Made by a program: the position numbers and the translations under genes
The notes under the pieces: model-generated
What the model saw: only the letters and a program-made list of their open reading frames with translations
What the model was told of the DNA's origin: nothing
The model's database searches: none
Shown: one piece after another, positions 1 through 64,000 of the stretch
Layout of the letters: each line of letters begins with the position of its first letter
Position numbering within the stretch: the first letter of the stretch is position 1
Assembly (NCBI RefSeq): GCF_000194605.1
Contig: NC_015321.1
Coordinates: 2,666,001 to 2,730,000 of the forward strand
Length of the DNA: 64,000 nucleotides
Direction of reading: 5' to 3'
From: Fluviicola taffensis DSM 16823
GTDB lineage: Bacteria; Bacteroidota; Bacteroidia; Flavobacteriales_D; Crocinitomicaceae

Positions 1-317
1 AAGATGAGCCAGAACAAAAAATTGTTCAGATAGGATCTTATCTGTTTGACACTGAAAATTTCACATTGAAACATCCTGAATTTGAAAAAACGCTTACGAA
101 GAAGGAGGCAATGGTTTTAAAAATATTAGGTAAATACATTAACTCAGTTGTTCCAAGAGAAAATATCCTTACTGCTGTTTGGGGACAAGATGATTATTTC
201 GCAGGAAGAAGTATGGATGTATTTATCACAAAACTGCGGAAGTATTTTTCGATGGATCCCCAAATTTCAATTTCTAATATTCATGGAATTGGATTTAAAT
301 TGGAAGTTCTTCCTTAA
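1..317 (+). CDS. OmpR-type winged-helix DNA-binding domain, 5' end outside the window
   Basis: The reading frame is open from base 3, so the gene starts before the window; the TTG at 66 is internal. The visible 104 residues form one complete winged-helix domain of the OmpR/PhoB C-terminal type: a short beta-strand segment (IGSYLFD), the LTKKEAMVLKIL helix, the recognition region around AVWGQDDYFAGRSMDVFITK, and the closing hairpin with NIHGIGFKL. It is clearly related to the C-terminal domain of the membrane-anchored regulator at 46415-47293 (both share the pattern DVFI-KLRK and NI-G-G-KL). The missing N-terminus could be a receiver domain or a signal peptide plus membrane anchor; the window cannot decide. 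The product is inferred to be a transcription factor. Confidence 0.85.
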   Translation, partial: DEPEQKIVQIGSYLFDTENFTLKHPEFEKTLTKKEAMVLKILGKYINSVVPRENILTAVWGQDDYFAGRSMDVFITKLRKYFSMDPQISISNIHGIGFKLEVLP

Positions 318-354
318 AAGTTTTTAGTGATTTAGAATCCCTGTAATAAATAGC

Positions 355-1023
355 ATGACAACAATTTTACACATTGAAACCGCCACAAAAGTATGTTCGG
401 TTGCTTTGTCCTTAAATGGTGAATTAACCCAGCTTCAGGAATTTAAAGATGATGGTTATTCGCATGGTGAACAACTCACGATTCTCATTCAAAAAGTGTT
501 GGATCTTCAAGGAATTACCGTTCAAAGTTTATCGGCTGTTTCAGTTTCTGCTGGACCTGGTTCATATACCGGGCTGCGGATTGGCGTTTCAACAGTAAAA
601 GGTTTGTGTTACGCATTGAATATTCCACTTATTTCTGTTGATACGCTTCAATCGATGGCAGAAGTGGCAAGTATTTTATATCCCAATTCCGTTCTCTGTC
701 CGATGATTGACGCACGTAGAATGGAGGTTTTTTCATTGATAACCAATTTCGAGTTGGAAATATTAAAACCAGTAAGTGCGGATGTTTTGGATGAAGATTC
801 ATATAGTGATTTTGAGCCGTTTGTTTGTTTTGGGGATGGGGCTTCGAAAATGCAAGAGATTTGGAGCGCTCGAAACATTATTTTTGATCTAGAGCTGGAA
901 CCGTCTGCAAAAGGACAGATTCACATAGCGTATCAGAAATTTTTGAATAAACAGTTCGAAGATGTGGCTTATTTTGAACCCGCTTATTTGAAAGAGTTTT
1001 ATCAGGCGCCAGCGAAAAAATAA
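355..1023 (+). CDS. tsaB: tRNA threonylcarbamoyladenosine biosynthesis protein TsaB
   Basis: TsaB is the non-catalytic ASKHA-fold partner of TsaD in the complex that adds threonylcarbamoyl to A37 of ANN-decoding tRNAs in the cytoplasm. The 222-residue product has the family's opening (ILHIETATKVCSVALS) and the strongly conserved SAGPGSYTGLRIG segment at about residues 65-77, followed by GLCYALNIPLISVDTL. Length is normal for TsaB. The C-terminal half is divergent, as is usual. It lies 37 bases after the winged-helix gene and converges on the MFS gene, which ends 9 bases beyond. The ATG at 355 directly begins the conserved first strand, so the start is well supported. Confidence 0.93.
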   Translation: MTTILHIETATKVCSVALSLNGELTQLQEFKDDGYSHGEQLTILIQKVLDLQGITVQSLSAVSVSAGPGSYTGLRIGVSTVKGLCYALNIPLISVDTLQSMAEVASILYPNSVLCPMIDARRMEVFSLITNFELEILKPVSADVLDEDSYSDFEPFVCFGDGASKMQEIWSARNIIFDLELEPSAKGQIHIAYQKFLNKQFEDVAYFEPAYLKEFYQAPAKK

Positions 1024-1032
1024 CTCACCAAA

Positions 1033-2235
1033 TTAAGAATTCTTTTTCACTCGAAACGAAGGCAAGAACACTGCAGCAATTCCTATAAGTGGTAGATATG
1101 AGCAGATGTGATATACTTCAATAATTCCGCGCTTATCGATTAAATCGCCAAGGAAAGCAGCGCCAATTCCACCCATTCCGAAAGCGAAACCATAAAACAT
1201 TCCTGAGATCATTCCAATTCTTCCTGGAAGTAATTCCTGAGCATACACAAGAATTGATGGAAAGGCTGAAGCGAGAATAAAACCTGCACATGCCAAACAA
1301 ACAATCGTTCCAGTCAGATCCATGTAAGGTAAAAGCAAGGTAAATGGAGCTGCTCCTAAGATTGAAAACCAAATGATGTTTCTACGACCGTATTTGTCGC
1401 CTGCTAATCCTCCGATTATTGTTCCAAGTGTAATTGCAAAAAGATAAACTGCCAACAACAATTGGCCTTGTGTTCCCTGCAAATTAAACCGCTCTTCCGC
1501 ATAGAAAATCAAATAACTCGAAATACTGGCAGTGTAAAAGTATTTGGAGAAAAGCAATAGTAACAGGATTCCTACCGAGATGTAAATTCGTCGTTTGGAA
1601 AGTTGATGTGTGATGATTCTTGCTTTTGTGTTTTTGAGATGCTCTTGTAAATATCCTTTGTACCAGCGGCTAACAAATAACAGAATTGCAAACCCAGCTA
1701 ATCCAGCGATGACAAACAACAAGGTGTATTTTTGTCCGAATGGGATAACGCACAAGGCTACTAAAACTGGGCCAAGAGCTGTGCCGCCGTTTCCACCTAA
1801 TTGAAAAATGGCTTGAGCGAGACTCCTCCTTCCGCCTGAAGCAGAATAAGCAACACGTGAAGCTTCTGGATGAAATACTGACGATGCAAGCCCAATACAA
1901 CAAGCTGCAGTGAGGGTCATGGTGAAGTTCTCTGAATAGGACAAAATAATAATTCCAGCAATTGCAAATAGCATTCCGAAACTAAAGGAATAAGGCTGGG
2001 GATATTTATCTGTAATGGAACCTATTATAGGCTGAAAAAGCGAGGAAGTAATTTGAAATGCAAACATGATGAAGCCGATTTGTCCATAATCCAGATTCTG
2101 CGTTTCTTTAATCAGAGGGAATAAGGGCTGCAAAACTCCTTGAATCAAATCATTCAGTAGATGCCCAAAAGCAATTGCGAAAAGAATCGGATAGGTCGTT
2201 TTTGTTGTGTCGTATGATTTCGTATCCGCTTTCAT
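1033..2235 (-). CDS. MFS transporter, fosmidomycin-resistance (Fsr) type
   Basis: A 400-residue polytopic membrane protein with about 12 hydrophobic segments. The loop after helix 2 (GSITDKYPQPY) and the matching loop in the second half (GGLAGDKYGRRN) are the paired major-facilitator signatures. The N-terminal HLLNDLIQGVLQPLFPLIK matches the Fsr-like subfamily (HxxxDxxxG near helix 1, then PLFP), which in E. coli exports fosmidomycin; the substrate here is unknown. The start is strongly supported by a perfect TAnnTTTG box whose last base lies four bases before the ATG. The gene is monocistronic and converges with tsaB. Confidence 0.87.
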   Translation of the reverse strand: MKADTKSYDTTKTTYPILFAIAFGHLLNDLIQGVLQPLFPLIKETQNLDYGQIGFIMFAFQITSSLFQPIIGSITDKYPQPYSFSFGMLFAIAGIIILSYSENFTMTLTAACCIGLASSVFHPEASRVAYSASGGRRSLAQAIFQLGGNGGTALGPVLVALCVIPFGQKYTLLFVIAGLAGFAILLFVSRWYKGYLQEHLKNTKARIITHQLSKRRIYISVGILLLLLFSKYFYTASISSYLIFYAEERFNLQGTQGQLLLAVYLFAITLGTIIGGLAGDKYGRRNIIWFSILGAAPFTLLLPYMDLTGTIVCLACAGFILASAFPSILVYAQELLPGRIGMISGMFYGFAFGMGGIGAAFLGDLIDKRGIIEVYHICSYLPLIGIAAVFLPSFRVKKNS

Positions 2236-2239
2236 GCTG

Positions 2240-2247
2240 CAAATTTA
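2240..2247 (-). promoter_or_regulatory. TAnnTTTG -7 box for the MFS gene, ATG only 4 bases away
   Basis: On the minus strand the sequence reads TAAATTTG, then CAGC, then the ATG. TAnnTTTG is the known Bacteroidota -7 element. Transcription would start at or within a base or two of the ATG, implying a leaderless mRNA (inference). Confidence 0.6.
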
Positions 2248-2362
2248 ATTGTTACTTCGTTACAGAGTTGTTAACTCAAGTGCTTATTTTAAAAATAATC
2301 CCCCTTACTTTAGCTGACCATTATTCATCTATAAAATTCTATTCTTACGAATTAGGCATTCA

Positions 2363-2375
2363 TAATTCGTAATTA
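2363..2375. repeat. TAATTCGTAATTA element, copy 1
   Basis: Thirteen-base near-palindrome (TAATT-CGT-AATTA) 20 bases upstream of the DAHP synthase ATG. Identical copies occur at 9551-9563 (before purB) and 61091-61103 (before rpsO), each preceded by similar ATTC-rich sequence. Confidence 0.6.
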
Positions 2376-2395
2376 TTAGGTAATTTGGTTTTATC

Positions 2396-3475
2396 ATGAA
2401 TAGCATCTTTCAAAAAGGGAGCAAAAGACCGATTCTTATAGCAGGACCGTGTAGTGCAGAAACAGAAGAGCAAGTAATAGAAACGGCACTTCAGATTAAA
2501 CAATTTTGTAATATCGATATGTTGCGGGCTGGAATTTGGAAGCCTCGAACGCGACCAGACTCGTTTGAAGGAGTTGGAGAAATCGGATTGAGTTGGTTAG
2601 TCAATGCAGGAAAAGAGTTGGGTGTTCCAACGACTACTGAAGTAGCTAATACCAAACATGTGGAACAAGCTTTAAAAGCTGGAGTAGATGTGCTTTGGAT
2701 TGGAGCTCGAACAACTGTGAATCCTTTTGCTGTGCAAGAAATTGCTGATTCGTTGAAAGGAGTAACAATTCCAGTAATGGTCAAAAATCCCGTAAATCCT
2801 GATTTAGAATTGTGGATTGGGGCTTTTGAACGCCTAGAAAAAGTGGGGATCAAAGATCTTGCAGCCATTCATCGTGGTTTTTCGGTCTATAAACACCCTA
2901 AATATAGAAATGTGCCCAATTGGGAAATTCCAATTGCATTACATGAACGACTTCCTAATTTGCCTATTATTAATGATCCAAGTCACATTACAGGAAATCG
3001 TAATTTGTTGTTAGAAGTTTCTCAAAAAGCAATGGATTTGAATTTTGATGGATTGATTATTGAAACACATCGAAATCCAGATGCTGCTTGGTCGGATGCA
3101 GCACAACAGTTGACACCTGAAAATTTAGGAATTCTCTTAGATTCGTTGGTTTTAAGATCTCAGAAATCCGAAAAATTGGATAGCGAACAAATTTCCATCA
3201 TTCGAGAGAAAATTGGTGATTTGGATGATCGTTTATTCGAAATTCTGACTGCAAGGATGTTGTTGAGTGAAGATTTGGGGCTTTTCAAAAAGGAACATAA
3301 TATTACGATTCTACAGCCCGAGCATTGGAAAAAACTGATTTCTGCTCGATTGAATAAAGCGACTGAATATAATTTGAGTGAGCGGTTTGTGAGACAAGTG
3401 ATGGATGCCATTCATCAAGAATCGATTCGACATCAAGTAAGGGTGATGAATAATTCCGCAAAGAAGGAAGAGTGA
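2396..3475 (+). CDS. Bifunctional 3-deoxy-7-phosphoheptulonate synthase / chorismate mutase
   Basis: The product catalyses the first step of the shikimate pathway (phosphoenolpyruvate plus erythrose 4-phosphate to DAHP) and the chorismate-to-prephenate branch to phenylalanine and tyrosine. Residues 1 to about 255 are a type I beta (KDO8P-synthase-like) DAHP synthase, with IAGPCSAETEEQ, the KPRTRPDSFEGVG substrate loop, WIGARTTVNPF, and the metal-ligand DPSH segment. Residues about 262-350 are an AroQ-type chorismate mutase, an all-helical domain with IREKIGDLDDRLFEILTARM. This fusion, with the mutase at the C-terminus, is typical of Bacteroidota. The stop codon overlaps the aroA ATG by one base, so translation of the two is probably coupled. 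Confidence 0.93.
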   Translation: MNSIFQKGSKRPILIAGPCSAETEEQVIETALQIKQFCNIDMLRAGIWKPRTRPDSFEGVGEIGLSWLVNAGKELGVPTTTEVANTKHVEQALKAGVDVLWIGARTTVNPFAVQEIADSLKGVTIPVMVKNPVNPDLELWIGAFERLEKVGIKDLAAIHRGFSVYKHPKYRNVPNWEIPIALHERLPNLPIINDPSHITGNRNLLLEVSQKAMDLNFDGLIIETHRNPDAAWSDAAQQLTPENLGILLDSLVLRSQKSEKLDSEQISIIREKIGDLDDRLFEILTARMLLSEDLGLFKKEHNITILQPEHWKKLISARLNKATEYNLSERFVRQVMDAIHQESIRHQVRVMNNSAKKEE

Positions 3476-4731
3476 TGAAACAGATTGTTCAGCCTGGTTT
3501 ACTTTCTGGAACTATTCAAATTCCAGCATCTAAAAGTGATTCTCAACGAGCAATCCTTTGTGCTGCACTATCTGATGGTGTATCCGTTTTAACAGGAGTT
3601 GGTAAAAGTGATGACGAACAAGCGATGCTTCGAGCAGTTGCAGAAATGGGCGCGAAAATCAATGTTCTTTCTGATTCGAAGGTGGAAATTAGTGGGATAA
3701 GTCACTTTCCTGAAAATGTTGAATTATCTGCTGCAGAATCTGGTCTAGGGTTGCGTTTGTTGACTTGTGTGGCTGCTAGTTTTAATCAAAAAGTAATTTT
3801 GACTGGGAGAGGAAGTTTACTTAAAAGACCTATGAATTTTTTAGATGCCGTTTTGCCTCAATTTGGCTGCGCAGTTGCATCGAATCACGGATTTTTACCG
3901 CTTGAAGTTCAAGGGCCACTTGTAGGAACGACTATAACTGTTGATGGATCGTTGAGTTCTCAATTCATTTCTGGATTGTTGATGGCACTTCCAAGAAGTC
4001 GTCAATCAAGTGTTTTGACTGTTTTAGACATGAAATCTGGACCCTATATTCAGATGACAATACGTACCTTGAAACAATTTGGAATCAAAATAGAACAAGC
4101 TGGTAGTCAATTTGAAATATTGGGAAATCAATTGTATCAATCAACTGATTATTCCATAGAAGCAGATTGGAGCTCTGCGAGTTATTGGTTGGTTGCTGCG
4201 GCTGTAGGGCATTCAATCACCGTTTCAGGATTAAAGATGAATAGCTTACAAGCGGATAAAGTGTTATTGGATGCTTTGATTAGTGCTGGTTGCAAAATCA
4301 GTTTTGAAGCGCAAACAATACGTATCGATGGTTCGGAGCTTCATTCGTTTATGTTTGATGCGACCGATTGCCCGGATTTATTTCCAGCACTGGTGGTTTT
4401 GGCAGCTAAATGTAATGGAATCTCGACTTTCAAAGGAGTCGATAGATTGATTCACAAAGAGAGTAATCGAGGAGTGGTTTTGCAAAGTGAATTTGGTAAG
4501 ATGGGATTGAAAATCGAACTGAAAGGCAATTTCATGACCGTTTTTGGTACTGGATTATTGAATGGAGCAGCTGTCGATTCTCACCACGATCATCGGATTG
4601 CAATGTGTATGGCTATCGCTGGAACACTAGCAATAGGAGAAACAAATATTACGAATGCAGAAGCAGTTTCTAAAAGTTATCCTGACTTTTGGAATCATTT
4701 GAGTGGGCTAACAAATCATTTTGCCGTTTAG
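3475..4731 (+). CDS. aroA: 3-phosphoshikimate 1-carboxyvinyltransferase (EPSP synthase)
   Basis: The enzyme transfers enolpyruvate from phosphoenolpyruvate to shikimate 3-phosphate, the sixth shikimate step. The 418-residue protein has the ASKSDSQRAILCA phosphate-binding start, GRGSLLKRPM, ATDCPDLFPAL, KESNRG and the late DHRIAMCMAIAG signature. The segment that in E. coli reads GNAGTAMRPL appears here as ESGLGLRLL, a divergent form of the phosphoenolpyruvate/glyphosate-contact loop. I chose the ATG at 3475, which overlaps the preceding TGA (TGATG-type junction); the GTG three bases earlier is in the same frame but less likely. It forms a two-gene unit with the upstream DAHP synthase/chorismate mutase. 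Confidence 0.93.
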   Translation: MKQIVQPGLLSGTIQIPASKSDSQRAILCAALSDGVSVLTGVGKSDDEQAMLRAVAEMGAKINVLSDSKVEISGISHFPENVELSAAESGLGLRLLTCVAASFNQKVILTGRGSLLKRPMNFLDAVLPQFGCAVASNHGFLPLEVQGPLVGTTITVDGSLSSQFISGLLMALPRSRQSSVLTVLDMKSGPYIQMTIRTLKQFGIKIEQAGSQFEILGNQLYQSTDYSIEADWSSASYWLVAAAVGHSITVSGLKMNSLQADKVLLDALISAGCKISFEAQTIRIDGSELHSFMFDATDCPDLFPALVVLAAKCNGISTFKGVDRLIHKESNRGVVLQSEFGKMGLKIELKGNFMTVFGTGLLNGAAVDSHHDHRIAMCMAIAGTLAIGETNITNAEAVSKSYPDFWNHLSGLTNHFAV

Positions 4732-4957
4732 ACTGAAAACGAACCTCTTATCATTTAATCGATAATTCTGGTAGATTAATATTTGGAGATTAAAATTGAT
4801 TTTTTAATTTCGTAATGCTGAAAGCTAAGAGACACACTGCATACTTACTACTAAGTTCTACGGTATTATTTTAATTAACAGCATATTTTATTGCGCCACT
4901 TTCTGGTCTTTCAGATTCAGTTGGTGAAGCAATAGTAATTTTTCTTCATAATCAGGT

Positions 4958-4986
4958 AAAAGCATCCGTCACTGACGGATGCTTTT
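4958..4986 (-). terminator. Stem-loop terminator
   Basis: A perfect 14-base inverted repeat (AAAAGCATCCGTCA and its complement, with one central base) lies 17 bases beyond the stop of the minus-strand DUF4139 gene. The T-run on the minus strand fits a rho-independent terminator; it could also stop readthrough from aroA. Confidence 0.75.
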
Positions 4987-5003
4987 GAAGTTTATAAGGT
5001 TTT

Positions 5004-6995
5004 TCATTCCAAGTAAACTGGCTGGTTTTTGCCATAATCTACTTGATAATCAAACTTGAATTGCTTTGATTCACCTTTGTTTGTGATGAATTTCCAAGTC
5101 AAGATTCCTGTTTTTTCATCCAAAGTTGCCCCAATATACGTTCCTTGTTTCACCTTGATATCATCATTGATGGAAATAGGGAAGTGATCTTTAACGATAA
5201 TAGGAATTGCAGCTCCACCGTTATTTCGAATGGTGAAATCCCAAGTTACTTCATATTTGTAGCGATTTCCGAGCAAACGTGTTTTACTCATTTCCTCACT
5301 TCGTTTTCTTTGCACAACAATTTTCTTATCTTTTCCTAAAGAGAAACTCAAAGTGTCTTTGGCAGAATTTACATCAATGAAGCTTTTACCAATATAAGTT
5401 CCATCAAAGTATAAATTTGACTCTCCATTCAATAAATTCAATTTTTCCCAACCAGATATTTGCGCTACCAAATAAACCGATTCATCCAATTTTGGAACGG
5501 CGTGGTATTCATAATCGGCTTTCATTTGATAAGTAGCAATTGCCACACGGTGATCGGCATCATCTGAAGGAATTGAAAAGGGTGTTTCGATCTGGAATTC
5601 CATACGTAAGTCTTTCTCCACTTGATTTGCAATTGTAGCAGAATAAACATCTTTAGAAGCTACTCCAGGAGTTCGTTCCAGAGCTTTCTTGTCAAATTTA
5701 ATTGTACTCATTTGAACTTTCGATTTTGTGTTTCTCGATTCTGCACTGATAGAAACTTCTTCTAGACTTTTATATGAATCACTCACTTCTTGTTCCGATT
5801 CTGCCCATTTTCCATTTCCTCCAAAAGGATTGTTCAATTTTTCCATTGCAACGGCTTCGGGATATAGTTGTGTTTTGATATATGGAGCATTGATTGTTAC
5901 ATATTTCGTGTGGTATCCCAAATATGTGATGGAATAACCGCGTTCTCCTCTTGGAACCGCGAATGAAAAATGACCAGTAGCATCAGTGGTGAAACTGTTC
6001 AATGGATTGCTGTTCATGGAAATTTTAGCAAAAGCTAAAGGTTCACCGGAAGTGGCATCCGTAATTTCTCCGTGAATGGTTTCTCCATCAAAGTTGTATT
6101 CTGGAATTTCTCGTTCGATGATTTGTTTACTTGGTGCAGGTCTGTAATAATCTACTTCCCAAGGATAAATCGTAGGTTCCAATGTGTTGTCATAAGGATC
6201 ATTTGTTGAAAGAATCAATTGGACGTCTTTCCAATCAATTCCCGTACTTTGAGTCACTAATCCTTTAGCTTCCAGAATTACTGGAGCTCCAACACCATTG
6301 CTTCGCATGTCGTAATAGGGTTTCCAAGAAGCTTTGTGTGTAATGTAGGTAAATGTGAAATCGATATTTCCAGCGTTTTTAACGTCTAGTTCAACTTCAA
6401 TTTCAGTGTAGTTAACAACGGGTAATCCTTTTCTCGTATTGATTTCTTGCTCGATTGTATTGATTTTTCGAACGACGATTTCAATCTCGGAATCCAATTG
6501 GGATTTACGCGTGTTGATTTCAGATAACTTGGCATGGAAGAAAAGGGAAGCTTCCTTTAGCTCAGCAATCTTCATGGCTTGCTGCTGACTACTTAAACTA
6601 TTATTTTTTAATAATAATTGTTCATCGAGAAGCAATACTTTGTATTCATCACGTAAAACGCGCTCTTGCTTTTCGAGTGTTTTTTTACGGTCATTCTTTT
6701 CAGTCAATTCTGTTTCAGCAATTGTTTTATCATCAAAGTTCTTTCTTGTTCGAACACTTAGAATAGTTGCTTCTTGAGAGCATTTCAACTGAATAGAGCT
6801 AGGATCTAAGAAATCGGTTAGTTTTTGAAAGACGACTACTTGTTTCCCTGCAGTTAGGTTCATTTTTTTAGCATGCTCCACTTGAGCACCTTCTTTAAAA
6901 ACGGTTACTTTTTGGATAACCGATTCTGCTTTACTTTCCTTTTGATTCCAACCGAAAAAAGGAAGTAATAGTAAAATAAATGTGATTTTTTTCAT
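5004..6995 (-). CDS. DUF4139 (MuiA-like) secreted protein with an internal carboxypeptidase-regulatory-like domain
   Basis: The 663-residue product starts with a signal peptide (MKKITFILLLLPFFGWNQ). Residues about 30-200 form the DUF4140-like N-terminal region (VTVFKEGAQVEHAKK) and a coiled coil with many E, K, Q and L. The DUF4139 beta domain is split: one part with THKASWKPYYDMRSNG at about 220, the rest at about 430-660 (VTWDFTIRNNGGAAIPI). Between them, at about 305-370, sits a CarboxypepD_reg-like module (GEITDATSGEPLAFAKISM ... LGYHTKYV), common in outer-membrane proteins of Bacteroidota. The family is named for mucoidy inhibition in other bacteria; the function here is unknown. A terminator lies just 20 bases upstream of the ATG. 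Confidence 0.85.
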   Translation of the reverse strand: MKKITFILLLLPFFGWNQKESKAESVIQKVTVFKEGAQVEHAKKMNLTAGKQVVVFQKLTDFLDPSSIQLKCSQEATILSVRTRKNFDDKTIAETELTEKNDRKKTLEKQERVLRDEYKVLLLDEQLLLKNNSLSSQQQAMKIAELKEASLFFHAKLSEINTRKSQLDSEIEIVVRKINTIEQEINTRKGLPVVNYTEIEVELDVKNAGNIDFTFTYITHKASWKPYYDMRSNGVGAPVILEAKGLVTQSTGIDWKDVQLILSTNDPYDNTLEPTIYPWEVDYYRPAPSKQIIEREIPEYNFDGETIHGEITDATSGEPLAFAKISMNSNPLNSFTTDATGHFSFAVPRGERGYSITYLGYHTKYVTINAPYIKTQLYPEAVAMEKLNNPFGGNGKWAESEQEVSDSYKSLEEVSISAESRNTKSKVQMSTIKFDKKALERTPGVASKDVYSATIANQVEKDLRMEFQIETPFSIPSDDADHRVAIATYQMKADYEYHAVPKLDESVYLVAQISGWEKLNLLNGESNLYFDGTYIGKSFIDVNSAKDTLSFSLGKDKKIVVQRKRSEEMSKTRLLGNRYKYEVTWDFTIRNNGGAAIPIIVKDHFPISINDDIKVKQGTYIGATLDEKTGILTWKFITNKGESKQFKFDYQVDYGKNQPVYLE

Positions 6996-7014
6996 GGTTT
7001 ATTGGGGTAAAAAA

Positions 7015-7038
7015 AAACGTACCCAGTTAGGTACGTTT
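7015..7038 (-). terminator. Stem-loop terminator after the TPR/PD40 gene
   Basis: AAACGTACC/GGTACGTTT 9-bp stem with a 6-base loop, followed on the minus strand by a run of nine T. It lies 21 bases beyond the TPR/PD40 stop codon and 20 bases before the DUF4139 ATG, so the downstream gene depends on readthrough or on a promoter inside this region. Confidence 0.8.
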
Positions 7039-7058
7039 ATCTATTCAATTCGTTCAAT

Positions 7059-8420
7059 TTATAGTTTAACTGGTAAAATCAATTTACTTAAATCAATTTC
7101 AAAAATATCAATACTACTTTTCTTTTCGTTGATAGTTAGTCCGCTTAAATAAGCTTTCCCTAATTCTTTGTAAATCACAAAATGAGTATCATCATTTACT
7201 GAATTTACAGAACCACCAAGGTTTTTAGCTTTTGTCCAACCTGTTCCTGTGTTTTCAGAAACAAAAACATCCAATCCACCCATTCCAACATGGCCTTCAG
7301 AGCTGAAGAACAAGAATCTTCCATCTGCAGAAATAAATGGCGTAGTTTCACGGAAATCGCTATTAATACTATCGCTTAATATTTTTGCGTCACCCCATTT
7401 TTTACCAGTTCTCTGTACGACATAAATATCTGTAGATCGTTTATCTCCTTTTCTGTCGGAAACAAAATACATCGTATTTCCATCTGCAGTTAATGCTGCT
7501 GAGCCTTCAAAGAAACTGGAATTTATTGATTTGTTTGAAATAACTTTTGGAACATTCCACTTTCCTTTTTTGGTGAATTCCACTTCGCAGATATCAGAAC
7601 TTCCAGTCATTTTTTTAGCACTCGTTGCAGTATTGTTTAAAGTAACAAAAGCATGAAGTCCATCTTTTGACATCCAAGACATGGATTCAAAGCCAGGTCC
7701 GTTGATTCGTTCCACATTGTTCGAGATACTATCAAACTTTTGCATCTTTTCATTCCAAACACCTGTGTAAACATCTTCGAAATATTCCTGATCATCTGGA
7801 TTCATCAATCCGCCAGTTGTATTGGCTCTACGAGATGTAAAATAAATGCGTTTTCCGTTACTAGTCAATACAGGAGAATAATCGTTGTAACCAGAATTCA
7901 CATCTCCCAATAAGGATAATCTTAAATTTTTCTGAGTGGCATTTTGTTTTGCAAATTCTACCGAAGCAATCTTATGCTCAATATTTAAATCTTTCGCTCT
8001 TGCTTTTGAAAGGTGTTTTAAAGCGAGTTGAAAATACGTTGCCGCTGAGTCCAATTCATTTAAATTTTGACAAGCGACACCCAAAATGTCATATATTTCA
8101 GCATCCACGTCATCTGGTCCTTTTGTTATAGCGTCAACTCCATATTGTTTTGCATACCCGAAGTTTTTCAAGCGGTAATGACAGAATGAAATCCAATAAG
8201 ATGCTTTCCAAGTGTTAGGATCCTTAATTGCAGCTTCACGAAAAACCAATAATGCTTCACGAATTTTATTGTCTGTGACTAATTGTTTTCCTTGATCAAT
8301 TTTGATTAATGCTGCTGATTTATCGATAATTCCAGTGATACTATCTTTTGGATTAGCAGTTAAAGCGAAAGATTTCGTTGAAACTAGCAGTAGTAATAGA
8401 GTTCCGAATAGGATTTTCAT
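7059..8420 (-). CDS. Secreted TPR and WD40-like (PD40) propeller protein
   Basis: The 453-residue product has a signal peptide (MKILFGTLLLLLVSTKSFA). Residues about 40-155 carry TPR-like helical repeats (IREALLVFREAAIKDPNTWKA, LDSAATYFQLALKHL). Residues about 180-445 hold PD40 propeller blades, with repeats of the kind SPVLTSNGKRIYFTSRR, SAALTADGNTMYFVSDR and TPFISADGRFLFFSSEG. This resembles the N-terminal part of PorE/OmpA-type peptidoglycan-linked proteins, but the OmpA C-terminal domain is absent. Localisation is probably periplasmic or outer-membrane associated; function unknown. A near-consensus -7 box (minus strand TTACTTTG, at 8446-8453) lies upstream, and beyond it a 100-bp tandem repeat. 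Confidence 0.83.
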   Translation of the reverse strand: MKILFGTLLLLLVSTKSFALTANPKDSITGIIDKSAALIKIDQGKQLVTDNKIREALLVFREAAIKDPNTWKASYWISFCHYRLKNFGYAKQYGVDAITKGPDDVDAEIYDILGVACQNLNELDSAATYFQLALKHLSKARAKDLNIEHKIASVEFAKQNATQKNLRLSLLGDVNSGYNDYSPVLTSNGKRIYFTSRRANTTGGLMNPDDQEYFEDVYTGVWNEKMQKFDSISNNVERINGPGFESMSWMSKDGLHAFVTLNNTATSAKKMTGSSDICEVEFTKKGKWNVPKVISNKSINSSFFEGSAALTADGNTMYFVSDRKGDKRSTDIYVVQRTGKKWGDAKILSDSINSDFRETTPFISADGRFLFFSSEGHVGMGGLDVFVSENTGTGWTKAKNLGGSVNSVNDDTHFVIYKELGKAYLSGLTINEKKSSIDIFEIDLSKLILPVKL

Positions 8421-8520
8421 ATTTATTTGTTGAATAATTTGGAGACAAAGTAATACAAAAAAATTAAAAATCAGCAGAGAATAATAACGGATGTTGTTGA
8501 ATTCATATTTATTGATAGTT

Positions 8521-8620
8521 CAATAGTTCAATAGTTCAATAGTTCAATAGTTCAATAGTTCAATAGTTCAATAGTTCAATAGTTCAATAGTTCAATAGTT
8601 CAATAGTTCAATAGTTCAAT
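8521..8620. repeat. 8-bp tandem repeat, CAATAGTT x 12.5
   Basis: Twelve and a half uninterrupted perfect copies of CAATAGTT; a degenerate copy precedes at 8513-8520. It lies 101-200 bases upstream of the minus-strand TPR/PD40 start codon and 35 bases beyond the end of the EI24-like gene. No coding frame runs through it. Copy number is likely to vary by slippage; an effect on expression is only a possibility. Confidence 0.95.
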
Positions 8621-8654
8621 ATAGATTTCCTTAAACACCTTTTGAACTTTCCCT

Positions 8655-9506
8655 TCATCTCAAAACATTCTCAGAAAATTGATCTTTGGGCGTGGTTTTC
8701 AAATCTAATAAATCATTCATAGCAATGGTTGCTGCAACGATTGCCCAAATTGGAGCAAAAGAAGCGCAAAGCCAAAGTCCTAGATTGGTTAAAAAGGTGA
8801 GGATAAAATGTCCAGGATCGGTGCTAAAAGTGGACCAATCAAAAAGGGTATTTAGATCAATGAAATTCCAAATTAAAATGGAATATACAGATCCGATAGA
8901 AAGAGCAATCCCTCTGTTTTCACGTGCTAATTGCGTGCTTTCTTGAACATTCATCTGCAACCTTTCGTGAATGTAGTCCATGAAGGAAAAGCCGTAATAA
9001 TAGAAACTGATAAAAAATAAAATATGGCGAATAGGACTTTGGTTGAAATCTCCCCATCCAAGTATTCCAACAAGGAAAATGATCGTGAAGAAAAAGACTT
9101 CCCACATGATATTTCGGATGCCAATTTTGAGTCCTCGTTGAATATCTTGAACCAACTGTTTGAAATTGAATCGATACCTGTTTCCAGTTAAAATAAACTC
9201 TACTTTTTGAGATATTTTAGAAAAGAGAGGCGCAAGTAGAATCACCACCAAGTATTTTGCAAAGCGCATCAAAGTTGTGGCAATGAGAATTTCTGTCATT
9301 AATTTAATCAAGAACCAAATAATCCCATTCATATTGGTGGCGTTCGCTTTTGGTTCGTGAATATGAATCATAAACCCAATCTGATAAATTCCAAGCATCA
9401 AGATTGCTGGGAATATAATATACAGATAAAGCTTGTAATCAAGAATTAAACGAAAGGCCTTGATGTAAGCTCGATATCCAATCAGCAAGTTTTTAAAAAA
9501 TCGCAT
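8655..9506 (-). CDS. EI24 / CysZ-like integral membrane protein
   Basis: The 283-residue product has several hydrophobic segments (LYLYIIFPAILMLGIYQI, IATTLMRFAKYLVVILLAPL, GLWLCASFAPIWAIVAATI) and the EI24-family hallmark LVVILLAPLFSKISQKVE. The family includes the sulfate permease CysZ, but there is no sulfur-assimilation context here, so the substrate is unknown. I chose the ATG at 9506. The upstream TTG at 9512 overlaps a perfect TAACTTTG promoter box that ends three bases before the ATG, which argues against it. Confidence 0.8.
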   Translation of the reverse strand: MRFFKNLLIGYRAYIKAFRLILDYKLYLYIIFPAILMLGIYQIGFMIHIHEPKANATNMNGIIWFLIKLMTEILIATTLMRFAKYLVVILLAPLFSKISQKVEFILTGNRYRFNFKQLVQDIQRGLKIGIRNIMWEVFFFTIIFLVGILGWGDFNQSPIRHILFFISFYYYGFSFMDYIHERLQMNVQESTQLARENRGIALSIGSVYSILIWNFIDLNTLFDWSTFSTDPGHFILTFLTNLGLWLCASFAPIWAIVAATIAMNDLLDLKTTPKDQFSENVLR

Positions 9507-9509
9507 TCT

Positions 9510-9517
9510 CAAAGTTA
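9510..9517 (-). promoter_or_regulatory. TAnnTTTG -7 box, 3 bases from the EI24-like ATG
   Basis: Minus strand TAACTTTG then AGA then ATG. A perfect Bacteroidota -7 element, predicting transcription from about the start codon. Confidence 0.6.
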
Positions 9518-9550
9518 GTGAACTTCGCTCAATTAGGGATTAAGCATTCG

Positions 9551-9563
9551 TAATTCGTAATTA
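9551..9563. repeat. TAATTCGTAATTA element, copy 2
   Basis: Identical to copies at 2363 and 61091; here it ends 9 bases before the purB -7 box. Confidence 0.6.
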
Positions 9564-9572
9564 ATTAAGAAC

Positions 9573-9580
9573 TATCTTTG
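9573..9580 (+). promoter_or_regulatory. purB promoter -7 box (TATCTTTG)
   Basis: Perfect TAnnTTTG, 52 bases upstream of the purB ATG. The same TATCTTTGC string occurs before rpsO. Confidence 0.6.
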
Positions 9581-9586
9581 CGCCTT

Positions 9587-9602
9587 CGCTGAAGCTTCAG
9601 CG
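9587..9602 (+). repeat. Palindrome in the purB leader (CGCTGAAGCTTCAGCG)
   Basis: A perfect 16-base palindrome downstream of the -7 box and so predicted to be transcribed in the leader. It is part of a dispersed element: TTGCGCCTTCGCTGAAGCT at 9578-9596 recurs exactly at 21211-21229, and a degenerate relative lies at 61465-61506. Confidence 0.6.
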
Positions 9603-9632
9603 TAAGTGTTGCACCTTCAAAAAAATCTAAGT

Positions 9633-10997
9633 ATGAGTAATTCAATGTCTCTCACATCGCTAACAGCAATTAGTCCAGTTGATGGGCGCTACCGTTCAAA
9701 AGTGAACGAATTGGCACCTTATTTTTCCGAATTCGGATTGATTAAGTACCGGGTGCATGTGGAAGTTGAATACTTCATTGCTTTGGTTGAAGCAGAAATT
9801 GGTCCTTTGAAAGAAGTATCAACTTCCGTTTTTCCGAGGCTGCGTGAAATTGTAAGCGCTTTTTCCGAGAATGATGCTTTAGAGATTAAAAACATTGAGA
9901 AAACAACCAATCACGATGTGAAAGCGGTTGAATATTTCTTGAAAGATAAAATGCAAAATCTGGGATTGGAAAACTACTTGGAGTTTATTCATTTTGGTTT
10001 GACGTCTCAAGATATTAATAACACATCAATTCCTTTAAGTCTAAAAGAAGCTGTTGGTGAGGTTTATATTCCTGCATTGAATGAGTTAATTCAAGTGTTG
10101 AGAGGATATACAAACGATTGGTCTTCGATTGCGCTTTTAGCTAGAACACATGGTCAGCCAGCTTCTCCAACTGTTTTAGGAAAAGAAATTGGAGTTTTTG
10201 TTTACCGATTGGAAACGCAATTGGAAATTCTTAAAACCATTCCATTTGCAGCCAAATTTGGTGGTGCTACAGGTAATTTCAATGCTCATCAAGTGGCGTT
10301 TCCAGAAACTGATTGGGTGGCATTTTCAAATAAATTTGTCAATGATCAATTGGGTTTAACAAGAAGTCAGTTGACCACTCAAATTGAAAATTATGACCAA
10401 TTGGCAAATTTGTTTGATTGTTTGAAACGAATCAATACGATTATTTTGGATTTAGACCGTGATATGTGGACTTACATTTCAATGGATTATTTCAAGCAAA
10501 AATTGAAAGAAGGTGAAGTTGGTTCTTCAGCGATGCCACATAAAGTAAATCCAATTGATTTTGAAAATTCAGAAGGAAATATTGGAATTGCAAATGCTTT
10601 GTATGAGCATCTTTCAGCTAAATTACCTGTGTCAAGATTGCAACGTGACTTAACGGATTCAACTGTTTTAAGAGCCATTGGAATGCCATTAGCACATTCA
10701 TTGATTGCTTTCAAGGCTTCAATCGCTGGATTGAAAAAGTTGTTGTTGAATGAACAAGCGATTCAAGAAGATTTGGAGAACAATTGGGCCGTTGTTGCAG
10801 AAGCAATTCAAACGATTTTGAGAAGTATTGGTTTTCCAAAACCTTACGAGGCTTTGAAGGGATTAACTCGTAAGAATGAGAAAGTTACTCAGGCCACCGT
10901 TCACGAATTTATTGATACTCTAGCTGTCGATGAAACGATGAAAAACAGATTGAAAGAGATAACCCCATCGAATTATACAGGAGTTAAACTGGTGTAA
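9633..10997 (+). CDS. purB: Adenylosuccinate lyase
   Basis: PurB carries out two fumarate-releasing steps of purine synthesis (SAICAR to AICAR, and adenylosuccinate to AMP). The 454-residue product has the family order: SPVDGRYRSKV at the start, TTNHDVKAVEYFL, the FGLTSQDINNTS and ARTHGQPASPT catalytic-histidine segments, and the mobile signature loop with GSSAMPHKVNPIDFENSEGN. This long E. coli-type subclass begins right at SLTAISPVDGRY, supporting the ATG at 9633; an in-frame TTG at 9606 lies in the hairpin leader. It is preceded by a strong -7 box and the dispersed TAATTCGTAATTA element. Confidence 0.96.
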   Translation: MSNSMSLTSLTAISPVDGRYRSKVNELAPYFSEFGLIKYRVHVEVEYFIALVEAEIGPLKEVSTSVFPRLREIVSAFSENDALEIKNIEKTTNHDVKAVEYFLKDKMQNLGLENYLEFIHFGLTSQDINNTSIPLSLKEAVGEVYIPALNELIQVLRGYTNDWSSIALLARTHGQPASPTVLGKEIGVFVYRLETQLEILKTIPFAAKFGGATGNFNAHQVAFPETDWVAFSNKFVNDQLGLTRSQLTTQIENYDQLANLFDCLKRINTIILDLDRDMWTYISMDYFKQKLKEGEVGSSAMPHKVNPIDFENSEGNIGIANALYEHLSAKLPVSRLQRDLTDSTVLRAIGMPLAHSLIAFKASIAGLKKLLLNEQAIQEDLENNWAVVAEAIQTILRSIGFPKPYEALKGLTRKNEKVTQATVHEFIDTLAVDETMKNRLKEITPSNYTGVKLV

Positions 10998-11029
10998 CAA
11001 ATCTTTTAGTATATTACAGAAAAAAAGCC

Positions 11030-12577
11030 TTGCGATTTATTCAATTTCTCTTTTTTCTAGGATTAAGCACTTCTTTTTGGGCGCAATTGCCACTGCAAAT
11101 TGACTGGGGGCCGAATAATCTTTCCCGTCCGAATACTTTAGCAATTCTACCCAAGAATAATGGGGTGTTTTTCACATTTCATTATTCCAATTCATCCCTA
11201 ATGCCAGCAGCGAAAGTTTCGCGTTTTGAAAATGGGATGGAGGTTATTTCGAAAAAGATAGAACCTAGAATTGACCAAAAAATGGTCACATTGGAGGATG
11301 TGTTTCTATTCGATAATCGTCTTTTCGCACTTTTCTCTGATAAAGTTGGGGCCTCAGTTACTCTGTATTTACAAGAGTATGATGATGATGTAGATCAGTA
11401 TGGTTTGCCTTTTGTGGTTGCTTCTTATGTGGTTCCAAAAGGGTGGAGTAGAAACGTTTTGGTGACAACAAAAATTTCGCCTAGTAGTAACTATTTAGTT
11501 GTTGATTATTTAATTCCAGCTAAAAAGGAAACCTATGATCGATTTGGATACAATATCTTAAATGTTCAATTGAAATCAATTCGTGAGGGAGAGTATGAAA
11601 TTCCATACGATTCGAAGGTGACATCTGTTGAGGCCCGACATTTAACCAACAAAGGAGATTATTTCTTAGGTGTTTCAGTGTTTTCAAAGGCATATCTTAG
11701 TACTTGGAAGGATTTTGGATTAGTAGATAAATCGGTGATTATTCACATGAGCGCGGAAGATTCATTGAAAATTCACGAACTGGATATGGTTCAGACGAAA
11801 GTTTACAATTTTTCAATTACATCTAACGATTCACTGGCAATAATCACAGGTACTTGGGGAGATGAAGAATCTAAAGGGGCAAAAGGAATCTTTTATTCAA
11901 CCTTTTCTTTATTGACGAATTCTTTAGATTCTACACGATTTTTAGAATTTCCTAAAGAAATTTTGGATCAAGAAAACAAGGATTCAGACGATATCTATTC
12001 GATGCAAAATGTGAATGGAGAATTACTCAATTATGCATTTAGAAATATTGCTTTGTTGCCAGATGGTTCCATCAATGTACTTGCAGAACAATATTACATT
12101 TATGAAGTGAATTCTGCGGATTCCAGAGGAATGAATCAGATTACCAATTATTACAATTACAACGATTGTATCGTTTATTCTATTTCAAAATTGGGGGAGT
12201 TAAACTGGTTTCGAAAAATTCCTAAAAAGCAAGAGTCCATCAATGATTATGGTCAGTTTTCCTCTTTAATTAGCTATTTTAGTAAGGGAGACCTAATTTT
12301 ATTTTTCAATGATAATACTCAAAATTACGATGAATTAGGAACTTACAAAGGAACCCGAATTTCATTTTCAAACTCTTTGAGATACAAAGAATATTGCCTA
12401 GCACGAACGGTTGTGAATCTAGAAACGGGAGATACCAAACGCAATTTATTTTCCCATTACGACGCCATTGAAGGTTTTGTTTGTTTGAAATTATCGTGTG
12501 TAAATTATCAAACGCATCAGGTTATTTTCTCTGCAATGAGTAAAAAAGACAAGTACGGAATTTTACATTTTGAGTAA
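11030..12577 (+). CDS. Secreted protein of unknown function, paralogue of the product at 43183-44583
   Basis: I do not recognise a known family. The 515-residue product has a signal peptide (MRFIQFLFFLGLSTSFWAQ) and beta-rich sequence with no obvious repeats. The last 150 residues align with the protein at 43183-44583: W-RKIPK/W-VEIPK, NDYG or NDSG, FFNDNTQNY versus FFNDHQKNY, V-LETGDTKRNL versus I-LKSGESKRNL, and an ending of the form YG-(L)-F. The start is a TTG at 11030, the only codon that keeps the signal peptide intact. It follows purB by 32 bases and may be cotranscribed. Role unknown, probably periplasmic or outer surface. Confidence 0.72.
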   Translation: MRFIQFLFFLGLSTSFWAQLPLQIDWGPNNLSRPNTLAILPKNNGVFFTFHYSNSSLMPAAKVSRFENGMEVISKKIEPRIDQKMVTLEDVFLFDNRLFALFSDKVGASVTLYLQEYDDDVDQYGLPFVVASYVVPKGWSRNVLVTTKISPSSNYLVVDYLIPAKKETYDRFGYNILNVQLKSIREGEYEIPYDSKVTSVEARHLTNKGDYFLGVSVFSKAYLSTWKDFGLVDKSVIIHMSAEDSLKIHELDMVQTKVYNFSITSNDSLAIITGTWGDEESKGAKGIFYSTFSLLTNSLDSTRFLEFPKEILDQENKDSDDIYSMQNVNGELLNYAFRNIALLPDGSINVLAEQYYIYEVNSADSRGMNQITNYYNYNDCIVYSISKLGELNWFRKIPKKQESINDYGQFSSLISYFSKGDLILFFNDNTQNYDELGTYKGTRISFSNSLRYKEYCLARTVVNLETGDTKRNLFSHYDAIEGFVCLKLSCVNYQTHQVIFSAMSKKDKYGILHFE

Positions 12578-12599
12578 GAGACTGTTTCGCTAATTGTTA

Positions 12600-12629
12600 T
12601 TTGATAAGCTAAAGTCTTAGTTTATCAAA
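12600..12629. terminator. Bidirectional stem-loop terminator
   Basis: 13-bp stem with one mismatch (TTTGATAAGCTAA / TTAGTTTATCAAA) and a 4-base loop between convergent genes; it abuts the lnt stop codon. Confidence 0.65.
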
Positions 12630-14231
12630 TCAAATTTCCGTCCTTCTTTTAAAGATTCGTAAAAATCTTAAGAATGCAAACATGCCCAATCCAGCTAGTG
12701 CAAAATAACCGATAAAATCTCCAAGAATCTGATAGAGTGTTTTCTTTGAATTCAGCTGAATGGTATAATTGAACTGTGTTTTTTTCCACCATGCGGTTTC
12801 TTTCAAAATATCCCCACGGTTGTTGATTACTCCGGATTTTCCAGTGTTTGCAGATCGAACAACGTATTTATTATTCTCGATAGCTCTCAAGCGCGCAAAT
12901 TGAAAATGTTGCTTGTAGCCAGGAGTGTCGCCCCACCAGCCATCATTGGTAATAATAGCGATAAATTCCGACCCTTTTTTAGCTTGTTTTGCAATGAAAC
13001 CACCATAGATTGATTCATAACAAACTGCTGAAGAGAATTTTACGCGATTTTTCTCGAAAATTTTAGGCTCTTTTTCAATTCCCATACTTCCTGATCCGCC
13101 TTCCATTTCTACTGCTAGGTCTTCTAAAAAGGGGAATATCCCAACAAAAGGGATTTTCTCGACACCCAATACCAGTTTTGATTTGTGAATGATTTTCGGT
13201 TCTGGGGTATTATCAAAAAGGATGGAAGAATTGTATTTTTCCAAATACGAATTGAATTGAGGTTCAAAATGACTGGCAGCTGAATTTTTAGTATCGAATA
13301 ATTGAAATGTAGATGCACCAATTAAGAAGCCGGCATTTGCCCAACGTGCACGATGTTCATTGATTATATGGAAAAATGTTTCTTTTCGCAATCCGTCTTC
13401 ATAAATATATCCGATTGGATAAAGTGCTGTTTCAGGAGCGATTACGAGTTGTGTCTCTTTTGAAATGGATTTATCGGCTTGCTCTAATAGAATCTTCAAT
13501 TGTTCATCATTGCTTAGTACAAATTTTTCATCATAAGGATCAACATTGGGTTGAAGAATTGCCACATTATAAGGTTTTCCTTCCGTGCTTTTCGAGAAAT
13601 AAAGGATAGTTGAAAAAATAAGTGGAATGGAGAGAACTATAACCCCAAGAATAAAATAAGTGCTTTTATACCAGTTTTTTGGTTGGATGAGGATTTTATA
13701 GAGCAATAAATTAAGGATCAAAATCCACAACGATCCTCCCAAAACTCCAGTAATTGAGTACCATTGAATCCAAGTGGTTTTAGAAGCAAAAACATTTCCT
13801 AAGGTTAGCCATGGCCATGATAATTCCCAGTGAAAATGAGAAAATTCAAAGGATAGCCAAACACATATAAGGATTGGTCCATTCCATTTTGTGCCTAATT
13901 TTCGTTTCAGTAAATGGTATAACAAAAAAGCCAGTGCCATTAATAAACTATTCGCAAAAAATGCCATATACGCACCACCTGGACTTGCATTGTAAACCCA
14001 CCAAGTAGTCCCCAAATTGTAAATGAAGAAGGTTAAATAAGCATGTAGAAACAAGCTAAAAGCCTTTTTTTGAGTGTGAAAATGGGATTCAACTAAAAGA
14101 AGTGGGATCCAAGAAACGAATGCTAAAAAGGTAATCCCACCTGTTTCGGGAAAAGAAATCGTTAAAAGAATACCAGATAATATACTTAGCAACCAACGAT
14201 TTAGTCTTTTTTGAATGATTTTTTCTATCAT
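12630..14231 (-). CDS. lnt: Apolipoprotein N-acyltransferase
   Basis: Lnt attaches the third acyl chain to the N-terminal cysteine of lipoproteins in the inner membrane. The 533-residue product has about eight hydrophobic segments: six in the first 215 residues, one at the extreme C-terminus, and the carbon-nitrogen hydrolase domain at about 220-480. The catalytic triad can be read as Glu267 (VIAPETALYP), Lys352 (HKSKLVLGVEKIPF) and Cys404 (SSAVCYESIYGG). A -7-like box, TAATTTCG on the minus strand (14236-14243), ends four bases before the ATG. The gene is relevant to the many envelope lipoproteins expected here, including the TamL-like protein. Confidence 0.94.
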   Translation of the reverse strand: MIEKIIQKRLNRWLLSILSGILLTISFPETGGITFLAFVSWIPLLLVESHFHTQKKAFSLFLHAYLTFFIYNLGTTWWVYNASPGGAYMAFFANSLLMALAFLLYHLLKRKLGTKWNGPILICVWLSFEFSHFHWELSWPWLTLGNVFASKTTWIQWYSITGVLGGSLWILILNLLLYKILIQPKNWYKSTYFILGVIVLSIPLIFSTILYFSKSTEGKPYNVAILQPNVDPYDEKFVLSNDEQLKILLEQADKSISKETQLVIAPETALYPIGYIYEDGLRKETFFHIINEHRARWANAGFLIGASTFQLFDTKNSAASHFEPQFNSYLEKYNSSILFDNTPEPKIIHKSKLVLGVEKIPFVGIFPFLEDLAVEMEGGSGSMGIEKEPKIFEKNRVKFSSAVCYESIYGGFIAKQAKKGSEFIAIITNDGWWGDTPGYKQHFQFARLRAIENNKYVVRSANTGKSGVINNRGDILKETAWWKKTQFNYTIQLNSKKTLYQILGDFIGYFALAGLGMFAFLRFLRIFKRRTEI

Positions 14232-14432
14232 GATACGAAATTACAATTTGTTTCAGATAGATGATTCAATTTCGACGAATACCTTGAAAACACAGACGAA
14301 TATTGGTTTTTCATTGTGAATTATCACACGAAAAAATGAAAATAAACTGTTAAAAAATAGATTTTATTCAAAAAAAAGACAACCCTCCGCAATTTTTTCG
14401 TCACATTTGTACAGAACTAAAATATACTTTTA

Positions 14433-14786
14433 ATGAACAAAAATTTCATTAACTGCTTGTACATTACTACTACGCTCTCTTTATTCTCCGCGTTTCATAG
14501 TTATGGGCAACAGCTTGATAGACATGATGATAGTATTTATCAAAATCAACACATTACAGGTGTTGGTACTTCTACAGTTGTATATCATTTGACAGAATCA
14601 TTGAAAGATAATGTGTTAGTTGAACTAGAAAATTATCTGGAATCAATGAATGCAATTACACAGGTCGATATTCAAGGCTTGGATGTTTTCATTCAATTCA
14701 AAGAGGCTACAACAAATGAGATGATTTATCCATTCATTCAGCGGATGGAAATGTTGTACATCAACAAGAATCCAAAAACAAGATAA
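14433..14786 (+). CDS. Small secreted protein upstream of the giant type IX substrate
   Basis: Unrecognised 117-residue protein with a probable signal peptide ([27 protein letters not shown]). The mature part is about 90 residues, with a helix/strand/helix/strand pattern ([33 protein letters not shown]) that might be a small ferredoxin-like fold; this is only a guess. It ends 23 bases before the ATG of the 2120-residue protein, so the two are probably one transcription unit. That pairing suggests a partner or accessory role, which cannot be shown from sequence. Confidence 0.6.
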
Positions 14787-14809
14787 TTCTTAATACTACT
14801 CTCTCCAGT

Positions 14810-17800
14810 ATGAAAACAACTATTTTTTGGGGTTATTTCCTATTTCCTCTATTTACCCTTTTAGGTCTATCTGCATTCTCTCAAGGGTCAGATACTCAAG
14901 CCGGAGCAACTGGTGTTCCAGTTACTTTACCATTTGCAGCAACGGGATCAACCGTTTCAGCAACAAATAATTATGATATTGGAGGTACTACGGTAGATGA
15001 TGGACCAGATTGGTTTTACTACCACTGTGCTACATCCAATGCAACCATTTGGGTTACGATCACTTTTACACCAAATATCACCAATCCCGTATTGCCATCA
15101 ATAACAATTTTGGATGCTACAGGTGTTACTTTATTGGGACAAACACAAATTTTCGGAGATAATTCAGGAACTTATGGAATTCCATATACACCAACTGCAG
15201 GACAATGCTATTATTTTGTGATAGATAATGATGGAGCAACTGGAGGATTCAATTACAACATCAGTATGTCAAATACTGTTCCTCCACATCCTGCGAATCC
15301 AACACAACCAGCCTGTACAAATATTGGCTTTGATGCAGCTTCAACAGCTGGTTGGTTAGGTTCTTGGGGGCATTCGATGCAAACTGGAGTATCTCCACAA
15401 CCAACACCAACTTATACGCCTATTTTTTATAATACAACTGGTGGTCATCATACGATTACAACTCCAGGAATTGACATACAAGCACCCATTCAGAAAGTTT
15501 GCCCTCAAATTCCGGGAAACACGAATTCATTGTTGCTCGGAGATGGACCAAATGGAGCTTATGGCGGAGCGAGTATTGAACAGAAATTTCAAGTCACAGC
15601 TTCCAATGCATTGTTTATTTATTATTATGCATTGGTGATCCAAGATGGAGGAGCAGCCGGTGGAGGAAGTACAACAGCTCATACCGACCAAGAACAACCT
15701 TATTTTAAGATTGATGCACTGGATTGTGGTGGAGTTCCTATTGCTTGTGGAAATTTATTGGTGACCGGAGGTCCTGGAATCCCTGGGTTTACCCAGCTTG
15801 GAACATCAGGTATTTACTGGAAAGATTGGACAGCAGTGATGTTGGATCTAACTCCTTATATTGGTTCGTGTGTAACGATGAGATTTACTTTAGGTGATTG
15901 TTCGATCGGAGCACACTATGCTTATGCTTATTTGGATGCAACATGTGGACCAATGAGTATTGTTGCACCACCAACTATTTGTCAGTTTCAAACTTCTACA
16001 TTAACAGCTCCTGCTGGTGCAGCAACTTATTCTTGGGTGGAAACTTCTGCTCCTGGAACAGTTTTAGGAACTGCGAATACGCTTTCCGTTACGCCAACTA
16101 CAACAGGTACGTTTAATTATCAGTGTACGATGACATCGGTTGCAGGTTGTAGTTCGACTTTGACTACATCTGTTACTGTTTTGCCATCACCGCAAATTAC
16201 GGTTACGAATCCAGCGTCTGTTTGTTCGCCGGGGACGGTTAATTTGACAAGTGCTGGCGTGGTTACAATTAATTCAGGTACAGGAACGATTGGATATTTT
16301 TCGGATGCGGCTTGTACCATTCCTATAGCTTCTCCAAGTGCTATTTCGGTCAGTGGAACTTATTACATTCGGATCTTAAATGCAAATGGGTGCTTTGAAA
16401 TAGAACCAGTAACTGTCGTTGTGAATGCAAGTCCAACGGCGGATGTTACAACCCTTGATCAGGCGATTTGTCCTGGTGCAAGTGTGAATTTGAATGCAAC
16501 ACTTACACCCGCAGGTTATAATAATCCGGTGACGTTTACGAATACAACGGATTTCTCGTTGAATGATGGAAGTGTAACGCCGATTAATTCTCCGATTACA
16601 GTAACAGGAATTACCCCACAAACAGCTGGAGTTCTGCCAATTGTTTCCGTAAATCTGAATATTCCACATACATATGTTGGTGACGTGACTGTTTGGCTTC
16701 GCTGTCCAAACGGAAGCACTATTGAGCTAACATCTGATAATGGAGGGGCAGGGCAAAACTATACCAACACCACTTTTGTTCCGACAGGTTCTCCTTCTAT
16801 CACAACCGGAACTGCACCTTTTACTGGAAGTTTCACTCCAGAACAGGCCTTTTCTTTATTGAATTCCTGCGCAGTTAATGGGGTTTGGACACTCCAGGTG
16901 TATGATTTGGGGGTAGGAGATGTAGGAACACTAACCGATTGGTCTATTACCTTTAATAATTTTGTTCCTCCTACATTTGTTTGGTCGCCAACTACCAATA
17001 TGACCAATTCTACGACATTAACTCCAACAGTTGCACCAACTACCACAACCATTTATACCTTAACTGGAACCAATTCAATTGGAGGTTGTACCTCAACGGA
17101 TCAAGTTACGATAACTGTAAACCCACTTCCAACAGCAACAATCTCAGGAACGACAACGGTTTGTCAGAATGCGACGGCACCAACTGTTACTTTCACGGGA
17201 GCGAATGGAATAGCGCCTTATACATTTACTTACAATATCAATGGGGGGGCGAATCAAACGGTAAGTAGCGGAGCGGGAGTAACAGCAACCGTTACCGCAC
17301 CAACTACAGTTTCAGGAACATTTACTTATAATTTAGTGAGTGTAACGAGTGCAATGGGTTGTTCTCAAAATCAGCCAGGAACAGCCGTAATTACCGTAAA
17401 TCCGATTCCAACCGTCAACGCACCAGCGCCTCAAACGGTTTGTGCAAATACATCAACAACGGCTGTTACTTTTACAGGTAATAATACTGCAATCACAACC
17501 TTCGACTGGACGAATAATAGCACTTCCATTGGATTGGGGGCAAATGGAACAGGAAATATAGCTTCATTTACAGGAACGAATGCAACTGCTTCACCCATTA
17601 CGGCTACCATTACAGTAACTCCAACTTTGAATACTTGTGTTGGAACTCCACAAAACTTCACCATAACGGTCAATCCAACTCCAACTGTGAATGCGCCAAC
17701 ACCGCAAACGGTTTGTGCCAATACATCTACAACACCTGTTGTTTTTACAGGAAATAATACCGCCACAACAACTTTCAATTGGACGAATAATACCACTTCC

Positions 17801-20800
17801 ATTGGATTAGGAGCGAATGGAACAGGAACTATTGGGGCTTTTACAGCAACAAATGGAACGGCTGCACCGGTAGTTGCTACAATTACAGTAACTCCAACGT
17901 TGAATGTGTGTAGTGGAACTCCTCAGAATTTCACCATAACGGTCAATCCAATTCCAACTGTTAATGCACCGACACCACAAACGATTTGTGCAAATACATC
18001 AACAACGGCTGTTACTTTTACAGGTAATAATACTGCAACCACAACTTTCGACTGGACGAATAATACCACTTCCATTGGATTGGTAGCAAATGGAACAGGA
18101 AATATAGCTTCATTTACAGGAACGAATGCAACTGCTTCACCCGTTACGGCTACCATTACAGTAACTCCAACTTTGAACACCTGTGTTGGAACTTCACAAA
18201 ATTTCACCATAACGGTCAATCCAATTCCAACGGTCAATGTACCAACGCCACAAACGATTTGTGCAAACACATCTGCAACGACGGTTACTTTCACCGGAAA
18301 TAACACAGCAACAACAACTTTTAACTGGACGAATAACAACACTTCCATTGGATTGGGAGCAAACGGAACAGGAAATATTGGTTCGTTTACAGCAACAAAT
18401 GCAACTGCTACTCCTGTTACAGCTACGATTACAGTAACACCAACGTTGAATGGCTGTGTTGGGATATCTCAAAATTTCAGTATAACGGTGAATCCAGCTC
18501 CAACAATTGGAGGGACTTTTACAGTATGTGCCGGATCAACAACTCAATTAACTGGAAGTGGAACTCCAGCATTAGCGACTCCATGGACCTCTTCAAATAC
18601 AGCAATAGCAACAATCTCTACTACTGGTTTGGTGGCTGGAGTGAACCCAGGAACGAGTACCATTACTTATACTAATTCGGATGGATGTTCGATTACGCAA
18701 GCCGTAACAATTACATCTGGCGCAACAATTACAGGGACGCTAAATGTTTGTACGGGATCGACAACTCAATTAACGGGAAGTGGAACTCCAGCAACAACAA
18801 GTCCGTGGAGTTCTTCAAATAATGCGGTAGCAACTGTTTCCAATACTGGATTAGTTACAGGCATAAGTGCTGGAACGACAACAATAACTTATACCAATTC
18901 AACAGGATGTTTGGATAATGAAGTATTAACCGTAAATCCATTGCCAACAATTACAGGTTCGGATGTTTGTATTGGAGCGACTACTCAATTAACAGCTTCT
19001 GGAACTGCTAATGCAACCAATCCATGGGTTTCTTCTAATCCTACGATAGCAACAATAAGTGCTACAGGTTTGGTAAATGGCATTTCTGCTGGTTCTGCGG
19101 TTATGACTTACACAAATTCAAATGGGTGTTCCAATACCATGACTCTAAATGTGCTTGGATTACCAGTGATTTCAGGGACTTTAAATGCTTGTATCGGAGC
19201 AACAACTCAATTATCTGCGACAGGTACGCCAAATATTACAAATCCATGGGCATCATCTAATACAGGTGTTGCAACGGTTTCTAATACAGGGCTTGTTACA
19301 GGAGTTTCAGCAGGAACTACTACAATCACATATACGAATTCGGGCTCTTGCCAAACGACAACTGTTGTAACAATTAACTCATTGCCAACAATTACTGGAA
19401 CTCTTTCCGTTTGCGCAGGATTAACTACTCAACTGACTGGTTCTGGTACCGCAAATACGACAAATCCATGGACTTCTTCGAATACTTCGGTAGCAACGAT
19501 TTCCAATACAGGATTAGTTACTGGAGTTTCTGCAGGAACAGCAACGATTACTTATTTAAATAACAATGCGTGTTCCCAAACGGCAAGTATTACCGTAAAT
19601 GCTCTTCCTACAGCAGCAATTGCAGGTGCTTCAACTATTTGTGCTGGGTCAAGTACAACATTCACCATTTCTGGAACACCAAATGCAACCGTAATTTATT
19701 CGAATGGAACAGTCAATTCGAATGTCGTGTTGAACGCTGCTGGAAATGCTACTGTAAACACAGGAGTGCTAAATGCAACAACTACGTATACGTTGGTTTC
19801 AGCCCAATCGGCAACTCCGGCATCTTGTACAAATACCTTAACTGGATCAATTGTTGTAACGGTAAATCCAATTCCTGTGATGAATCCAGTTGCAAATACA
19901 GTGGTTTGTCCTGGAGACAACGTTACGATTCCAGCTTTTACATCCAATCCAGCAGGAGCCACTTATGCTTGGACAAATACAAATACAGCTACTGGACTTG
20001 GAGCAAGTGGGAGTGGAGATATTCCAAATTTTGTTGGGGTAAATCCAGGAACAACTCCAATCAGTGGAACCATAACCGTTATCCCAACTTTAAATGGTTG
20101 TTCTGGTTTAGCGGTAACATTTACAATTGGTGTTAGCAATAATCCAGCGGCAAATGCGGGTGTTGATTTAAGCCTTTGTATCAATTCAACTTCAGGAAAT
20201 CAAATTGGATCGCCAGCTGTTGTAGGAAATACGTATTCTTGGAACCCAGCAACTGATTTGAGCGATGCAACAATTTCCAATCCCACGGTGAACACAACAG
20301 TCCAAGGAACAACGCAATACACAGTGACAGTGACAAATACATTAGGTTGTGAATCTACGGATCAAGTTTCTATTACGATTCATCCATTACCGGCTGTTTC
20401 ATTCCAAGCGAGTTCTGATGAAGGTTGCGCACCCGTTTCAATCACATTTACGAATGACGACCCTACGAATTCTGTCAATTGTGTTTGGACCATTCCAGGT
20501 GTTGGAACTCAAGTTGGTTGTGGATCAATCACTCAACAGTTCAATACTGCTGGGGTCTTTGATGTAAGCTTAACTATTACAGATGCAAATGGTTGCGTAA
20601 ATTCGATGACTAATTCAGGAATGATTACGATTTATCCTGAAGTTGATGCTTCCTTCGGAGTAAATGTTCTTGAGCAATCAATTTTGAATCCGGTATTCCA
20701 ATTGACAAATAATTCAACAAATGCGACGGCTTATTTGTGGGAATTTGGAGATGGAACAACTTCTACTCAAACGAATCCAACACATACATATACAGAAACG

Positions 20801-21172
20801 CCAGGGGTGTATCGTATTTATTTGTATGCATCGAATCCTGCGGGTTGTAATGACAGTGCTGTAATTGTTGTGTCAGTAATTGACGAGCTGATTTTTTATA
20901 TTCCAAATACCTTCACACCAGATGGTGATGAATTTAATAACACCTTCTTCCCAGTCTTCAGTTCTGGATTCGACGCGCAGAATTATACTTTGTTGATTTT
21001 TGATCGTTGGGGGGAAATCATCTTCGAGTCTCACGATGTGGATTTTGGTTGGGACGGAACTTATATTGGACAGTTGTGTAAAGAAGGAGTTTATACTTGG
21101 AAGATTACTATCAAGGAACGAAATAAAGACAAGCATCACGAATATGTGGGGCATGTGAATTTGTTGAAGTAG
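14810..21172 (+). CDS. Giant type IX-secreted multidomain repeat protein with a type B sorting domain (CHU_C)
   Basis: A 2120-residue exported protein, Thr/Asn/Ser/Gly-rich. Order: signal peptide (1-25); a pre-peptidase-like beta domain (about 28-160); a region with paired Cys (about 165-390); Ig/PKD-like modules; a proprotein-convertase P-domain-like segment at about 570-717 ([19 protein letters not shown]); more Ig-like modules; four 91-residue tandem repeats at 867-1230; five repeats of about 74 residues of BIg2-like type at 1231-1599 ([17 protein letters not shown]); Ig-like modules; PKD domains at about 1860-2020 ([11 protein letters not shown]); and a C-terminal type B sorting domain at about 2030-2120 ([28 protein letters not shown]). 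Inferred to be a surface adhesin or matrix protein exported by the type IX system. No catalytic domain was recognised. Confidence 0.92.
17408..18499 (+). repeat. Four exact-period 273-bp tandem repeats inside the giant gene
   Basis: Units begin at 17408, 17681, 17954 and 18227, each 91 codons and in frame, each encoding one Ig-like module starting with PTVNAP-PQT. Copies 1 and 3 are much more alike at DNA level than either is to copies 2 or 4. Confidence 0.93.
18500..19606 (+). repeat. Five BIg2-like repeats of about 74 codons
   Basis: Degenerate in-frame repeats starting around each PTI-G(T) motif, with the core [15 protein letters not shown]-(A/S)[10 protein letters not shown] and [14 protein letters not shown]. 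They directly follow the 273-bp array. Confidence 0.85.
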
Positions 21173-21176
21173 AAGA

Positions 21177-21191
21177 GAAAGCACTGCTTTC
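21177..21191 (+). repeat. Post-stop mini-hairpin GAAAGCACTGCTTTC
   Basis: A 15-base inverted repeat starting five bases after the giant gene's TAG. Related to the hairpin at 28327-28341 (loop-side bases differ but pairing is kept) and to a partial copy around 28372-28385. Confidence 0.5.
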
Positions 21192-21210
21192 GATTTGATA
21201 CAAATAAACG

Positions 21211-21267
21211 TTGCGCCTTCGCTGAAGCTACTTCGTAAGCGTTAGTACAGTCGTAAACAAAAATTTT
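21211..21267 (+). repeat. Dispersed intergenic element (shared with 9578 and 39481)
   Basis: The first 19 bases equal 9578-9596 in the purB leader. The second part (AGCGTTAG...AGTCGTAAACAAA) resembles 39488-39512. It lies just upstream of the small gene at 21290. Confidence 0.55.
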
Positions 21268-21289
21268 CACTGCAGTAGAAAACGAATTT

Positions 21290-21655
21290 ATGAAAAATCT
21301 GTTTAATGAGTTTGACCAATTATTTTCTGAGTATTCTAGAACCCAGAAATTATTGTACAAAGAAAATTTAGCTAATTCAGAACGAAATAAAAAATTAAAA
21401 GAAGCAAATGAGGTCATTCAACATACAAAAGTGTTGTATGAAAAATTTCGATATTCACATGAAATACAAGTTATTGAACCTTTTTTGAATGATGAAGATC
21501 CATACATCAGACTTATTGCAGCGACGTATTCATTTTCATATAATCAAGAATTAGCAGAAAAAACACTAAGAGATCTAATTGAACAAGTTAAAGGGATTGT
21601 AGCCTTTAATGCCAAAATCACGTTAGATGTTTGGGTGAAAGGATTGTTACCTTAA
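21290..21655 (+). CDS. Small cytoplasmic protein, DUF2019-like
   Basis: The 121-residue product has no signal peptide. The N-terminal 70 residues are charged and helical; residues about 70-115 (DEDPYIRLIAATYSFSYN, AEKTLRDLIEQVKGIVAFN) resemble the HEAT-like repeat of the DUF2019 family, whose members have the pattern VRL-AA-Y followed by A---L. That family is uncharacterised and I recall it only by pattern. The gene ends 10 bases from the end of the convergent DoxX gene. Confidence 0.55.
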   Translation: MKNLFNEFDQLFSEYSRTQKLLYKENLANSERNKKLKEANEVIQHTKVLYEKFRYSHEIQVIEPFLNDEDPYIRLIAATYSFSYNQELAEKTLRDLIEQVKGIVAFNAKITLDVWVKGLLP

Positions 21656-21665
21656 ATGCGGGAAA

Positions 21666-22058
21666 TTATTTCGAACGTATCACAACAACCTTTAATCTTC
21701 CATAAGCTATAAAACCTGCAATTGCCGCAACTACGATGTTGAACCCAATTTGTGTTCCTTCTCCCCGAGAAATATGAAAAACACTAGCCGAAATCATAAG
21801 TAGAATGATTCCAAGAGCTGCAATGGGTGTTAGAATCGGTTTAATTCGAAAAAGAGCTGGTACAATTAATCCGATTCCTCCTAATAAATCAATGACTCCT
21901 GTGAATTGAACAAAAGCTGGGGAAACTTGACCTGCCCAAGGCCACATGAGTTCCAGTTTTTCAATCGGTTGAATATTTTTTAAGGCACCTGCCCAAATTA
22001 AAGTAATCGATAACAGTGTTTGTGCAATCCATAAGAACACGTTGGTTGTTTTTTTCAT
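21666..22058 (-). CDS. DoxX-family membrane protein
   Basis: A 130-residue protein with four hydrophobic segments (VFLWIAQTLLSITLIWAGALK, FVQFTGVIDLLGGIGLIVPAL, LTPIAALGIILLMISASVF, IGFNIVVAAIAGFIAYGRL), the DoxX layout. The W-G-K-segment and FTG-IDLLGGIGL match the family. DoxX proteins are often linked to redox or quinone stress but are poorly defined. I chose the ATG at 22058 (MKKTTNV); an in-frame TTG at 22109 would overlap the operator-like repeats. It is divergent from an HxlR regulator across a set of half-sites, so it is probably that regulator's target. Confidence 0.82.
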   Translation of the reverse strand: MKKTTNVFLWIAQTLLSITLIWAGALKNIQPIEKLELMWPWAGQVSPAFVQFTGVIDLLGGIGLIVPALFRIKPILTPIAALGIILLMISASVFHISRGEGTQIGFNIVVAAIAGFIAYGRLKVVVIRSK

Positions 22059-22101
22059 CTGTAAATTGTTTTGAATTGTTAGGTAAAAGTAAGTAGGTTT
22101 G

Positions 22102-22145
22102 CTATCCAAACGAAAGCGCTTTACCTTTGGATAGTACTATCTAAA
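22102..22145. promoter_or_regulatory. Candidate HxlR operator: three CTATC(C/T)AAA half-sites
   Basis: CTATCCAAA at 22102-22110, its exact inverse TTTGGATAG at 22126-22134, and CTATCTAAA at 22137-22145. The last two form a 20-base near-palindrome centred on GATAGTACTATC. All lie between the divergent DoxX and HxlR genes. Confidence 0.6.
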
Positions 22146-22173
22146 AGGAAAGTAACGTCTAAAAACAACGAAT

Positions 22174-22512
22174 ATGTTATCAAACGGAAAATGTCCTAAA
22201 AATATTTTGTCAATCAAAGATGCTTTGGAAGCTGTTGAAGGTCGCTGGAAACTATTGATTTTATTCTCCCTTTCCACAGGAACGAAACGATTTAAGGAGC
22301 TTGGAAGAGAAGTTTCATGGATTACAGACAAAACATTATCGCGAGAATTAAAACTACTTGAATCGAATAAGTTAATTACTCGAAAAGTTTTTGATACGTT
22401 TCCGCCAGCCGTAGAATATACAATTACAGAACACGGAAAATCATTGGAGAAAGTCATTGAAGAGTTGCACTATTGGGGTTTGGCCCATCGAAAGGAAGTT
22501 TTGGGGAAGTGA
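22174..22512 (+). CDS. HxlR-family winged-helix transcriptional regulator
   Basis: The 112-residue product fits the HxlR family in length and motifs: CPKNILSIKDALEAVEGRWKLLILF places the early cysteine (Cys7) and the GRWK-LIL helix, followed by GTKRFKELGREV and ITDKTLSRELKLLE (recognition helix), then TFPPAVEYTITEHGKSL (wing). Members often sense electrophiles or oxidants through the N-terminal cysteine. It is divergent from the DoxX gene with an inverted-repeat operator between, a common arrangement of this family, so I infer control of DoxX and probably of itself. Confidence 0.92.
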   Translation: MLSNGKCPKNILSIKDALEAVEGRWKLLILFSLSTGTKRFKELGREVSWITDKTLSRELKLLESNKLITRKVFDTFPPAVEYTITEHGKSLEKVIEELHYWGLAHRKEVLGK

Positions 22513-22515
22513 TTA

Positions 22516-22560
22516 AAACAAAGAAGGGACGCAATGCATTGCGTCCCTTCTTCTTTGTTT
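22516..22560. terminator. Bidirectional terminator with GGGACGC palindrome
   Basis: A perfect 28-base palindrome at 22523-22550 (GAAGGGACGCAATG and its complement), flanked by A-rich and T-rich arms. It separates the convergent HxlR and OmpA-family genes. Its core resembles the hairpin at 61603-61622 before pnp. Confidence 0.8.
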
Positions 22561-22575
22561 TATCAGTTAATGATT

Positions 22576-25005
22576 TTATTCAAAAATCACATTCATTTCA
22601 ACACGTCTGTTTTTCTGACGACCTTCTGGTGTAGCATTTGTAGCAATTGGTTTTGTTTGACCGAACCATTCTGGTTTCAATTTAGTCGCATCAACACCTT
22701 TGCTAGTTAAGTATTTCTTAACTGCTTCAGCACGGTTTTTAGACAATGTTAAGTTTTTCTTAGCATCACCTTTGTTATCTGTGTGACCAGCGATTTGTAA
22801 TTTCCACTCTGGTTTTTTGATTAACAATGCAGCTAAGTCATCCAATGATTTGAACGAAGTTGCAAGAATAATTGCTTTACCTGATGCGAACTCTAAGTTC
22901 TCAAATGCAGTATTCAAAATTTCTTGCTCTTCTTTCTCAATCTTAGGACATCCACGATTTTCGATTGGACCTGGAATTGTTGGACAAGCATCATCTTTAT
23001 CGTACAATCCATCTTTGTCTGTATCTGGCCAAGGACAACCTTCGTTTTCTCTTGAACCATATTCGTTTGGACACTTATCTACGTTGTCATATAATCCGTC
23101 GTTATCACTATCTGGGCATCCTTGATTTGCCAATGGGCCAGGAAGATCTGGACAAAGGTCTTCAGAATCTTGTAATCCATCTCCATCACGGTCAGGACAA
23201 CCATTGAATGCAGCCAAACCTTTTACTGTAGGACAGCTATCATTTGGATCGATAATTCCATCCTCATCTGTATCTGGACATCCTCTGTACAATGCAAGAC
23301 CTGGTAAATCTGGACAGGCATCATCTTTATCTGGAATTTTATCACCATCACGGTCAGGACAACCTTGGAATTCTAATAAACCTGGTGTCTCTGGACAAAG
23401 GTCTTCAGTGTCTTTGATTCCATCACCATCTGTATCAGGACAACCTTTGAAAGTCCAAATTCCTGGGATATCAACACATTCATCTTTTTTGTCAGATACT
23501 TTATCACCATCTCTATCGTTTGGTTTCGAATAAAGAATAGGAAGACGAAGTCCGACAAAGAATTCGGTTCCCCTTACTTTTCCAACTGCAAAAAGCGAAT
23601 TAAAATCTACCACTCCAATAGTGATTGGTCCTAAACGAGATGCAATACCTGCTTTCCAACCTGAATAATTGTTGTATGAAACTGGAACATACAATCCGAA
23701 CCATGCATAATCAAAGCTTGGAGTAATTGAAAATTGATGTGGTGTTTTTACTTTAGAAGGGTTTCTTTTACCAATCATGTTAATGTTACCCGTTGCATTG
23801 ATGTAAAACCATTTCCAAATATGGTAATCCAATTGAATGCTTAATGCAGTTGGTGTATTCATATAATATGTTTCACCAGTACCTTCATTTGAATTCCATC
23901 CATTTCCAGAAGTAATTAAACTGTCAATAATGGAATCAAAGGATGCGAATGAGTTTGCTTTTTCAAAAACACGTAAATCAAAAACACTTGTTTCAACAGA
24001 GAAATCTCTACTGCTACCTCCTTTGGTGAATTTCATTCCACCGATATCTATTACGGAAACTCCAGCTCTTAGTTCATACTTGTTTTCGTTACGCATCCAT
24101 AAGTCAGTTTTTCCATCCATTTCATATTTGAATTCTTTGTATTTAGGACGCCATTCGTAAACGACACCTAAGTCTAAACCAAATCCAAGTTTTGATGCAG
24201 ATTTAAAAAAGGAATTTGCATTGAAATCTTTTAATTGATCCAAATTATCCGAATAACCGTATTTGATTTTTGCTTTTAGATTGTTTGCTGTATCCTTATT
24301 TAGTAAGTTGTAATCTAATTCATCAGTATAAGCATACGCAGATGCAAGTCCTTGAAGCAATTTCACACGACCACCTATTTTCAAGAAATGCTCACCCTTG
24401 TCCATTACTACTTGTCCATAATTAATACCATACTCATTCCATGCCATTGAATTCATTGTTACCAATTTATCATTCAATTGCAAGTTCCAAAGACCCGCGA
24501 AATCGAGACCTTCTTCTGCTAATTTTGATAATTTTGGGTCAAGATCTTCGACATTGGTAATCATTCTACTTTTTGCAGAAAAGCCTAATGCAATTTTTGG
24601 CGTAATATGGAAAGCAAAGTTTAAGATGTCAATCTGGTAATTTAAATAAACACCTCTTGGTTTAACTCCAGCCTTTGAATAATCATAAAGATTAAACATT
24701 GATCGTTCATAAAGGGTACTGTCTGGTTGCATCCACATAGTATCTTTTTTGAAAGATTTCAACCACCATTTTGGCATTACGTCAGTTTTAAAATACTTGG
24801 CGTTTTGCCATGCACCAACATTCGCACTTCCAAGGTTGATGTCAACGATAAATCGACCGTCAACAAAACTTGCTGGTTGGGCGTCTAATCCCATTACTCC
24901 AGCATAATTACTACTATGTACACCCAAGTAATTTTGAGAAATTGCACTGATAGTAGTTAAACATGAAAAAGCAAAGAGAGTTAATTTAAGTAACTGTTTC
25001 TTCAT
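22576..25005 (-). CDS. Outer-membrane protein: DUF5723-like barrel, TSP type-3 repeats and OmpA domain
   Basis: An 809-residue envelope protein with a signal peptide (MKKQLLKLTLFAFSCLTTISAIS). Residues about 25-490 form a beta-rich region of the DUF5723 type (NYLGVHSSNYAGVMGLDAQP), possibly a barrel. Residues about 495-695 hold several calcium-binding thrombospondin type-3 repeats (DRDGDKIPDKDDACPDLPG and relatives). Residues about 695-809 are an OmpA-like peptidoglycan-binding domain (IAGHTDNKGDAKKNLTLS, RAEAVKKYL, GRQKNRRVEMNV). It likely links the outer membrane to peptidoglycan. It starts 10 bases after the propeller-like gene on the same strand, so the two are cotranscribed. Confidence 0.9.
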   Translation of the reverse strand: MKKQLLKLTLFAFSCLTTISAISQNYLGVHSSNYAGVMGLDAQPASFVDGRFIVDINLGSANVGAWQNAKYFKTDVMPKWWLKSFKKDTMWMQPDSTLYERSMFNLYDYSKAGVKPRGVYLNYQIDILNFAFHITPKIALGFSAKSRMITNVEDLDPKLSKLAEEGLDFAGLWNLQLNDKLVTMNSMAWNEYGINYGQVVMDKGEHFLKIGGRVKLLQGLASAYAYTDELDYNLLNKDTANNLKAKIKYGYSDNLDQLKDFNANSFFKSASKLGFGLDLGVVYEWRPKYKEFKYEMDGKTDLWMRNENKYELRAGVSVIDIGGMKFTKGGSSRDFSVETSVFDLRVFEKANSFASFDSIIDSLITSGNGWNSNEGTGETYYMNTPTALSIQLDYHIWKWFYINATGNINMIGKRNPSKVKTPHQFSITPSFDYAWFGLYVPVSYNNYSGWKAGIASRLGPITIGVVDFNSLFAVGKVRGTEFFVGLRLPILYSKPNDRDGDKVSDKKDECVDIPGIWTFKGCPDTDGDGIKDTEDLCPETPGLLEFQGCPDRDGDKIPDKDDACPDLPGLALYRGCPDTDEDGIIDPNDSCPTVKGLAAFNGCPDRDGDGLQDSEDLCPDLPGPLANQGCPDSDNDGLYDNVDKCPNEYGSRENEGCPWPDTDKDGLYDKDDACPTIPGPIENRGCPKIEKEEQEILNTAFENLEFASGKAIILATSFKSLDDLAALLIKKPEWKLQIAGHTDNKGDAKKNLTLSKNRAEAVKKYLTSKGVDATKLKPEWFGQTKPIATNATPEGRQKNRRVEMNVIFE

Positions 25006-25015
25006 AAGTAGTCTT

Positions 25016-27184
25016 TTAATAGTTCAATGGGTAACGAATTAAATAACCATTTGCTTGCGAAACTAATAAAACCGTTCCATCTGTTTGCTTTTGAAACATG
25101 ATTTTATTCGAACCTTCTAAATTTTCTTTATTTAATTCGTTTCCATTTATAGTATAAATATAACAATTATTGGCAATTCCATCAATTATTCCAACGATAA
25201 TTTTATTAGTGGATAGCTTGATAATAGAGGCGTCATCTATAGAAGTAATAGTGGAATTAAATTGCCCTAAAATTATCCCAGAACCGTTGATTACATAAAT
25301 AATATTTTGTTGTGTCAAAAAGAAAATGCGTTCTTCTCCAAGTGTTTGAGAGGACAAAATAGAAGATACATTTCCAATTAACATCGCTTTGGTACCATTT
25401 TCAGTGATTCTCACAAATTGTTTTTTGACTAAACCGAGTAAACTAACTGTTCCGTTGACTTTTACGAGATTCCATTCTCCTTCATTTAGAGAAGTCGTTT
25501 TAAGCGTTTTTTTTCGTTTTACTGAGATAGATGACCAAGTGGATTCTGTGCAAATATGGGCAATCAGATCTCCTTTTTTGCCTTGGATAACTAATTGTGC
25601 ATTTTTTTGAAGATTACCACCAATACCGATTTTGTAACTGAGTTTTCCATCGGTGCTATATCCCTGTAGTTGACCATCTGAAACGAAAGCGATGTAATCT
25701 TTCTTATTCCAGTAATAGGAAAATAGATTGCTTGTAACCTCATTACTTGAGATTGGGAATCCACCCAAATTGTTTCCAGCTCTATCTAAACCAATAATTC
25801 CGTTCTTGGTTGTTAAGAAAACCCCATTGCCGATGAATACAGGATTACCAATGGGGTCTGATTCTAGATTTTTACTCCAAAGAATTTGTTTGCTTCCAAT
25901 AAAGTAGAGCATGTTTGATCGGGTAATTGCAACCAAAAAATTGGAATTTGGAATTGGATTGAGACTGATTAGATTGTCATCTAAACGCAATGGATTTAGC
26001 TTTGGAAGTTCTTTCGAATCTGTATCAGCATGCGAACTATTTTCAGTGTACACTTGAAGAGTGCTGTGATTGGCATGTGTTAAACGACTCATCGTAAGTT
26101 GCTGATTGTGATCAAAATTTCGATACGAAACCTTTTGAGGACTATTGCTGAATAGTTTGTACTTCAAGGTGGTAGATTGTTCTAAATTCCCACCTGTTTC
26201 ATAAGCTCCAATCAGTCGATTAATACTTTGTTGAGAGTTTGAGATAAGAACATTATTATTAAAAATTTCGATGTAAACTTTCTTAGTTGAATGAAGAAAA
26301 GGAAAATAATGCCCTTTCAAAGTAGCTTGCTTTTGTTTGGTAGAAATATCAACGTTGTTTAGTTCGCTTAAAATAGCTAAAGGATCTTGCCCTGGTTTGT
26401 AATCTGTGATTAAACAAGTGTCATTCTGATTTGAAACAAGTGCTAATCCGTAATTCATCCATTCGTCTAAAATGGATTTTTTAGGATACTTTGTTTTCAA
26501 GTAGTTTTTCTCAAAAAAAGTGTAAGAATGAAAATCGGCGGGAATCAGTTCTTGAAAAATTTCTTGATCATTGATGAGAGGTAAAGCTTTCGATCCTGTA
26601 TGCGTGATGTATTTTGCATGGTTACTTGAAATGTAGTAAGAATCTTCGATTTCGTATGTCTGATCAGCTGTTTTATAAACGAGTGAAAGACTACTTTTTC
26701 GATCAAGATACTTCCAAGAAACGATACTTTTTTCAGTTGGAGTCCATTCATTTAAGTAGATAATTAAGTATTTTCCATGAAATTCACCTTTCCAATTATT
26801 GGATAACGATAGGTGTTTTTGAGTTGATATGGTTGATGAAATAGAAAGGGTTTCGAAGTATTTTTTTACAAGTTCACTCGTCCAAGGTTTGCTTCTTTCT
26901 AGTAAAACCAACTCTCTGTTGGTTGAAAAATAAAAATGTTGAATTCGTTCTGGTTCATTCAACAAAATGGAGTAAAAGCTATTTTTTTGTAGGGAGGAAA
27001 CTATGGAATTATTATAATCAATCTCCAAATAATTATGGACAACAATAATGGTGTCATCTTTTTCGGAAAAAGTATTTTCAGGTGTTGGTGGTGTACTAGA
27101 ACCTTCAACAAGAGTGAAAGTTATGTAACTAATCCAACCCAAGGAACAGATTACTAGAAAAATAATTATCGAACGATTGAGCAT
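25016..27184 (-). CDS. Membrane-anchored protein with a C-terminal quinoprotein/propeller-like region
   Basis: No family recognised with certainty. The 722-residue product has one N-terminal hydrophobic segment (about 4-25, SIIIFLVICSLGWISYITF) that is either an uncleaved anchor or a signal peptide. Residues about 30-390 are a mixed domain that may resemble DUF3352. Residues about 400-720 consist of short beta repeats (LISLNPIPNSNFLVAIT, PVFIGNGVFLTTKNGIIG) like PQQ/WD40 blades. It is followed after 10 bases by the OmpA-family gene and preceded by rnhB. Probably an envelope protein working with the OmpA-family product (inference from context). Confidence 0.65.
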   Translation of the reverse strand: MLNRSIIIFLVICSLGWISYITFTLVEGSSTPPTPENTFSEKDDTIIVVHNYLEIDYNNSIVSSLQKNSFYSILLNEPERIQHFYFSTNRELVLLERSKPWTSELVKKYFETLSISSTISTQKHLSLSNNWKGEFHGKYLIIYLNEWTPTEKSIVSWKYLDRKSSLSLVYKTADQTYEIEDSYYISSNHAKYITHTGSKALPLINDQEIFQELIPADFHSYTFFEKNYLKTKYPKKSILDEWMNYGLALVSNQNDTCLITDYKPGQDPLAILSELNNVDISTKQKQATLKGHYFPFLHSTKKVYIEIFNNNVLISNSQQSINRLIGAYETGGNLEQSTTLKYKLFSNSPQKVSYRNFDHNQQLTMSRLTHANHSTLQVYTENSSHADTDSKELPKLNPLRLDDNLISLNPIPNSNFLVAITRSNMLYFIGSKQILWSKNLESDPIGNPVFIGNGVFLTTKNGIIGLDRAGNNLGGFPISSNEVTSNLFSYYWNKKDYIAFVSDGQLQGYSTDGKLSYKIGIGGNLQKNAQLVIQGKKGDLIAHICTESTWSSISVKRKKTLKTTSLNEGEWNLVKVNGTVSLLGLVKKQFVRITENGTKAMLIGNVSSILSSQTLGEERIFFLTQQNIIYVINGSGIILGQFNSTITSIDDASIIKLSTNKIIVGIIDGIANNCYIYTINGNELNKENLEGSNKIMFQKQTDGTVLLVSQANGYLIRYPLNY

Positions 27185-27201
27185 ACTCTTTGACTATTCG
27201 T

Positions 27202-27209
27202 CAAAAATA
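27202..27209 (-). promoter_or_regulatory. TAnnTTTG -7 box for the 25016-27184 gene
   Basis: Minus strand TATTTTTG, 17 bases before the ATG at 27184, so the propeller-like/OmpA pair may have its own promoter in addition to rnhB readthrough. Confidence 0.45.
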
Positions 27210-27265
27210 ATGCTTCGTGTAGAGCCGTTTGCATTTTTCTCATGAAGAAGTTAACAGTGGAGTGT

Positions 27266-27874
27266 TTACTCCATAAATAGTGATAATTGACCTTTTCCAA
27301 GAAGATTAAATCCAGGACGATGATGAATGCATGCTCCATGAATTTCTATTGCTTTTCGATGTGCTTTTGTGGGGTATCCTTTGTTTATTTTCCAATCGTA
27401 ATGAGTAAAATCCTCATGCAATTTTTCCATGTATTCGTCTCGATAGGTTTTTGCAAGAATTGATGCAGCTGCAATGCTTTTGTATTTACCATCTCCTTTG
27501 ATGAAAGCAATCGAAGGAATCTCATTTGAAAGCAATGTTTTATTACCATCAATGAGTAATAGCTCAGGTCTGATTTTTAAGGCCATTGCCGCACGATGCA
27601 TTCCAGTTAATGAAGCCTTTAAAATATTGAGTACAACTATTTCGTCTGGTTGAAGAAACTGAACGGAGAAAGCTAATGCTTCTTGCTCAATAATAGGTCG
27701 TAATAAATTTCTGCTTTTTTCAGAAAGTTGTTTAGAATCATTTAATAATGGATGTGAAAATCCTTTTGGAAGAATAACCGAAGCACAAACCACAGGTCCA
27801 GCTAGACAGCCTCTGCCAGCTTCATCGCATCCAGCTTCTAATTTTGTTTCGTCAAAATGGTCTAATAATTGCAT
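27266..27874 (-). CDS. rnhB: Ribonuclease HII
   Basis: RNase HII removes RNA from RNA/DNA hybrids and incises at single ribonucleotides. The 202-residue protein has the signature [13 protein letters not shown] (Asp17, Glu18 catalytic), a third acidic site in LLIDGNK, and the [20 protein letters not shown] segment with the fourth acidic residue. The C-terminal HRPGF is also typical. A -7-like sequence (AACATTTG on the minus strand, 27879-27886) ends four bases before the ATG. The upstream neighbour is transcribed divergently. Confidence 0.96.
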
Positions 27875-27964
27875 ACTGCAAATGTTATTAAAAATATTGT
27901 ATATTTATCACAAACAACCTTTGGGTATTTTTTGTCGTCTACTTATTTAAACTGTTATAGAATT

Positions 27965-28324
27965 ATGAAAAAGTTAGTAATGTTATTCGTTTTGTCTTTG
28001 GCAACTTCATTTGCTTTTAGTCAAAATTCTGCCTCAATTAGTGAAGGTCAATTGAAATCAGGTAAGTCAAATGGCGTGTATGAATTTGGAGTTCCAGAAT
28101 CAATCACCTCTGAGAAGGTTGATGCTGTGAAAGGATATTACAAAGACTATTTTTCGGTAGATTTTAATGAATCTACAGATAAACTGAAATTAACTTTATT
28201 GAAAAATGAAGAAATGAATATTAAAGTAATGAATCGTATGTTAGTTGCTTTGGATTTGCGTACAGTATCTGTAAATGGTCAGGAAATGACTTTTCAAGAT
28301 GTGATGGATAAATATTTGAAATAG
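27965..28324 (+). CDS. Small secreted protein of unknown function
   Basis: The 119-residue product starts with a clear signal peptide (MKKLVMLFVLSLATSFAFSQ), which fixes the ATG at 27965; a longer in-frame extension from 27869 would bury it and overlap rnhB. The mature protein is about 100 residues, hydrophilic, without cysteines, and includes YYKDYFSVDFNESTDKLKLTL and ALDLRTVSVNGQEMTFQDV. Not recognised; possibly periplasmic. It is followed directly by a mini-hairpin and then a shared terminator. Confidence 0.65.
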   Translation: MKKLVMLFVLSLATSFAFSQNSASISEGQLKSGKSNGVYEFGVPESITSEKVDAVKGYYKDYFSVDFNESTDKLKLTLLKNEEMNIKVMNRMLVALDLRTVSVNGQEMTFQDVMDKYLK

Positions 28325-28326
28325 GA

Positions 28327-28341
28327 GAAAGCAACGCTTTC
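28327..28341 (+). repeat. Post-stop mini-hairpin GAAAGCAACGCTTTC
   Basis: Begins three bases after the TAG of the 27965 gene. Same outer stem as 21177-21191 with paired changes inside; a further half copy (AGCACTGCTTTCGAT) follows at about 28372-28385. Confidence 0.5.
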
Positions 28342-28388
28342 GATCATGAACAAGCGGTAGTGCCGTTCTAAGCACTGCTTTCGATAAA

Positions 28389-28430
28389 ATTAAAAAGTCC
28401 CTGATGTTTGTTTATCAGGGACTTTTTAAT
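28389..28430. terminator. Bidirectional stem-loop terminator
   Basis: 17-bp perfect stem (ATTAAAAAGTCCCTGAT and complement), 8-base loop, T-runs on both strands, between convergent genes. Confidence 0.85.
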
Positions 28431-28468
28431 TTCTATTTTCTTGAATCCTACTTTGACTGAATGCGATA

Positions 28469-30832
28469 TTATTTAATCAATGCAGTAGTGAAAGTCTGAT
28501 TGGAAGTTTTTATCACTAATTGATAAGTCCCTTTTGACAAATGAGCGGTTTCAATGGTACTTGAAGTAGTACCTACTTTATTTTCTGAAACGATTTTCCC
28601 GCTATTATCAATTAACTGAATTTTTTCAATAACGAACTTCTCTGATTGTATAGTAACAAAATCAGTTACTGGATTTGGATAAACTGAAAGTCCGAACTGT
28701 ACTAATTCATCTAATCCAACTGAAGATGCATTGATTGTAATTGAAGCGATCATATCACATCCGTTTGCATCTGTAATTGTTACCGTATATGTTCCTGGAA
28801 GCACATTTGTAATTGAAGGAGTAGTTGCACCATTACTCCAGTCATATGAGTATGGAGCTATTCCGCCTGTTGGAGCAACTGTAGCAATACCATCGGGGCA
28901 AGTTGCACAAGTGGTGCTCGTTGAAGTTGGATTTGCTAAAATTAGGGTTGGATCTAATAGCGTACTTGAAATAGTTGTCATACAACCATTATCATCCGTA
29001 ATTGTTGCAGTATATGTTCCTGCAGGAGCAACTAAGGTGGTTGAACTTCCTGCAATATTCCAAGTCACATTATAAGGTGCCAGACCGTTTTGAATATCAA
29101 TTTCGATCTGCCCAGAATCTCCAATACATAATGGATTTGTTGAAGATAATATGGTTGCATCAGGAGCTTGTGTAGTTGTGATTTCAACTGAATCAATAAA
29201 TGAACAATCTCCATTTGAAATAGTATAAGTATGGTATCCAGCACTTAAATCGGTAATAACTGGATTTGTAGATGCGTCTTCCCATGTTACATTATATCCA
29301 GGATCTAGTGTGATTGTTGCAGTTCCATTTGCAAGCTCACAGGTTGAATTGTCGGATGAAGCAAGTGTTCCACCGATTTCTCCGAAACAGATATCAAACT
29401 GAGGTCTGATAAAGAAAGTTTTTGCAAAGCTTCCCCCAAAGGTCTCAACAGTAGTAAAGTTTGGTCCGTTCGCGGGCCATTTAACAAAGACAGTATTTGA
29501 CTGAAAGACAGCGGATGTTTGAGCAAGAGCTAAGGTAGAATCGAATTCGATTTGAATAAATCCATATTTTCCGGGTGCAAGTGTTAAAGGACCTCCGTGC
29601 ATCGGAAGAATGTATGTTCTGGCACTATCATCAATGTAAAGAAGTGTGTCTGTTGACGCTAAGAATGTGGTTGGCACACCGCTGCCATTGGTATTGAAAA
29701 TGGCAGTTGCCAATTTTTTTCCGGTATATCCTCTGGTGAAGTGTACTTTGACCTCTTTTAGGGAGGTTGTGTTTTCAATGTTGAAGACTTGACCCATAAA
29801 CCCGCCAGTTCCGGAACCAATTCCAAGCTGCCCAACAATGACGCCATTGTCTCTGGCCATTTCTGCATCTGTAACGGTAATTGGAATAGTGGATAAAATG
29901 GTGTCATTACTAGTGCTCATATCTGCTTCAGTAGCGATAGGGAAATACTTGAAAGTGTATACACCATTTGAAGTAGGAGTATAGTTTGCTGTCATTGGGG
30001 CTGAAGCAGCTCCTGAAGCTAATGAAGGAAGGATGCTGCTTGTTACAGTAGTTTCCAATAAACCATCTTTAAATACACGACAGCCCAATGCAACATTGGT
30101 CATGGCTTGTATTCCTTGATTATGGATAACAGCTTCCAGTTTTAAATTCTGTGTAGTTGTCAATTGATTTGCCGGAGCTAGTGTATACGGATTTTGGGTT
30201 GGTGTAGTTACCTCCAGATCGAAGTTGTTAATGACACGCAATTCGATATCATCAATTACCAGGATAAATTTATCATTGGAATTGTTTCTAAAACCGATGT
30301 AAACAGTTTGCCCAGTGAAAGCAATTAGCGGAACCGAATGAGTTGTCCATGTTGAGTTTTCGGCAGGAGTTGAAAAAAGCACAGTAGAATTACTTAACTG
30401 ATTTCCAATAACCGCAGTACCGCCGGTTGGAGCAACGGTCATAATACGTACTTCATAACCATCCGCAAAGGCAGCATCATAGGCTTTCGCATTCCAAAAG
30501 AGTGTGGTATTTGGTTGGATTACCTGAGCAGGGATCCACATGAAATCATCTGCAGCTCCGGTTGGAGTATAAAAAGAAGTGCTGAATGCAACGGAATCAG
30601 CCACATTACCTCCAAAATCTTCTCTTCGTTCCCAAGCTTCATTCACATAGGGTACTGATGCAGCTGGTGTTCGGTTGTCTACATTTCTGAGTAAAAATCC
30701 AGAAGGAAAAGTGTAGGTTCCTGCTCCTCCAGCAGTTGGCCCTGGAATTCCGTCGAAATCTTCGAGATAATAGGTTTGTGAGAAACTAAAAAAGCTTCCT
30801 AAAAAGGTAATGAATAGTATGGTTTTTTTCAT
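28469..30832 (-). CDS. Type IX-secreted protein with SprB repeats and a type A sorting domain
   Basis: A 787-residue exported protein. The signal peptide MKKTILFITFLGSFFSFSQ fixes the ATG at 30832 rather than the longer frame. Residues about 20-200 resemble a choice-of-anchor/MAM-like lectin fold (YYLEDFDGIPG, NSTWTTHSVPLIAFTGQTVYIGF, FILVIDDIEL). Then comes a CARDB-like segment (about 215-320), and two SprB repeats at about 555-690 (SSTNPLCIGDSGQIEIDIQN; GGIAPYSYDWSNGATT). The last 75 residues are a type A (Por) sorting domain: LSVYPNPVTDFVTIQS, LIDNSGKIV, LSKGTYQLVI. Inferred to be surface exposed or secreted through the type IX system. Its own secretion machinery partner, PorT, is encoded at 50434. 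Confidence 0.88.
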   Translation of the reverse strand: MKKTILFITFLGSFFSFSQTYYLEDFDGIPGPTAGGAGTYTFPSGFLLRNVDNRTPAASVPYVNEAWERREDFGGNVADSVAFSTSFYTPTGAADDFMWIPAQVIQPNTTLFWNAKAYDAAFADGYEVRIMTVAPTGGTAVIGNQLSNSTVLFSTPAENSTWTTHSVPLIAFTGQTVYIGFRNNSNDKFILVIDDIELRVINNFDLEVTTPTQNPYTLAPANQLTTTQNLKLEAVIHNQGIQAMTNVALGCRVFKDGLLETTVTSSILPSLASGAASAPMTANYTPTSNGVYTFKYFPIATEADMSTSNDTILSTIPITVTDAEMARDNGVIVGQLGIGSGTGGFMGQVFNIENTTSLKEVKVHFTRGYTGKKLATAIFNTNGSGVPTTFLASTDTLLYIDDSARTYILPMHGGPLTLAPGKYGFIQIEFDSTLALAQTSAVFQSNTVFVKWPANGPNFTTVETFGGSFAKTFFIRPQFDICFGEIGGTLASSDNSTCELANGTATITLDPGYNVTWEDASTNPVITDLSAGYHTYTISNGDCSFIDSVEITTTQAPDATILSSTNPLCIGDSGQIEIDIQNGLAPYNVTWNIAGSSTTLVAPAGTYTATITDDNGCMTTISSTLLDPTLILANPTSTSTTCATCPDGIATVAPTGGIAPYSYDWSNGATTPSITNVLPGTYTVTITDANGCDMIASITINASSVGLDELVQFGLSVYPNPVTDFVTIQSEKFVIEKIQLIDNSGKIVSENKVGTTSSTIETAHLSKGTYQLVIKTSNQTFTTALIK

Positions 30833-30964
30833 AATTATAAGTAATATGGCTATAAAGATATTCAATAATAGTTGATTGTGAAACGCACTTGTTGTTGGAA
30901 GTTGAATGGGATAGGTGAATTCCATGTTTGATTGAGTAACTAGTATTCACCATAAATCAAGAAA

Positions 30965-30988
30965 GCCACCTATCAAAAGATAGATGGC
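30965..30988 (-). terminator. Stem-loop terminator after the acyl-CoA dehydrogenase gene
   Basis: 10-bp stem with one mismatch (GCCACCTATC / GATAGATGGC), loop AAAA, T-rich on the minus strand, 38 bases past the stop. Confidence 0.65.
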
Positions 30989-31026
30989 TCCTCCTATTTG
31001 TAATTTCCGAGTTATCGGTAAAGAGA

Positions 31027-32805
31027 TTACAAAGTGTATGCGTTTTTCTCAATTACAAATTCTGCAATTGTTTGTCTTTCATTTTTCGGATTGATTGGAT
31101 CAATTTTAGTAAAACGTTTTACACCAGTTGTCATCATGCGAGCTTCATCGCCATCAGCAAAACTGTAGATTGCATCTTTGGCAGCTTTGTCAATGCGTTC
31201 AGCTGTATCGTAGAAATAGGTTTTTACAATTGCAATTTGAACCGCAGCTGCAGCTTCACCTTTTGTTTCAATTAATTTCTCTACACGCAATAACACTGAT
31301 TCTGCTTGGTAAACCCAGATAGCAAGATCAGCAATATTCATCAAAATTTCTTGTTCTTTCGACATTGTTTGCATCAACTTTTGAACAGCAGATCCAGCAA
31401 CCATCAAAATGGTTTTCTTAAATCCAGCCAAAGCTTGACGTTGAACAGCTAATGGACTTGAACCTAGTTCTGTCATTTCTGGAATGCTCATTAACTCGGA
31501 AGCAACTTTCATTGCAGGGCCCATTAAATCCAATTCACCTTTCATTGCACGACGAAGAACCATGTCTACAATTAATAAACGATTGATCTCATTCGTTCCT
31601 TCGAAAATACGGTTGATACGAGAATCGCGGTATCCTCTTTCAACAGATGATTCAGCTGAATAGCCCATTCCTCCAAAAATTTGAACACCTTCATCAGCAA
31701 CGTAATCCAAACACTCTGATCCTGCAACTTTTAAAATTGCACATTCAGGAGCGAATTGTTCAATTCCTTTTAATGTTGCCTGACCTTTTTCCATTCCACC
31801 AGCTACAAATGCTTGAATAGCGTCGTCAATGTTTTGTCCAGCGCGGTAAATGGCAGATTCAGCAACGTAAGTTCTAATGGCTTGTTCCGCAATTTTATAG
31901 CGAATGGCTCCGTATTTAGAAATCATTCTTCCAAATTGCTCACGCTCATTTGCATAGCGAACAGAGTCTGTAATTGTTTGTTTAGCTCCACCTAAAACTC
32001 CAGCAGCCAATTTGATGCGACCAATATTTAAGATGTTTAATGCGATTTTAAATCCATTTTCTCGTTCTGAAAGCATGTTTTCAACAGGTACTTTCACGTT
32101 ATTAAAGAATACTTGACGAGTAGATGAACCTTTAATTCCCATTTTTTTCTCTTCTGGATTTAAAGAGATTCCTTCTGAATCTGCTTCAACTAAGAATGCC
32201 GAAAGATTTTTATCATCATCTATTTTAGCAAAGACTGTGAAGAAGTTAGCAAAGCCTCCATTAGTAATCCACATTTTCTGACCATTGATGATGTAATGTT
32301 TCCCATCCGGAGATAATGCCGCTTTTGTTTTTCCTGAGTTTGCGTCAGATCCAGCGCTTGGTTCTGTCAAACAATAAGCAGCTTTCCATTCACCACTTGC
32401 CAATTTAGGAATGTATTTCGCCTTTTGCTCAGCATTTCCGTAATACAATAGAGGTAAAGTACCAATTCCTGTGTGAGCACCGTATGCTACTGAAAATGAA
32501 TGACCTTTTCCTAATCGTTCTGTTGCAAGCAAAGAAGTTTTAAAATCAACGCCCATTCCTCCTAAATCTTCTGGAACGGATAATCCTAACATTCCTAGTT
32601 CACCAGCTTTTTCAATTAATGAAGGCATCAATCCTTCTTCCATTTTATCAATTCGATCTAATAATGGAGTAATTTCTTGTTCAATGAAATCATCACATGT
32701 TTGGGCAATCATATTTTGCTCTTCAGTCCATTCTTCTGGAGTGAAAATCTCATTTGGGGTAACGTCGCGGATAATGAATTCTCCACCTTTAATAGCTTGT
32801 GACAT
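31027..32805 (-). CDS. Acyl-CoA dehydrogenase, very-long-chain type with C-terminal extension
   Basis: A FAD flavoenzyme catalysing alpha,beta-dehydrogenation of acyl-CoA in fatty-acid oxidation. The 592-residue length is that of VLCAD/ACAD9-like bacterial homologues, about 200 residues longer than short- and medium-chain forms. Visible motifs: LSVPEDLGGMGVDF, YCLTEPSAGSDANSG (FAD/substrate signature), KMWITNGGFANFFTVFAK, and RINRIFEGTNEINRLLIVDM, which contains the expected catalytic Glu and the second family signature. Substrate length is inferred from class only. The gene is monocistronic, with an AT-rich palindrome upstream. Confidence 0.92.
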   Translation of the reverse strand: MSQAIKGGEFIIRDVTPNEIFTPEEWTEEQNMIAQTCDDFIEQEITPLLDRIDKMEEGLMPSLIEKAGELGMLGLSVPEDLGGMGVDFKTSLLATERLGKGHSFSVAYGAHTGIGTLPLLYYGNAEQKAKYIPKLASGEWKAAYCLTEPSAGSDANSGKTKAALSPDGKHYIINGQKMWITNGGFANFFTVFAKIDDDKNLSAFLVEADSEGISLNPEEKKMGIKGSSTRQVFFNNVKVPVENMLSERENGFKIALNILNIGRIKLAAGVLGGAKQTITDSVRYANEREQFGRMISKYGAIRYKIAEQAIRTYVAESAIYRAGQNIDDAIQAFVAGGMEKGQATLKGIEQFAPECAILKVAGSECLDYVADEGVQIFGGMGYSAESSVERGYRDSRINRIFEGTNEINRLLIVDMVLRRAMKGELDLMGPAMKVASELMSIPEMTELGSSPLAVQRQALAGFKKTILMVAGSAVQKLMQTMSKEQEILMNIADLAIWVYQAESVLLRVEKLIETKGEAAAAVQIAIVKTYFYDTAERIDKAAKDAIYSFADGDEARMMTTGVKRFTKIDPINPKNERQTIAEFVIEKNAYTL

Positions 32806-33165
32806 AATTTTATATTGTTTTTAATTTCGTTTCTAGTGCTAATATAGAAATAATAATATTATTATGCAAGCATAGTAATAATAATTTCTTCAAAGAACAT
32901 TTCTTTTAAAGGTTGTCATTTCTCGACTGAACAGTTGTGAATTCAATATCATGAGTCTATTCATTGATTCATCAATAAAAATAACTATTTTAGTTGTAAA
33001 TTAGCTCAATTTGATTGATTTAAGGCCGCCTATTTCAGTTTAATTTATCTTAAAAAATGGGATTTGTTCATTCTCAAGTACAATACGATAAATTTACACA
33101 AAATGAAGTTGTTGTTGTCATGAAAGTTAACAGAAATAAGTTACTTTTGAGCATTCTAAACTGCT
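32806..33165. other. 360-bp divergent intergenic region
   Basis: Separates the acyl-CoA dehydrogenase and histidine kinase genes. It holds a perfect 16-base AT palindrome at 32850-32865 (ATAATAATATTATTAT), an inverted follow-up of AT triplets to about 32884, and a TACTTTTG -7 box at 33142-33149 for the kinase. I see no RNA gene; a 49-codon frame at 33058 overlaps the kinase start and looks spurious. Confidence 0.5.
33142..33149 (+). promoter_or_regulatory. TAnnTTTG -7 box for the histidine kinase
   Basis: TACTTTTG, 16 bases upstream of the ATG at 33166. Confidence 0.5.
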
Positions 33166-34665
33166 ATGGCACAACAAGATATTCTCTCTACACTTCGAAA
33201 GCTGATCTCAGGCATGGATGAGAGCTTGGTCATTTTTGATCAAAATGGAAGTGTTTTACATGCTTCTTATGATTTAGAAAAACTCCTTGAGAAATCAGAT
33301 ATTGTTGGAACTACAATTTTTGAGCATTTAACTTACGAACATGAACGGGTTGAGCATTTTTTGCGAGATCTGAATACTTCCAAATACATGGATCTACAAG
33401 TTGTTTTGAAAAAGTCAGTTGGAAGTTTCACTGCTCGGATGAGATTGGCTTCTTGGAAAGTGGCAGATAACGAGTTTGTCGTATTAGGAAGCTTAGTTGA
33501 TTCTACACAACTTGAGCGAAAAAGAAGAGATTTACTTCGAAAAACATTGACGATTGAATTACTTTCAAAATCGAAAAAAATCCGAAATGGAAAGTTGCAT
33601 GATGCTATTTATGAAATATTGGAAATGTCATCAAAAGCAGTTGGAGTAACGCGTGTAAGTGCTTGGCTCTTTGATGAATCCCATGAACATATTGAATGCA
33701 TTGGCAATTATGATACGCGACTAGGTAAGATGATTCCTCAAGAATCGTTGCCTGTTATTGAAATGCCGACCTATTTTATGCTTTTTGAGACGGAGAAAAT
33801 AATTTTAGCGGCAAACGCGCAGACCTCACCTTATACCTCTGAATTAAATGATAGCTATTTAGTTCCTAATGGAATTGTTTCCTTGATGGATATTCCTATC
33901 CGTTCGGAAGGAAGTATTATTGGTGTAATCTGTTTTGAGCAAGTAAAACAAACGCGGAATTGGACTTTAAATGACCAGAAATTTGGCTTAATAGCAGCTC
34001 AAATGACATCTCTTGCTGTTGAAACACATAAACGTAAAATAGCACAACAAGAATTGGAAGCTGCTTTGCGTCAACAAAAAAGATTGCTTGTTGAGACGAA
34101 TCATCGGATAGTAAATAATTTGAAAATCACTTCTAGTTTGTTGAATATACAAGTGAATAAAGCGCGTGATTCTTATCACAAAAATTTGATGTTAGATTCT
34201 GTGAATCGGGTGCAAAGTATTTTGAATTTACATGAAATGTTAACAGAAGGCTCTAAGAATTTACGTGTATCATTGAATCAATACATCAACAAACTAGTTC
34301 AAAGTTTGAGAGATAGTCTCTCTTTTCCGCAGAAACAACTCCAATTATTGACAAGTATTGATAGTTGCGAAGTGAAGAGCTCACTTGCAATTTGCATTGG
34401 AATTATTATCAACGAAGCTGTTTTGAATGCATACAAACACGCTTTTGAAGAAAATGAAATTGGAGTAATCCGGATCGATTTTCAAATGCATGGACCAAAA
34501 GGAGTACTAGAAATTAGCGATAATGGAAAAGGAATCAAAGAAAACCGAGAATTGACAGGAAGTGGTGTCGAAATAATTCGTGGAATGGTTGAACACCTCA
34601 ATGGAAACTTAGATATTGATGGAACGAACGGAATGAAAATTTGCGTTTCATTCTCCATGCGTTAG
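33166..34665 (+). CDS. Soluble sensor histidine kinase: PAS-like, GAF, HisKA_2, HATPase
   Basis: The 499-residue product has no signal peptide or membrane segment, so it is cytoplasmic. Residues about 10-120 look like a PAS domain (MDESLVIFDQNGSVLHASYD), about 140-295 a GAF domain (VGVTRVSAWLFDES ... SLMDIPIRSEGSIIGVICFE), about 300-375 a HisKA_2-type dimerisation helix with phospho-acceptor His313 in ETNHRIVNNLKITSSLL, and the rest an HATPase (IIINEAVLNAYKHAF N-box, LEISDNGKGI G1 box). No receiver domain and no adjacent response regulator are present, so it is an orphan kinase. Its last 18 bases overlap the convergent GNAT gene. Confidence 0.9.
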   Translation: MAQQDILSTLRKLISGMDESLVIFDQNGSVLHASYDLEKLLEKSDIVGTTIFEHLTYEHERVEHFLRDLNTSKYMDLQVVLKKSVGSFTARMRLASWKVADNEFVVLGSLVDSTQLERKRRDLLRKTLTIELLSKSKKIRNGKLHDAIYEILEMSSKAVGVTRVSAWLFDESHEHIECIGNYDTRLGKMIPQESLPVIEMPTYFMLFETEKIILAANAQTSPYTSELNDSYLVPNGIVSLMDIPIRSEGSIIGVICFEQVKQTRNWTLNDQKFGLIAAQMTSLAVETHKRKIAQQELEAALRQQKRLLVETNHRIVNNLKITSSLLNIQVNKARDSYHKNLMLDSVNRVQSILNLHEMLTEGSKNLRVSLNQYINKLVQSLRDSLSFPQKQLQLLTSIDSCEVKSSLAICIGIIINEAVLNAYKHAFEENEIGVIRIDFQMHGPKGVLEISDNGKGIKENRELTGSGVEIIRGMVEHLNGNLDIDGTNGMKICVSFSMR

Positions 34666-35091
34666 TTCTTTGTACATCTCAAAGTGTTGTAAAATATCAA
34701 ATAGTTTATACGAAGGCCCCACTAAAGTATAACCCAATTTTTCATAGAAAGGTAAGGCGTAATCTCTGGCATGTAGAATCAATTTATTGTATCCAAGTCG
34801 CTCCGCTTTATTTTCAAGTTCAGTCATAATTTCTTTTCCATATCCTTTGCCTTGTAAATTCGATTCAACAGCTACAAAACGAGCTTGACAAGTTGTTTGA
34901 TCTACAGCATCTAATCGAGCAACCGCAATTAATTGATCATTTTCATACAAAGCAAAATGAATCCCGTTTTCATCTCCATCATTTCGTTCAGAACCTCTTT
35001 CTTTCCGTAATGGCTCTCTTAAAATGCGATATCGGAGATCATAATACGATTCCCATTCTTGTTCTGTCTTTGGATTTTTTACTTCTATCAT
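34648..35091 (-). CDS. GNAT-family N-acetyltransferase
   Basis: The 147-residue protein has the full GNAT core, including beta4/alpha3 with the acetyl-CoA pyrophosphate loop (VAVESNLQGKGYGKEIM; Q-G-G pattern) and the late LHARDYALPFYEKLGYTLVG segment. Substrate unknown. It overlaps the end of the upstream CaiB gene by four bases (start inside its stop region), indicating one translation-coupled unit, and overlaps the convergent kinase gene by 18 bases. Confidence 0.9.
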   Translation of the reverse strand: MIEVKNPKTEQEWESYYDLRYRILREPLRKERGSERNDGDENGIHFALYENDQLIAVARLDAVDQTTCQARFVAVESNLQGKGYGKEIMTELENKAERLGYNKLILHARDYALPFYEKLGYTLVGPSYKLFDILQHFEMYKELTHGE

Positions 35092-36149
35092 GATTTCAAT
35101 TGAAATGCGATTTGTGACACACGTTTGGTTTCTTTGTTTTCGATTGTTTCGGTTCTAACAAGTTTTTGACTTTCGGAATTTTCAAATACTTCCTTCAGAT
35201 TTTGAATCAGTCCAACTGGAACAAAATGTTGATGCATGAATGTTAGAATTTCGCTCGCTTCAAGGTTTAATATTTCCGTTTGAATAAATTCTTTTAGCTC
35301 TTTTCTATTTGAAACTCGGTCTACATTTGTTGCAAAACGCACATCTGAAACAAATTCATTTAATTCCAAAAACGAACAAAGAATTTGAAAATGTTTATTA
35401 CTGCCAATGGCAAAAGTGATTAGTTTTCCATCTTTGGTAACGAAAATTTCACCATAAGGAGCAATATTTGGATGCAAACTTCCAATGCGTTGTGGAATGT
35501 GTTTTTCCATCAAATAATTGGATGCTTGATTTGCCAATGAAGAAATAGCGGCATCGTAGAGAGAAACAGAAACCGTTTGTCCTTTATTGGTTTTAGTTCG
35601 TTGTAATAAAGAAGTCAAAATTCCTTCTTTTAATTGATGAGCTGCTAAAACGTCAATTAAAGCTACTGGCATTTTCACAGGTCCAGATTCAGCTGTTCCA
35701 TTCATTGACATAAAACCGGTTTCTGCTTGAAGGATTAAATCGTAAGCCACGCGATCACTTTCTGTTCCAAATCCCGAAATTTTCCCGATAATTAATCGTG
35801 GATTTATGGAATGCAAGAAAGTATCTGTTAATCCAAATTTTTCAGCATCGCCTTTTTTGAAATTGCTCAAAAAAATGTCTGCTTTTTCAATTAATCTTAC
35901 GAGCTCATTGAAATGAGTGGTATTTTTAAAGTCGAGTTGCAGGTATTGTTTGTGATAATTGACCGATGCAAAGTAGGCAGAAATAGCAGTATTTTTCTCT
36001 TCGGAAAGAAGTTTCCACGTTCGAGTAACATCCGGAATGGCTGGATTTTCGATTTTTGTTACCGCTGCCCCTAATTCTGCAAAAAAAGTTCCTACAGAAG
36101 GTCCAGCCAAAACGGTTGAGCAATCAATGACAATTAAATCTTCAAACAT
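35088..36149 (-). CDS. CaiB/BaiF-type (class III) CoA transferase or racemase
   Basis: The 353-residue product has the class III CoA-transferase start (DLIVIDCSTVLAGPSVGTFFAELGA), VNYHKQYLQLDFK, FLSNFKKGDAEKFGL, and the region with the expected nucleophilic Asp at about residue 166 (ALIDVLAAHQLKEGIL). It ends with the SLYDAAISSLANQ segment and a short C-terminal domain. The family includes formyl-CoA transferase, carnitine-CoA transferase and alpha-methylacyl-CoA racemase; the substrate cannot be told. A TAATTTTA box on the minus strand (36154-36161) lies four bases upstream of the ATG. Cotranscribed with the GNAT gene. Confidence 0.88.
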   Translation of the reverse strand: MFEDLIVIDCSTVLAGPSVGTFFAELGAAVTKIENPAIPDVTRTWKLLSEEKNTAISAYFASVNYHKQYLQLDFKNTTHFNELVRLIEKADIFLSNFKKGDAEKFGLTDTFLHSINPRLIIGKISGFGTESDRVAYDLILQAETGFMSMNGTAESGPVKMPVALIDVLAAHQLKEGILTSLLQRTKTNKGQTVSVSLYDAAISSLANQASNYLMEKHIPQRIGSLHPNIAPYGEIFVTKDGKLITFAIGSNKHFQILCSFLELNEFVSDVRFATNVDRVSNRKELKEFIQTEILNLEASEILTFMHQHFVPVGLIQNLKEVFENSESQKLVRTETIENKETKRVSQIAFQLKS

Positions 36150-36168
36150 GAAGTAAAATTATGAAATC

Positions 36169-36582
36169 TTAGTTTGCTTTCGCCACAGGAGTTGGAATAA
36201 CTTCTTCTACTTTGACTTTGGCGATTCCATTTCGAACAAAATTCAATTTTTGGGCTCCCGCCATACTTAAATCAATGATGTGTGGCGAAGATTTTCCCAT
36301 ACGGTCAACAACCTTGACAATAATTACGGAATCATTCTTCGTGTTTGTGACCTTCAAAATGGTCCCAAATTTCAATGATTTATGCGCGCAGTACATGCTG
36401 TCTTTATGATAAGTTGCACCAGAAGCTGTTCTTCTTCCTTGAAATTTGTTTGCGTAATAACTCGCATTACCTGTTTGTGTAAAAGGGTTTTGATCGCATG
36501 TCGCCGGTAGCTTTAGCGATGGCACAAGTTGAAAACTTACTAAAAAACCTGCTGCAATTATTCCAAAAATCAAATATCTCAA
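36169..36582 (-). CDS. RlpA-like double-psi beta-barrel protein
   Basis: A 137-residue exported protein with an N-terminal hydrophobic segment (YLIFGIIAAGFLVSFQL). Residues about 38-125 form the RlpA-like DPBB domain: GNASYYANKFQGRRTASGATY, AHKSLKFGTILKVTN, VVDRMGKSSPHIIDLS. In other bacteria RlpA is a septal lytic transglycosylase or an enzyme-inactive cell-wall protein. The C-terminal SPOR domain of E. coli RlpA is absent. The start appears to be TTG at 36582, because no ATG keeps the hydrophobic segment. It lies 19 bases upstream of the CaiB gene on the same strand. Confidence 0.82.
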   Translation of the reverse strand: MRYLIFGIIAAGFLVSFQLVPSLKLPATCDQNPFTQTGNASYYANKFQGRRTASGATYHKDSMYCAHKSLKFGTILKVTNTKNDSVIIVKVVDRMGKSSPHIIDLSMAGAQKLNFVRNGIAKVKVEEVIPTPVAKAN

Positions 36583-36777
36583 ACCGTCTAAAATTAAAAG
36601 TTGGATAGCTAATATAGTTAAACTGGATAGTCTATGCCAAGTATTTACAATTAGTTAACAGGTTTAAAGTTGATTTGAGGCCTGTTTTAACGACTAATTT
36701 TAGAGTTGAAAAACTGCTTTAAATCGAATTGTGGACTTCTTTTTCCGGATGTTTCATGAAGAGTTTTTCCGAACTTT

Positions 36778-36785
36778 TATATTTG
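36778..36785 (+). promoter_or_regulatory. TAnnTTTG -7 box for tex, 5 bases from the ATG
   Basis: TATATTTG then five bases then ATG at 36791. It decides the start: the in-frame GTG at 36731 lies upstream of the promoter. Confidence 0.6.
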
Positions 36786-36790
36786 TACCT

Positions 36791-38902
36791 ATGCAAAAAA
36801 ATGAATTCGTACTAAATGCCTCAGGATTAAAAGAAAAGGCAATTCAAAATACAATACAATTATTGGACGGAGGAGCAACGATTCCCTTTATTTCCAGATA
36901 CCGTAAAGAAATGACTGGTGGTTTGGATGAGGTTCAAGTTGCTCAGATTCGCGATTTAGCAAAAAAATACGAGGAATTAATTTCGCGTCAGCAAACCATT
37001 ATTGGTTCAATTGAAGAACAAGGAAAATTGACGGATGAGTTGAAAACAAAAGTGTTGACTTGTTTTGATTCAATAGTATTAGAAGATATTTATTTGCCTT
37101 ACAAGCAAAAACGCCAAACAAAAGGAGATAAAGCGAAGAAGTTAGGATTGGAACCTTTGGCACGAATGATTATGTCGCAGCGTGGTGGTGATCCAGAGCA
37201 AATGGCAGAGCGCTTTTTGAAAGGTGATGTTGTGGACGAAGATATGGCTATTCAAGGCGCTGTTGATATTATGGCAGAATGGATCAATGAAAATGCCATT
37301 GCCCGTGGACGAGTGCGAACTTTATTTCAGCGCAAGGCAATTTTTGCTTCCAAATTAGTAAAAGGAAAAGAGGAAGAAGGTGCAAAATACCGTGATTATT
37401 TCGATTTTTCAGAACCGCTTTACAAAGTGGCTTCTCACCGGTTTTTGGCAATTATCCGTGCGGAAAGAGAAGGGGTTTTGTCTTTGAAAGCACAGCCAGA
37501 GAAGGATGATGCATTGGAATCTTTGGAACGATTTTTTGTGAAAACAGAAGACGAATGTGGTGATTTGGTAGCCAAAGCTTGTAAAGAATCTTATTCCAGA
37601 TTGATGTGTTCTTCATTGGAGAATGAATTGCTTGCCCAAGCCAAAGAAAAAGCGGACAAAGAAGCAATTTCGGTTTTCTCTACAAACTTGCGCCAATTAT
37701 TGCTTGCTCCACCAGTTGGAAACAAGCGCACCTTAGCAATTGATCCAGGATTTAGAACAGGATGTAAAGTAGTTTGTTTGGACGAACATGGGAATTTATT
37801 GACGAATGTGACAATTTTTCCGCATGCTCCTCAAAATGAAAAAGACAAAGCTTCTTCTAAAATCTTTCAATTGGTTCAAGCCTATAAAATTGAAGCTATT
37901 GCAATTGGTGATGGAACAGCGGGTAGAGAAACGGAAGCTTTTATCAAACACGTTCGCTTCGACAGAGATTTGGATGTATATGTTGTTCGCGAAGACGGAG
38001 CTTCTATTTACTCCGCAAGTCCGATTGCAAGAAAAGAATTTCCAGATTACGACGTAACTGTTCGCGGAGCAGTTTCAATTGGTCGCAGATTAATGGATCC
38101 ATTGGCTGAATTGGTTAAAATTGACGCGAAATCTGTTGGAGTGGGACAGTATCAGCATGAAGTAAATCAAACTTCCTTGAAAGATGCCTTGGATGATGTA
38201 GTTGTTTCAGCTGTGAATGCAGTTGGAGTTGATTTGAATACCGCCTCTCCTTATTTATTGAGTTACGTTTCAGGTCTTGGTTTAGGTTTAGCAGAGAATA
38301 TCGTTGCTTACAGAACAGAAAACGGTGGAATTAAATCGCGCGAAGAACTCAAAAAAGTAAAACGTTTAGGTGATAAGGCTTACGAACAAGCAGCAGGATT
38401 TTTACGTGTTCGAGACGGTGAAAATCCATTAGATAATTCATCCGTTCATCCGGAAAGTTACAAATTTGTGAAGCAAGTAGCTAAAAAACTGGGTATTGAG
38501 CTAAAAGACTTGATTGGAAATGAAACAAAATTAAATGAAGTAAAACATGCTGATTTTTCAGAAATCGATTCATTTACGTTTACGGATATCATCAAGGAAT
38601 TGAAAAAACCAGGTCGAGATCCGCGTAAAAAAGCCCAGGTTTTGGAGTTCGACAGTCGCATTCGCACTATTTCCGACTTAAAAGAAGGAATGATTCTCAC
38701 TGGAATTGTAACCAATGTAACCAATTTCGGAGCTTTTGTTAATATTGGAATTAAAGAAAACGGCTTAATCCACAAATCGCAGTTGGCAGATGTGTATGTC
38801 GAAGATCCAACGCAGTTTATTTCGCTGCATGAACACGTTGAAGTGCGTGTAATGGAAATTGATGAAGCGCGAAAACGGGTAGGATTGCAGAGATTGAGTT
38901 AG
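36791..38902 (+). CDS. tex: Tex-family transcription accessory / RNA-binding protein
   Basis: A 703-residue Tex protein. Order: the N-terminal helical domain (GGATIPFISRYRKEMTGGLDE), EDIYLPYKQKRQTKGDKAKK, a YqgF/RNase H-like domain at about 310-440 (LAIDPGFRTGCKVVCLDE; GDGTAGRETEAFI), helix-hairpin-helix repeats at about 480-560 (GVDLNTASPYLLSYVSGLG), and an S1 RNA-binding domain at about 630-703 (GMILTGIVTNVTNFGAFVNIG). Tex influences transcription and stress responses in other bacteria; its exact role is unresolved. The ATG at 36791 fits the known N-terminus better than the upstream GTG. Confidence 0.95.
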   Translation: MQKNEFVLNASGLKEKAIQNTIQLLDGGATIPFISRYRKEMTGGLDEVQVAQIRDLAKKYEELISRQQTIIGSIEEQGKLTDELKTKVLTCFDSIVLEDIYLPYKQKRQTKGDKAKKLGLEPLARMIMSQRGGDPEQMAERFLKGDVVDEDMAIQGAVDIMAEWINENAIARGRVRTLFQRKAIFASKLVKGKEEEGAKYRDYFDFSEPLYKVASHRFLAIIRAEREGVLSLKAQPEKDDALESLERFFVKTEDECGDLVAKACKESYSRLMCSSLENELLAQAKEKADKEAISVFSTNLRQLLLAPPVGNKRTLAIDPGFRTGCKVVCLDEHGNLLTNVTIFPHAPQNEKDKASSKIFQLVQAYKIEAIAIGDGTAGRETEAFIKHVRFDRDLDVYVVREDGASIYSASPIARKEFPDYDVTVRGAVSIGRRLMDPLAELVKIDAKSVGVGQYQHEVNQTSLKDALDDVVVSAVNAVGVDLNTASPYLLSYVSGLGLGLAENIVAYRTENGGIKSREELKKVKRLGDKAYEQAAGFLRVRDGENPLDNSSVHPESYKFVKQVAKKLGIELKDLIGNETKLNEVKHADFSEIDSFTFTDIIKELKKPGRDPRKKAQVLEFDSRIRTISDLKEGMILTGIVTNVTNFGAFVNIGIKENGLIHKSQLADVYVEDPTQFISLHEHVEVRVMEIDEARKRVGLQRLS

Positions 38903-38950
38903 TAATGGTTTAAAAAGTGTATACTTACTTATTAAAAACAGTATAATACG

Positions 38951-39454
38951 ATGAAAAAAACTATTTTTTTAGCAGTGATTCTGATTTCAGGAATCGCTTT
39001 AGGACAAGATTACAAATCTGGTGATGTGGAGCTTGATGCAAATCTTAAAATTGTCAATACAGATGGAAACAAAGATTTGGCTTCATTTAAGTTAGATTTA
39101 ACCAAAACATTCAATGTGACTCTTCCAAAGGTTGAAGCATGTTTTAGTGTTGGAATGACAGCAGGTGATGCGTTTATGGCGTTCCAGATTTCGAATATTA
39201 CAAGAAAACCCATTGAAGATGTGATTACTGTTTACAAAACGAGTAAATCAAAAGGTTGGGGAGCTATGGCAAAAGAATTGGGTATTAAACCAGGTTCTGC
39301 TGAGTTTCATGCATTGAAAGGGAAAGCTAAAGATAAATCGAAAGGTAATTCCAAAGCGAAAACTACTGGTAATAGTAATGGTAACGGAAATGGCAACGGC
39401 AAGTCGAAAGGGAATTCTGGCAAGTCGAATGGCAACGGAAAAGGAAAGAAATGA
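38951..39454 (+). CDS. Secreted protein with a Lys/Gly/Asn/Ser low-complexity tail
   Basis: The 167-residue product has a signal peptide (MKKTIFLAVILISGIALGQ), a folded middle of about 100 residues (ELDANLKIVNTDGN ... CFSVGMTAGDAFMAFQISNI), and a basic tail of about 55 residues composed almost only of K, G, N, S and T (around NGNGNGNGKSKGNSGKSNGN). The tail could bind nucleic acid or anionic polymer, or be disordered; this is unproven. No family recognised. It follows tex by 48 bases and may be cotranscribed with it. Confidence 0.7.
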   Translation: MKKTIFLAVILISGIALGQDYKSGDVELDANLKIVNTDGNKDLASFKLDLTKTFNVTLPKVEACFSVGMTAGDAFMAFQISNITRKPIEDVITVYKTSKSKGWGAMAKELGIKPGSAEFHALKGKAKDKSKGNSKAKTTGNSNGNGNGNGKSKGNSGKSNGNGKGKK

Positions 39455-39480
39455 GAGTCAGCTTCGGCTGACGATTTAGT

Positions 39481-39517
39481 ACAGACAAGCGTTAGCGTAG
39501 TCGTAAACAAAGATTTT
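39481..39517 (+). repeat. Dispersed intergenic element, related to 21235-21267
   Basis: ACAAGCGTTAGCGTAGTCGT followed by AAACAAAGATTTT, similar to the second half of the element at 21211. A small GTCAGC/GCTGAC hairpin with a TTCG loop precedes it at 39457-39472. Confidence 0.5.
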
Positions 39518-39570
39518 AATACGTCAAAAAGGGAAATCAAATAATCCCAATTTTTATTTAAGACAACAAG

Positions 39571-39600
39571 AAAGGGGTTAACTGCCCCTTTTGGTTTTTC
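39571..39600 (+). terminator. Rho-independent terminator
   Basis: AAAGGGG/CCCCTTT 7-bp stem (39571-39577, 39585-39591) with a 7-base loop and a T-rich tail; closes the plus-strand 38951 unit. Confidence 0.7.
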
Positions 39601-39649
39601 ATGTTTTAGGGATAAGTGCAAGCTTATCCACCATTTACCATGGTAAATT

Positions 39650-40333
39650 TTAATACTTCGAAAAAATGGCACCTTTAAAGGGAGTCCACACGCACGCTTT
39701 TTGTCCCGCACGTTTCAATGCATTATTCGTCCAAGTATTACAGGTATAACTCATATTGTACTCAATACTCGAATCGTAAAAGAAATCATACGTTCCGTAA
39801 GGATGATCTTGAATGACTTTCGCTTTTCCATTTTCAAACAAGAAACTACATTTGATAAAAGCGCATAATTTTTGATATTGCCTTTTTGTTAGGTGAATTT
39901 CCACCAAACTTTTTTTGTCTAAATCTTTTGGGGTGCATAAGATGAGATGCATAGCTCCAGGACCTCTTCCGAAGACTGTATTTAGAACAGTTCCTACTTC
40001 CATATCGCTCCATTCCTTTGTTCTTAGGAAGAAATTTTTGTCTCCCCAGCCAAATTTTAAATGCGTTTGAAACGTATCAACGGATAGCATTTTCTCCATG
40101 TTCAGGGTTTTCTTCCAATTCATTAATGGATGCTGGATTGGTAGAATGACATCCGAATGAATTCCATTGGTGGAAATGTAAATAATCTCGGTTTTCGGAG
40201 CACTTGTTTTCTCGGCCTGAAAAGTAAATGGAGAAATAGATAGGAAAATGAGGATGTAAACAGCAATGAAGGCAAAGAGTACCTCGAAGAAAGTTCTGAC
40301 ACTGATAGCAAGTATATTCCAAGCTTTTTTCAT
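39650..40333 (-). CDS. TIGR02117 (DUF2459) membrane-associated protein
   Basis: The 227-residue product has an N-terminal membrane segment (about 9-36, VRTFFEVLFAFIAVYILIFL) and the family features ISTNGIHSDVILPI, FGWGDKNFFL, DHPYGTYDFFYDS and YTCNTWTNNALKRAG with a conserved Cys. The family is uncharacterised. A TATTTTTG box lies 14 bases upstream of the ATG. It faces away from valS. Confidence 0.83.
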   Translation of the reverse strand: MKKAWNILAISVRTFFEVLFAFIAVYILIFLSISPFTFQAEKTSAPKTEIIYISTNGIHSDVILPIQHPLMNWKKTLNMEKMLSVDTFQTHLKFGWGDKNFFLRTKEWSDMEVGTVLNTVFGRGPGAMHLILCTPKDLDKKSLVEIHLTKRQYQKLCAFIKCSFLFENGKAKVIQDHPYGTYDFFYDSSIEYNMSYTCNTWTNNALKRAGQKACVWTPFKGAIFSKY

Positions 40334-40347
40334 GGAGGTTGTTTGAG

Positions 40348-40355
40348 CAAAAATA
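40348..40355 (-). promoter_or_regulatory. TAnnTTTG -7 box for the TIGR02117 gene
   Basis: Minus strand TATTTTTG, 14 bases before the ATG at 40333. Confidence 0.5.
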
Positions 40356-40413
40356 GCAAAAATTCGACAGCTTGTTTCGTGTAAAAAATAGTGTAAATCA
40401 CTCTGATTACGGC

Positions 40414-40444
40414 TTGATTAAATTGGCCTCTTTTAGTACCTTTG
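40414..40444 (+). promoter_or_regulatory. valS promoter
   Basis: TTG at 40414-40416 and TACCTTTG at 40437-40444, first bases 23 apart, fitting the Bacteroidota -33/-7 layout; the ATG is at 40467. Confidence 0.55.
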
Positions 40445-40466
40445 CAACTTAAAATAAAAAAATAAC

Positions 40467-43097
40467 ATGGAAATTCCAAAAACGTACGAACCCCGTTCAG
40501 CAGAAGAACGATGGTATAGCCATTGGATGGCTAAGGGTTACTTTCATTCAGAACCAGATGATCGTGAGCCGTTTACCGTCGTCATTCCTCCGCCAAATGT
40601 TACGGGTGTCTTGCACATGGGACACATGTTGAACAATACCATTCAAGACGTACTAGTTCGCAAAGCGCGTATGGAAGGTAAAAATGCGTGTTGGGTTCCT
40701 GGAACCGATCATGCATCGATTGCTACTGAAGCGAAAGTCGTTCAGAAATTGCGTGAAGAAGGAATCAAAAAATCGGATCTTTCTCGCGATGAATTTTTGA
40801 ACCATGCATTTGCTTGGAAAGAAAAATACGGTGGTGTAATCTTGCAACAATTGAAGAAGTTAGGTGCTTCTTGTGATTGGGAAAGGACAGCGTTTACAAT
40901 GGATCCAGAGTATTCTGATTCGGTAGTAAATATATTCATTGATTTATTCCAAAAAGGGAAGATTTACCGAGGGGTTCGAATGATCAACTGGGATCCTGAA
41001 GCGAGCACTGCTCTGTCAGATGAGGAAGTGATTCACAAAGAAGTAAATTCCAAACTGTTTCACGTTCGCTATAAAATTGCAGGAACGGAAGATCAATGGC
41101 TAACTATTGCAACAACGCGTCCGGAAACGATTTTGGGTGACTCGGCAATTTGTATTCATCCAGATGATCCGCGTTACAAGCATTTGCATGGAAAACATGC
41201 TATTGTGCCTATTGCAAACCGCACAGTTCCTATTATTTGTGATGAATACGTAGAAATGGAATTTGGAACAGGATGTTTGAAAGTAACTCCAGCTCATGAT
41301 GTGAATGACTACGAATTGGGAAAGAAATACGACTTAGAAACGATTGATATTTTCCACGATAACGGAATTGTAAACGAAAATGGTTTGCATTATGCAGGAA
41401 TGAATCGTTTTGATGTTCGTAAAGAAATCGCGAAAGAATTAGATGATAAAGGATATTTGGTAAAAGTAGAAGATCATATCAATAAGATTGGTTATTCTGA
41501 AAGAACGAATTGCGTCATCGAGCCGCGTTTGTCTTTGCAATGGTTCGTGTCGATGAAAGAATTGGCTCAACCAGCTTTGGAAAACGTAATGAATGGAAAT
41601 ATTTCATTCCATCCTGATAAGTTCAAGAATACGTATCGTCATTGGATGGAGAACGTAAAGGATTGGTGTATTTCTCGTCAACTTTGGTGGGGACATCGCA
41701 TTCCAGCGTTTTTCTATGGAAATGGTCCAGAAGATTTCGTTGTTGCAAGAACGATGGAAGAAGCTATTGAATTGGCAAAAGCTAAATCGGGAAATAATGC
41801 ACTTTCGGCAGCAGATTTAAAGCAAGACGAAGATGTTTTAGATACATGGTTCTCTTCTTGGTTATGGCCAATTTCTGTTTTCAACGGATTGACTCGTCCT
41901 GGAAATGAAGAGATAAAATATTACTATCCGACGAATGATTTAGTAACGGCTCCTGAGATTATGTTCTTCTGGGTTGCTCGAATGATTATTGCTGGGTACG
42001 AGTATATGGGCGAATTACCGTTCAAAAATGTCTATTACACTGGAATTGTTCGCGATAAATTGGGCCGTAAGATGTCAAAATCTTTGGGGAATTCTCCAGA
42101 TCCGATTGAGTTGATTGAAAAATACGGGGCAGATGGAGTTCGTTTGGGGATGCTATTGTCTTCACCAGCAGGAAACGATTTACCTTTCGATTCAAGTCAG
42201 TGCGAACAAGGACGAAACTTTACCAATAAGATTTGGAATGCTGCTCGTTTGGTAAAAGGATGGGAAGTAAAACCAATTGAACAACCAAAAGCTTCTATCA
42301 AAGCAATCGAATGGTTTAGCGCACGATTCAATCAGGAATTGGAAAACATCAATGAGTTGATGAATAAATTCAAGATTTCTGAGGCATTGATGGCAATTTA
42401 TAAATTGGTTTGGGATGATTTCTGTGCTTGGTATTTAGAAATGATAAAACCAGGTTATGAGCAGCCAATTGATCAAGCGACATTGGATCAAACGATCGTT
42501 TTCTTTGAGAAATTATTGTGTTTGGTTCAACCGTTTACTCCATTCGTTGCCGAAGAATTGTGGCATTTATTGAGAGAACGCCAAGAAGGTGAAGATATCA
42601 TCATTGCGAAATGGCCAATAGTTGAAGCGTTCGATCCTTCTGTATTGAAGCAATTCACGCTTGCAGAAGAAGTGGTTACAAACATTCGTAACATTCGCAA
42701 GAAAAACAATATTGCAAACAAAGTTCGTATTGAATTATTCGTGAAAAAGAATAGTGAAATTGATCCTTCTTTCGATTCTGTGATTTTAAAAATGGGAAAT
42801 CTTTCCTTGATGGAATACACAACAGAAAATGTTGCCAATGCAAATTCATTCATGGTACAATCCAACGAATATTTCATTCCTTTTGGAGATACCATTGATG
42901 TGTCTGCAGAAAAAGAAAAGATGGAAGAAGAATTGAACTATACGAAAGGATTCTTAAAAAGTGTTCAAGGTAAACTGAGTAACGAAAAATTCGTTAATGG
43001 AGCGCCAGAGCAGGTTTTGGCTAGCGAACGAAAGAAAGAAGCGGATGCTTTGCAAAAAATCGCCATTTTGGAAGAAAAATTGGCTGGGTTGAATTGA
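40467..43097 (+). CDS. valS: Valyl-tRNA synthetase
   Basis: A class I aminoacyl-tRNA synthetase charging tRNA-Val, cytoplasmic. The 876-residue product has the HIGH-type motif ([16 protein letters not shown], about residues 42-57), the CP1 editing domain with [10 protein letters not shown], the [14 protein letters not shown] segment, and KMSKS at about 535-539 ([14 protein letters not shown]). A C-terminal tRNA-binding coiled coil of ValS type covers about the last 65 residues ([15 protein letters not shown]). Length is normal. The gene is monocistronic, with its own promoter and terminator. Confidence 0.98.
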
Positions 43098-43114
43098 TTC
43101 AGTTGTAAATTAGG

Positions 43115-43142
43115 AGAAAAGACGCTTTAGGGCGTCTTTTCT
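43115..43142 (+). terminator. valS terminator
   Basis: Perfect 11-bp stem (AGAAAAGACGC / GCGTCTTTTCT), 6-base loop, T-rich 3' arm. Confidence 0.88.
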
Positions 43143-43153
43143 TGTTATTGTGC

Positions 43154-43161
43154 TATATTTG
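43154..43161 (+). promoter_or_regulatory. TAnnTTTG -7 box for the 43183 gene
   Basis: TATATTTG, 21 bases before the ATG. Confidence 0.55.
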
Positions 43162-43182
43162 TCCAACTATTAATCAAACTCT

Positions 43183-44583
43183 ATGAAAACACTTAAATTA
43201 ATTCTAGGCTGTTTATTTTTTGTAAACACCTTAAATGCTCAAACCGTAGAATGGCTAACTCCTAAAAATAAATCCGATTTTTCCACAGTGATCTGGGATG
43301 AAGGTGGTGATTTCTATATTATTTCTTCGCAATTGATTCGATTTGAGAATAAAGTAAAAGTTGCAGAACAAAAAATCACATTTAATATACCGGGTAATGC
43401 TGCATGGATTTTTGATGGGTTTTCTTTCAATGGTAAGCTGGTTATTATCATAAAACAAAAAGAAAAAACCATTGAGAGGTTTTTTTATCAAGTATATGAC
43501 AAATCATGTAATCCCGTTGGAGACCCTGTTTTAATTGGCGAATATAAAAACAAGTATACAGATCAAGTAGGCAGTATTTTTTCTTTTAAACTCTCTTCGG
43601 ATAAAATGTTTGCTTTGTTTGAGTATTTCCAACTAGTTGAGAATGGCGGAAATAATCAAGTAAGCTATAAAGTAATAGATTCAAATTTTGCGGTAAAGTT
43701 AGAAGGTGAATACAAGCCATCGTCTCAAATGATTAACAATACACTTGTTGCAGATGACGGGACGTATATTATGGGGCTTGCAGAATATGAGAGGAATGAA
43801 AGAGGTGAACCAACAAAAGTGTTGGTTTCCTATCAGTTGAAATTATTTCAAGGAGGAGAAGAAAGTGAATTGGATATTGATTTTAATGGAAGGAGATATT
43901 CCAGTTTTAAATCGTTCATCCCTGCGAGTAATCAGTTGGTTTTGTTTGGAGCATTCAAGAATGAGGGAGATATAATGAATAGCTATAGCTTTTCAATCAT
44001 TGATATTGTAAAAAAGAAAGAGATTAAACACATGCAATTTAAACCTGATTTAATTACGAAGAATGAAACCATTCGAGAAATTAATATGGATGCGAATGGT
44101 GATTTGATTGTTTTGATGGAAGAATATTATGGCAAATCTTCTGATAATGGAGTGAGTTATCACTATAAAAAAGCATTTGTTTTTAAAATGAAAGAAGATG
44201 GTGGAGCTGAGTGGATAGTTGAAATTCCAAAACACCAATGGTCGCTTAATGATAGCGGAATTGGAGGTTCTTTGCGTGGTTATTTTTTGAATGATACATA
44301 TTATTTATTTTTTAATGACCATCAGAAGAATTATGGGGAAACAGGTGATTTCTTAAAGCCGAAGGAAATTGAGATTTTCACCGATAGAATTGCAAAACGA
44401 GGATTTGCAAAAGTTGAAATCGATTTAAAATCAGGAGAGTCCAAGCGAAACTTAATGCAGATATCTGATGATAGTTCACTTTGGTCCATCCCCATATATT
44501 TTACACGAAATTATGAACGATCAGAAATGTTTATCTATTTTATGAATAATAAAAATGTCCGATATGGACTGATGAAATTTTAA
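43183..44583 (+). CDS. Secreted protein of unknown function, paralogue of the product at 11030-12577
   Basis: The 466-residue product has a signal peptide (MKTLKLILGCLFFVNTLNAQ). It is beta-rich and unrecognised. It shares with the 11030 product a C-terminal block: WIVEIPKHQWSLNDSG, YYLFFNDHQKNYGETGD and IDLKSGESKRNL. It also has regularly spaced strand pairs (KLSSDKMFALFEYFQ, DANGDLIVLMEEYY) suggestive of a propeller; this fold is only an inference. It is monocistronic between terminators. Confidence 0.75.
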   Translation: MKTLKLILGCLFFVNTLNAQTVEWLTPKNKSDFSTVIWDEGGDFYIISSQLIRFENKVKVAEQKITFNIPGNAAWIFDGFSFNGKLVIIIKQKEKTIERFFYQVYDKSCNPVGDPVLIGEYKNKYTDQVGSIFSFKLSSDKMFALFEYFQLVENGGNNQVSYKVIDSNFAVKLEGEYKPSSQMINNTLVADDGTYIMGLAEYERNERGEPTKVLVSYQLKLFQGGEESELDIDFNGRRYSSFKSFIPASNQLVLFGAFKNEGDIMNSYSFSIIDIVKKKEIKHMQFKPDLITKNETIREINMDANGDLIVLMEEYYGKSSDNGVSYHYKKAFVFKMKEDGGAEWIVEIPKHQWSLNDSGIGGSLRGYFLNDTYYLFFNDHQKNYGETGDFLKPKEIEIFTDRIAKRGFAKVEIDLKSGESKRNLMQISDDSSLWSIPIYFTRNYERSEMFIYFMNNKNVRYGLMKF

Positions 44584-44590
44584 AAGAACG

Positions 44591-44619
44591 AAAGGTTGGA
44601 GAATTAATTTCCAACCTTT
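44591..44619 (+). terminator. Terminator after the 43183 gene
   Basis: 10-bp stem AAAGGTTGGA / TCCAACCTTT, 9-base loop, T tail. A second 9-bp hairpin (TTTTTCTTA / TAAGAAAAA, 44639-44663) follows before the transposase start. Confidence 0.8.
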
Positions 44620-44675
44620 TTGTTGTTTCAGCCAACCTTTTTTCTTAGCTTAAATAAGAAAAACACTATTTCACA

Positions 44676-45230
44676 ATGAATCAACAAGCTTATTATCATG
44701 TGACAACTTGTCTTCACGACAGTAGAACTTCTCAAAGAATGATTGACTACAATGCGCGCCAAAGACGTTTTCACGGAACACTTCCATATCCTGAAGTTTA
44801 CTACATGAACATGGATGAAGAAGTTTTGGTTGCCAAAGAGGTTTTATCACTTTCGAAAGGATTGGATGTTGAGTTAGTAGCTCTCAATGTTTGTAGAGAT
44901 CACATGCATTTATTGGTTTATTGTGATTATGATGAGGTTCCGAAAATCATGCATCGCATAAAAGGTCGAACTGCTCGTGTGTGCAACGCGCATCGCGCGT
45001 CCAAGGGGATTAATCCTCTTGACAGCACACGTGGTAGATATGAGCCCCGACCCTTGAAAGATGGATCGATTCCTTTTTGGACACAGAAGTACTATTGCAA
45101 AGTAATTCGGAGCACAGATCAATTGCTCAACACCTTTGCGTATATTCGAAATAATCGGTTGAAACACCAATTATCATTTAATTATGAACTAGAAGCATTG
45201 ATGAAAAATCTTCCGCTTAAAATTTTGTAA
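44676..45230 (+). CDS. REP-associated tyrosine transposase (RAYT, Y1 HUH superfamily)
   Basis: A 184-residue single-strand transposase of the IS200/REP family. The HUH metal motif is His76-Met-His78 (CRDHMHLLVYC), the probable catalytic Tyr156 lies in FAYIRNNRLKHQ, and RGRYEPRP plus FWTQKYY match the RAYT region between them. The size exceeds classic IS200 TnpA (about 140 residues) and fits RAYT. No TnpB, target duplication or long terminal repeats are visible; two hairpins lie just upstream. RAYTs are thought to be domesticated and to mobilise short palindromic REP elements, which is interesting given the dispersed palindromes in this window. Confidence 0.85.
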   Translation: MNQQAYYHVTTCLHDSRTSQRMIDYNARQRRFHGTLPYPEVYYMNMDEEVLVAKEVLSLSKGLDVELVALNVCRDHMHLLVYCDYDEVPKIMHRIKGRTARVCNAHRASKGINPLDSTRGRYEPRPLKDGSIPFWTQKYYCKVIRSTDQLLNTFAYIRNNRLKHQLSFNYELEALMKNLPLKIL

Positions 45231-45253
45231 AAAAACCGATGATTCTATCGAGA

Positions 45254-46294
45254 TTAACACGGATCTTCCCAAGGGCCGTTTTTGGTTACAGGTTCAAATA
45301 CTTCTCCATTTGAACGATACAAGCCATTTCCTCCTCCAAGCCAAAGTCTTCCTTCACGATCTTGAAAAATAGCTTGTACTGCTCGCATATGAAAACCTTC
45401 TTTTTCTCCAAAATGAGTAAGCTTTTCATTGATGTATCGGTAAACTCCAAAGCCTTCGGATGAAAACCAAATTGCTCCTTTTGGATCTTCGTAGATTGTC
45501 CAAACCTCATTGTTGCCGATTCCGTTGTCTGAGTTAATTGTCGTAAAATCTTTTCCATTGTAAAGGCTTAATCCGCCATCCATTGAGCCAAACCAAACAG
45601 TTCCTTTTTTGTCGACTAATATTGTTGTTAAATCGTTAGAACATAAACCGTTTTCTTTAGAAAATCGATGAAATGTTGTTCCGTCAAATTTAAATGCTCC
45701 TTTCCCTGCTGTTCCAAACCAAAGGTTGCCTTGATAGTCTTCGGTGATTGAACGAATCCAAATTTGTTCAGTATTCGGTATTGGAAGGGGGTCAAATACT
45801 TTTCCATTAAATCTGCACAATCCAGTCAACGTTCCTACCCAAATGGTTCCTTTACTGTCCTGAAAAATACTCCAAACACTATTATGACTTAAGCCCTCTT
45901 TCTCTCCAAAAATCATGTAGTTTTTTTGATCATATTTGGTGACTCCATTGTTCGTTGAAAACCACATGTTTCCTTCTGTGTCTTCAATAATTCCAGTAAT
46001 CTGCGAACCGCTTAATCCTTGATTTGTATTTATATAAGAAAGATTTTTCCCGTTATACAAAGCAAGTCCATCTGTATTTGTTCCAAACCAGAGGTTTCCT
46101 TTGCTATCTTGAAAAACACGACGGATGTATTCGCTGATAGCATTCGAGTAATAACAAGGAAGTTGAGGTCCGTACATGAGGCTATCATCCCAGTTCTTCG
46201 ATTGAGGAATATTGATGATTGACTTTTTAATCGTTACGGATTGCGCACTGTAAAGAAATGTGATTACAGTTATCCCAATAAAAAATAATTTCAT
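45254..46294 (-). CDS. Free-standing secreted two-component-regulator propeller protein
   Basis: A 346-residue protein with a signal peptide (MKLFFIGITVITFLYSAQS) and seven or eight Reg_prop blades of the form FQDSKGNLWFGTNTDGLALY, IEDTEGNMWFSTNNGVTKY, TEDYQGNLWFGTAGKGAFKF. Such propellers normally form the periplasmic sensor of hybrid two-component systems and are fused to Y_Y_Y, kinase and AraC domains. Here the protein stops after the propeller (ending WEDPC) with no membrane segment or kinase. It is divergently transcribed from a membrane-anchored winged-helix regulator, 120 bases away, so it may feed a signal to it (inference). A -7 box lies at 46345-46352. Confidence 0.88.
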   Translation of the reverse strand: MKLFFIGITVITFLYSAQSVTIKKSIINIPQSKNWDDSLMYGPQLPCYYSNAISEYIRRVFQDSKGNLWFGTNTDGLALYNGKNLSYINTNQGLSGSQITGIIEDTEGNMWFSTNNGVTKYDQKNYMIFGEKEGLSHNSVWSIFQDSKGTIWVGTLTGLCRFNGKVFDPLPIPNTEQIWIRSITEDYQGNLWFGTAGKGAFKFDGTTFHRFSKENGLCSNDLTTILVDKKGTVWFGSMDGGLSLYNGKDFTTINSDNGIGNNEVWTIYEDPKGAIWFSSEGFGVYRYINEKLTHFGEKEGFHMRAVQAIFQDREGRLWLGGGNGLYRSNGEVFEPVTKNGPWEDPC

Positions 46295-46344
46295 AATTTT
46301 CTGTTTCTATAAATCTAAAAAATGTTGATTTTAAGTCATTTAAA

Positions 46345-46352
46345 CAAATGTA
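46345..46352 (-). promoter_or_regulatory. TAnnTTTG -7 box for the propeller gene
   Basis: Minus strand TACATTTG, 50 bases before the ATG at 46294; it overlaps the first unit of the tandem TGTAAATT repeat. Confidence 0.5.
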
Positions 46353-46366
46353 AATTAGTGTAAATT
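46349..46366. promoter_or_regulatory. Candidate winged-helix operator: tandem TGTAAATT, 10-bp period
   Basis: TGTAAATT at 46349-46356 and again at 46359-46366, one helical turn apart, in the divergent region between the propeller and the winged-helix regulator. OmpR-family domains are known to bind direct repeats spaced 10-11 bp. Confidence 0.45.
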
Positions 46367-46402
46367 GAATGAAAAAGATGTTCAAATGAAACCTGAATCA
46401 AA

Positions 46403-46410
46403 TATCTTTG
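46403..46410 (+). promoter_or_regulatory. TAnnTTTG -7 box, 4 bases from the regulator ATG
   Basis: TATCTTTG then four bases then ATG at 46415; implies a leaderless transcript. Confidence 0.6.
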
Positions 46411-46414
46411 TTCT

Positions 46415-47293
46415 ATGCTCGGAAAAATAAATCCAACATTTTCTTTACTGATAATTGGACTCTTTGTAATAGGTTCTGTTTTGCATGGCCAAGAAAACAC
46501 AAATGAAGGAATAATGAAAGCTCACTTGCGAAAAATTGGACACGAGCTCCTGCTTTTGGCCAATGATAGTACTTCGCGAGTTTTACCAATTGAGAAAAAA
46601 GATGGGGTTTTTAGGGTGGGATTTGCTTCTGAATTTCAACTCAATCCAGAAAACTTGACGACAATTATAAACTCTGAACTGAAAGATCTGCCAATAATCA
46701 ATAACTACTTGGTCGAAGTACAATCTTGTAATTCTAAAGAGGTCGTCTATAGTTATCAGTATAAAACTTCCGATGTTTTAGATCGGCCTTCTTGTGGTGG
46801 AAGACTACTGCCAAAAGCTTGCTATAACTTGGTCTTTACCATTTGGGAATCCAAAGTTTCCATTTCAGAAACCTCTTTCCAGTCAAACCAAAAGATGAAA
46901 TGGATTTTGATTGGCGTGTTCATTTCCATTTCTCTAGGAGTTAGTTGGTTCCTTTTTCAATGGAAAAAGAAAAGACCAGATGTTGAAAAATCAACAGACT
47001 TGATTGGTATTGGAAGTTTTCAATTTGATCCCATTCAAATGAAATTGATTCATCCTGATGGAGAATATGAATTAACAGGAAAAGAGGTTGATTTACTTGC
47101 GCAACTTTATAATTCAGTCAATCAAATTGTAGATCGAGATGTGATTTTACAAACTGTTTGGGGAGATGATGGCGATTATATTGGTAGAACATTGGACGTC
47201 TTTATTTCCAAATTGCGTAAAAAATTGGAAGCTGATTCAACTGTTAGAATCTTGAATATTCGTGGAGTGGGATACAAGTTGGTGGTTGGATAG
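46415..47293 (+). CDS. Membrane-anchored transcription regulator with C-terminal OmpR-type winged helix
   Basis: The 292-residue product begins with a signal peptide (about 1-25), then an extracytoplasmic domain (26-160) with three cysteines (105, 127, 136) and the motifs GHELLLLANDSTSRVLPI and SCGGRLLPKACYNL, one membrane segment (163-182, WILIGVFISISLGVSWFLF), a basic stop-transfer (WKKKRP), and a cytoplasmic winged-helix domain at 198-290 (LTGKEVDLLAQL, TVWGDDGDYIGRTLDVFISK, NIRGVGYKL). This is the reverse of ToxR/CadC topology, where the DNA-binding domain is N-terminal. No receiver domain. The sensed signal is unknown; the divergent secreted propeller is a candidate partner. Similar proteins occur in other Bacteroidota as far as I recall. 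Confidence 0.87.
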   Translation: MLGKINPTFSLLIIGLFVIGSVLHGQENTNEGIMKAHLRKIGHELLLLANDSTSRVLPIEKKDGVFRVGFASEFQLNPENLTTIINSELKDLPIINNYLVEVQSCNSKEVVYSYQYKTSDVLDRPSCGGRLLPKACYNLVFTIWESKVSISETSFQSNQKMKWILIGVFISISLGVSWFLFQWKKKRPDVEKSTDLIGIGSFQFDPIQMKLIHPDGEYELTGKEVDLLAQLYNSVNQIVDRDVILQTVWGDDGDYIGRTLDVFISKLRKKLEADSTVRILNIRGVGYKLVVG

Positions 47294-47348
47294 AAACTTC
47301 AGCTAGAAGTTCCATATTTGATAGCGAAGTATTCCCGAATTTATTGCA

Positions 47349-47376
47349 TTGTTATTCTGAATTATCAGTAAATTTG
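47349..47376 (+). promoter_or_regulatory. Promoter of the aspC-porT operon
   Basis: TTG at 47349-47351 and TAAATTTG at 47369-47376, 20 bases apart, matching Bacteroidota -33/-7 spacing. The ATG is 23 bases downstream. Confidence 0.6.
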
Positions 47377-47399
47377 GGACTCATTAACGAAGCAATTTT

Positions 47400-48590
47400 A
47401 TGATTCAATTATCAAATCGTGTATTGGAAATGGAAGAGTCGGCTACCTTGGCGATGTCTCGAAAAAGTAGAGAACTTCGCGCCCAAGGAAAAGACATTAT
47501 TTCATTGAGTTTGGGAGAGCCCGATTTTCATACTCCAGATTTTATTAAACAAGCCGCCGCAGAGGCAATGGAGCAGAATTTCACCACTTATACTCCAGTT
47601 CCTGGTTATGATGATTTGAGAGATGCAATTGCAAACAAGTTTAATCGAGATAATGGGATTCCGTATAAACGAGAGCATATCGTTGTTTCTACAGGAGCAA
47701 AACAATCGATTGCTAATTTGGTGATGGCTGTAATTAATCCTGGAGATGAGGTCATTATTCCTGCTCCATATTGGGTTTCTTATGCTGAAATCGTAAAGGT
47801 TGCTGGTGGTGTTCCAGTTGTAGTTGCCACAACCATTGAAAGTGATTTCAAATTTACACCAGATCAATTTCGAAAAGCCATTTCTCCGAAAACGAAGATG
47901 ATGATGTTTTCCTCTCCATGTAATCCTACTGGAACAGTTTACACGAAGGAAGAATTGAGAGCTTTAGCAGATGTTGTGAAAGAAAACCCGAGTATTATTG
48001 TCATGTCTGATGAGATTTACGAACATATAAATTTCGTAGGTCACAATCATTCGATGGCTCAATTTGAAGATGTTCGAGAGCAAATCGTTACCGTAAATGG
48101 TGTTTCGAAAGCTTGGGCAATGACTGGTTGGAGGGTTGGATACATTGGTGCTCCAAAAGATATTGCTGATGCCTGTAATAAAATTCAAGGTCAGTTTACT
48201 TCGGGAACCTGTTCAATTGCACAAAGAGCAACAATAGCAGCTGTAAATGCAGATCCTGTTGTTTTGAAGGACATGGTGAAAGCGTTTGAAAATAGACGTG
48301 CTTTAGTATTAGATGCATTGGATAAGATGCCAGGGGTAAAAACGAATAAGCCAGGTGGAGCATTTTACGTATTTCCAGATGTTTCTAGCTTTTTTGGCAA
48401 GAAAAATAAGAATACAACAATCCAAAGTGCAGAAGATTTATGTATGTACTTGCTAGATAAAGGTGTTGCACTTGTTTCAGGAGAAGCATTTGGAGATGCA
48501 AATTGTATGCGTATTTCGTATGCAGCATCAGAAGAAACATTGACAGAAGCAATGAAAAGGGTTGCAAATGCTTTAGCAGAATTGAATTAA
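47400..48590 (+). CDS. aspC: Class I PLP aminotransferase, aspartate aminotransferase type
   Basis: The 396-residue product is a fold-type I aminotransferase of the thermophile-type aspartate aminotransferase group. Motifs: SLGEPDFHTPDFIK, YTPVPGYDDLRDAIA, STGAKQSIANLVMAV, IIPAPYWVSY, SSPCNPTGTVY, MSDEIYEHI, and VNGVSKAWAMTGWRVGYIG with the PLP-binding Lys. Likely converts oxaloacetate and glutamate to aspartate and 2-oxoglutarate, perhaps with prephenate too; substrate range cannot be fixed. Its TAA abuts the ATG of the next gene, so they are one operon. Confidence 0.93.
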   Translation: MIQLSNRVLEMEESATLAMSRKSRELRAQGKDIISLSLGEPDFHTPDFIKQAAAEAMEQNFTTYTPVPGYDDLRDAIANKFNRDNGIPYKREHIVVSTGAKQSIANLVMAVINPGDEVIIPAPYWVSYAEIVKVAGGVPVVVATTIESDFKFTPDQFRKAISPKTKMMMFSSPCNPTGTVYTKEELRALADVVKENPSIIVMSDEIYEHINFVGHNHSMAQFEDVREQIVTVNGVSKAWAMTGWRVGYIGAPKDIADACNKIQGQFTSGTCSIAQRATIAAVNADPVVLKDMVKAFENRRALVLDALDKMPGVKTNKPGGAFYVFPDVSSFFGKKNKNTTIQSAEDLCMYLLDKGVALVSGEAFGDANCMRISYAASEETLTEAMKRVANALAELN

Positions 48591-49580
48591 ATGACGATAC
48601 ACGAAATACTTGCGGCATTTAAGACCAAGCGCATTTTGGTGATTGGTGATGTAATGATTGATGCCTATATGTTGGGGAAAGTTCACAGAGTGAGCCCTGA
48701 AGCACCTGTTCCAATTGTTAGCTTGGAAAGTCAAGAACAACGATTGGGAGGGGCCGCAAATGTTGCGTTGAATCTTCAATCTTTAGGGGCAACGCCTGTT
48801 TTGTGTGCTGTTGTAGGTTCAGACAAAGAAGGAATACAACTTAAAAAATTGTTGGAAGAACAAAATATGCTTTCAACAGGTATTGTTTCGAGTGAAAATC
48901 GAATTACTACGGTTAAAACCCGAGTTATTGGGAATAACCAACAATTATTGCGCATTGATGCAGAAGATACACATGCTTTGAATGAACAAGAAGAACAATT
49001 GTTTGTTGCATCTGTAAAGAAGACATTGGAAAATGAGAAAATAGATGCCATTATTTTCGAGGATTACAACAAAGGACTTTTAACTCCAAAAGTGATCGAA
49101 GGAATTATTGCTTTAGCGAAGGGGTATCAAATTCCAACAACAGTTGATCCTAAAAAAGAAAATTTTTTGGCCTACAAAGGAGTGACACTCTTCAAGCCCA
49201 ACTTAAAAGAGTTGAAAGAAGGTGTTGGGATTGATTGTAGCTTTCAAAAGAGAGAATCTTTTAATCAAGCGATTGATTTATTGGAAACAAACCTCGGAAA
49301 TGAGATCACTTTCGTAACACTTTCTGAGTATGGAGTTTATATAAAAGATCGAAATAAAACATATCATACGCCAGCTCATATTCGCAATATTGCGGATGTT
49401 AGTGGTGCTGGAGATACGGTGATTTCAGTTGCAACTTTGTGCTTGGCAACTGAACTTTCCATCGAAAGTATTGCTGAGCTTTCAAATTTGGCAGGTGGAT
49501 TGGTTTGTGAAAAAAGTGGAGTGGTAAGTATCGAACCAGATCAGTTGATACAAGAATGTGAAGGAAAACAGTTCAATTAA
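48591..49580 (+). CDS. rfaE1: PfkB-family heptose 7-phosphate kinase (RfaE1/HldE N-terminal type)
   Basis: The 329-residue ribokinase-fold protein corresponds to the kinase half of Hld[74 protein letters not shown], and the catalytic [15 protein letters not shown]. It would phosphorylate a heptose 7-phosphate for ADP-heptose in lipopolysaccharide core synthesis. The nucleotidyltransferase half is not fused and not adjacent. Its ATG follows the aspC stop directly, and ubiE begins four bases after its own stop. Confidence 0.88.
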
Positions 49581-49584
49581 TAAG

Positions 49585-50319
49585 ATGGAAGAAAGAAAAG
49601 TTGTAAAGCCATACGGTACTGATGATAAATCAAAGAAAGAAGAGGTTGCTGAGATGTTCAATAAAATATCGAAGCGCTACGACTTTCTCAATCACTTTTT
49701 ATCCGTTGGCATTGATCGCATTTGGAGAAGAAAAGCTGTAAATATGCTAAAAGAAATCCAACCAAAGCGGATTTTAGATTTGGCAACTGGAACAGGAGAT
49801 TTTGCGATTCAATTACTCAAACTAAACCCAACTGAAATTGTAGGAATGGATATTTCTGAAGGGATGTTGGAAGTTGGTCGCGTAAAAATGAAGAAACGTG
49901 GTTTTGAGAAAATCATTTCCATGCAATTGGGAGATTCAGAAAATCTTCCATTTGAGGATAATTACTTTGATGCATTGACGGTAGGTTTTGGAGTTCGTAA
50001 CTACGAAAACCTAGAAAAGGGGCTTTCTGAAATGTTACGTGTTGTGCGTTCAGGAGGGAAATTAATTATTTTGGAATTCTCCAAACCTAAGAAATTCCCA
50101 GTAAAACAATATTATTCATTCCATTCGAAATACATCATTCCATTCTTTGGAAAACGCATTTCGAAAGATGACAAGGCGTATGCTTATTTACCTGAATCGG
50201 TAGCAGCATTTCCAGAAGGGAAAGATTTTACGGATATTCTTGAGAAGGTGGGATATACCAAAGTTGCTTCCAGATTGGTTTCCGGAGGAATAGCAACGAT
50301 TTATTCTGGAGTGAAGTAA
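49585..50319 (+). CDS. ubiE: Demethylmenaquinone / ubiquinone C-methyltransferase UbiE (MenG)
   Basis: A SAM-dependent methyltransferase of 244 residues; in a menaquinone-using member of the Bacteroidota it makes the final methylation of demethylmenaquinone. Motifs: [23 protein letters not shown] motif [45 protein letters not shown], and [10 protein letters not shown] chose the ATG at 49585, since the in-frame extension from 49558 overlaps the kinase gene. Linkage of ubiE with a porT-type gene is familiar from flavobacterial genomes and supports both calls. Confidence 0.95.
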
Positions 50320-50338
50320 AAAGAGTTTATAAGTTAAC

Positions 50339-50393
50339 GAGTTCAAAAAGTTTAATATTTTATTCCTTTGAACATTTTAAACTTTTTGAACTC
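50339..50393 (+). terminator. Long inverted repeat between ubiE and porT
   Basis: A perfect 17-bp stem (GAGTTCAAAAAGTTTAA and complement) with a 21-base loop and a following T-run. It sits inside an otherwise tight operon, so it could be a partial terminator or attenuator. Confidence 0.55.
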
Positions 50394-50433
50394 ATTTTTT
50401 AGAATAAAAAATGCCAAACAACGTTTGAAGGGT

Positions 50434-51156
50434 ATGAATAGAAATTTTGTTTTAACAGTCTTACTGGTCTTACTTACGAGTACGATTTTTGCGCAGCCTG
50501 AAAAAAATAAAAATTACAAAAATTTTGATCGACGCTGGATTCATTTCGGGTTCATGCTTGGTGCGAACATGGCTAATTTTAAGGCAATTCCAGTCAATGA
50601 TGCCTATGCAAGTTACAACTTGAAATCCTTGGAAACAAAACGACAGCCAGGAGGACAAGTCGGGATTGTTGGAACTCTTAAGCTAGGTCACCCAACTATC
50701 CGTTTACGATTCGTTCCAACTTTATCCTTTCAGGAACGTGCTGTTCGATATTATTTTACCAATCCAGATCCTTCAAAAACGACGGATTTATTCGTAGAAG
50801 AACGCGTCAATTCTACCAACTTGGATTTTCCATTGATGCTGCAATTTCGAACATTACGAATCAATAATTTTGCGGCTTATGTGTTGGTTGGAGGACAATA
50901 TTCTTACGATTTGCAGTCTCAAGAAGATGCCAATCAAAGTTTAATTGATCCCTTTGTGAAAATTCGAGCACATGATTTTCAGGGCCAGGTTGGAGGTGGA
51001 CTGGAATGGTTTGCACAGTTTTTTAAATTTGGTTTCGAGGTAAAATTTTCGCAAAGCTTTTCTAGCTCATTTATACAAGACAAAACGCCGGTTTCTTTAC
51101 CAATAGATCGATTGTATAATAAAGTGCTTTGGTTTTCGCTTATCTTTGAAGGCTAA
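50434..51156 (+). CDS. porT: PorT/SprT-like type IX secretion outer-membrane protein
   Basis: The 240-residue product has a signal peptide (MNRNFVLTVLLVLLTSTIFAQ) and a beta-barrel-like body (HFGFMLGANMANFKAIP, GQVGIVGTLKLGHPTIRLRFVP, LDFPLMLQFRTLRINNFAAY, QGQVGGGLEWFAQFFKFGFEVKF-type strands). PorT (SprT) is required for type IX secretion and gliding in other Bacteroidota. The ubiE neighbourhood supports the assignment over a generic PorT-family outer-membrane protein. I took the ATG at 50434; the in-frame TTG at 50368 lies within the inverted repeat. The TAA abuts the next ATG. Confidence 0.85.
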   Translation: MNRNFVLTVLLVLLTSTIFAQPEKNKNYKNFDRRWIHFGFMLGANMANFKAIPVNDAYASYNLKSLETKRQPGGQVGIVGTLKLGHPTIRLRFVPTLSFQERAVRYYFTNPDPSKTTDLFVEERVNSTNLDFPLMLQFRTLRINNFAAYVLVGGQYSYDLQSQEDANQSLIDPFVKIRAHDFQGQVGGGLEWFAQFFKFGFEVKFSQSFSSSFIQDKTPVSLPIDRLYNKVLWFSLIFEG

Positions 51157-52710
51157 ATGCAAATCCAATTTCAATTTTCGCCCGAAGAAGCTAAAGATGA
51201 TTCTTTCATTCGCAAAGCAATTAGTAAAGAACTAAAGCTTCCAAGTGACCATCCCTTTAGCTATAAATGGCACAAACGTTCTTTTGATGCGCGTAAAAGA
51301 GATATTAAAGTTAATGCTAGTTTTGAAGTATTCTTAGATGGGGTAATTCCTGATTTCGAACCTGAATTCAACCCGCAAAAAGTAACTGACGATTCAAAAG
51401 TTGTTTACATCATTGGTGCTGGTCCTGCAGGACTTTACGCCGGCTTACGAGCCTTAGAATTGGGTTTGAAACCAATCATTTTTGAACGTGGAAAAGATGT
51501 TCGGTCTCGAAGACGCGATTTAGCTCAATTGAACAAAGAGCACCTAGTCAATTCTGAATCGAATTATTGTTTTGGAGAAGGAGGTGCAGGAACTTATTCT
51601 GACGGAAAATTATATACTCGTTCGAAAAAGCGCGGTGATGTTATGAAAGCGCTCAAGTGGTTTGTTCACTTTGGTGCGCATGAAGATATCATTGTAGATG
51701 CGCATCCACATATTGGAACGAATAAATTGCCACAAATCATCGTTTCTATGCGCGATTGCATCATTGATTTTGGAGGTGAAGTGCATTTTGAATCCAAATT
51801 GACAGATCTTGAAATCGCCGATGGAGCAATTTGCTCGATTACAATCAATGAAAAACATAAATTTGAAGCAAAGGCGGTTATTTTCGCAACAGGTCATTCT
51901 GCGCGAGATATTTTCTATTTGTTTCAGTCTAAAAGGATTGCAATACAGGCAAAAGCGTTTGCGTTGGGAGTTCGAGTAGAGCATTCACAAGATTTAATAG
52001 ATGAAATCCAATATCACGGAAGACATAACGATGAGTTTTTACCACCAGCGTCCTATGCATTAGTGACTCAAGTTGCTGATAAAGGAGTGTATTCATTTTG
52101 CATGTGTCCTGGAGGAATTATTGCTCCATGTGCCACTGAAAATGGAGAAGTAGTAACGAATGGTTGGTCTCCTTCCAAGCGAAATAATCCTACTTCAAAT
52201 TCAGGAATCGTGGTGAGTGTAGAGCCAACAGAACTGCCTAATTATACTTCGGATAATCCACTTGTTAGTTTAGAGTTTCAGCAAGAAGTGGAGAGGAATT
52301 GTTGGAAGGCCGCAGGAAGTACTCAAGCTGTTCCTGCTCAAAGATTGAAGGATTTTGTAGAAGGAAAGAAGTCTAAGGATTTTCCTAGAACATCTTATCA
52401 GCCTGGAATCATTTCGGTTGATTTAAATACCGTTTTACCAGATTTTATTGCTTCGAGATTGAGAAAGGCTTTCGTAGATTTCGACCGAAAAATGCGCGGT
52501 TTTTTGACTAATGATGCAGTTCTTCATGCTCCCGAATCTCGAACATCTAGCCCTGTTTCAGTTCCTAGAGACAATGAAACCTGTATGAGTGTGAATACAA
52601 AAGGAGTTTTTCCGTGTGGAGAAGGTGCTGGCTATGCTGGTGGAATTATTTCTGCAGCAATTGATGGAATGAAGTGTGTGGAGGCGGTTAAAGTATACTA
52701 CGACAAATAA
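51157..52710 (+). CDS. FAD-dependent dehydrogenase (COG2509-type)
   Basis: A 517-residue flavoprotein. Residues about 1-75 form the small N-terminal domain typical of the family (SYKWHKRSFDARKRDIKVN), then the dinucleotide-binding IIGAGPAGLYAGLRALE at about 87-103, FGEGGAGTYSDGKLYTRSKK, IIFATGHSARDIFYL-type motif (VIFATGHSARD), RVEHSQDLID, and the closing CGEGAGYAGGIISAAIDG. Members are annotated as uncharacterised FAD-dependent dehydrogenases; the substrate is unknown. The start ATG is contiguous with the porT stop, so it belongs to the same operon. Confidence 0.9.
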   Translation: MQIQFQFSPEEAKDDSFIRKAISKELKLPSDHPFSYKWHKRSFDARKRDIKVNASFEVFLDGVIPDFEPEFNPQKVTDDSKVVYIIGAGPAGLYAGLRALELGLKPIIFERGKDVRSRRRDLAQLNKEHLVNSESNYCFGEGGAGTYSDGKLYTRSKKRGDVMKALKWFVHFGAHEDIIVDAHPHIGTNKLPQIIVSMRDCIIDFGGEVHFESKLTDLEIADGAICSITINEKHKFEAKAVIFATGHSARDIFYLFQSKRIAIQAKAFALGVRVEHSQDLIDEIQYHGRHNDEFLPPASYALVTQVADKGVYSFCMCPGGIIAPCATENGEVVTNGWSPSKRNNPTSNSGIVVSVEPTELPNYTSDNPLVSLEFQQEVERNCWKAAGSTQAVPAQRLKDFVEGKKSKDFPRTSYQPGIISVDLNTVLPDFIASRLRKAFVDFDRKMRGFLTNDAVLHAPESRTSSPVSVPRDNETCMSVNTKGVFPCGEGAGYAGGIISAAIDGMKCVEAVKVYYDK

Positions 52711-52724
52711 TTATCAATGAGCAA

Positions 52725-53693
52725 TTACTTTTCTTGACTCAATAGTACTTCAGCGATTTTCAAATCTTGTTCCATCAACTCAAAATTTCCCATCTCTTTA
52801 TAGATTTGAGCACGAATGATGAGTAAATCAGCAGTTGGCTTAGCGGTTTGTAAGAGTAAGTTCATATCTCCTAAAGCATCGCTGTATTGTTTCATCTCAA
52901 GATATATAAGTGCTCTGTTGTTCAGTGAAGTACTTAAGAATGGATAGAGTGAAAGTGCTTTGTTTAAATCCTCCAATGCTTTTTTATAGTCTCCTGTTGC
53001 CATCCAAACTTGTGAGCGTTTATCATAAGCTTCTGGATACCTGGGGTCAATTTCCAAGGCTTTATTGATAGCTTTCAAAGCTTTGATATTATCTCCTAAA
53101 CTGTAATAACAAAAGCCTAAGTTGTTGTATGCTTCTTTGTACAATGAATCTTTTGAAATAAGTGTTTGAAAATGAGTAATTGCTTTTGAATAATTCTTTT
53201 GCTTGGTCTCACAATATCCCAAATAGAGCAAAAATGATAAGTTTTCGGGATCTTTCTTTAATAAGTAGAGTAAATCTTTTTTGCAAGCTTCGTAATTCCC
53301 CGCTTTATAATACAGCGTTGAGCGATCATTAATCATGTCAATATTATCAGGCTCAAGACTGATTGCTTTGTTGATGTCTTGAATGGCTTGGTCAATATTG
53401 CCTTGAGAATAAGAGACTTTTGCTCTTGATTGATAGGCAGAAGCTACCTTTGGTTCGAGTGAAATGAATTTGTCGGTATCTCTCAACGATGCGTCGAAAT
53501 CCTTTAAAAGGAATAGGTAATATCCACGTTGCAAATAAGCTTCCGCATTCGTACTGTCAATTTTGATTCTGTTGCTAGCAATTCGGACAGATAAACGATA
53601 AGAGGTATATTTACTTGTGTCAATTTCTGGATCAAATTGAGAGAAAACAACAGTTGAAATACAGCTCAGTATGAAAGTGGTTAAAATTTCCAT
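52725..53693 (-). CDS. Secreted TPR-repeat protein
   Basis: The 322-residue product has a probable signal peptide (MEILTTFILSCISTVVFSQ) followed by about eight TPR units (AYLQRGYYLFLLKDFDASLRD, AYNNLGFCYYSLGDNIKALKA, AYDKRSQVWMATGDYKKALED). TPRs mediate protein-protein contacts; the partner is unknown. It begins two bases beyond the trmH stop on the same strand, so the two are cotranscribed and probably translation coupled. It converges with the FAD dehydrogenase. Confidence 0.85.
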   Translation of the reverse strand: MEILTTFILSCISTVVFSQFDPEIDTSKYTSYRLSVRIASNRIKIDSTNAEAYLQRGYYLFLLKDFDASLRDTDKFISLEPKVASAYQSRAKVSYSQGNIDQAIQDINKAISLEPDNIDMINDRSTLYYKAGNYEACKKDLLYLLKKDPENLSFLLYLGYCETKQKNYSKAITHFQTLISKDSLYKEAYNNLGFCYYSLGDNIKALKAINKALEIDPRYPEAYDKRSQVWMATGDYKKALEDLNKALSLYPFLSTSLNNRALIYLEMKQYSDALGDMNLLLQTAKPTADLLIIRAQIYKEMGNFELMEQDLKIAEVLLSQEK

Positions 53694-53695
53694 AA

Positions 53696-54424
53696 CTATT
53701 GAACAATTTCAGCCAATAAAATAGCTGTTGCAGTTGCTACATTCAATGATTCTGCTTCGCCATAGCGAGGAATTGTTACCGGAACATCAAAAAGTGCTTC
53801 AATTTCAGGTCGAACTCCTTTTCCTTCATTTCCCATTATTAAAATAGAATCTTTCGGATAACTTACTTTCTTATAGTTTGTTCCGTGCAACATAGCTCCA
53901 AATTTTTGTTGCTGATTGTCTTTCAAATAGCTTGCCAAATCGAGGTAATGGACAGGGATTCGATAAATGGCTCCCATGGAAGATTGAATCACCTTTGAAT
54001 TGTAGCAATCAACAGTGTCTTTTGAGCAAATGACTTGTTTGACGCCAAACCAATCTGCTAATCGAAGCATTGTTCCCATATTTCCAGGATCTTGGACGCC
54101 ATCTAAAACAAGGGTGAATGATTTTTCTAAAAGAGTGTATTTTTCTCGTTTGAAAATAGCGAGACACTTATTGGGAGTTTTGAGTTCTGAAACTTGTTCT
54201 AATTCCTTAGTTGAAACTGTAAAGGTTTTAAAATGAAGGGAAGCTGGAATCTGGTCGAAAAAAGCTTCGGATGTGATTATCATTTCTAGATTAGAAAGAC
54301 CCATTTGAATTCCTTCAAGTACCAGTTTTTCGCCTTCTACAATGAAAATGGATTCTAAATCACGCATTTTTTTTTGATGTAGCGATCGGACCCATTTTTG
54401 CTTCGCTTTTGAAAGAGCTTCCAC
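53696..54424 (-). CDS. TrmH/SpoU-family RNA 2'-O-methyltransferase
   Basis: The 242-residue product has the N-terminal substrate-binding domain (KWVRSLHQKKMRDLESIFIVEGEK region) and the SPOUT knot domain: LVLDGVQDPGNMGTMLRLADWFG (motif 1), ILIMGNEGKGVRPE (motif 2) and IPRYGEAESLNVATATAILL (motif 3). Known homologues methylate rRNA or tRNA; the target here is unknown. The start is GTG at 54424, preceded after 10 bases by a perfect TAAGTTTG box on the minus strand. It is divergent from tamL across 72 bases. Confidence 0.92.
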   Translation of the reverse strand: MEALSKAKQKWVRSLHQKKMRDLESIFIVEGEKLVLEGIQMGLSNLEMIITSEAFFDQIPASLHFKTFTVSTKELEQVSELKTPNKCLAIFKREKYTLLEKSFTLVLDGVQDPGNMGTMLRLADWFGVKQVICSKDTVDCYNSKVIQSSMGAIYRIPVHYLDLASYLKDNQQQKFGAMLHGTNYKKVSYPKDSILIMGNEGKGVRPEIEALFDVPVTIPRYGEAESLNVATATAILLAEIVQ

Positions 54425-54434
54425 TTTTTTTTGC

Positions 54435-54442
54435 CAAACTTA
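54435..54442 (-). promoter_or_regulatory. TAnnTTTG -7 box for the trmH gene
   Basis: Minus strand TAAGTTTG, 10 bases before the GTG start at 54424. Confidence 0.55.
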
Positions 54443-54484
54443 CATAATAAGTTGAGTATAAAATGAAATTTTGTTTTCGTTTCT

Positions 54485-54492
54485 TACTTTTG
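54485..54492 (+). promoter_or_regulatory. TAnnTTTG -7 box, 4 bases from the tamL ATG
   Basis: TACTTTTG, four bases, then ATG at 54497; suggests a leaderless mRNA. Confidence 0.6.
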
Positions 54493-54496
54493 TTGT

Positions 54497-57355
54497 ATGT
54501 TGAGGCAATTTGAGCGACTTAAATTAATCCATTTCATTGCATTTTTCGCGATTGCTCTTGGCGTCCATAGTTGTTCGTCTACCAAATTAATTCCTGCTAA
54601 TAAACATTTATTAGTTAAGAATAAGATTAAAGTAAAGGGCGATAAGATTAATAGTTCTGAGGTTGGAGATGTTTTAAAACAAAAACCCAATCTGAAATTT
54701 TTGGGGATGCGCGTACGCCTCGCTTTATTTAATTCCATTGACAGCTCAAAAACAGAGCATGGAAGAATTCGAAAATTGAATCGACTTAACAAAACAAATT
54801 TACGTAAAGGAAGACGTGAAATTCGAATCAATGAAAGACGCAGGCAACGTGCAATTCGAAAAGGAGATAAAGATTATATCTATAAAAGGATTCAGTTAAG
54901 AGATACACTTGATCCGAATTCAACACTTCGTCAATTAATCAAATACAAATTTGGAGAAGCGCCCGTAATTGCTGATACTGGAGCCTTATCAAAGTCAAGA
55001 ACTCAAATCCAAGCATATATGCATTCGAAAGGTTATTTCTATTCAGAAGTAACGAGTAGGTTTGATACGATTCATAGATTGCTGAATAAGCATAAAACCA
55101 AGAAAAAAGTTATAGCAAGGTATAATATTACAACAGGGATACGCTACTATATTGATACGGTTAAAGTGATTTGCGAAAATTTATCTGTAAGAAATGACTT
55201 CAATAATTTTCTTAAAAAACAAACGGATAAACAAGGGTTGAATGCTGATTTTAAATCCAGTATTTTAGAAGGAAAACCAATCAACCTTCCCTTCGATGCT
55301 GACAAATTTAAGGCATACAGAACAGAACTTGCCAGATACATGCGGGACCAGACTTATTTTGGATTTATTCCAACGAATATAAGTTATAAAGCAGATACAA
55401 TGCGGGCTGGTAACAATAAGGGTTCTAATTTGAAAATGAGTTTGACCATTGTATTTGGAGATCGAGCTGTTCAAGATCAAAATTCTTCGGATACCATTCG
55501 TTATGTGAAGCATGTCTCAACAAAAATACAAAATGTGTATTTCCATTTTTGTGATACTACTCGTTACAAAGGAAATTTCAGAGAAGAAATGAAAGCGATC
55601 GATTCTGATTTAAAGAAAAACAATTTTTTAATAACAAAAGATAGCTTTTTGTACAAAGAATTAAAGAAAAAGGTCGAAGATTATGCTGAATCTGAAAAAG
55701 TAGGTCACAAGGTTATCGTAAAAAGTAAAGTATATCATACTATTTATGGAAAACCAAAAGACAGCATCGACTTTGATAAATTTAGAATTGCGACATTTTA
55801 TTATAATGGTCAGATGTTTGTTCATCCAAATGTCATTGAATCTCAGAATTACTTAGAAAATGAAAATTACTATAAGGAATACTATCTGGAGCGCTCCTTT
55901 TCTAGGTTGGTTCAGCTCGGTTTATTTTCAATCATAAAACCTGAAATTATTGAAACTTTTCCAGGAAGCGGAATAGTTGAAGTTCATTATTATTTGGTTC
56001 CTGTAACCAAGCAAAGTTTTAGTTTCGAACCGAGAGCTAAGAATTCCAATGGCTTTTTAGGATTAACAGCATCATTAAATTATTCCAACAAGAATATTTT
56101 TAGGTCAGGGACTAATTTTACGTTTTCAATTTCTGGAGGTTTCGAATCCAATCCAAGCGTATTTGCCAAAGATGATACGGGAAAAAAGGTGAAAACGCAA
56201 GGTAGAAGCTTTAATACGATTGAAATAGGCCCTTCTGTAAAGTTGGATATACCTGGATTATTTCCCTTTGGAGTAAATATCCTAAGTAAAAGACAAAGAC
56301 CTAGAACAGAGCTTTCAGGAGCATACAATTATCAAAAAAGGCCTGATTTTTCAAGAGGTTTAATTCAGTTTAATTATTTGTACAAATTTTTGGTTGGAAA
56401 AACGCAGAGTTTTTCTTTTGGATTACCAGGTGCTTCAGTTATTAAGTATGTTTCAATAAATCCACAACCTGAATTCGAAGCGAAGATTAATTCCTTGAAT
56501 GATTTGTACCTGAAGAATGCCTATCGAAATCAATTTATTTGGGAGGATTTTAAAATCACCTTCGATTTTGATAATCAAGAAAAAGTAAAAAGAATCAGTC
56601 CTCGTTTACGTATATTATATTCAGCAAGTTTTTCAATTGCAGGAAATCTATTAAATGGACTTACGTCAATTAATCCAAAATATGACACTCTAGGGCATAA
56701 ATTATTTTTAGGAGTTTCTTATGCACAGTTTACGGTTTTTGATAACAAGTTAATTGCCTATCTAAATGTGGGAAAAAATAAAATTTTGGCATTTAGAACG
56801 ATGGCGGGAGTAGGTTTTCCAATGAAAAACTCACCAACTTCTCTTCCTTACGATTATTCTTTCTTTGGTGGTGGTTCCAATGATAATAGAGGTTGGTCCG
56901 CAAGAACTTTAGGTGTTGGTAGCTATCAACAACTTTTAGATCCTAATTTTGTAATTACCCAAATAGGGGATGTTCGTTTCAATACTTCACTAGAGTTTCG
57001 ATTTGGTTCTGGAGGCGTTATAAATCATGCACTTTTTGTAGATGCAGGAAATATTTGGACGATGAAAAACGACCCCAATCGTCCTGGTGGTCAAATTTCC
57101 ACACGGTTTTTAAAAGAATTAGGAGTTTCTGTTGGATATGGATTAAGACTTGATTTTAATTATTTCATTATCAGAGCAGATTTGGGTATCCCAATTCACA
57201 ATCCATCATTGCCTGAGGGGGAACGTTGGATTTATTCGAAAAAACCAAATTTCTATGCAAAAGCAGAACAAGTTTATGGGCCAGATTACCAATCGCGTTT
57301 GCCTATATATCTTTTTCAAGCTCGTTTGAACTTTGGTATTGGTTTCCCTTTCTGA
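54497..57355 (+). CDS. tamL: BamA/TamA-family outer-membrane lipoprotein (TamL type)
   Basis: A 952-residue Omp85 protein. A lipobox-like end to the signal peptide (ALGVHSC, Cys26) marks it as a lipoprotein, the feature that distinguishes TamL of Bacteroidota from TamA. POTRA-like segments span about 35-480 (KLIPANKHLLVKNKIKVKG; IRYYIDTVKVICENL), with a basic insert at about 95-130. The rest is a 16-strand-type barrel (LGLTASLNYSNKNIFRSGTNF, FGGGSNDNRGWSARTLG, the conserved loop and RGW-type turn), ending in LNFGIGFPF with the C-terminal aromatic residue. Likely inserts or exports outer-membrane components with a TamB partner, which is not in this window. Confidence 0.88.
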   Translation: MLRQFERLKLIHFIAFFAIALGVHSCSSTKLIPANKHLLVKNKIKVKGDKINSSEVGDVLKQKPNLKFLGMRVRLALFNSIDSSKTEHGRIRKLNRLNKTNLRKGRREIRINERRRQRAIRKGDKDYIYKRIQLRDTLDPNSTLRQLIKYKFGEAPVIADTGALSKSRTQIQAYMHSKGYFYSEVTSRFDTIHRLLNKHKTKKKVIARYNITTGIRYYIDTVKVICENLSVRNDFNNFLKKQTDKQGLNADFKSSILEGKPINLPFDADKFKAYRTELARYMRDQTYFGFIPTNISYKADTMRAGNNKGSNLKMSLTIVFGDRAVQDQNSSDTIRYVKHVSTKIQNVYFHFCDTTRYKGNFREEMKAIDSDLKKNNFLITKDSFLYKELKKKVEDYAESEKVGHKVIVKSKVYHTIYGKPKDSIDFDKFRIATFYYNGQMFVHPNVIESQNYLENENYYKEYYLERSFSRLVQLGLFSIIKPEIIETFPGSGIVEVHYYLVPVTKQSFSFEPRAKNSNGFLGLTASLNYSNKNIFRSGTNFTFSISGGFESNPSVFAKDDTGKKVKTQGRSFNTIEIGPSVKLDIPGLFPFGVNILSKRQRPRTELSGAYNYQKRPDFSRGLIQFNYLYKFLVGKTQSFSFGLPGASVIKYVSINPQPEFEAKINSLNDLYLKNAYRNQFIWEDFKITFDFDNQEKVKRISPRLRILYSASFSIAGNLLNGLTSINPKYDTLGHKLFLGVSYAQFTVFDNKLIAYLNVGKNKILAFRTMAGVGFPMKNSPTSLPYDYSFFGGGSNDNRGWSARTLGVGSYQQLLDPNFVITQIGDVRFNTSLEFRFGSGGVINHALFVDAGNIWTMKNDPNRPGGQISTRFLKELGVSVGYGLRLDFNYFIIRADLGIPIHNPSLPEGERWIYSKKPNFYAKAEQVYGPDYQSRLPIYLFQARLNFGIGFPF

Positions 57356-57434
57356 TACTTAAGTGTGAATTTTATCGTTTGTTCTTCATTATTTGGCGCA
57401 TTTCATTACTTTTACACCCCAAATAATTACTAAA

Positions 57435-58508
57435 ATGGCTTATTCAATTAAACCTGGAGTTGCCTCAGGAAATGAGGTTCAAGAAATTTTTCGCTATGCA
57501 AAGGAAAAAGGCTTTGCACTTCCTGCAGTGAACGTTACGAGTACTTCTACTGTAAACGCTGTAATGGAAACAGCTGCAAAGATGAATGCTCCAGTAATTA
57601 TCCAATTTTCAAATGGAGGAGCTCACTTTTTTGCTGGTAAAACACTTTCAAACAAAGATGAACAGGCAGCAATTTTAGGTGGTATTTCTGGTGCAAAACA
57701 CGTGCATGCATTGGCTGAAGCTTATGGTGTAACGGTTATTTTACACACGGATCATTGCGCGAAGAAATTATTACCTTGGATTGATGGGTTATTAGATGCT
57801 GGTGAAGTTTTCTATAAAGAAACTGGAAAACCTTTGTATTCCTCGCATATGATTGATTTGTCGGAAGAACCAATCGAAGAAAATATCGAAATATGCAAAG
57901 AGTATCTTGCTCGAATGAGTAAAATCGGAATGACCTTAGAAATTGAATTAGGAATAACAGGAGGTGAGGAAGATGGTGTGGATAATACAGATGTTGATTC
58001 CTCTAAATTGTATACACAACCAGAAGAAGTCGCATTTGCTTACGAAGAATTATTGAAGGTAAGCCCTTGCTTTACAATTGCGGCAGCTTTTGGAAATGTT
58101 CATGGTGTCTACAAGCCTGGAAATGTGAAGTTGACTCCGAAAATTTTGTTGAATTCTCAAAATTTCGTACAACAAAAATACAATACGGGTCATAATCCAG
58201 TTGATTTTGTGTTTCACGGAGGTTCTGGTTCTACGGTTGAAGAGATTCGTGAGGCCATTGGTTATGGAGTCATTAAAATGAACTTAGATACAGATTTACA
58301 GTTTGCATTTACAGAAGGTGTTCGCGATTATGTAACTTCGAATATTGATTATTTGAAGACTCAAATTGGTAGCCCAGAAGGAGCAGATTCTCCAAATAAA
58401 AAGTATTACGACCCACGTAAATGGTTGCGTGAAGGTGAATTGACATTTGTGAAACGTTTAGAAAAATCCTTTTCAGATTTGAATAACGTAAATACATTGA
58501 TTAAATAG
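57435..58508 (+). CDS. fbaA: Class II fructose-bisphosphate aldolase
   Basis: A zinc-dependent glycolytic enzyme splitting fructose 1,6-bisphosphate. The 357-residue protein matches the long FbaA group: SNGGAHFFAGKTLSNKD, VILHTDHCAKKLLPW with the zinc His, LSEEPIEENIEICKEYL, LGITGGEEDGVDNTD, AAFGNVHGVYKPGNVKL and VFHGGSGSTVEEIREAI. I took the ATG at 57435, which matches the family N-terminus, rather than the TTG at 57393. A weak -7-like TACTTTTA lies upstream. The next gene starts 7 bases after its stop. Confidence 0.96.
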   Translation: MAYSIKPGVASGNEVQEIFRYAKEKGFALPAVNVTSTSTVNAVMETAAKMNAPVIIQFSNGGAHFFAGKTLSNKDEQAAILGGISGAKHVHALAEAYGVTVILHTDHCAKKLLPWIDGLLDAGEVFYKETGKPLYSSHMIDLSEEPIEENIEICKEYLARMSKIGMTLEIELGITGGEEDGVDNTDVDSSKLYTQPEEVAFAYEELLKVSPCFTIAAAFGNVHGVYKPGNVKLTPKILLNSQNFVQQKYNTGHNPVDFVFHGGSGSTVEEIREAIGYGVIKMNLDTDLQFAFTEGVRDYVTSNIDYLKTQIGSPEGADSPNKKYYDPRKWLREGELTFVKRLEKSFSDLNNVNTLIK

Positions 58509-58515
58509 AAAGCAT

Positions 58516-59361
58516 ATGAGTTGGTTTAAACGTTCCAAAGAAGGTATTACAACCTCTACAAAAGATAAAAAAGAAACTCCAGAAGGACTTTGGAGTAAGT
58601 GTTCTAGATGTAAAACAGTATTTACTGCTCAAGATTTAGAACGAAATTCATGGGTGTGTGATCGCTGTTCTAATCATGAGAGAATTGGATCTGAGCAATA
58701 TTTCCATGTTGTATTTGACGGAGGAAAGTATACTGAAATCAATGAGAAAGTAACTTCTGGAGATCCATTAGAATTCGTCGATACTAAAAAGTATACAGAT
58801 CGGATTAAAGCTACTCAAAAGGCTACAGGTTTGAAAGATGCAATTAGAACCGCTTATGGAGAATTGAATGGAATTCCATTTGTTGTTGCTTCTATGGACT
58901 TTGCATTTATTGGAGGTTCAATGGGTTCTGTAATGGGGGAGAAAATTGCTCGTGCTATTGATAAAGCAATCGAATTGAAGGCACCATTTATGATTATTTC
59001 AAAATCAGGTGGAGCTCGTATGATGGAAGCAGGTTTTTCATTGATGCAAATGGCAAAAGTTTCAGGTAAGTTGGGGCAATTGGCAAGTCACAAATTGCCA
59101 TACATTTCTTATTTAACAGATCCAACAACGGGAGGAGTTACTGCTTCTTTTGCGATGTTGGGTGATATTAATATTGCTGAACCAGAAGCATTAATTGCAT
59201 TTGCGGGACCGCGTGTTGTGAAAGAAACAATTGGTCGCGATTTACCAGATGGATTTCAAACGTCAGAGTTCGTTTTGGAACATGGTTTCTTGGATTACAT
59301 AGTTAGTAGAACTGAATTAAAAGAAAAATTGGGTCATTCACTCAAGCTTTTCCGATCTTAA
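58516..59361 (+). CDS. accD: Acetyl-CoA carboxylase carboxyltransferase subunit beta
   Basis: AccD pairs with AccA to transfer carboxyl from biotin to acetyl-CoA for fatty-acid synthesis. The 281-residue product has the N-terminal four-cysteine zinc ribbon at about 29-51 (CSRCKTVF, VCDRCSNHER) and the crotonase-like core: VVASMDFAFIGGSMGSVMGE, ISKSGGARMMEAGFSLMQMA, SYLTDPTTGGVTASFAMLGD, EPEALIAFAGPRVVKETIG. It follows fbaA by 7 bases, so they are cotranscribed; a terminator follows. Confidence 0.97.
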   Translation: MSWFKRSKEGITTSTKDKKETPEGLWSKCSRCKTVFTAQDLERNSWVCDRCSNHERIGSEQYFHVVFDGGKYTEINEKVTSGDPLEFVDTKKYTDRIKATQKATGLKDAIRTAYGELNGIPFVVASMDFAFIGGSMGSVMGEKIARAIDKAIELKAPFMIISKSGGARMMEAGFSLMQMAKVSGKLGQLASHKLPYISYLTDPTTGGVTASFAMLGDINIAEPEALIAFAGPRVVKETIGRDLPDGFQTSEFVLEHGFLDYIVSRTELKEKLGHSLKLFRS

Positions 59362-59370
59362 ATACACAAT

Positions 59371-59403
59371 TCCCGGTCAGCAATAGCAGGTCGGGATTTT
59401 TTT
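59371..59403 (+). terminator. Terminator after accD
   Basis: Imperfect stem around TCCCG (59371-59375) and CGGGA (59392-59396), followed by a run of seven T. Confidence 0.7.
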
Positions 59404-59406
59404 CAT

Positions 59407-59967
59407 ATGAAAATCATTAAAAACAATCAATTTAAAGTTGCAAAATGGGCTGGTGGTGTTACTACCGAACTGTTTATTTTTCCAGAAAACGCTTCTGTAA
59501 CTGCTCGTGATTTCGATTGGAGAATTAGTTCTGCTGTAGTGGAAGAGGAAGAATCCGATTTTAGTTTGTTTGAAGGATATGAACGCATTTTGATTCCACT
59601 TACGGGTGATTTAGAAATGATTCATCAAATTCCGACTGGAGAACTGATTCAAAAAGTGTCAAAATTTGAGTTGGCACGATTTGATGGGAATTGGCAAACC
59701 AAAGGAAAAGGGAAGCTTACAGATTTCAATTTCATCTTTAAGTCGAAATTTAATCCGAAAGTTGAACTCATTTTTGGAAAGAAAAATTTGCCCCTTGAAA
59801 TAAAGATTTCTCCAATTGCTTTTTATTTATATGAGGGTTCGATTCAGCTAAATAATGAATGTTTTAACTCGCCTGTTTTAATGATGGATTTTTCACCAGA
59901 AGATTTGATTATTAATTGTTTAACGGATTGCATATTCGTCTGTGTCCAATTAAACGCCTTCTCTTGA
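59407..59967 (+). CDS. HutD/Ves-family cupin-like protein
   Basis: The 186-residue product opens with the family segment KVAKWAGGVTTELFIFPENA, followed by DFDWRISSAVVEEEESDFSLFEGYERILIPLTGD, which is the HutD core (W-GG-T-E and FDWRIS). HutD genes often lie with histidine utilisation genes, but none are here; Ves in E. coli is linked to cold-induced responses. The function is thus unassigned. It may have its own promoter after the accD terminator. Confidence 0.85.
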   Translation: MKIIKNNQFKVAKWAGGVTTELFIFPENASVTARDFDWRISSAVVEEEESDFSLFEGYERILIPLTGDLEMIHQIPTGELIQKVSKFELARFDGNWQTKGKGKLTDFNFIFKSKFNPKVELIFGKKNLPLEIKISPIAFYLYEGSIQLNNECFNSPVLMMDFSPEDLIINCLTDCIFVCVQLNAFS

Positions 59968-60138
59968 AGTGACCAGGAAGCGCTTTCGTGTATCCAATTA
60001 TGACGCCTAAAATTTTAATTTCATTGTTCGTTGAAATAGGTTGAATATTCATTTGTTGGGAAAATATTTTCATTATGTGTCCTTTGATTTGATTGAAAAA
60101 TATATATTCGTTCAACTGAAAGCTATTACAGACTAAAA

Positions 60139-60146
60139 TATTTTTG
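60139..60146 (+). promoter_or_regulatory. TAnnTTTG -7 box just before the 60149 gene
   Basis: TATTTTTG, ending two bases before the TTG start codon. Confidence 0.5.
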
Positions 60147-60148
60147 CC

Positions 60149-61069
60149 TTGAACAAATTACTTTTCATATTATCAGTTACTTTTTTGCTCTCCAATGTTA
60201 GTTTGGCTGCAAAAAATCGTGAAATGGATACATTGAATCAACTCGATTCGAAAGGGAAAAGAACGGGGTACTGGGTGGTTGATGAAAGCAATGATGCTAC
60301 AACTCTTCAAAGTAAAACCAAAAGAAAAGAAGGTAAATACATCAAGGGGCGAAAATTTGGAGCATGGATTTGTTATTATCCCGATGGAAAAACTCCAAGT
60401 TTAATTGGTGAGTATAACGATAATAGACCAGGTGGCGCTTATTTCCGTTTTGATGAAAAAGGAGAATTACTTCAAGCGAGTACAGTTCCAAGAAAAATAT
60501 CACAATTACAAAGTTTAGAAGCACATAATGGTGTTTTTGATTGTAGAATGCTATTTCATAACCGCGAAATGGTTGCAGGACAAGTGTTTTTTGCAAAACG
60601 TGCATTTAGTGTGCCTTATTCCTACCAATTTTGGGTAGAGGAATCTATGCATCAAAATCAAACGCAAAATGCACATGTCAATTTTAATTGGTTGTCTCAA
60701 AATTACCCGCAATTGTATTCCACTTATTTGAATGTTCGAACACCGCGTAATTTAAGTGTTGAAAACCCTGAAATTCAAAACGTTGTCAGTAAGTTAGAAC
60801 GAATTCAGGACTCAAATTCGAATTCTCCCGTAAAAAATTCATTGATGAATGCTCCTTTTGTTCATGCTCCACGTGTGGCTAAAGGTGCTGTTTTCCAGCC
60901 AAATGGGTTTAATAAGTTGTATACCGAAACGGATGAGATTTGGATTGATGGACAATTTAAAAATGGCCAGTTGAAAGACGGAAAAGTCTTTGTATATGAC
61001 CGAGATGGTGTTCTATTAAAAGTTCGAATTTTCAAAGATGGACTTTACGTTTCTGATGGAGGACTGTAA
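60149..61069 (+). CDS. Secreted protein with YwqK/MORN-like repeats
   Basis: The 306-residue product has a signal peptide (MNKLLFILSVTFLLSNVSLAA) that needs the TTG at 60149 as start; the first ATG would remove it. Residues about 30-110 show MORN/YwqK-like repeats (LDSKGKRTGYWVV, KEGKYIKGRKFGAWICYYPDG, IGEYNDNRPGGAYFRFDEKG) and a final one at about 265-300 (IWIDGQFKNGQLKDGKVFVYD). The middle is unrecognised. Function unknown, likely periplasmic or outer-membrane. The start is only three bases from a -7 box. Confidence 0.75.
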   Translation: MNKLLFILSVTFLLSNVSLAAKNREMDTLNQLDSKGKRTGYWVVDESNDATTLQSKTKRKEGKYIKGRKFGAWICYYPDGKTPSLIGEYNDNRPGGAYFRFDEKGELLQASTVPRKISQLQSLEAHNGVFDCRMLFHNREMVAGQVFFAKRAFSVPYSYQFWVEESMHQNQTQNAHVNFNWLSQNYPQLYSTYLNVRTPRNLSVENPEIQNVVSKLERIQDSNSNSPVKNSLMNAPFVHAPRVAKGAVFQPNGFNKLYTETDEIWIDGQFKNGQLKDGKVFVYDRDGVLLKVRIFKDGLYVSDGGL

Positions 61070-61090
61070 TTAATTCATAATTCACACTCG

Positions 61091-61103
61091 TAATTCGTAA
61101 TTA
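61091..61103. repeat. TAATTCGTAATTA element, copy 3
   Basis: Identical to copies at 2363 and 9551; ends 5 bases before the rpsO -7 box. Confidence 0.6.
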
Positions 61104-61108
61104 GTTGT

Positions 61109-61116
61109 TATCTTTG
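61109..61116 (+). promoter_or_regulatory. rpsO promoter -7 box (TATCTTTG)
   Basis: Perfect TAnnTTTG, same octamer as for purB; ATG at 61172. Confidence 0.6.
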
Positions 61117-61171
61117 CATCGTAATTCCAAAAGTTGGGGTTCTACATAATAATCATTCAAGTAATATTGGC

Positions 61172-61441
61172 ATGTATTTAGATTCAAAAGCAAAAGAAGA
61201 AATCTTCGCAAAACACGGAGGTTCAGCAACAAACACAGGTTCAACAGAAGGTCAAGTAGCATTATTTACTTACCGTATTGCTCACTTAACAGGGCATTTG
61301 AAAAAGAACCGTAAAGATTATGGAACTCAAAGATCTTTACAATTGTTAGTTGGTAAACGTCGTAGTATGTTAGATTACCTGAAGAAAAAGGATATCGAGA
61401 AATACCGTGCGTTGATTAAAGAATTAGGTTTACGTCGTTAA
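61172..61441 (+). CDS. rpsO: 30S ribosomal protein S15
   Basis: The 89-residue product is a standard S15: KHGGSATNTGSTEGQVALFT, LTGHLKKNRKDYGTQRSL, LLVGKRRSMLDYLKKKD, YRALIKELGLRR. S15 binds 16S rRNA helix 22 early in 30S assembly. The rpsO-pnp order is conserved widely. Here the two are separated by a terminator and a dispersed element, so partial readthrough or a separate pnp promoter is expected. Translation feedback by S15 on its leader is known in other bacteria but not shown here. Confidence 0.98.
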   Translation: MYLDSKAKEEIFAKHGGSATNTGSTEGQVALFTYRIAHLTGHLKKNRKDYGTQRSLQLLVGKRRSMLDYLKKKDIEKYRALIKELGLRR

Positions 61442-61464
61442 TAAAAAACAGGTCACTGAATACT

Positions 61465-61506
61465 TGCGCTAAAGCTTCAGCATAGGCGCAGCGTAGTCGA
61501 AGTGCC
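61465..61506 (+). repeat. Dispersed intergenic element between rpsO and pnp
   Basis: TTGCGCTAAAGCTTCAGC... then GCGTAGTCGAAGTGCC. Degenerate relative of the elements at 9578 and 21211 and of the common Bacteroidota motif CTTCGACTACGCTC (minus strand). Confidence 0.45.
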
Positions 61507-61526
61507 AGTTTTCACGATAACATATT

Positions 61527-61569
61527 AAAAAGGGGGGCTTGTCGGATTATTCCGGTGTCCCCTTTTTTT
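61527..61569 (+). terminator. Terminator after rpsO
   Basis: AAAAAGGGG (61527-61535) pairs with CCCCTTTTT (61559-61567), with an inner CGGA/TCCG helix and a long T-run. Confidence 0.8.
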
Positions 61570-61602
61570 GTTTAAATCGTCCGTTGGGACGAAAAATGGG
61601 AG

Positions 61603-61622
61603 GGACGCGATGCTTCGCGTCC
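61603..61622 (+). promoter_or_regulatory. pnp leader hairpin (GGACGCGA-TGCT-TCGCGTCC)
   Basis: An 8-bp GC-rich stem 24 bases before the pnp ATG. In enterobacteria pnp is autoregulated through a leader hairpin; whether this one acts so is unknown. Its core resembles the terminator palindrome at 22523-22550. Confidence 0.5.
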
Positions 61623-61645
61623 GTACAAAAATGTAAAGTATAAAT

Positions 61646-63805
61646 ATGAATATAGGAATCAAAAAGTCCATCGTTACTGGAGGGAAAGAAATTTCCATCG
61701 AGACCGGAAAATTGGCGAAACAAGCCGACGGTTCAGTAGTGTTACAAATGGGCAACACGGTGTTATTGGCAACTGTCGTTGCAGCACCAGAGGCAAAAGA
61801 CGGAGTGGATTTCCTTCCGTTAACGGTAGATTACCGTGAAAAATACGCAGCAGCAGGGCGTTTTCCTGGTGGATTCTTCCGTCGTGAAGCTCGTCCATCT
61901 GAAACAGAAATCTTGGTGATGCGTTTAGTGGATCGTGCATTACGTCCATTATTTCCAGATGATTATCACGCTGAAGTTCAGTTGATGATTCAATTGTTGT
62001 CTTACGATGGTGTAAACAACCCAGACGCATTGTGTGGTTTGGCAGCTTCTGCAGCAATTGCAGTATCTGATATTCCATTCAACGGACCGATGTCTGAAGT
62101 ACGTGTAGGTCGTATCAACGGTGAGTGGATTGTTAACCCTTCAATGGAAGAGATGAAATCAGCAGATATCGATATGATGGTTGCTGGTACTATGAAGGAT
62201 GTGAACATGATTGAAGGAGAATTTCAAGAAATCTCTGAATTGGAAATGGTTGAAGCAATTAAAATTGCTCACGCTGCTATTAAGGAGCAATGTCAATTCC
62301 AATTAGATCTTGCTGCACTAATCCCAACAGCTAATCCAAAACGTGTTTATTCGCACGAAACGCATGACGAAAACGTGAAAGCGAAAGTGTATGAATTGGC
62401 GATGGATAAATGTAAAGAAGTTGCTCGTCAAGGTCTTGCAAATAAAGCGAAACGTACAGAATTGTTCGACGCAATCAAAACGGAAGTGAAAGCTGCATTC
62501 TCTGAAGAAGAGTTGGCTACAGTTAGTGGTTTTATTTCTACTTACTTCTCTGAAGTGAAGAAAAAAGCGGTTCGTTGGGTTATGTTGAATGAGCAAAAGC
62601 GTTTGGATGGTCGTAAATTTGACGAGATTCGTCCGATTTGGGCTGAAGTAGATTATTTGCCAATGGTTCACGGATCAGCAGTATTTACACGTGGGGAAAC
62701 GCAATCATTGACAACATTGACCCTTGGTGGTAAAATGGATGAGCAGTTGATTGACGGAGTTACTTTCCACGGAACAGAGAAATTCTTGCTACATTATAAT
62801 TTCCCTCCATTCTCTACAGGAGAAGCGAAACCATTGCGTGGAACTTCTCGTCGTGAGATTGGACACGGTAACTTGGCATTACGTGCTTTGAAACCGGTTC
62901 TTCCTGCAGATAACGCTTATACTATTCGTTTAGTTTCTGATATTTTAGAATCAAATGGTTCATCTTCAATGGCAACAGTTTGTGCTGGTACATTGGCATT
63001 GATGGACGGTGGTGTTCAAATCAAAGCGCCAGTTTCTGGTATCGCAATGGGATTGGTCGCTGACGAAGGTAAATTTGCTGTATTGTCTGATATCTTAGGA
63101 GATGAAGATCACTTAGGAGATATGGACTTTAAAGTAACAGGAACTTCTAAAGGAATCACAGCTTGTCAAATGGATATTAAAGTAGACGGTTTACCATACG
63201 AAGTATTGATTCAAGCTTTGGATCAAGCGCGTGCGGGACGTATACATATCTTGAATAAGATTATTGAAACAATCGCAGTTCCAAATCCAGATTTCAAACC
63301 GCAAACTCCTCGTATCGAAGCATTCAATGTGCCTAACGATATGATTGGAGCAATCATCGGACCTGGAGGAAAAATCATTCAAGGAATTCAAAAAGACACA
63401 AAAACAACTATTACAATTGAAGAATTGGAAACAGGTGAAGGTCGTGTTCAGATTATGTCGAATAATGCAGAAGATATGGATGCTGCAAATTCACGTATTC
63501 GAATGATTGCATTCCCTCCGGTAGTTGATGAAGGTGCAGAATACGAAGGAAAAGTGAAAGCTATCAAAGATTTCGGAGTATTCGTTGAAATTCTTCCTGG
63601 AACAGACGGATTGATTCACATTTCTGAGTTCTCTTGGGAGAAAGTAGCAAAAATGGAAGACGTAGTAAAAGAAGGAGACGTATTGAAATTTAAAGTTGTT
63701 GGTAAAGATCCAAAAACTAAAAAATGGAAATTGTCTCGTCGCGTTTTATTGCCAAGACCAGAGAAAGCTGCTGAAGCAACAACAGAAGCTCCAAAAGCTG
63801 AGTAA
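61646..63805 (+). CDS. pnp: Polyribonucleotide nucleotidyltransferase (PNPase)
   Basis: A 3'-5' phosphorolytic exoribonuclease of mRNA turnover. The 719-residue product has two RNase PH-like domains ([90 protein letters not shown]), a KH domain at about 553-615 ([18 protein letters not shown]) and an S1 domain at about 625-695 ([20 protein letters not shown]). Length and order are normal. It follows rpsO, with a leader hairpin between. Confidence 0.98.
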
Positions 63806-63824
63806 TAAAAAATAGGATAAAGTG

Positions 63825-63852
63825 AAAAGACCATCAGAAATGATGGTCTTTT
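63825..63852 (+). terminator. pnp terminator
   Basis: Perfect 12-bp stem (AAAAGACCATCA / TGATGGTCTTTT) with a GAAA tetraloop and a T-run. Confidence 0.92.
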
Positions 63853-63913
63853 TTTTGTTTCATAATTAGTAAAACACAACCTGATTTTCAGCGTTAATAC
63901 CAAAAATTCATAG

Positions 63914-64000
63914 ATGTCTAAACACACATTCTCCATCTCAGCTCGCATCAAAAGCTTTAAATATGCCTTTGCAGGTTTGAAAATACTCTTCATTGAAGAA
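63914..64000 (+). CDS. Diacylglycerol/undecaprenol kinase (DgkA family), 3' end outside the window
   Basis: A frame opens with ATG at 63914 and stays open to the window edge (29 codons). The peptide contains ARIKSFKYAFAGLKILFIEE, the typical N-terminus of small trimeric membrane kinases of the DgkA/UdpK family (R-KSF-YA--G---L---E). These phosphorylate diacylglycerol or undecaprenol in the inner membrane. Only the amphipathic first helix is visible, so the call rests on this motif; the ATG follows the pnp terminator by 61 bases. Confidence 0.75.
   Translation, partial: MSKHTFSISARIKSFKYAFAGLKILFIEE

Follow-up and report, generated by a model that had tools for sequence, protein, structure and literature searches.

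How a signal from outside the inner membrane might reach DNA without a phosphorelay is the question raised by a divergent gene pair of Fluviicola taffensis DSM 16823. The pair lies in a stretch of 64,000 nucleotides, hereafter the window (G000:C1:2666001-2730000, where G000 is the genome of the window, 4,633,577 bp in one contig); ORFs were called mechanically, and the features are collected in Table 1. The original prediction described a secreted, Reg_prop-only protein divergent from a membrane winged-helix regulator, and the ORFs, strands and intervening gap were found as described. Its further statement that no kinase or receiver stands between sensor and DNA-binding domain also holds for both proteins, and the regulator belongs to a widespread family, here called F0. 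The best explanation, which we consider rather probable, is that a one-protein descendant of a two-component system controls its own gene and the propeller gene via tandem repeats, and that the propeller signals back.

Table 1. Features of the propeller–F0 locus (positions of the window)
Feature	Position	Strand	Basis
Exported seven-bladed Reg_prop propeller, 346 aa	45254..46294	-	ORF; Pfam; AlphaFold model; Foldseek
C-terminal tail GPWEDPC with terminal Cys346	45257..45277	-	Sequence
Seven four-stranded blades, residues 56-337	45284..46129	-	DSSP of model
Putative signal peptide, residues 1-18	46241..46294	-	Hydrophobic N-terminus; helix 3-15 in model
Shared divergent control region, 120 bp	46295..46414	.	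Gap between the two ORFs
Tandem operator TGTAAATTAG-TGTAAATTGA, 10-bp period, putative regulator binding site	46349..46368	+	Family-wide enrichment
F0 transmembrane winged-helix regulator, 292 aa	46415..47293	+	ORF; Pfam Trans_reg_C; family alignment; model
Periplasmic domain, residues ~26-161	46490..46897	+	hhalign homology to sensor domain of RprY-adjacent histidine kinase; model
Cys105, putative disulfide partner of Cys136	46727..46729	+	Co-absence in family
Cys127 of C-x-x-R motif, invariant, putative free thiol	46793..46795	+	74/74; loop pLDDT
Cys136	46820..46822	+	Family alignment
Transmembrane helix, residues ~162-182	46898..46960	+	Sequence; helix 150-185 in model
OmpR/RprY-type winged helix, residues 191-291	46985..47287	+	Top NCBIfam model RprY, E 2e-23; Foldseek

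The propeller protein carries seven Reg_prop stretches (Pfam, E 3e-40), and domain-profile searches found no other recognisable domain in it. Its AlphaFold model is a single seven-bladed propeller preceded by an unstructured N-terminal linker (pLDDT 86), and the top PDB match in Foldseek is the propeller of the Reg_prop hybrid sensor BT4663 (PDB 4a2l/4a2m). The fold is shared; however, the window protein is one soluble, exported propeller with no Y_Y_Y, transmembrane, kinase or receiver part, so that its Reg_prop-only chain is not that of a hybrid two-component system. It is not a PorZ protein of the type IX secretion system (T9SS) either, scoring 63 bits against the NF052228 cut-off of 260. 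A Y1_Tnp REP-associated tyrosine transposase is encoded at 44676-45230 (+), 23 bp past the propeller stop codon, and is a possible agent of local rearrangement.

The original prediction regarded hybrid two-component chains as the normal setting of Reg_prop propellers, an expectation which this genome does not fit: a histidine kinase is present in five of the eight further Reg_prop proteins that were scanned, and the rest comprise one with an adenylate/guanylate cyclase domain, one PorZ-like protein and one without an output domain. The cyclase protein, outside the window (L238; G000:C1:1767431-1771354), has 1307 aa with Reg_prop and Y_Y_Y and the cyclase domain at its C-terminus, and is another propeller output without a histidine kinase. 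About 3.8 kb past the window end lies a 1010-aa sensor with Reg_prop, Y_Y_Y and His_kinase (L237; G000:C1:2733810-2736842).

In the regulator, an N-terminal hydrophobic segment is followed by a periplasmic domain of ~135 aa, a transmembrane helix and a C-terminal winged helix (Pfam Trans_reg_C at residues 217-289, E 1e-19), and domain-profile searches of its 292 residues found no receiver or kinase domain. Foldseek matched mainly the DNA-binding part, to OmpR-family and ToxR/CadC DNA-binding domains, and returned no named fold for the periplasmic domain. The OmpR-type C-terminus that had been predicted is thus present; the first hydrophobic segment may be cleaved, leaving the single span of the original prediction, or retained, giving two.

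About 7% of the Bacteroidota sampled have a member of the F0 family. With the periplasmic part as query, one copy per genome was found in 34/240 genomes of the bacterial family and 47/399 of the order sample, and 27/395 genomes of a phylum-wide sample had it; in two genera of the last, a further copy or a kinase also matched. Two matches in the phylum sample are 420-aa proteins with a histidine-kinase part, encoded beside an RprY-type response regulator, and the F0 periplasmic domain aligns with the sensor domain of those kinases (hhalign probability 94, E 1.6e-7), a homology that rests on these two kinase sequences. At the other end of the chain, RprY is the best-scoring NCBIfam model for the winged helix, of which only profile positions 128-228 (NF051850) are matched; with no receiver and 82.9 bits against the cut-off of 370, the window regulator is not itself an RprY response regulator. 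The RprY kinship is taken from NCBIfam ranks rather than from a tree, as a winged-helix tree with response regulators was uninformative on this point, its outgroup rows being two very long branches. We read F0 as an apparent fusion of the sensor region of an RprY-adjacent type of kinase with a winged helix of the RprY type, from which kinase and receiver have disappeared; the direction of change, from two-component system to F0, is one that we infer. Compared with RprX/RprY of Bacteroides (background in PMC6032018), F0 has a sensor homologous to that of the RprY-adjacent kinase and a winged helix nearest to RprY, whereas it lacks kinase and receiver and alone has the C127-x-x-R130 motif. The window also begins with the cut end of an RprY-type response regulator (1-317; L002), the full protein of which scores 276 bits against the same cut-off of 370.

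The divergent gaps at F0 contain direct TGTAAAt repeats that recur every 10 or 11 bp (best match 7.29/8 on average, against 5.95 after shuffling, s.d. 0.10), and operator scores of at least 12/14 were reached in 64/74 F0 upstream regions vs 16/430 control promoters; in the window, the tandem TGTAAAwtnrTGTAAA stands at 46349-46364. A TGTCAAA variant of the operator tracks one subclade of the F0 DNA-binding domain (p 4e-4), which helps the view that F0 itself is the predicted binder.

Genome-wide, the strict operator TGTAAAWTNRTGTAAA occurs once in G000 and once in G088, each time in the shared propeller–F0 gap, and exactly twice in six genomes of the genus (G096, G080, G070, G010, G129, G104), before F0 and before the unlinked propeller. 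G242 and G310 likewise have two copies, one ahead of F0 and the other ahead of a TonB_C-like partner unlinked to it; in G242, a Reg_prop lipoprotein lies directly downstream of that partner (L226:5339-6439). A perfect tandem site precedes all unlinked propellers that end in cysteine (6/6), and none (0/7) of the tail-less unlinked propellers (G075, G068, G099, G162) and the propellers of F0-less genomes (G044, G169, G056). Two propellers depart from this association, that of G140, which adjoins F0 and has the common operator without the tail cysteine, and that of G049, which has the tail and no upstream operator of its own. Nothing else ties the two genes together as strongly as the occurrence of the operator before F0 and before unlinked propellers, and their transcriptional coupling through it, linked or unlinked, is well supported by computation. 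The looser pattern TGTAAA-N4-TGTAAA has six matches in G000 vs three for the reversed pattern, and the five beyond the shared gap were not accepted as regulon members, being other variants and near the control count. A second strict operator was seen in G140 before an esterase-like protein (L320:4512-5651) and in G034 before a cupin-like protein (L321:4585-4950), both named by eye; these genes are possible extra targets of F0.

Gene order is a looser tie. A Reg_prop gene adjoins F0 in 8/74 loci vs 2/529 other ORFs (p 1e-4), across several Bacteroidota families and in three arrangements: divergent in G000, G088, G140, G273, G719 and G569a, convergent in G049, and upstream on the same strand in G609. 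The conservation check proposed with the original prediction thus did not refute it, given the recurrence at these loci and the common operator, although propeller and F0 are unlinked in six of the eight propeller-bearing genomes of the genus. The six same-genus genomes listed above have the propeller directly beside aspC, with no regulator between, and since they nonetheless share the operator, plain adjacency was set aside as too weak a test of linkage. Eight of the supporting propeller genomes represent one genus and are not independent, and the sampled genomes are unevenly related. Moreover, the propeller or the TonB_C-like protein is encoded in some genomes that lack F0, and many F0 loci have neither a propeller nor a recognised Cys-tailed neighbour.

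The exported proteins whose genes diverge from F0 fall into about eight unrelated families, including Reg_prop propellers, TonB_C-like proteins, FKBP lipoproteins, a YceI-like protein, a BNR-like propeller (the last two assigned by eye) and unnamed ones. Many of them end in cysteine: at the 74 loci, 24/57 divergent genes do so, against 10/596 other ORFs (p 1.5e-20), and the difference persists among exported-looking ORFs (23/47 vs 6/310) and with each partner family counted once (7/23 vs 6/415, p 6e-7). The pattern came from the order sample, was set as a prediction, and was then met in the independent phylum sample (10/22 vs 5/176). In 8/24 tailed partners, the terminal cysteine is the sole one beyond residue 35. 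Among the propellers, the tail cysteine is present in all eight orthologues of the genus and in that of G049, and is missing from propellers without the operator and from those of F0-less genomes; the tailed ones also have an N-terminal cysteine (PCYY), which the tail-less ones lack. The TonB_C-like exported family has an invariant C-terminal Gly-Cys and is often found beside F0 (L094, L095, L096, L102, L106, L134, L136 and others), with the tail cysteine retained in some F0-less genomes. Another, unnamed exported family with the motif HRYGGWYCPDNL is divergent from F0 in several genera (L109, L110, L108, L113, L140, L142), mostly without a tail cysteine, and in G569 a Reg_prop propeller fused to a YceI-like C-terminus (by eye) is divergent from F0 (L268:1226-2794).

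As for F0 itself, all of its members (74/74) have C127 and R130, and a related kinase is without C127. C105 and C136 are jointly absent in 9/74 and never singly in a complete protein, so that the simplest reading is a C105–C136 disulfide, which would leave C127 unpaired, probably as a free thiol. The Cys127 loop of the model has a pLDDT of about 66 and, judged from this loop confidence, is probably flexible or exposed. C127 is invariant also at F0 loci that have no propeller or recognised Cys-tailed neighbour.

According to the preferred explanation, a two-component system would have been reduced to a single chain made of a kinase sensor region, a transmembrane helix and an RprY-type winged helix. 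This regulator would bind the tandem TGTAAAwt repeats in the common control region (46349-46368) and thereby govern its own expression and that of the propeller, by activation or repression, and the exported propeller would act as co-sensor or feedback partner for the periplasmic domain. With no phosphorelay, such a small circuit might then signal conditions beyond the inner membrane, be it a ligand, the state of folding or export, or the redox state. The architecture, the domain origin, the operator and the coupling of the two genes are supported by computation; feedback from propeller to regulator is a suggestion, and the involvement of Cys127 and of the cysteine that ends the partner is a plausible hypothesis.

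It is very improbable that the two genes are mere chance neighbours. The loss of adjacency in most genomes of the genus would suit that view, but the operator is common to linked and unlinked cases, and Reg_prop is enriched beside F0 in several families. A more serious contender, to which we give a minor share of belief, is that the regulator senses the periplasm alone and the propeller is an output, a target gene working at the cell surface that returns no signal. The operator would then account fully for the genetic link, the regulator owns a kinase-derived sensor domain, and exchange of the partner among families as unrelated as FKBP, YceI and TonB_C-like proteins is what effectors would be expected to show. 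Against this, the Reg_prop and lipocalin-like YceI folds that recur among the partners are more familiar as modules for binding or sensing, and neither a regulon of nearly one partner nor a cysteine tail common to unrelated partners is expected of plain effectors. The interpretation given in the original prediction is partly supported: the shared operator couples the genes, but some eight partner families appear interchangeable, and the propeller is just one of them.

A further question, compatible with the preferred explanation, is whether the terminal cysteine concerns the regulator at all. It may equally well serve an internal disulfide, Cys47–Cys346 in the propeller, or anchoring elsewhere, and we regard the matter as evenly balanced. 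The disulfide is a fair rival because the tail-less propellers also lack the N-terminal cysteine; the retention of the TonB_C-like tail in F0-less genomes and the invariance of C127 where no tailed partner is known point the same way. On the other hand, some tailed partners have no cysteine beyond residue 35 other than the terminal one, the tail has turned up in about eight families unrelated to one another, for the most part next to F0, and most of the tail-less propellers are ones without the operator. The tail was not accepted as proof of contact, given the N-terminal cysteine of the tailed propellers and the TonB_C-like tail kept without F0. The idea that the partner's last residue is an exchangeable key, by which unrelated exported folds end in cysteine to pair with the invariant free thiol C127, is accordingly put forward as a tentative one that we rather doubt. 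If it were true, the state of the regulator would reflect whether the partner is present, exported or oxidised, and F0 proteins across Bacteroidota would belong to a family of modular membrane circuits that work through a thiol link and without a kinase.

Having its DNA-binding domain (217-289) and a transmembrane helix (about 162-182) in one chain, F0 can be placed in the broad class of transmembrane transcription regulators (TTRs), one-component DNA-binding proteins of the inner membrane that have no kinase (PMC10269533). It differs in that the sensor comes first and the winged helix last, and in its apparent two-component origin, its own operator and its Cys-tailed partner genes; with the operator present, F0 is predicted to act on its promoter from the membrane. 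ToxR/ToxS, VtrA/VtrC and TcpP/TcpH (PMC9214523) likewise combine a membrane winged-helix regulator with a separately encoded exported partner and have periplasmic cysteines, and F0 too is genetically coupled to such a partner by adjacency or common operator. However, these co-component systems have an N-terminal HTH, a C-terminal periplasmic domain and the partner downstream in an overlapping operon, whereas F0 reverses the domain order, its partners are divergent or unlinked and of many unrelated folds, and the conserved cysteine stands at the partner's end, not the regulator's. A heterodimer of the periplasmic domains is a further mark of these systems. Because of the differences in domain order, in the arrangement of the genes and in the range of partners, F0 was not filed among them. 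A few queries of open-access full text found no description of F0, an absence that is not proof.

Surveys have shown that membrane transcription regulators are common among Bacteroidota, although little is known of how they sense. F0 provides a concrete case in which a two-component system has apparently shrunk to one membrane protein, for which the operator and the partner gene have been identified from sequence. The pair suggests a simple, poorly studied route by which a signal may cross the inner membrane, and a common readout is suggested by the cysteine that recurs at the end of unrelated partners.
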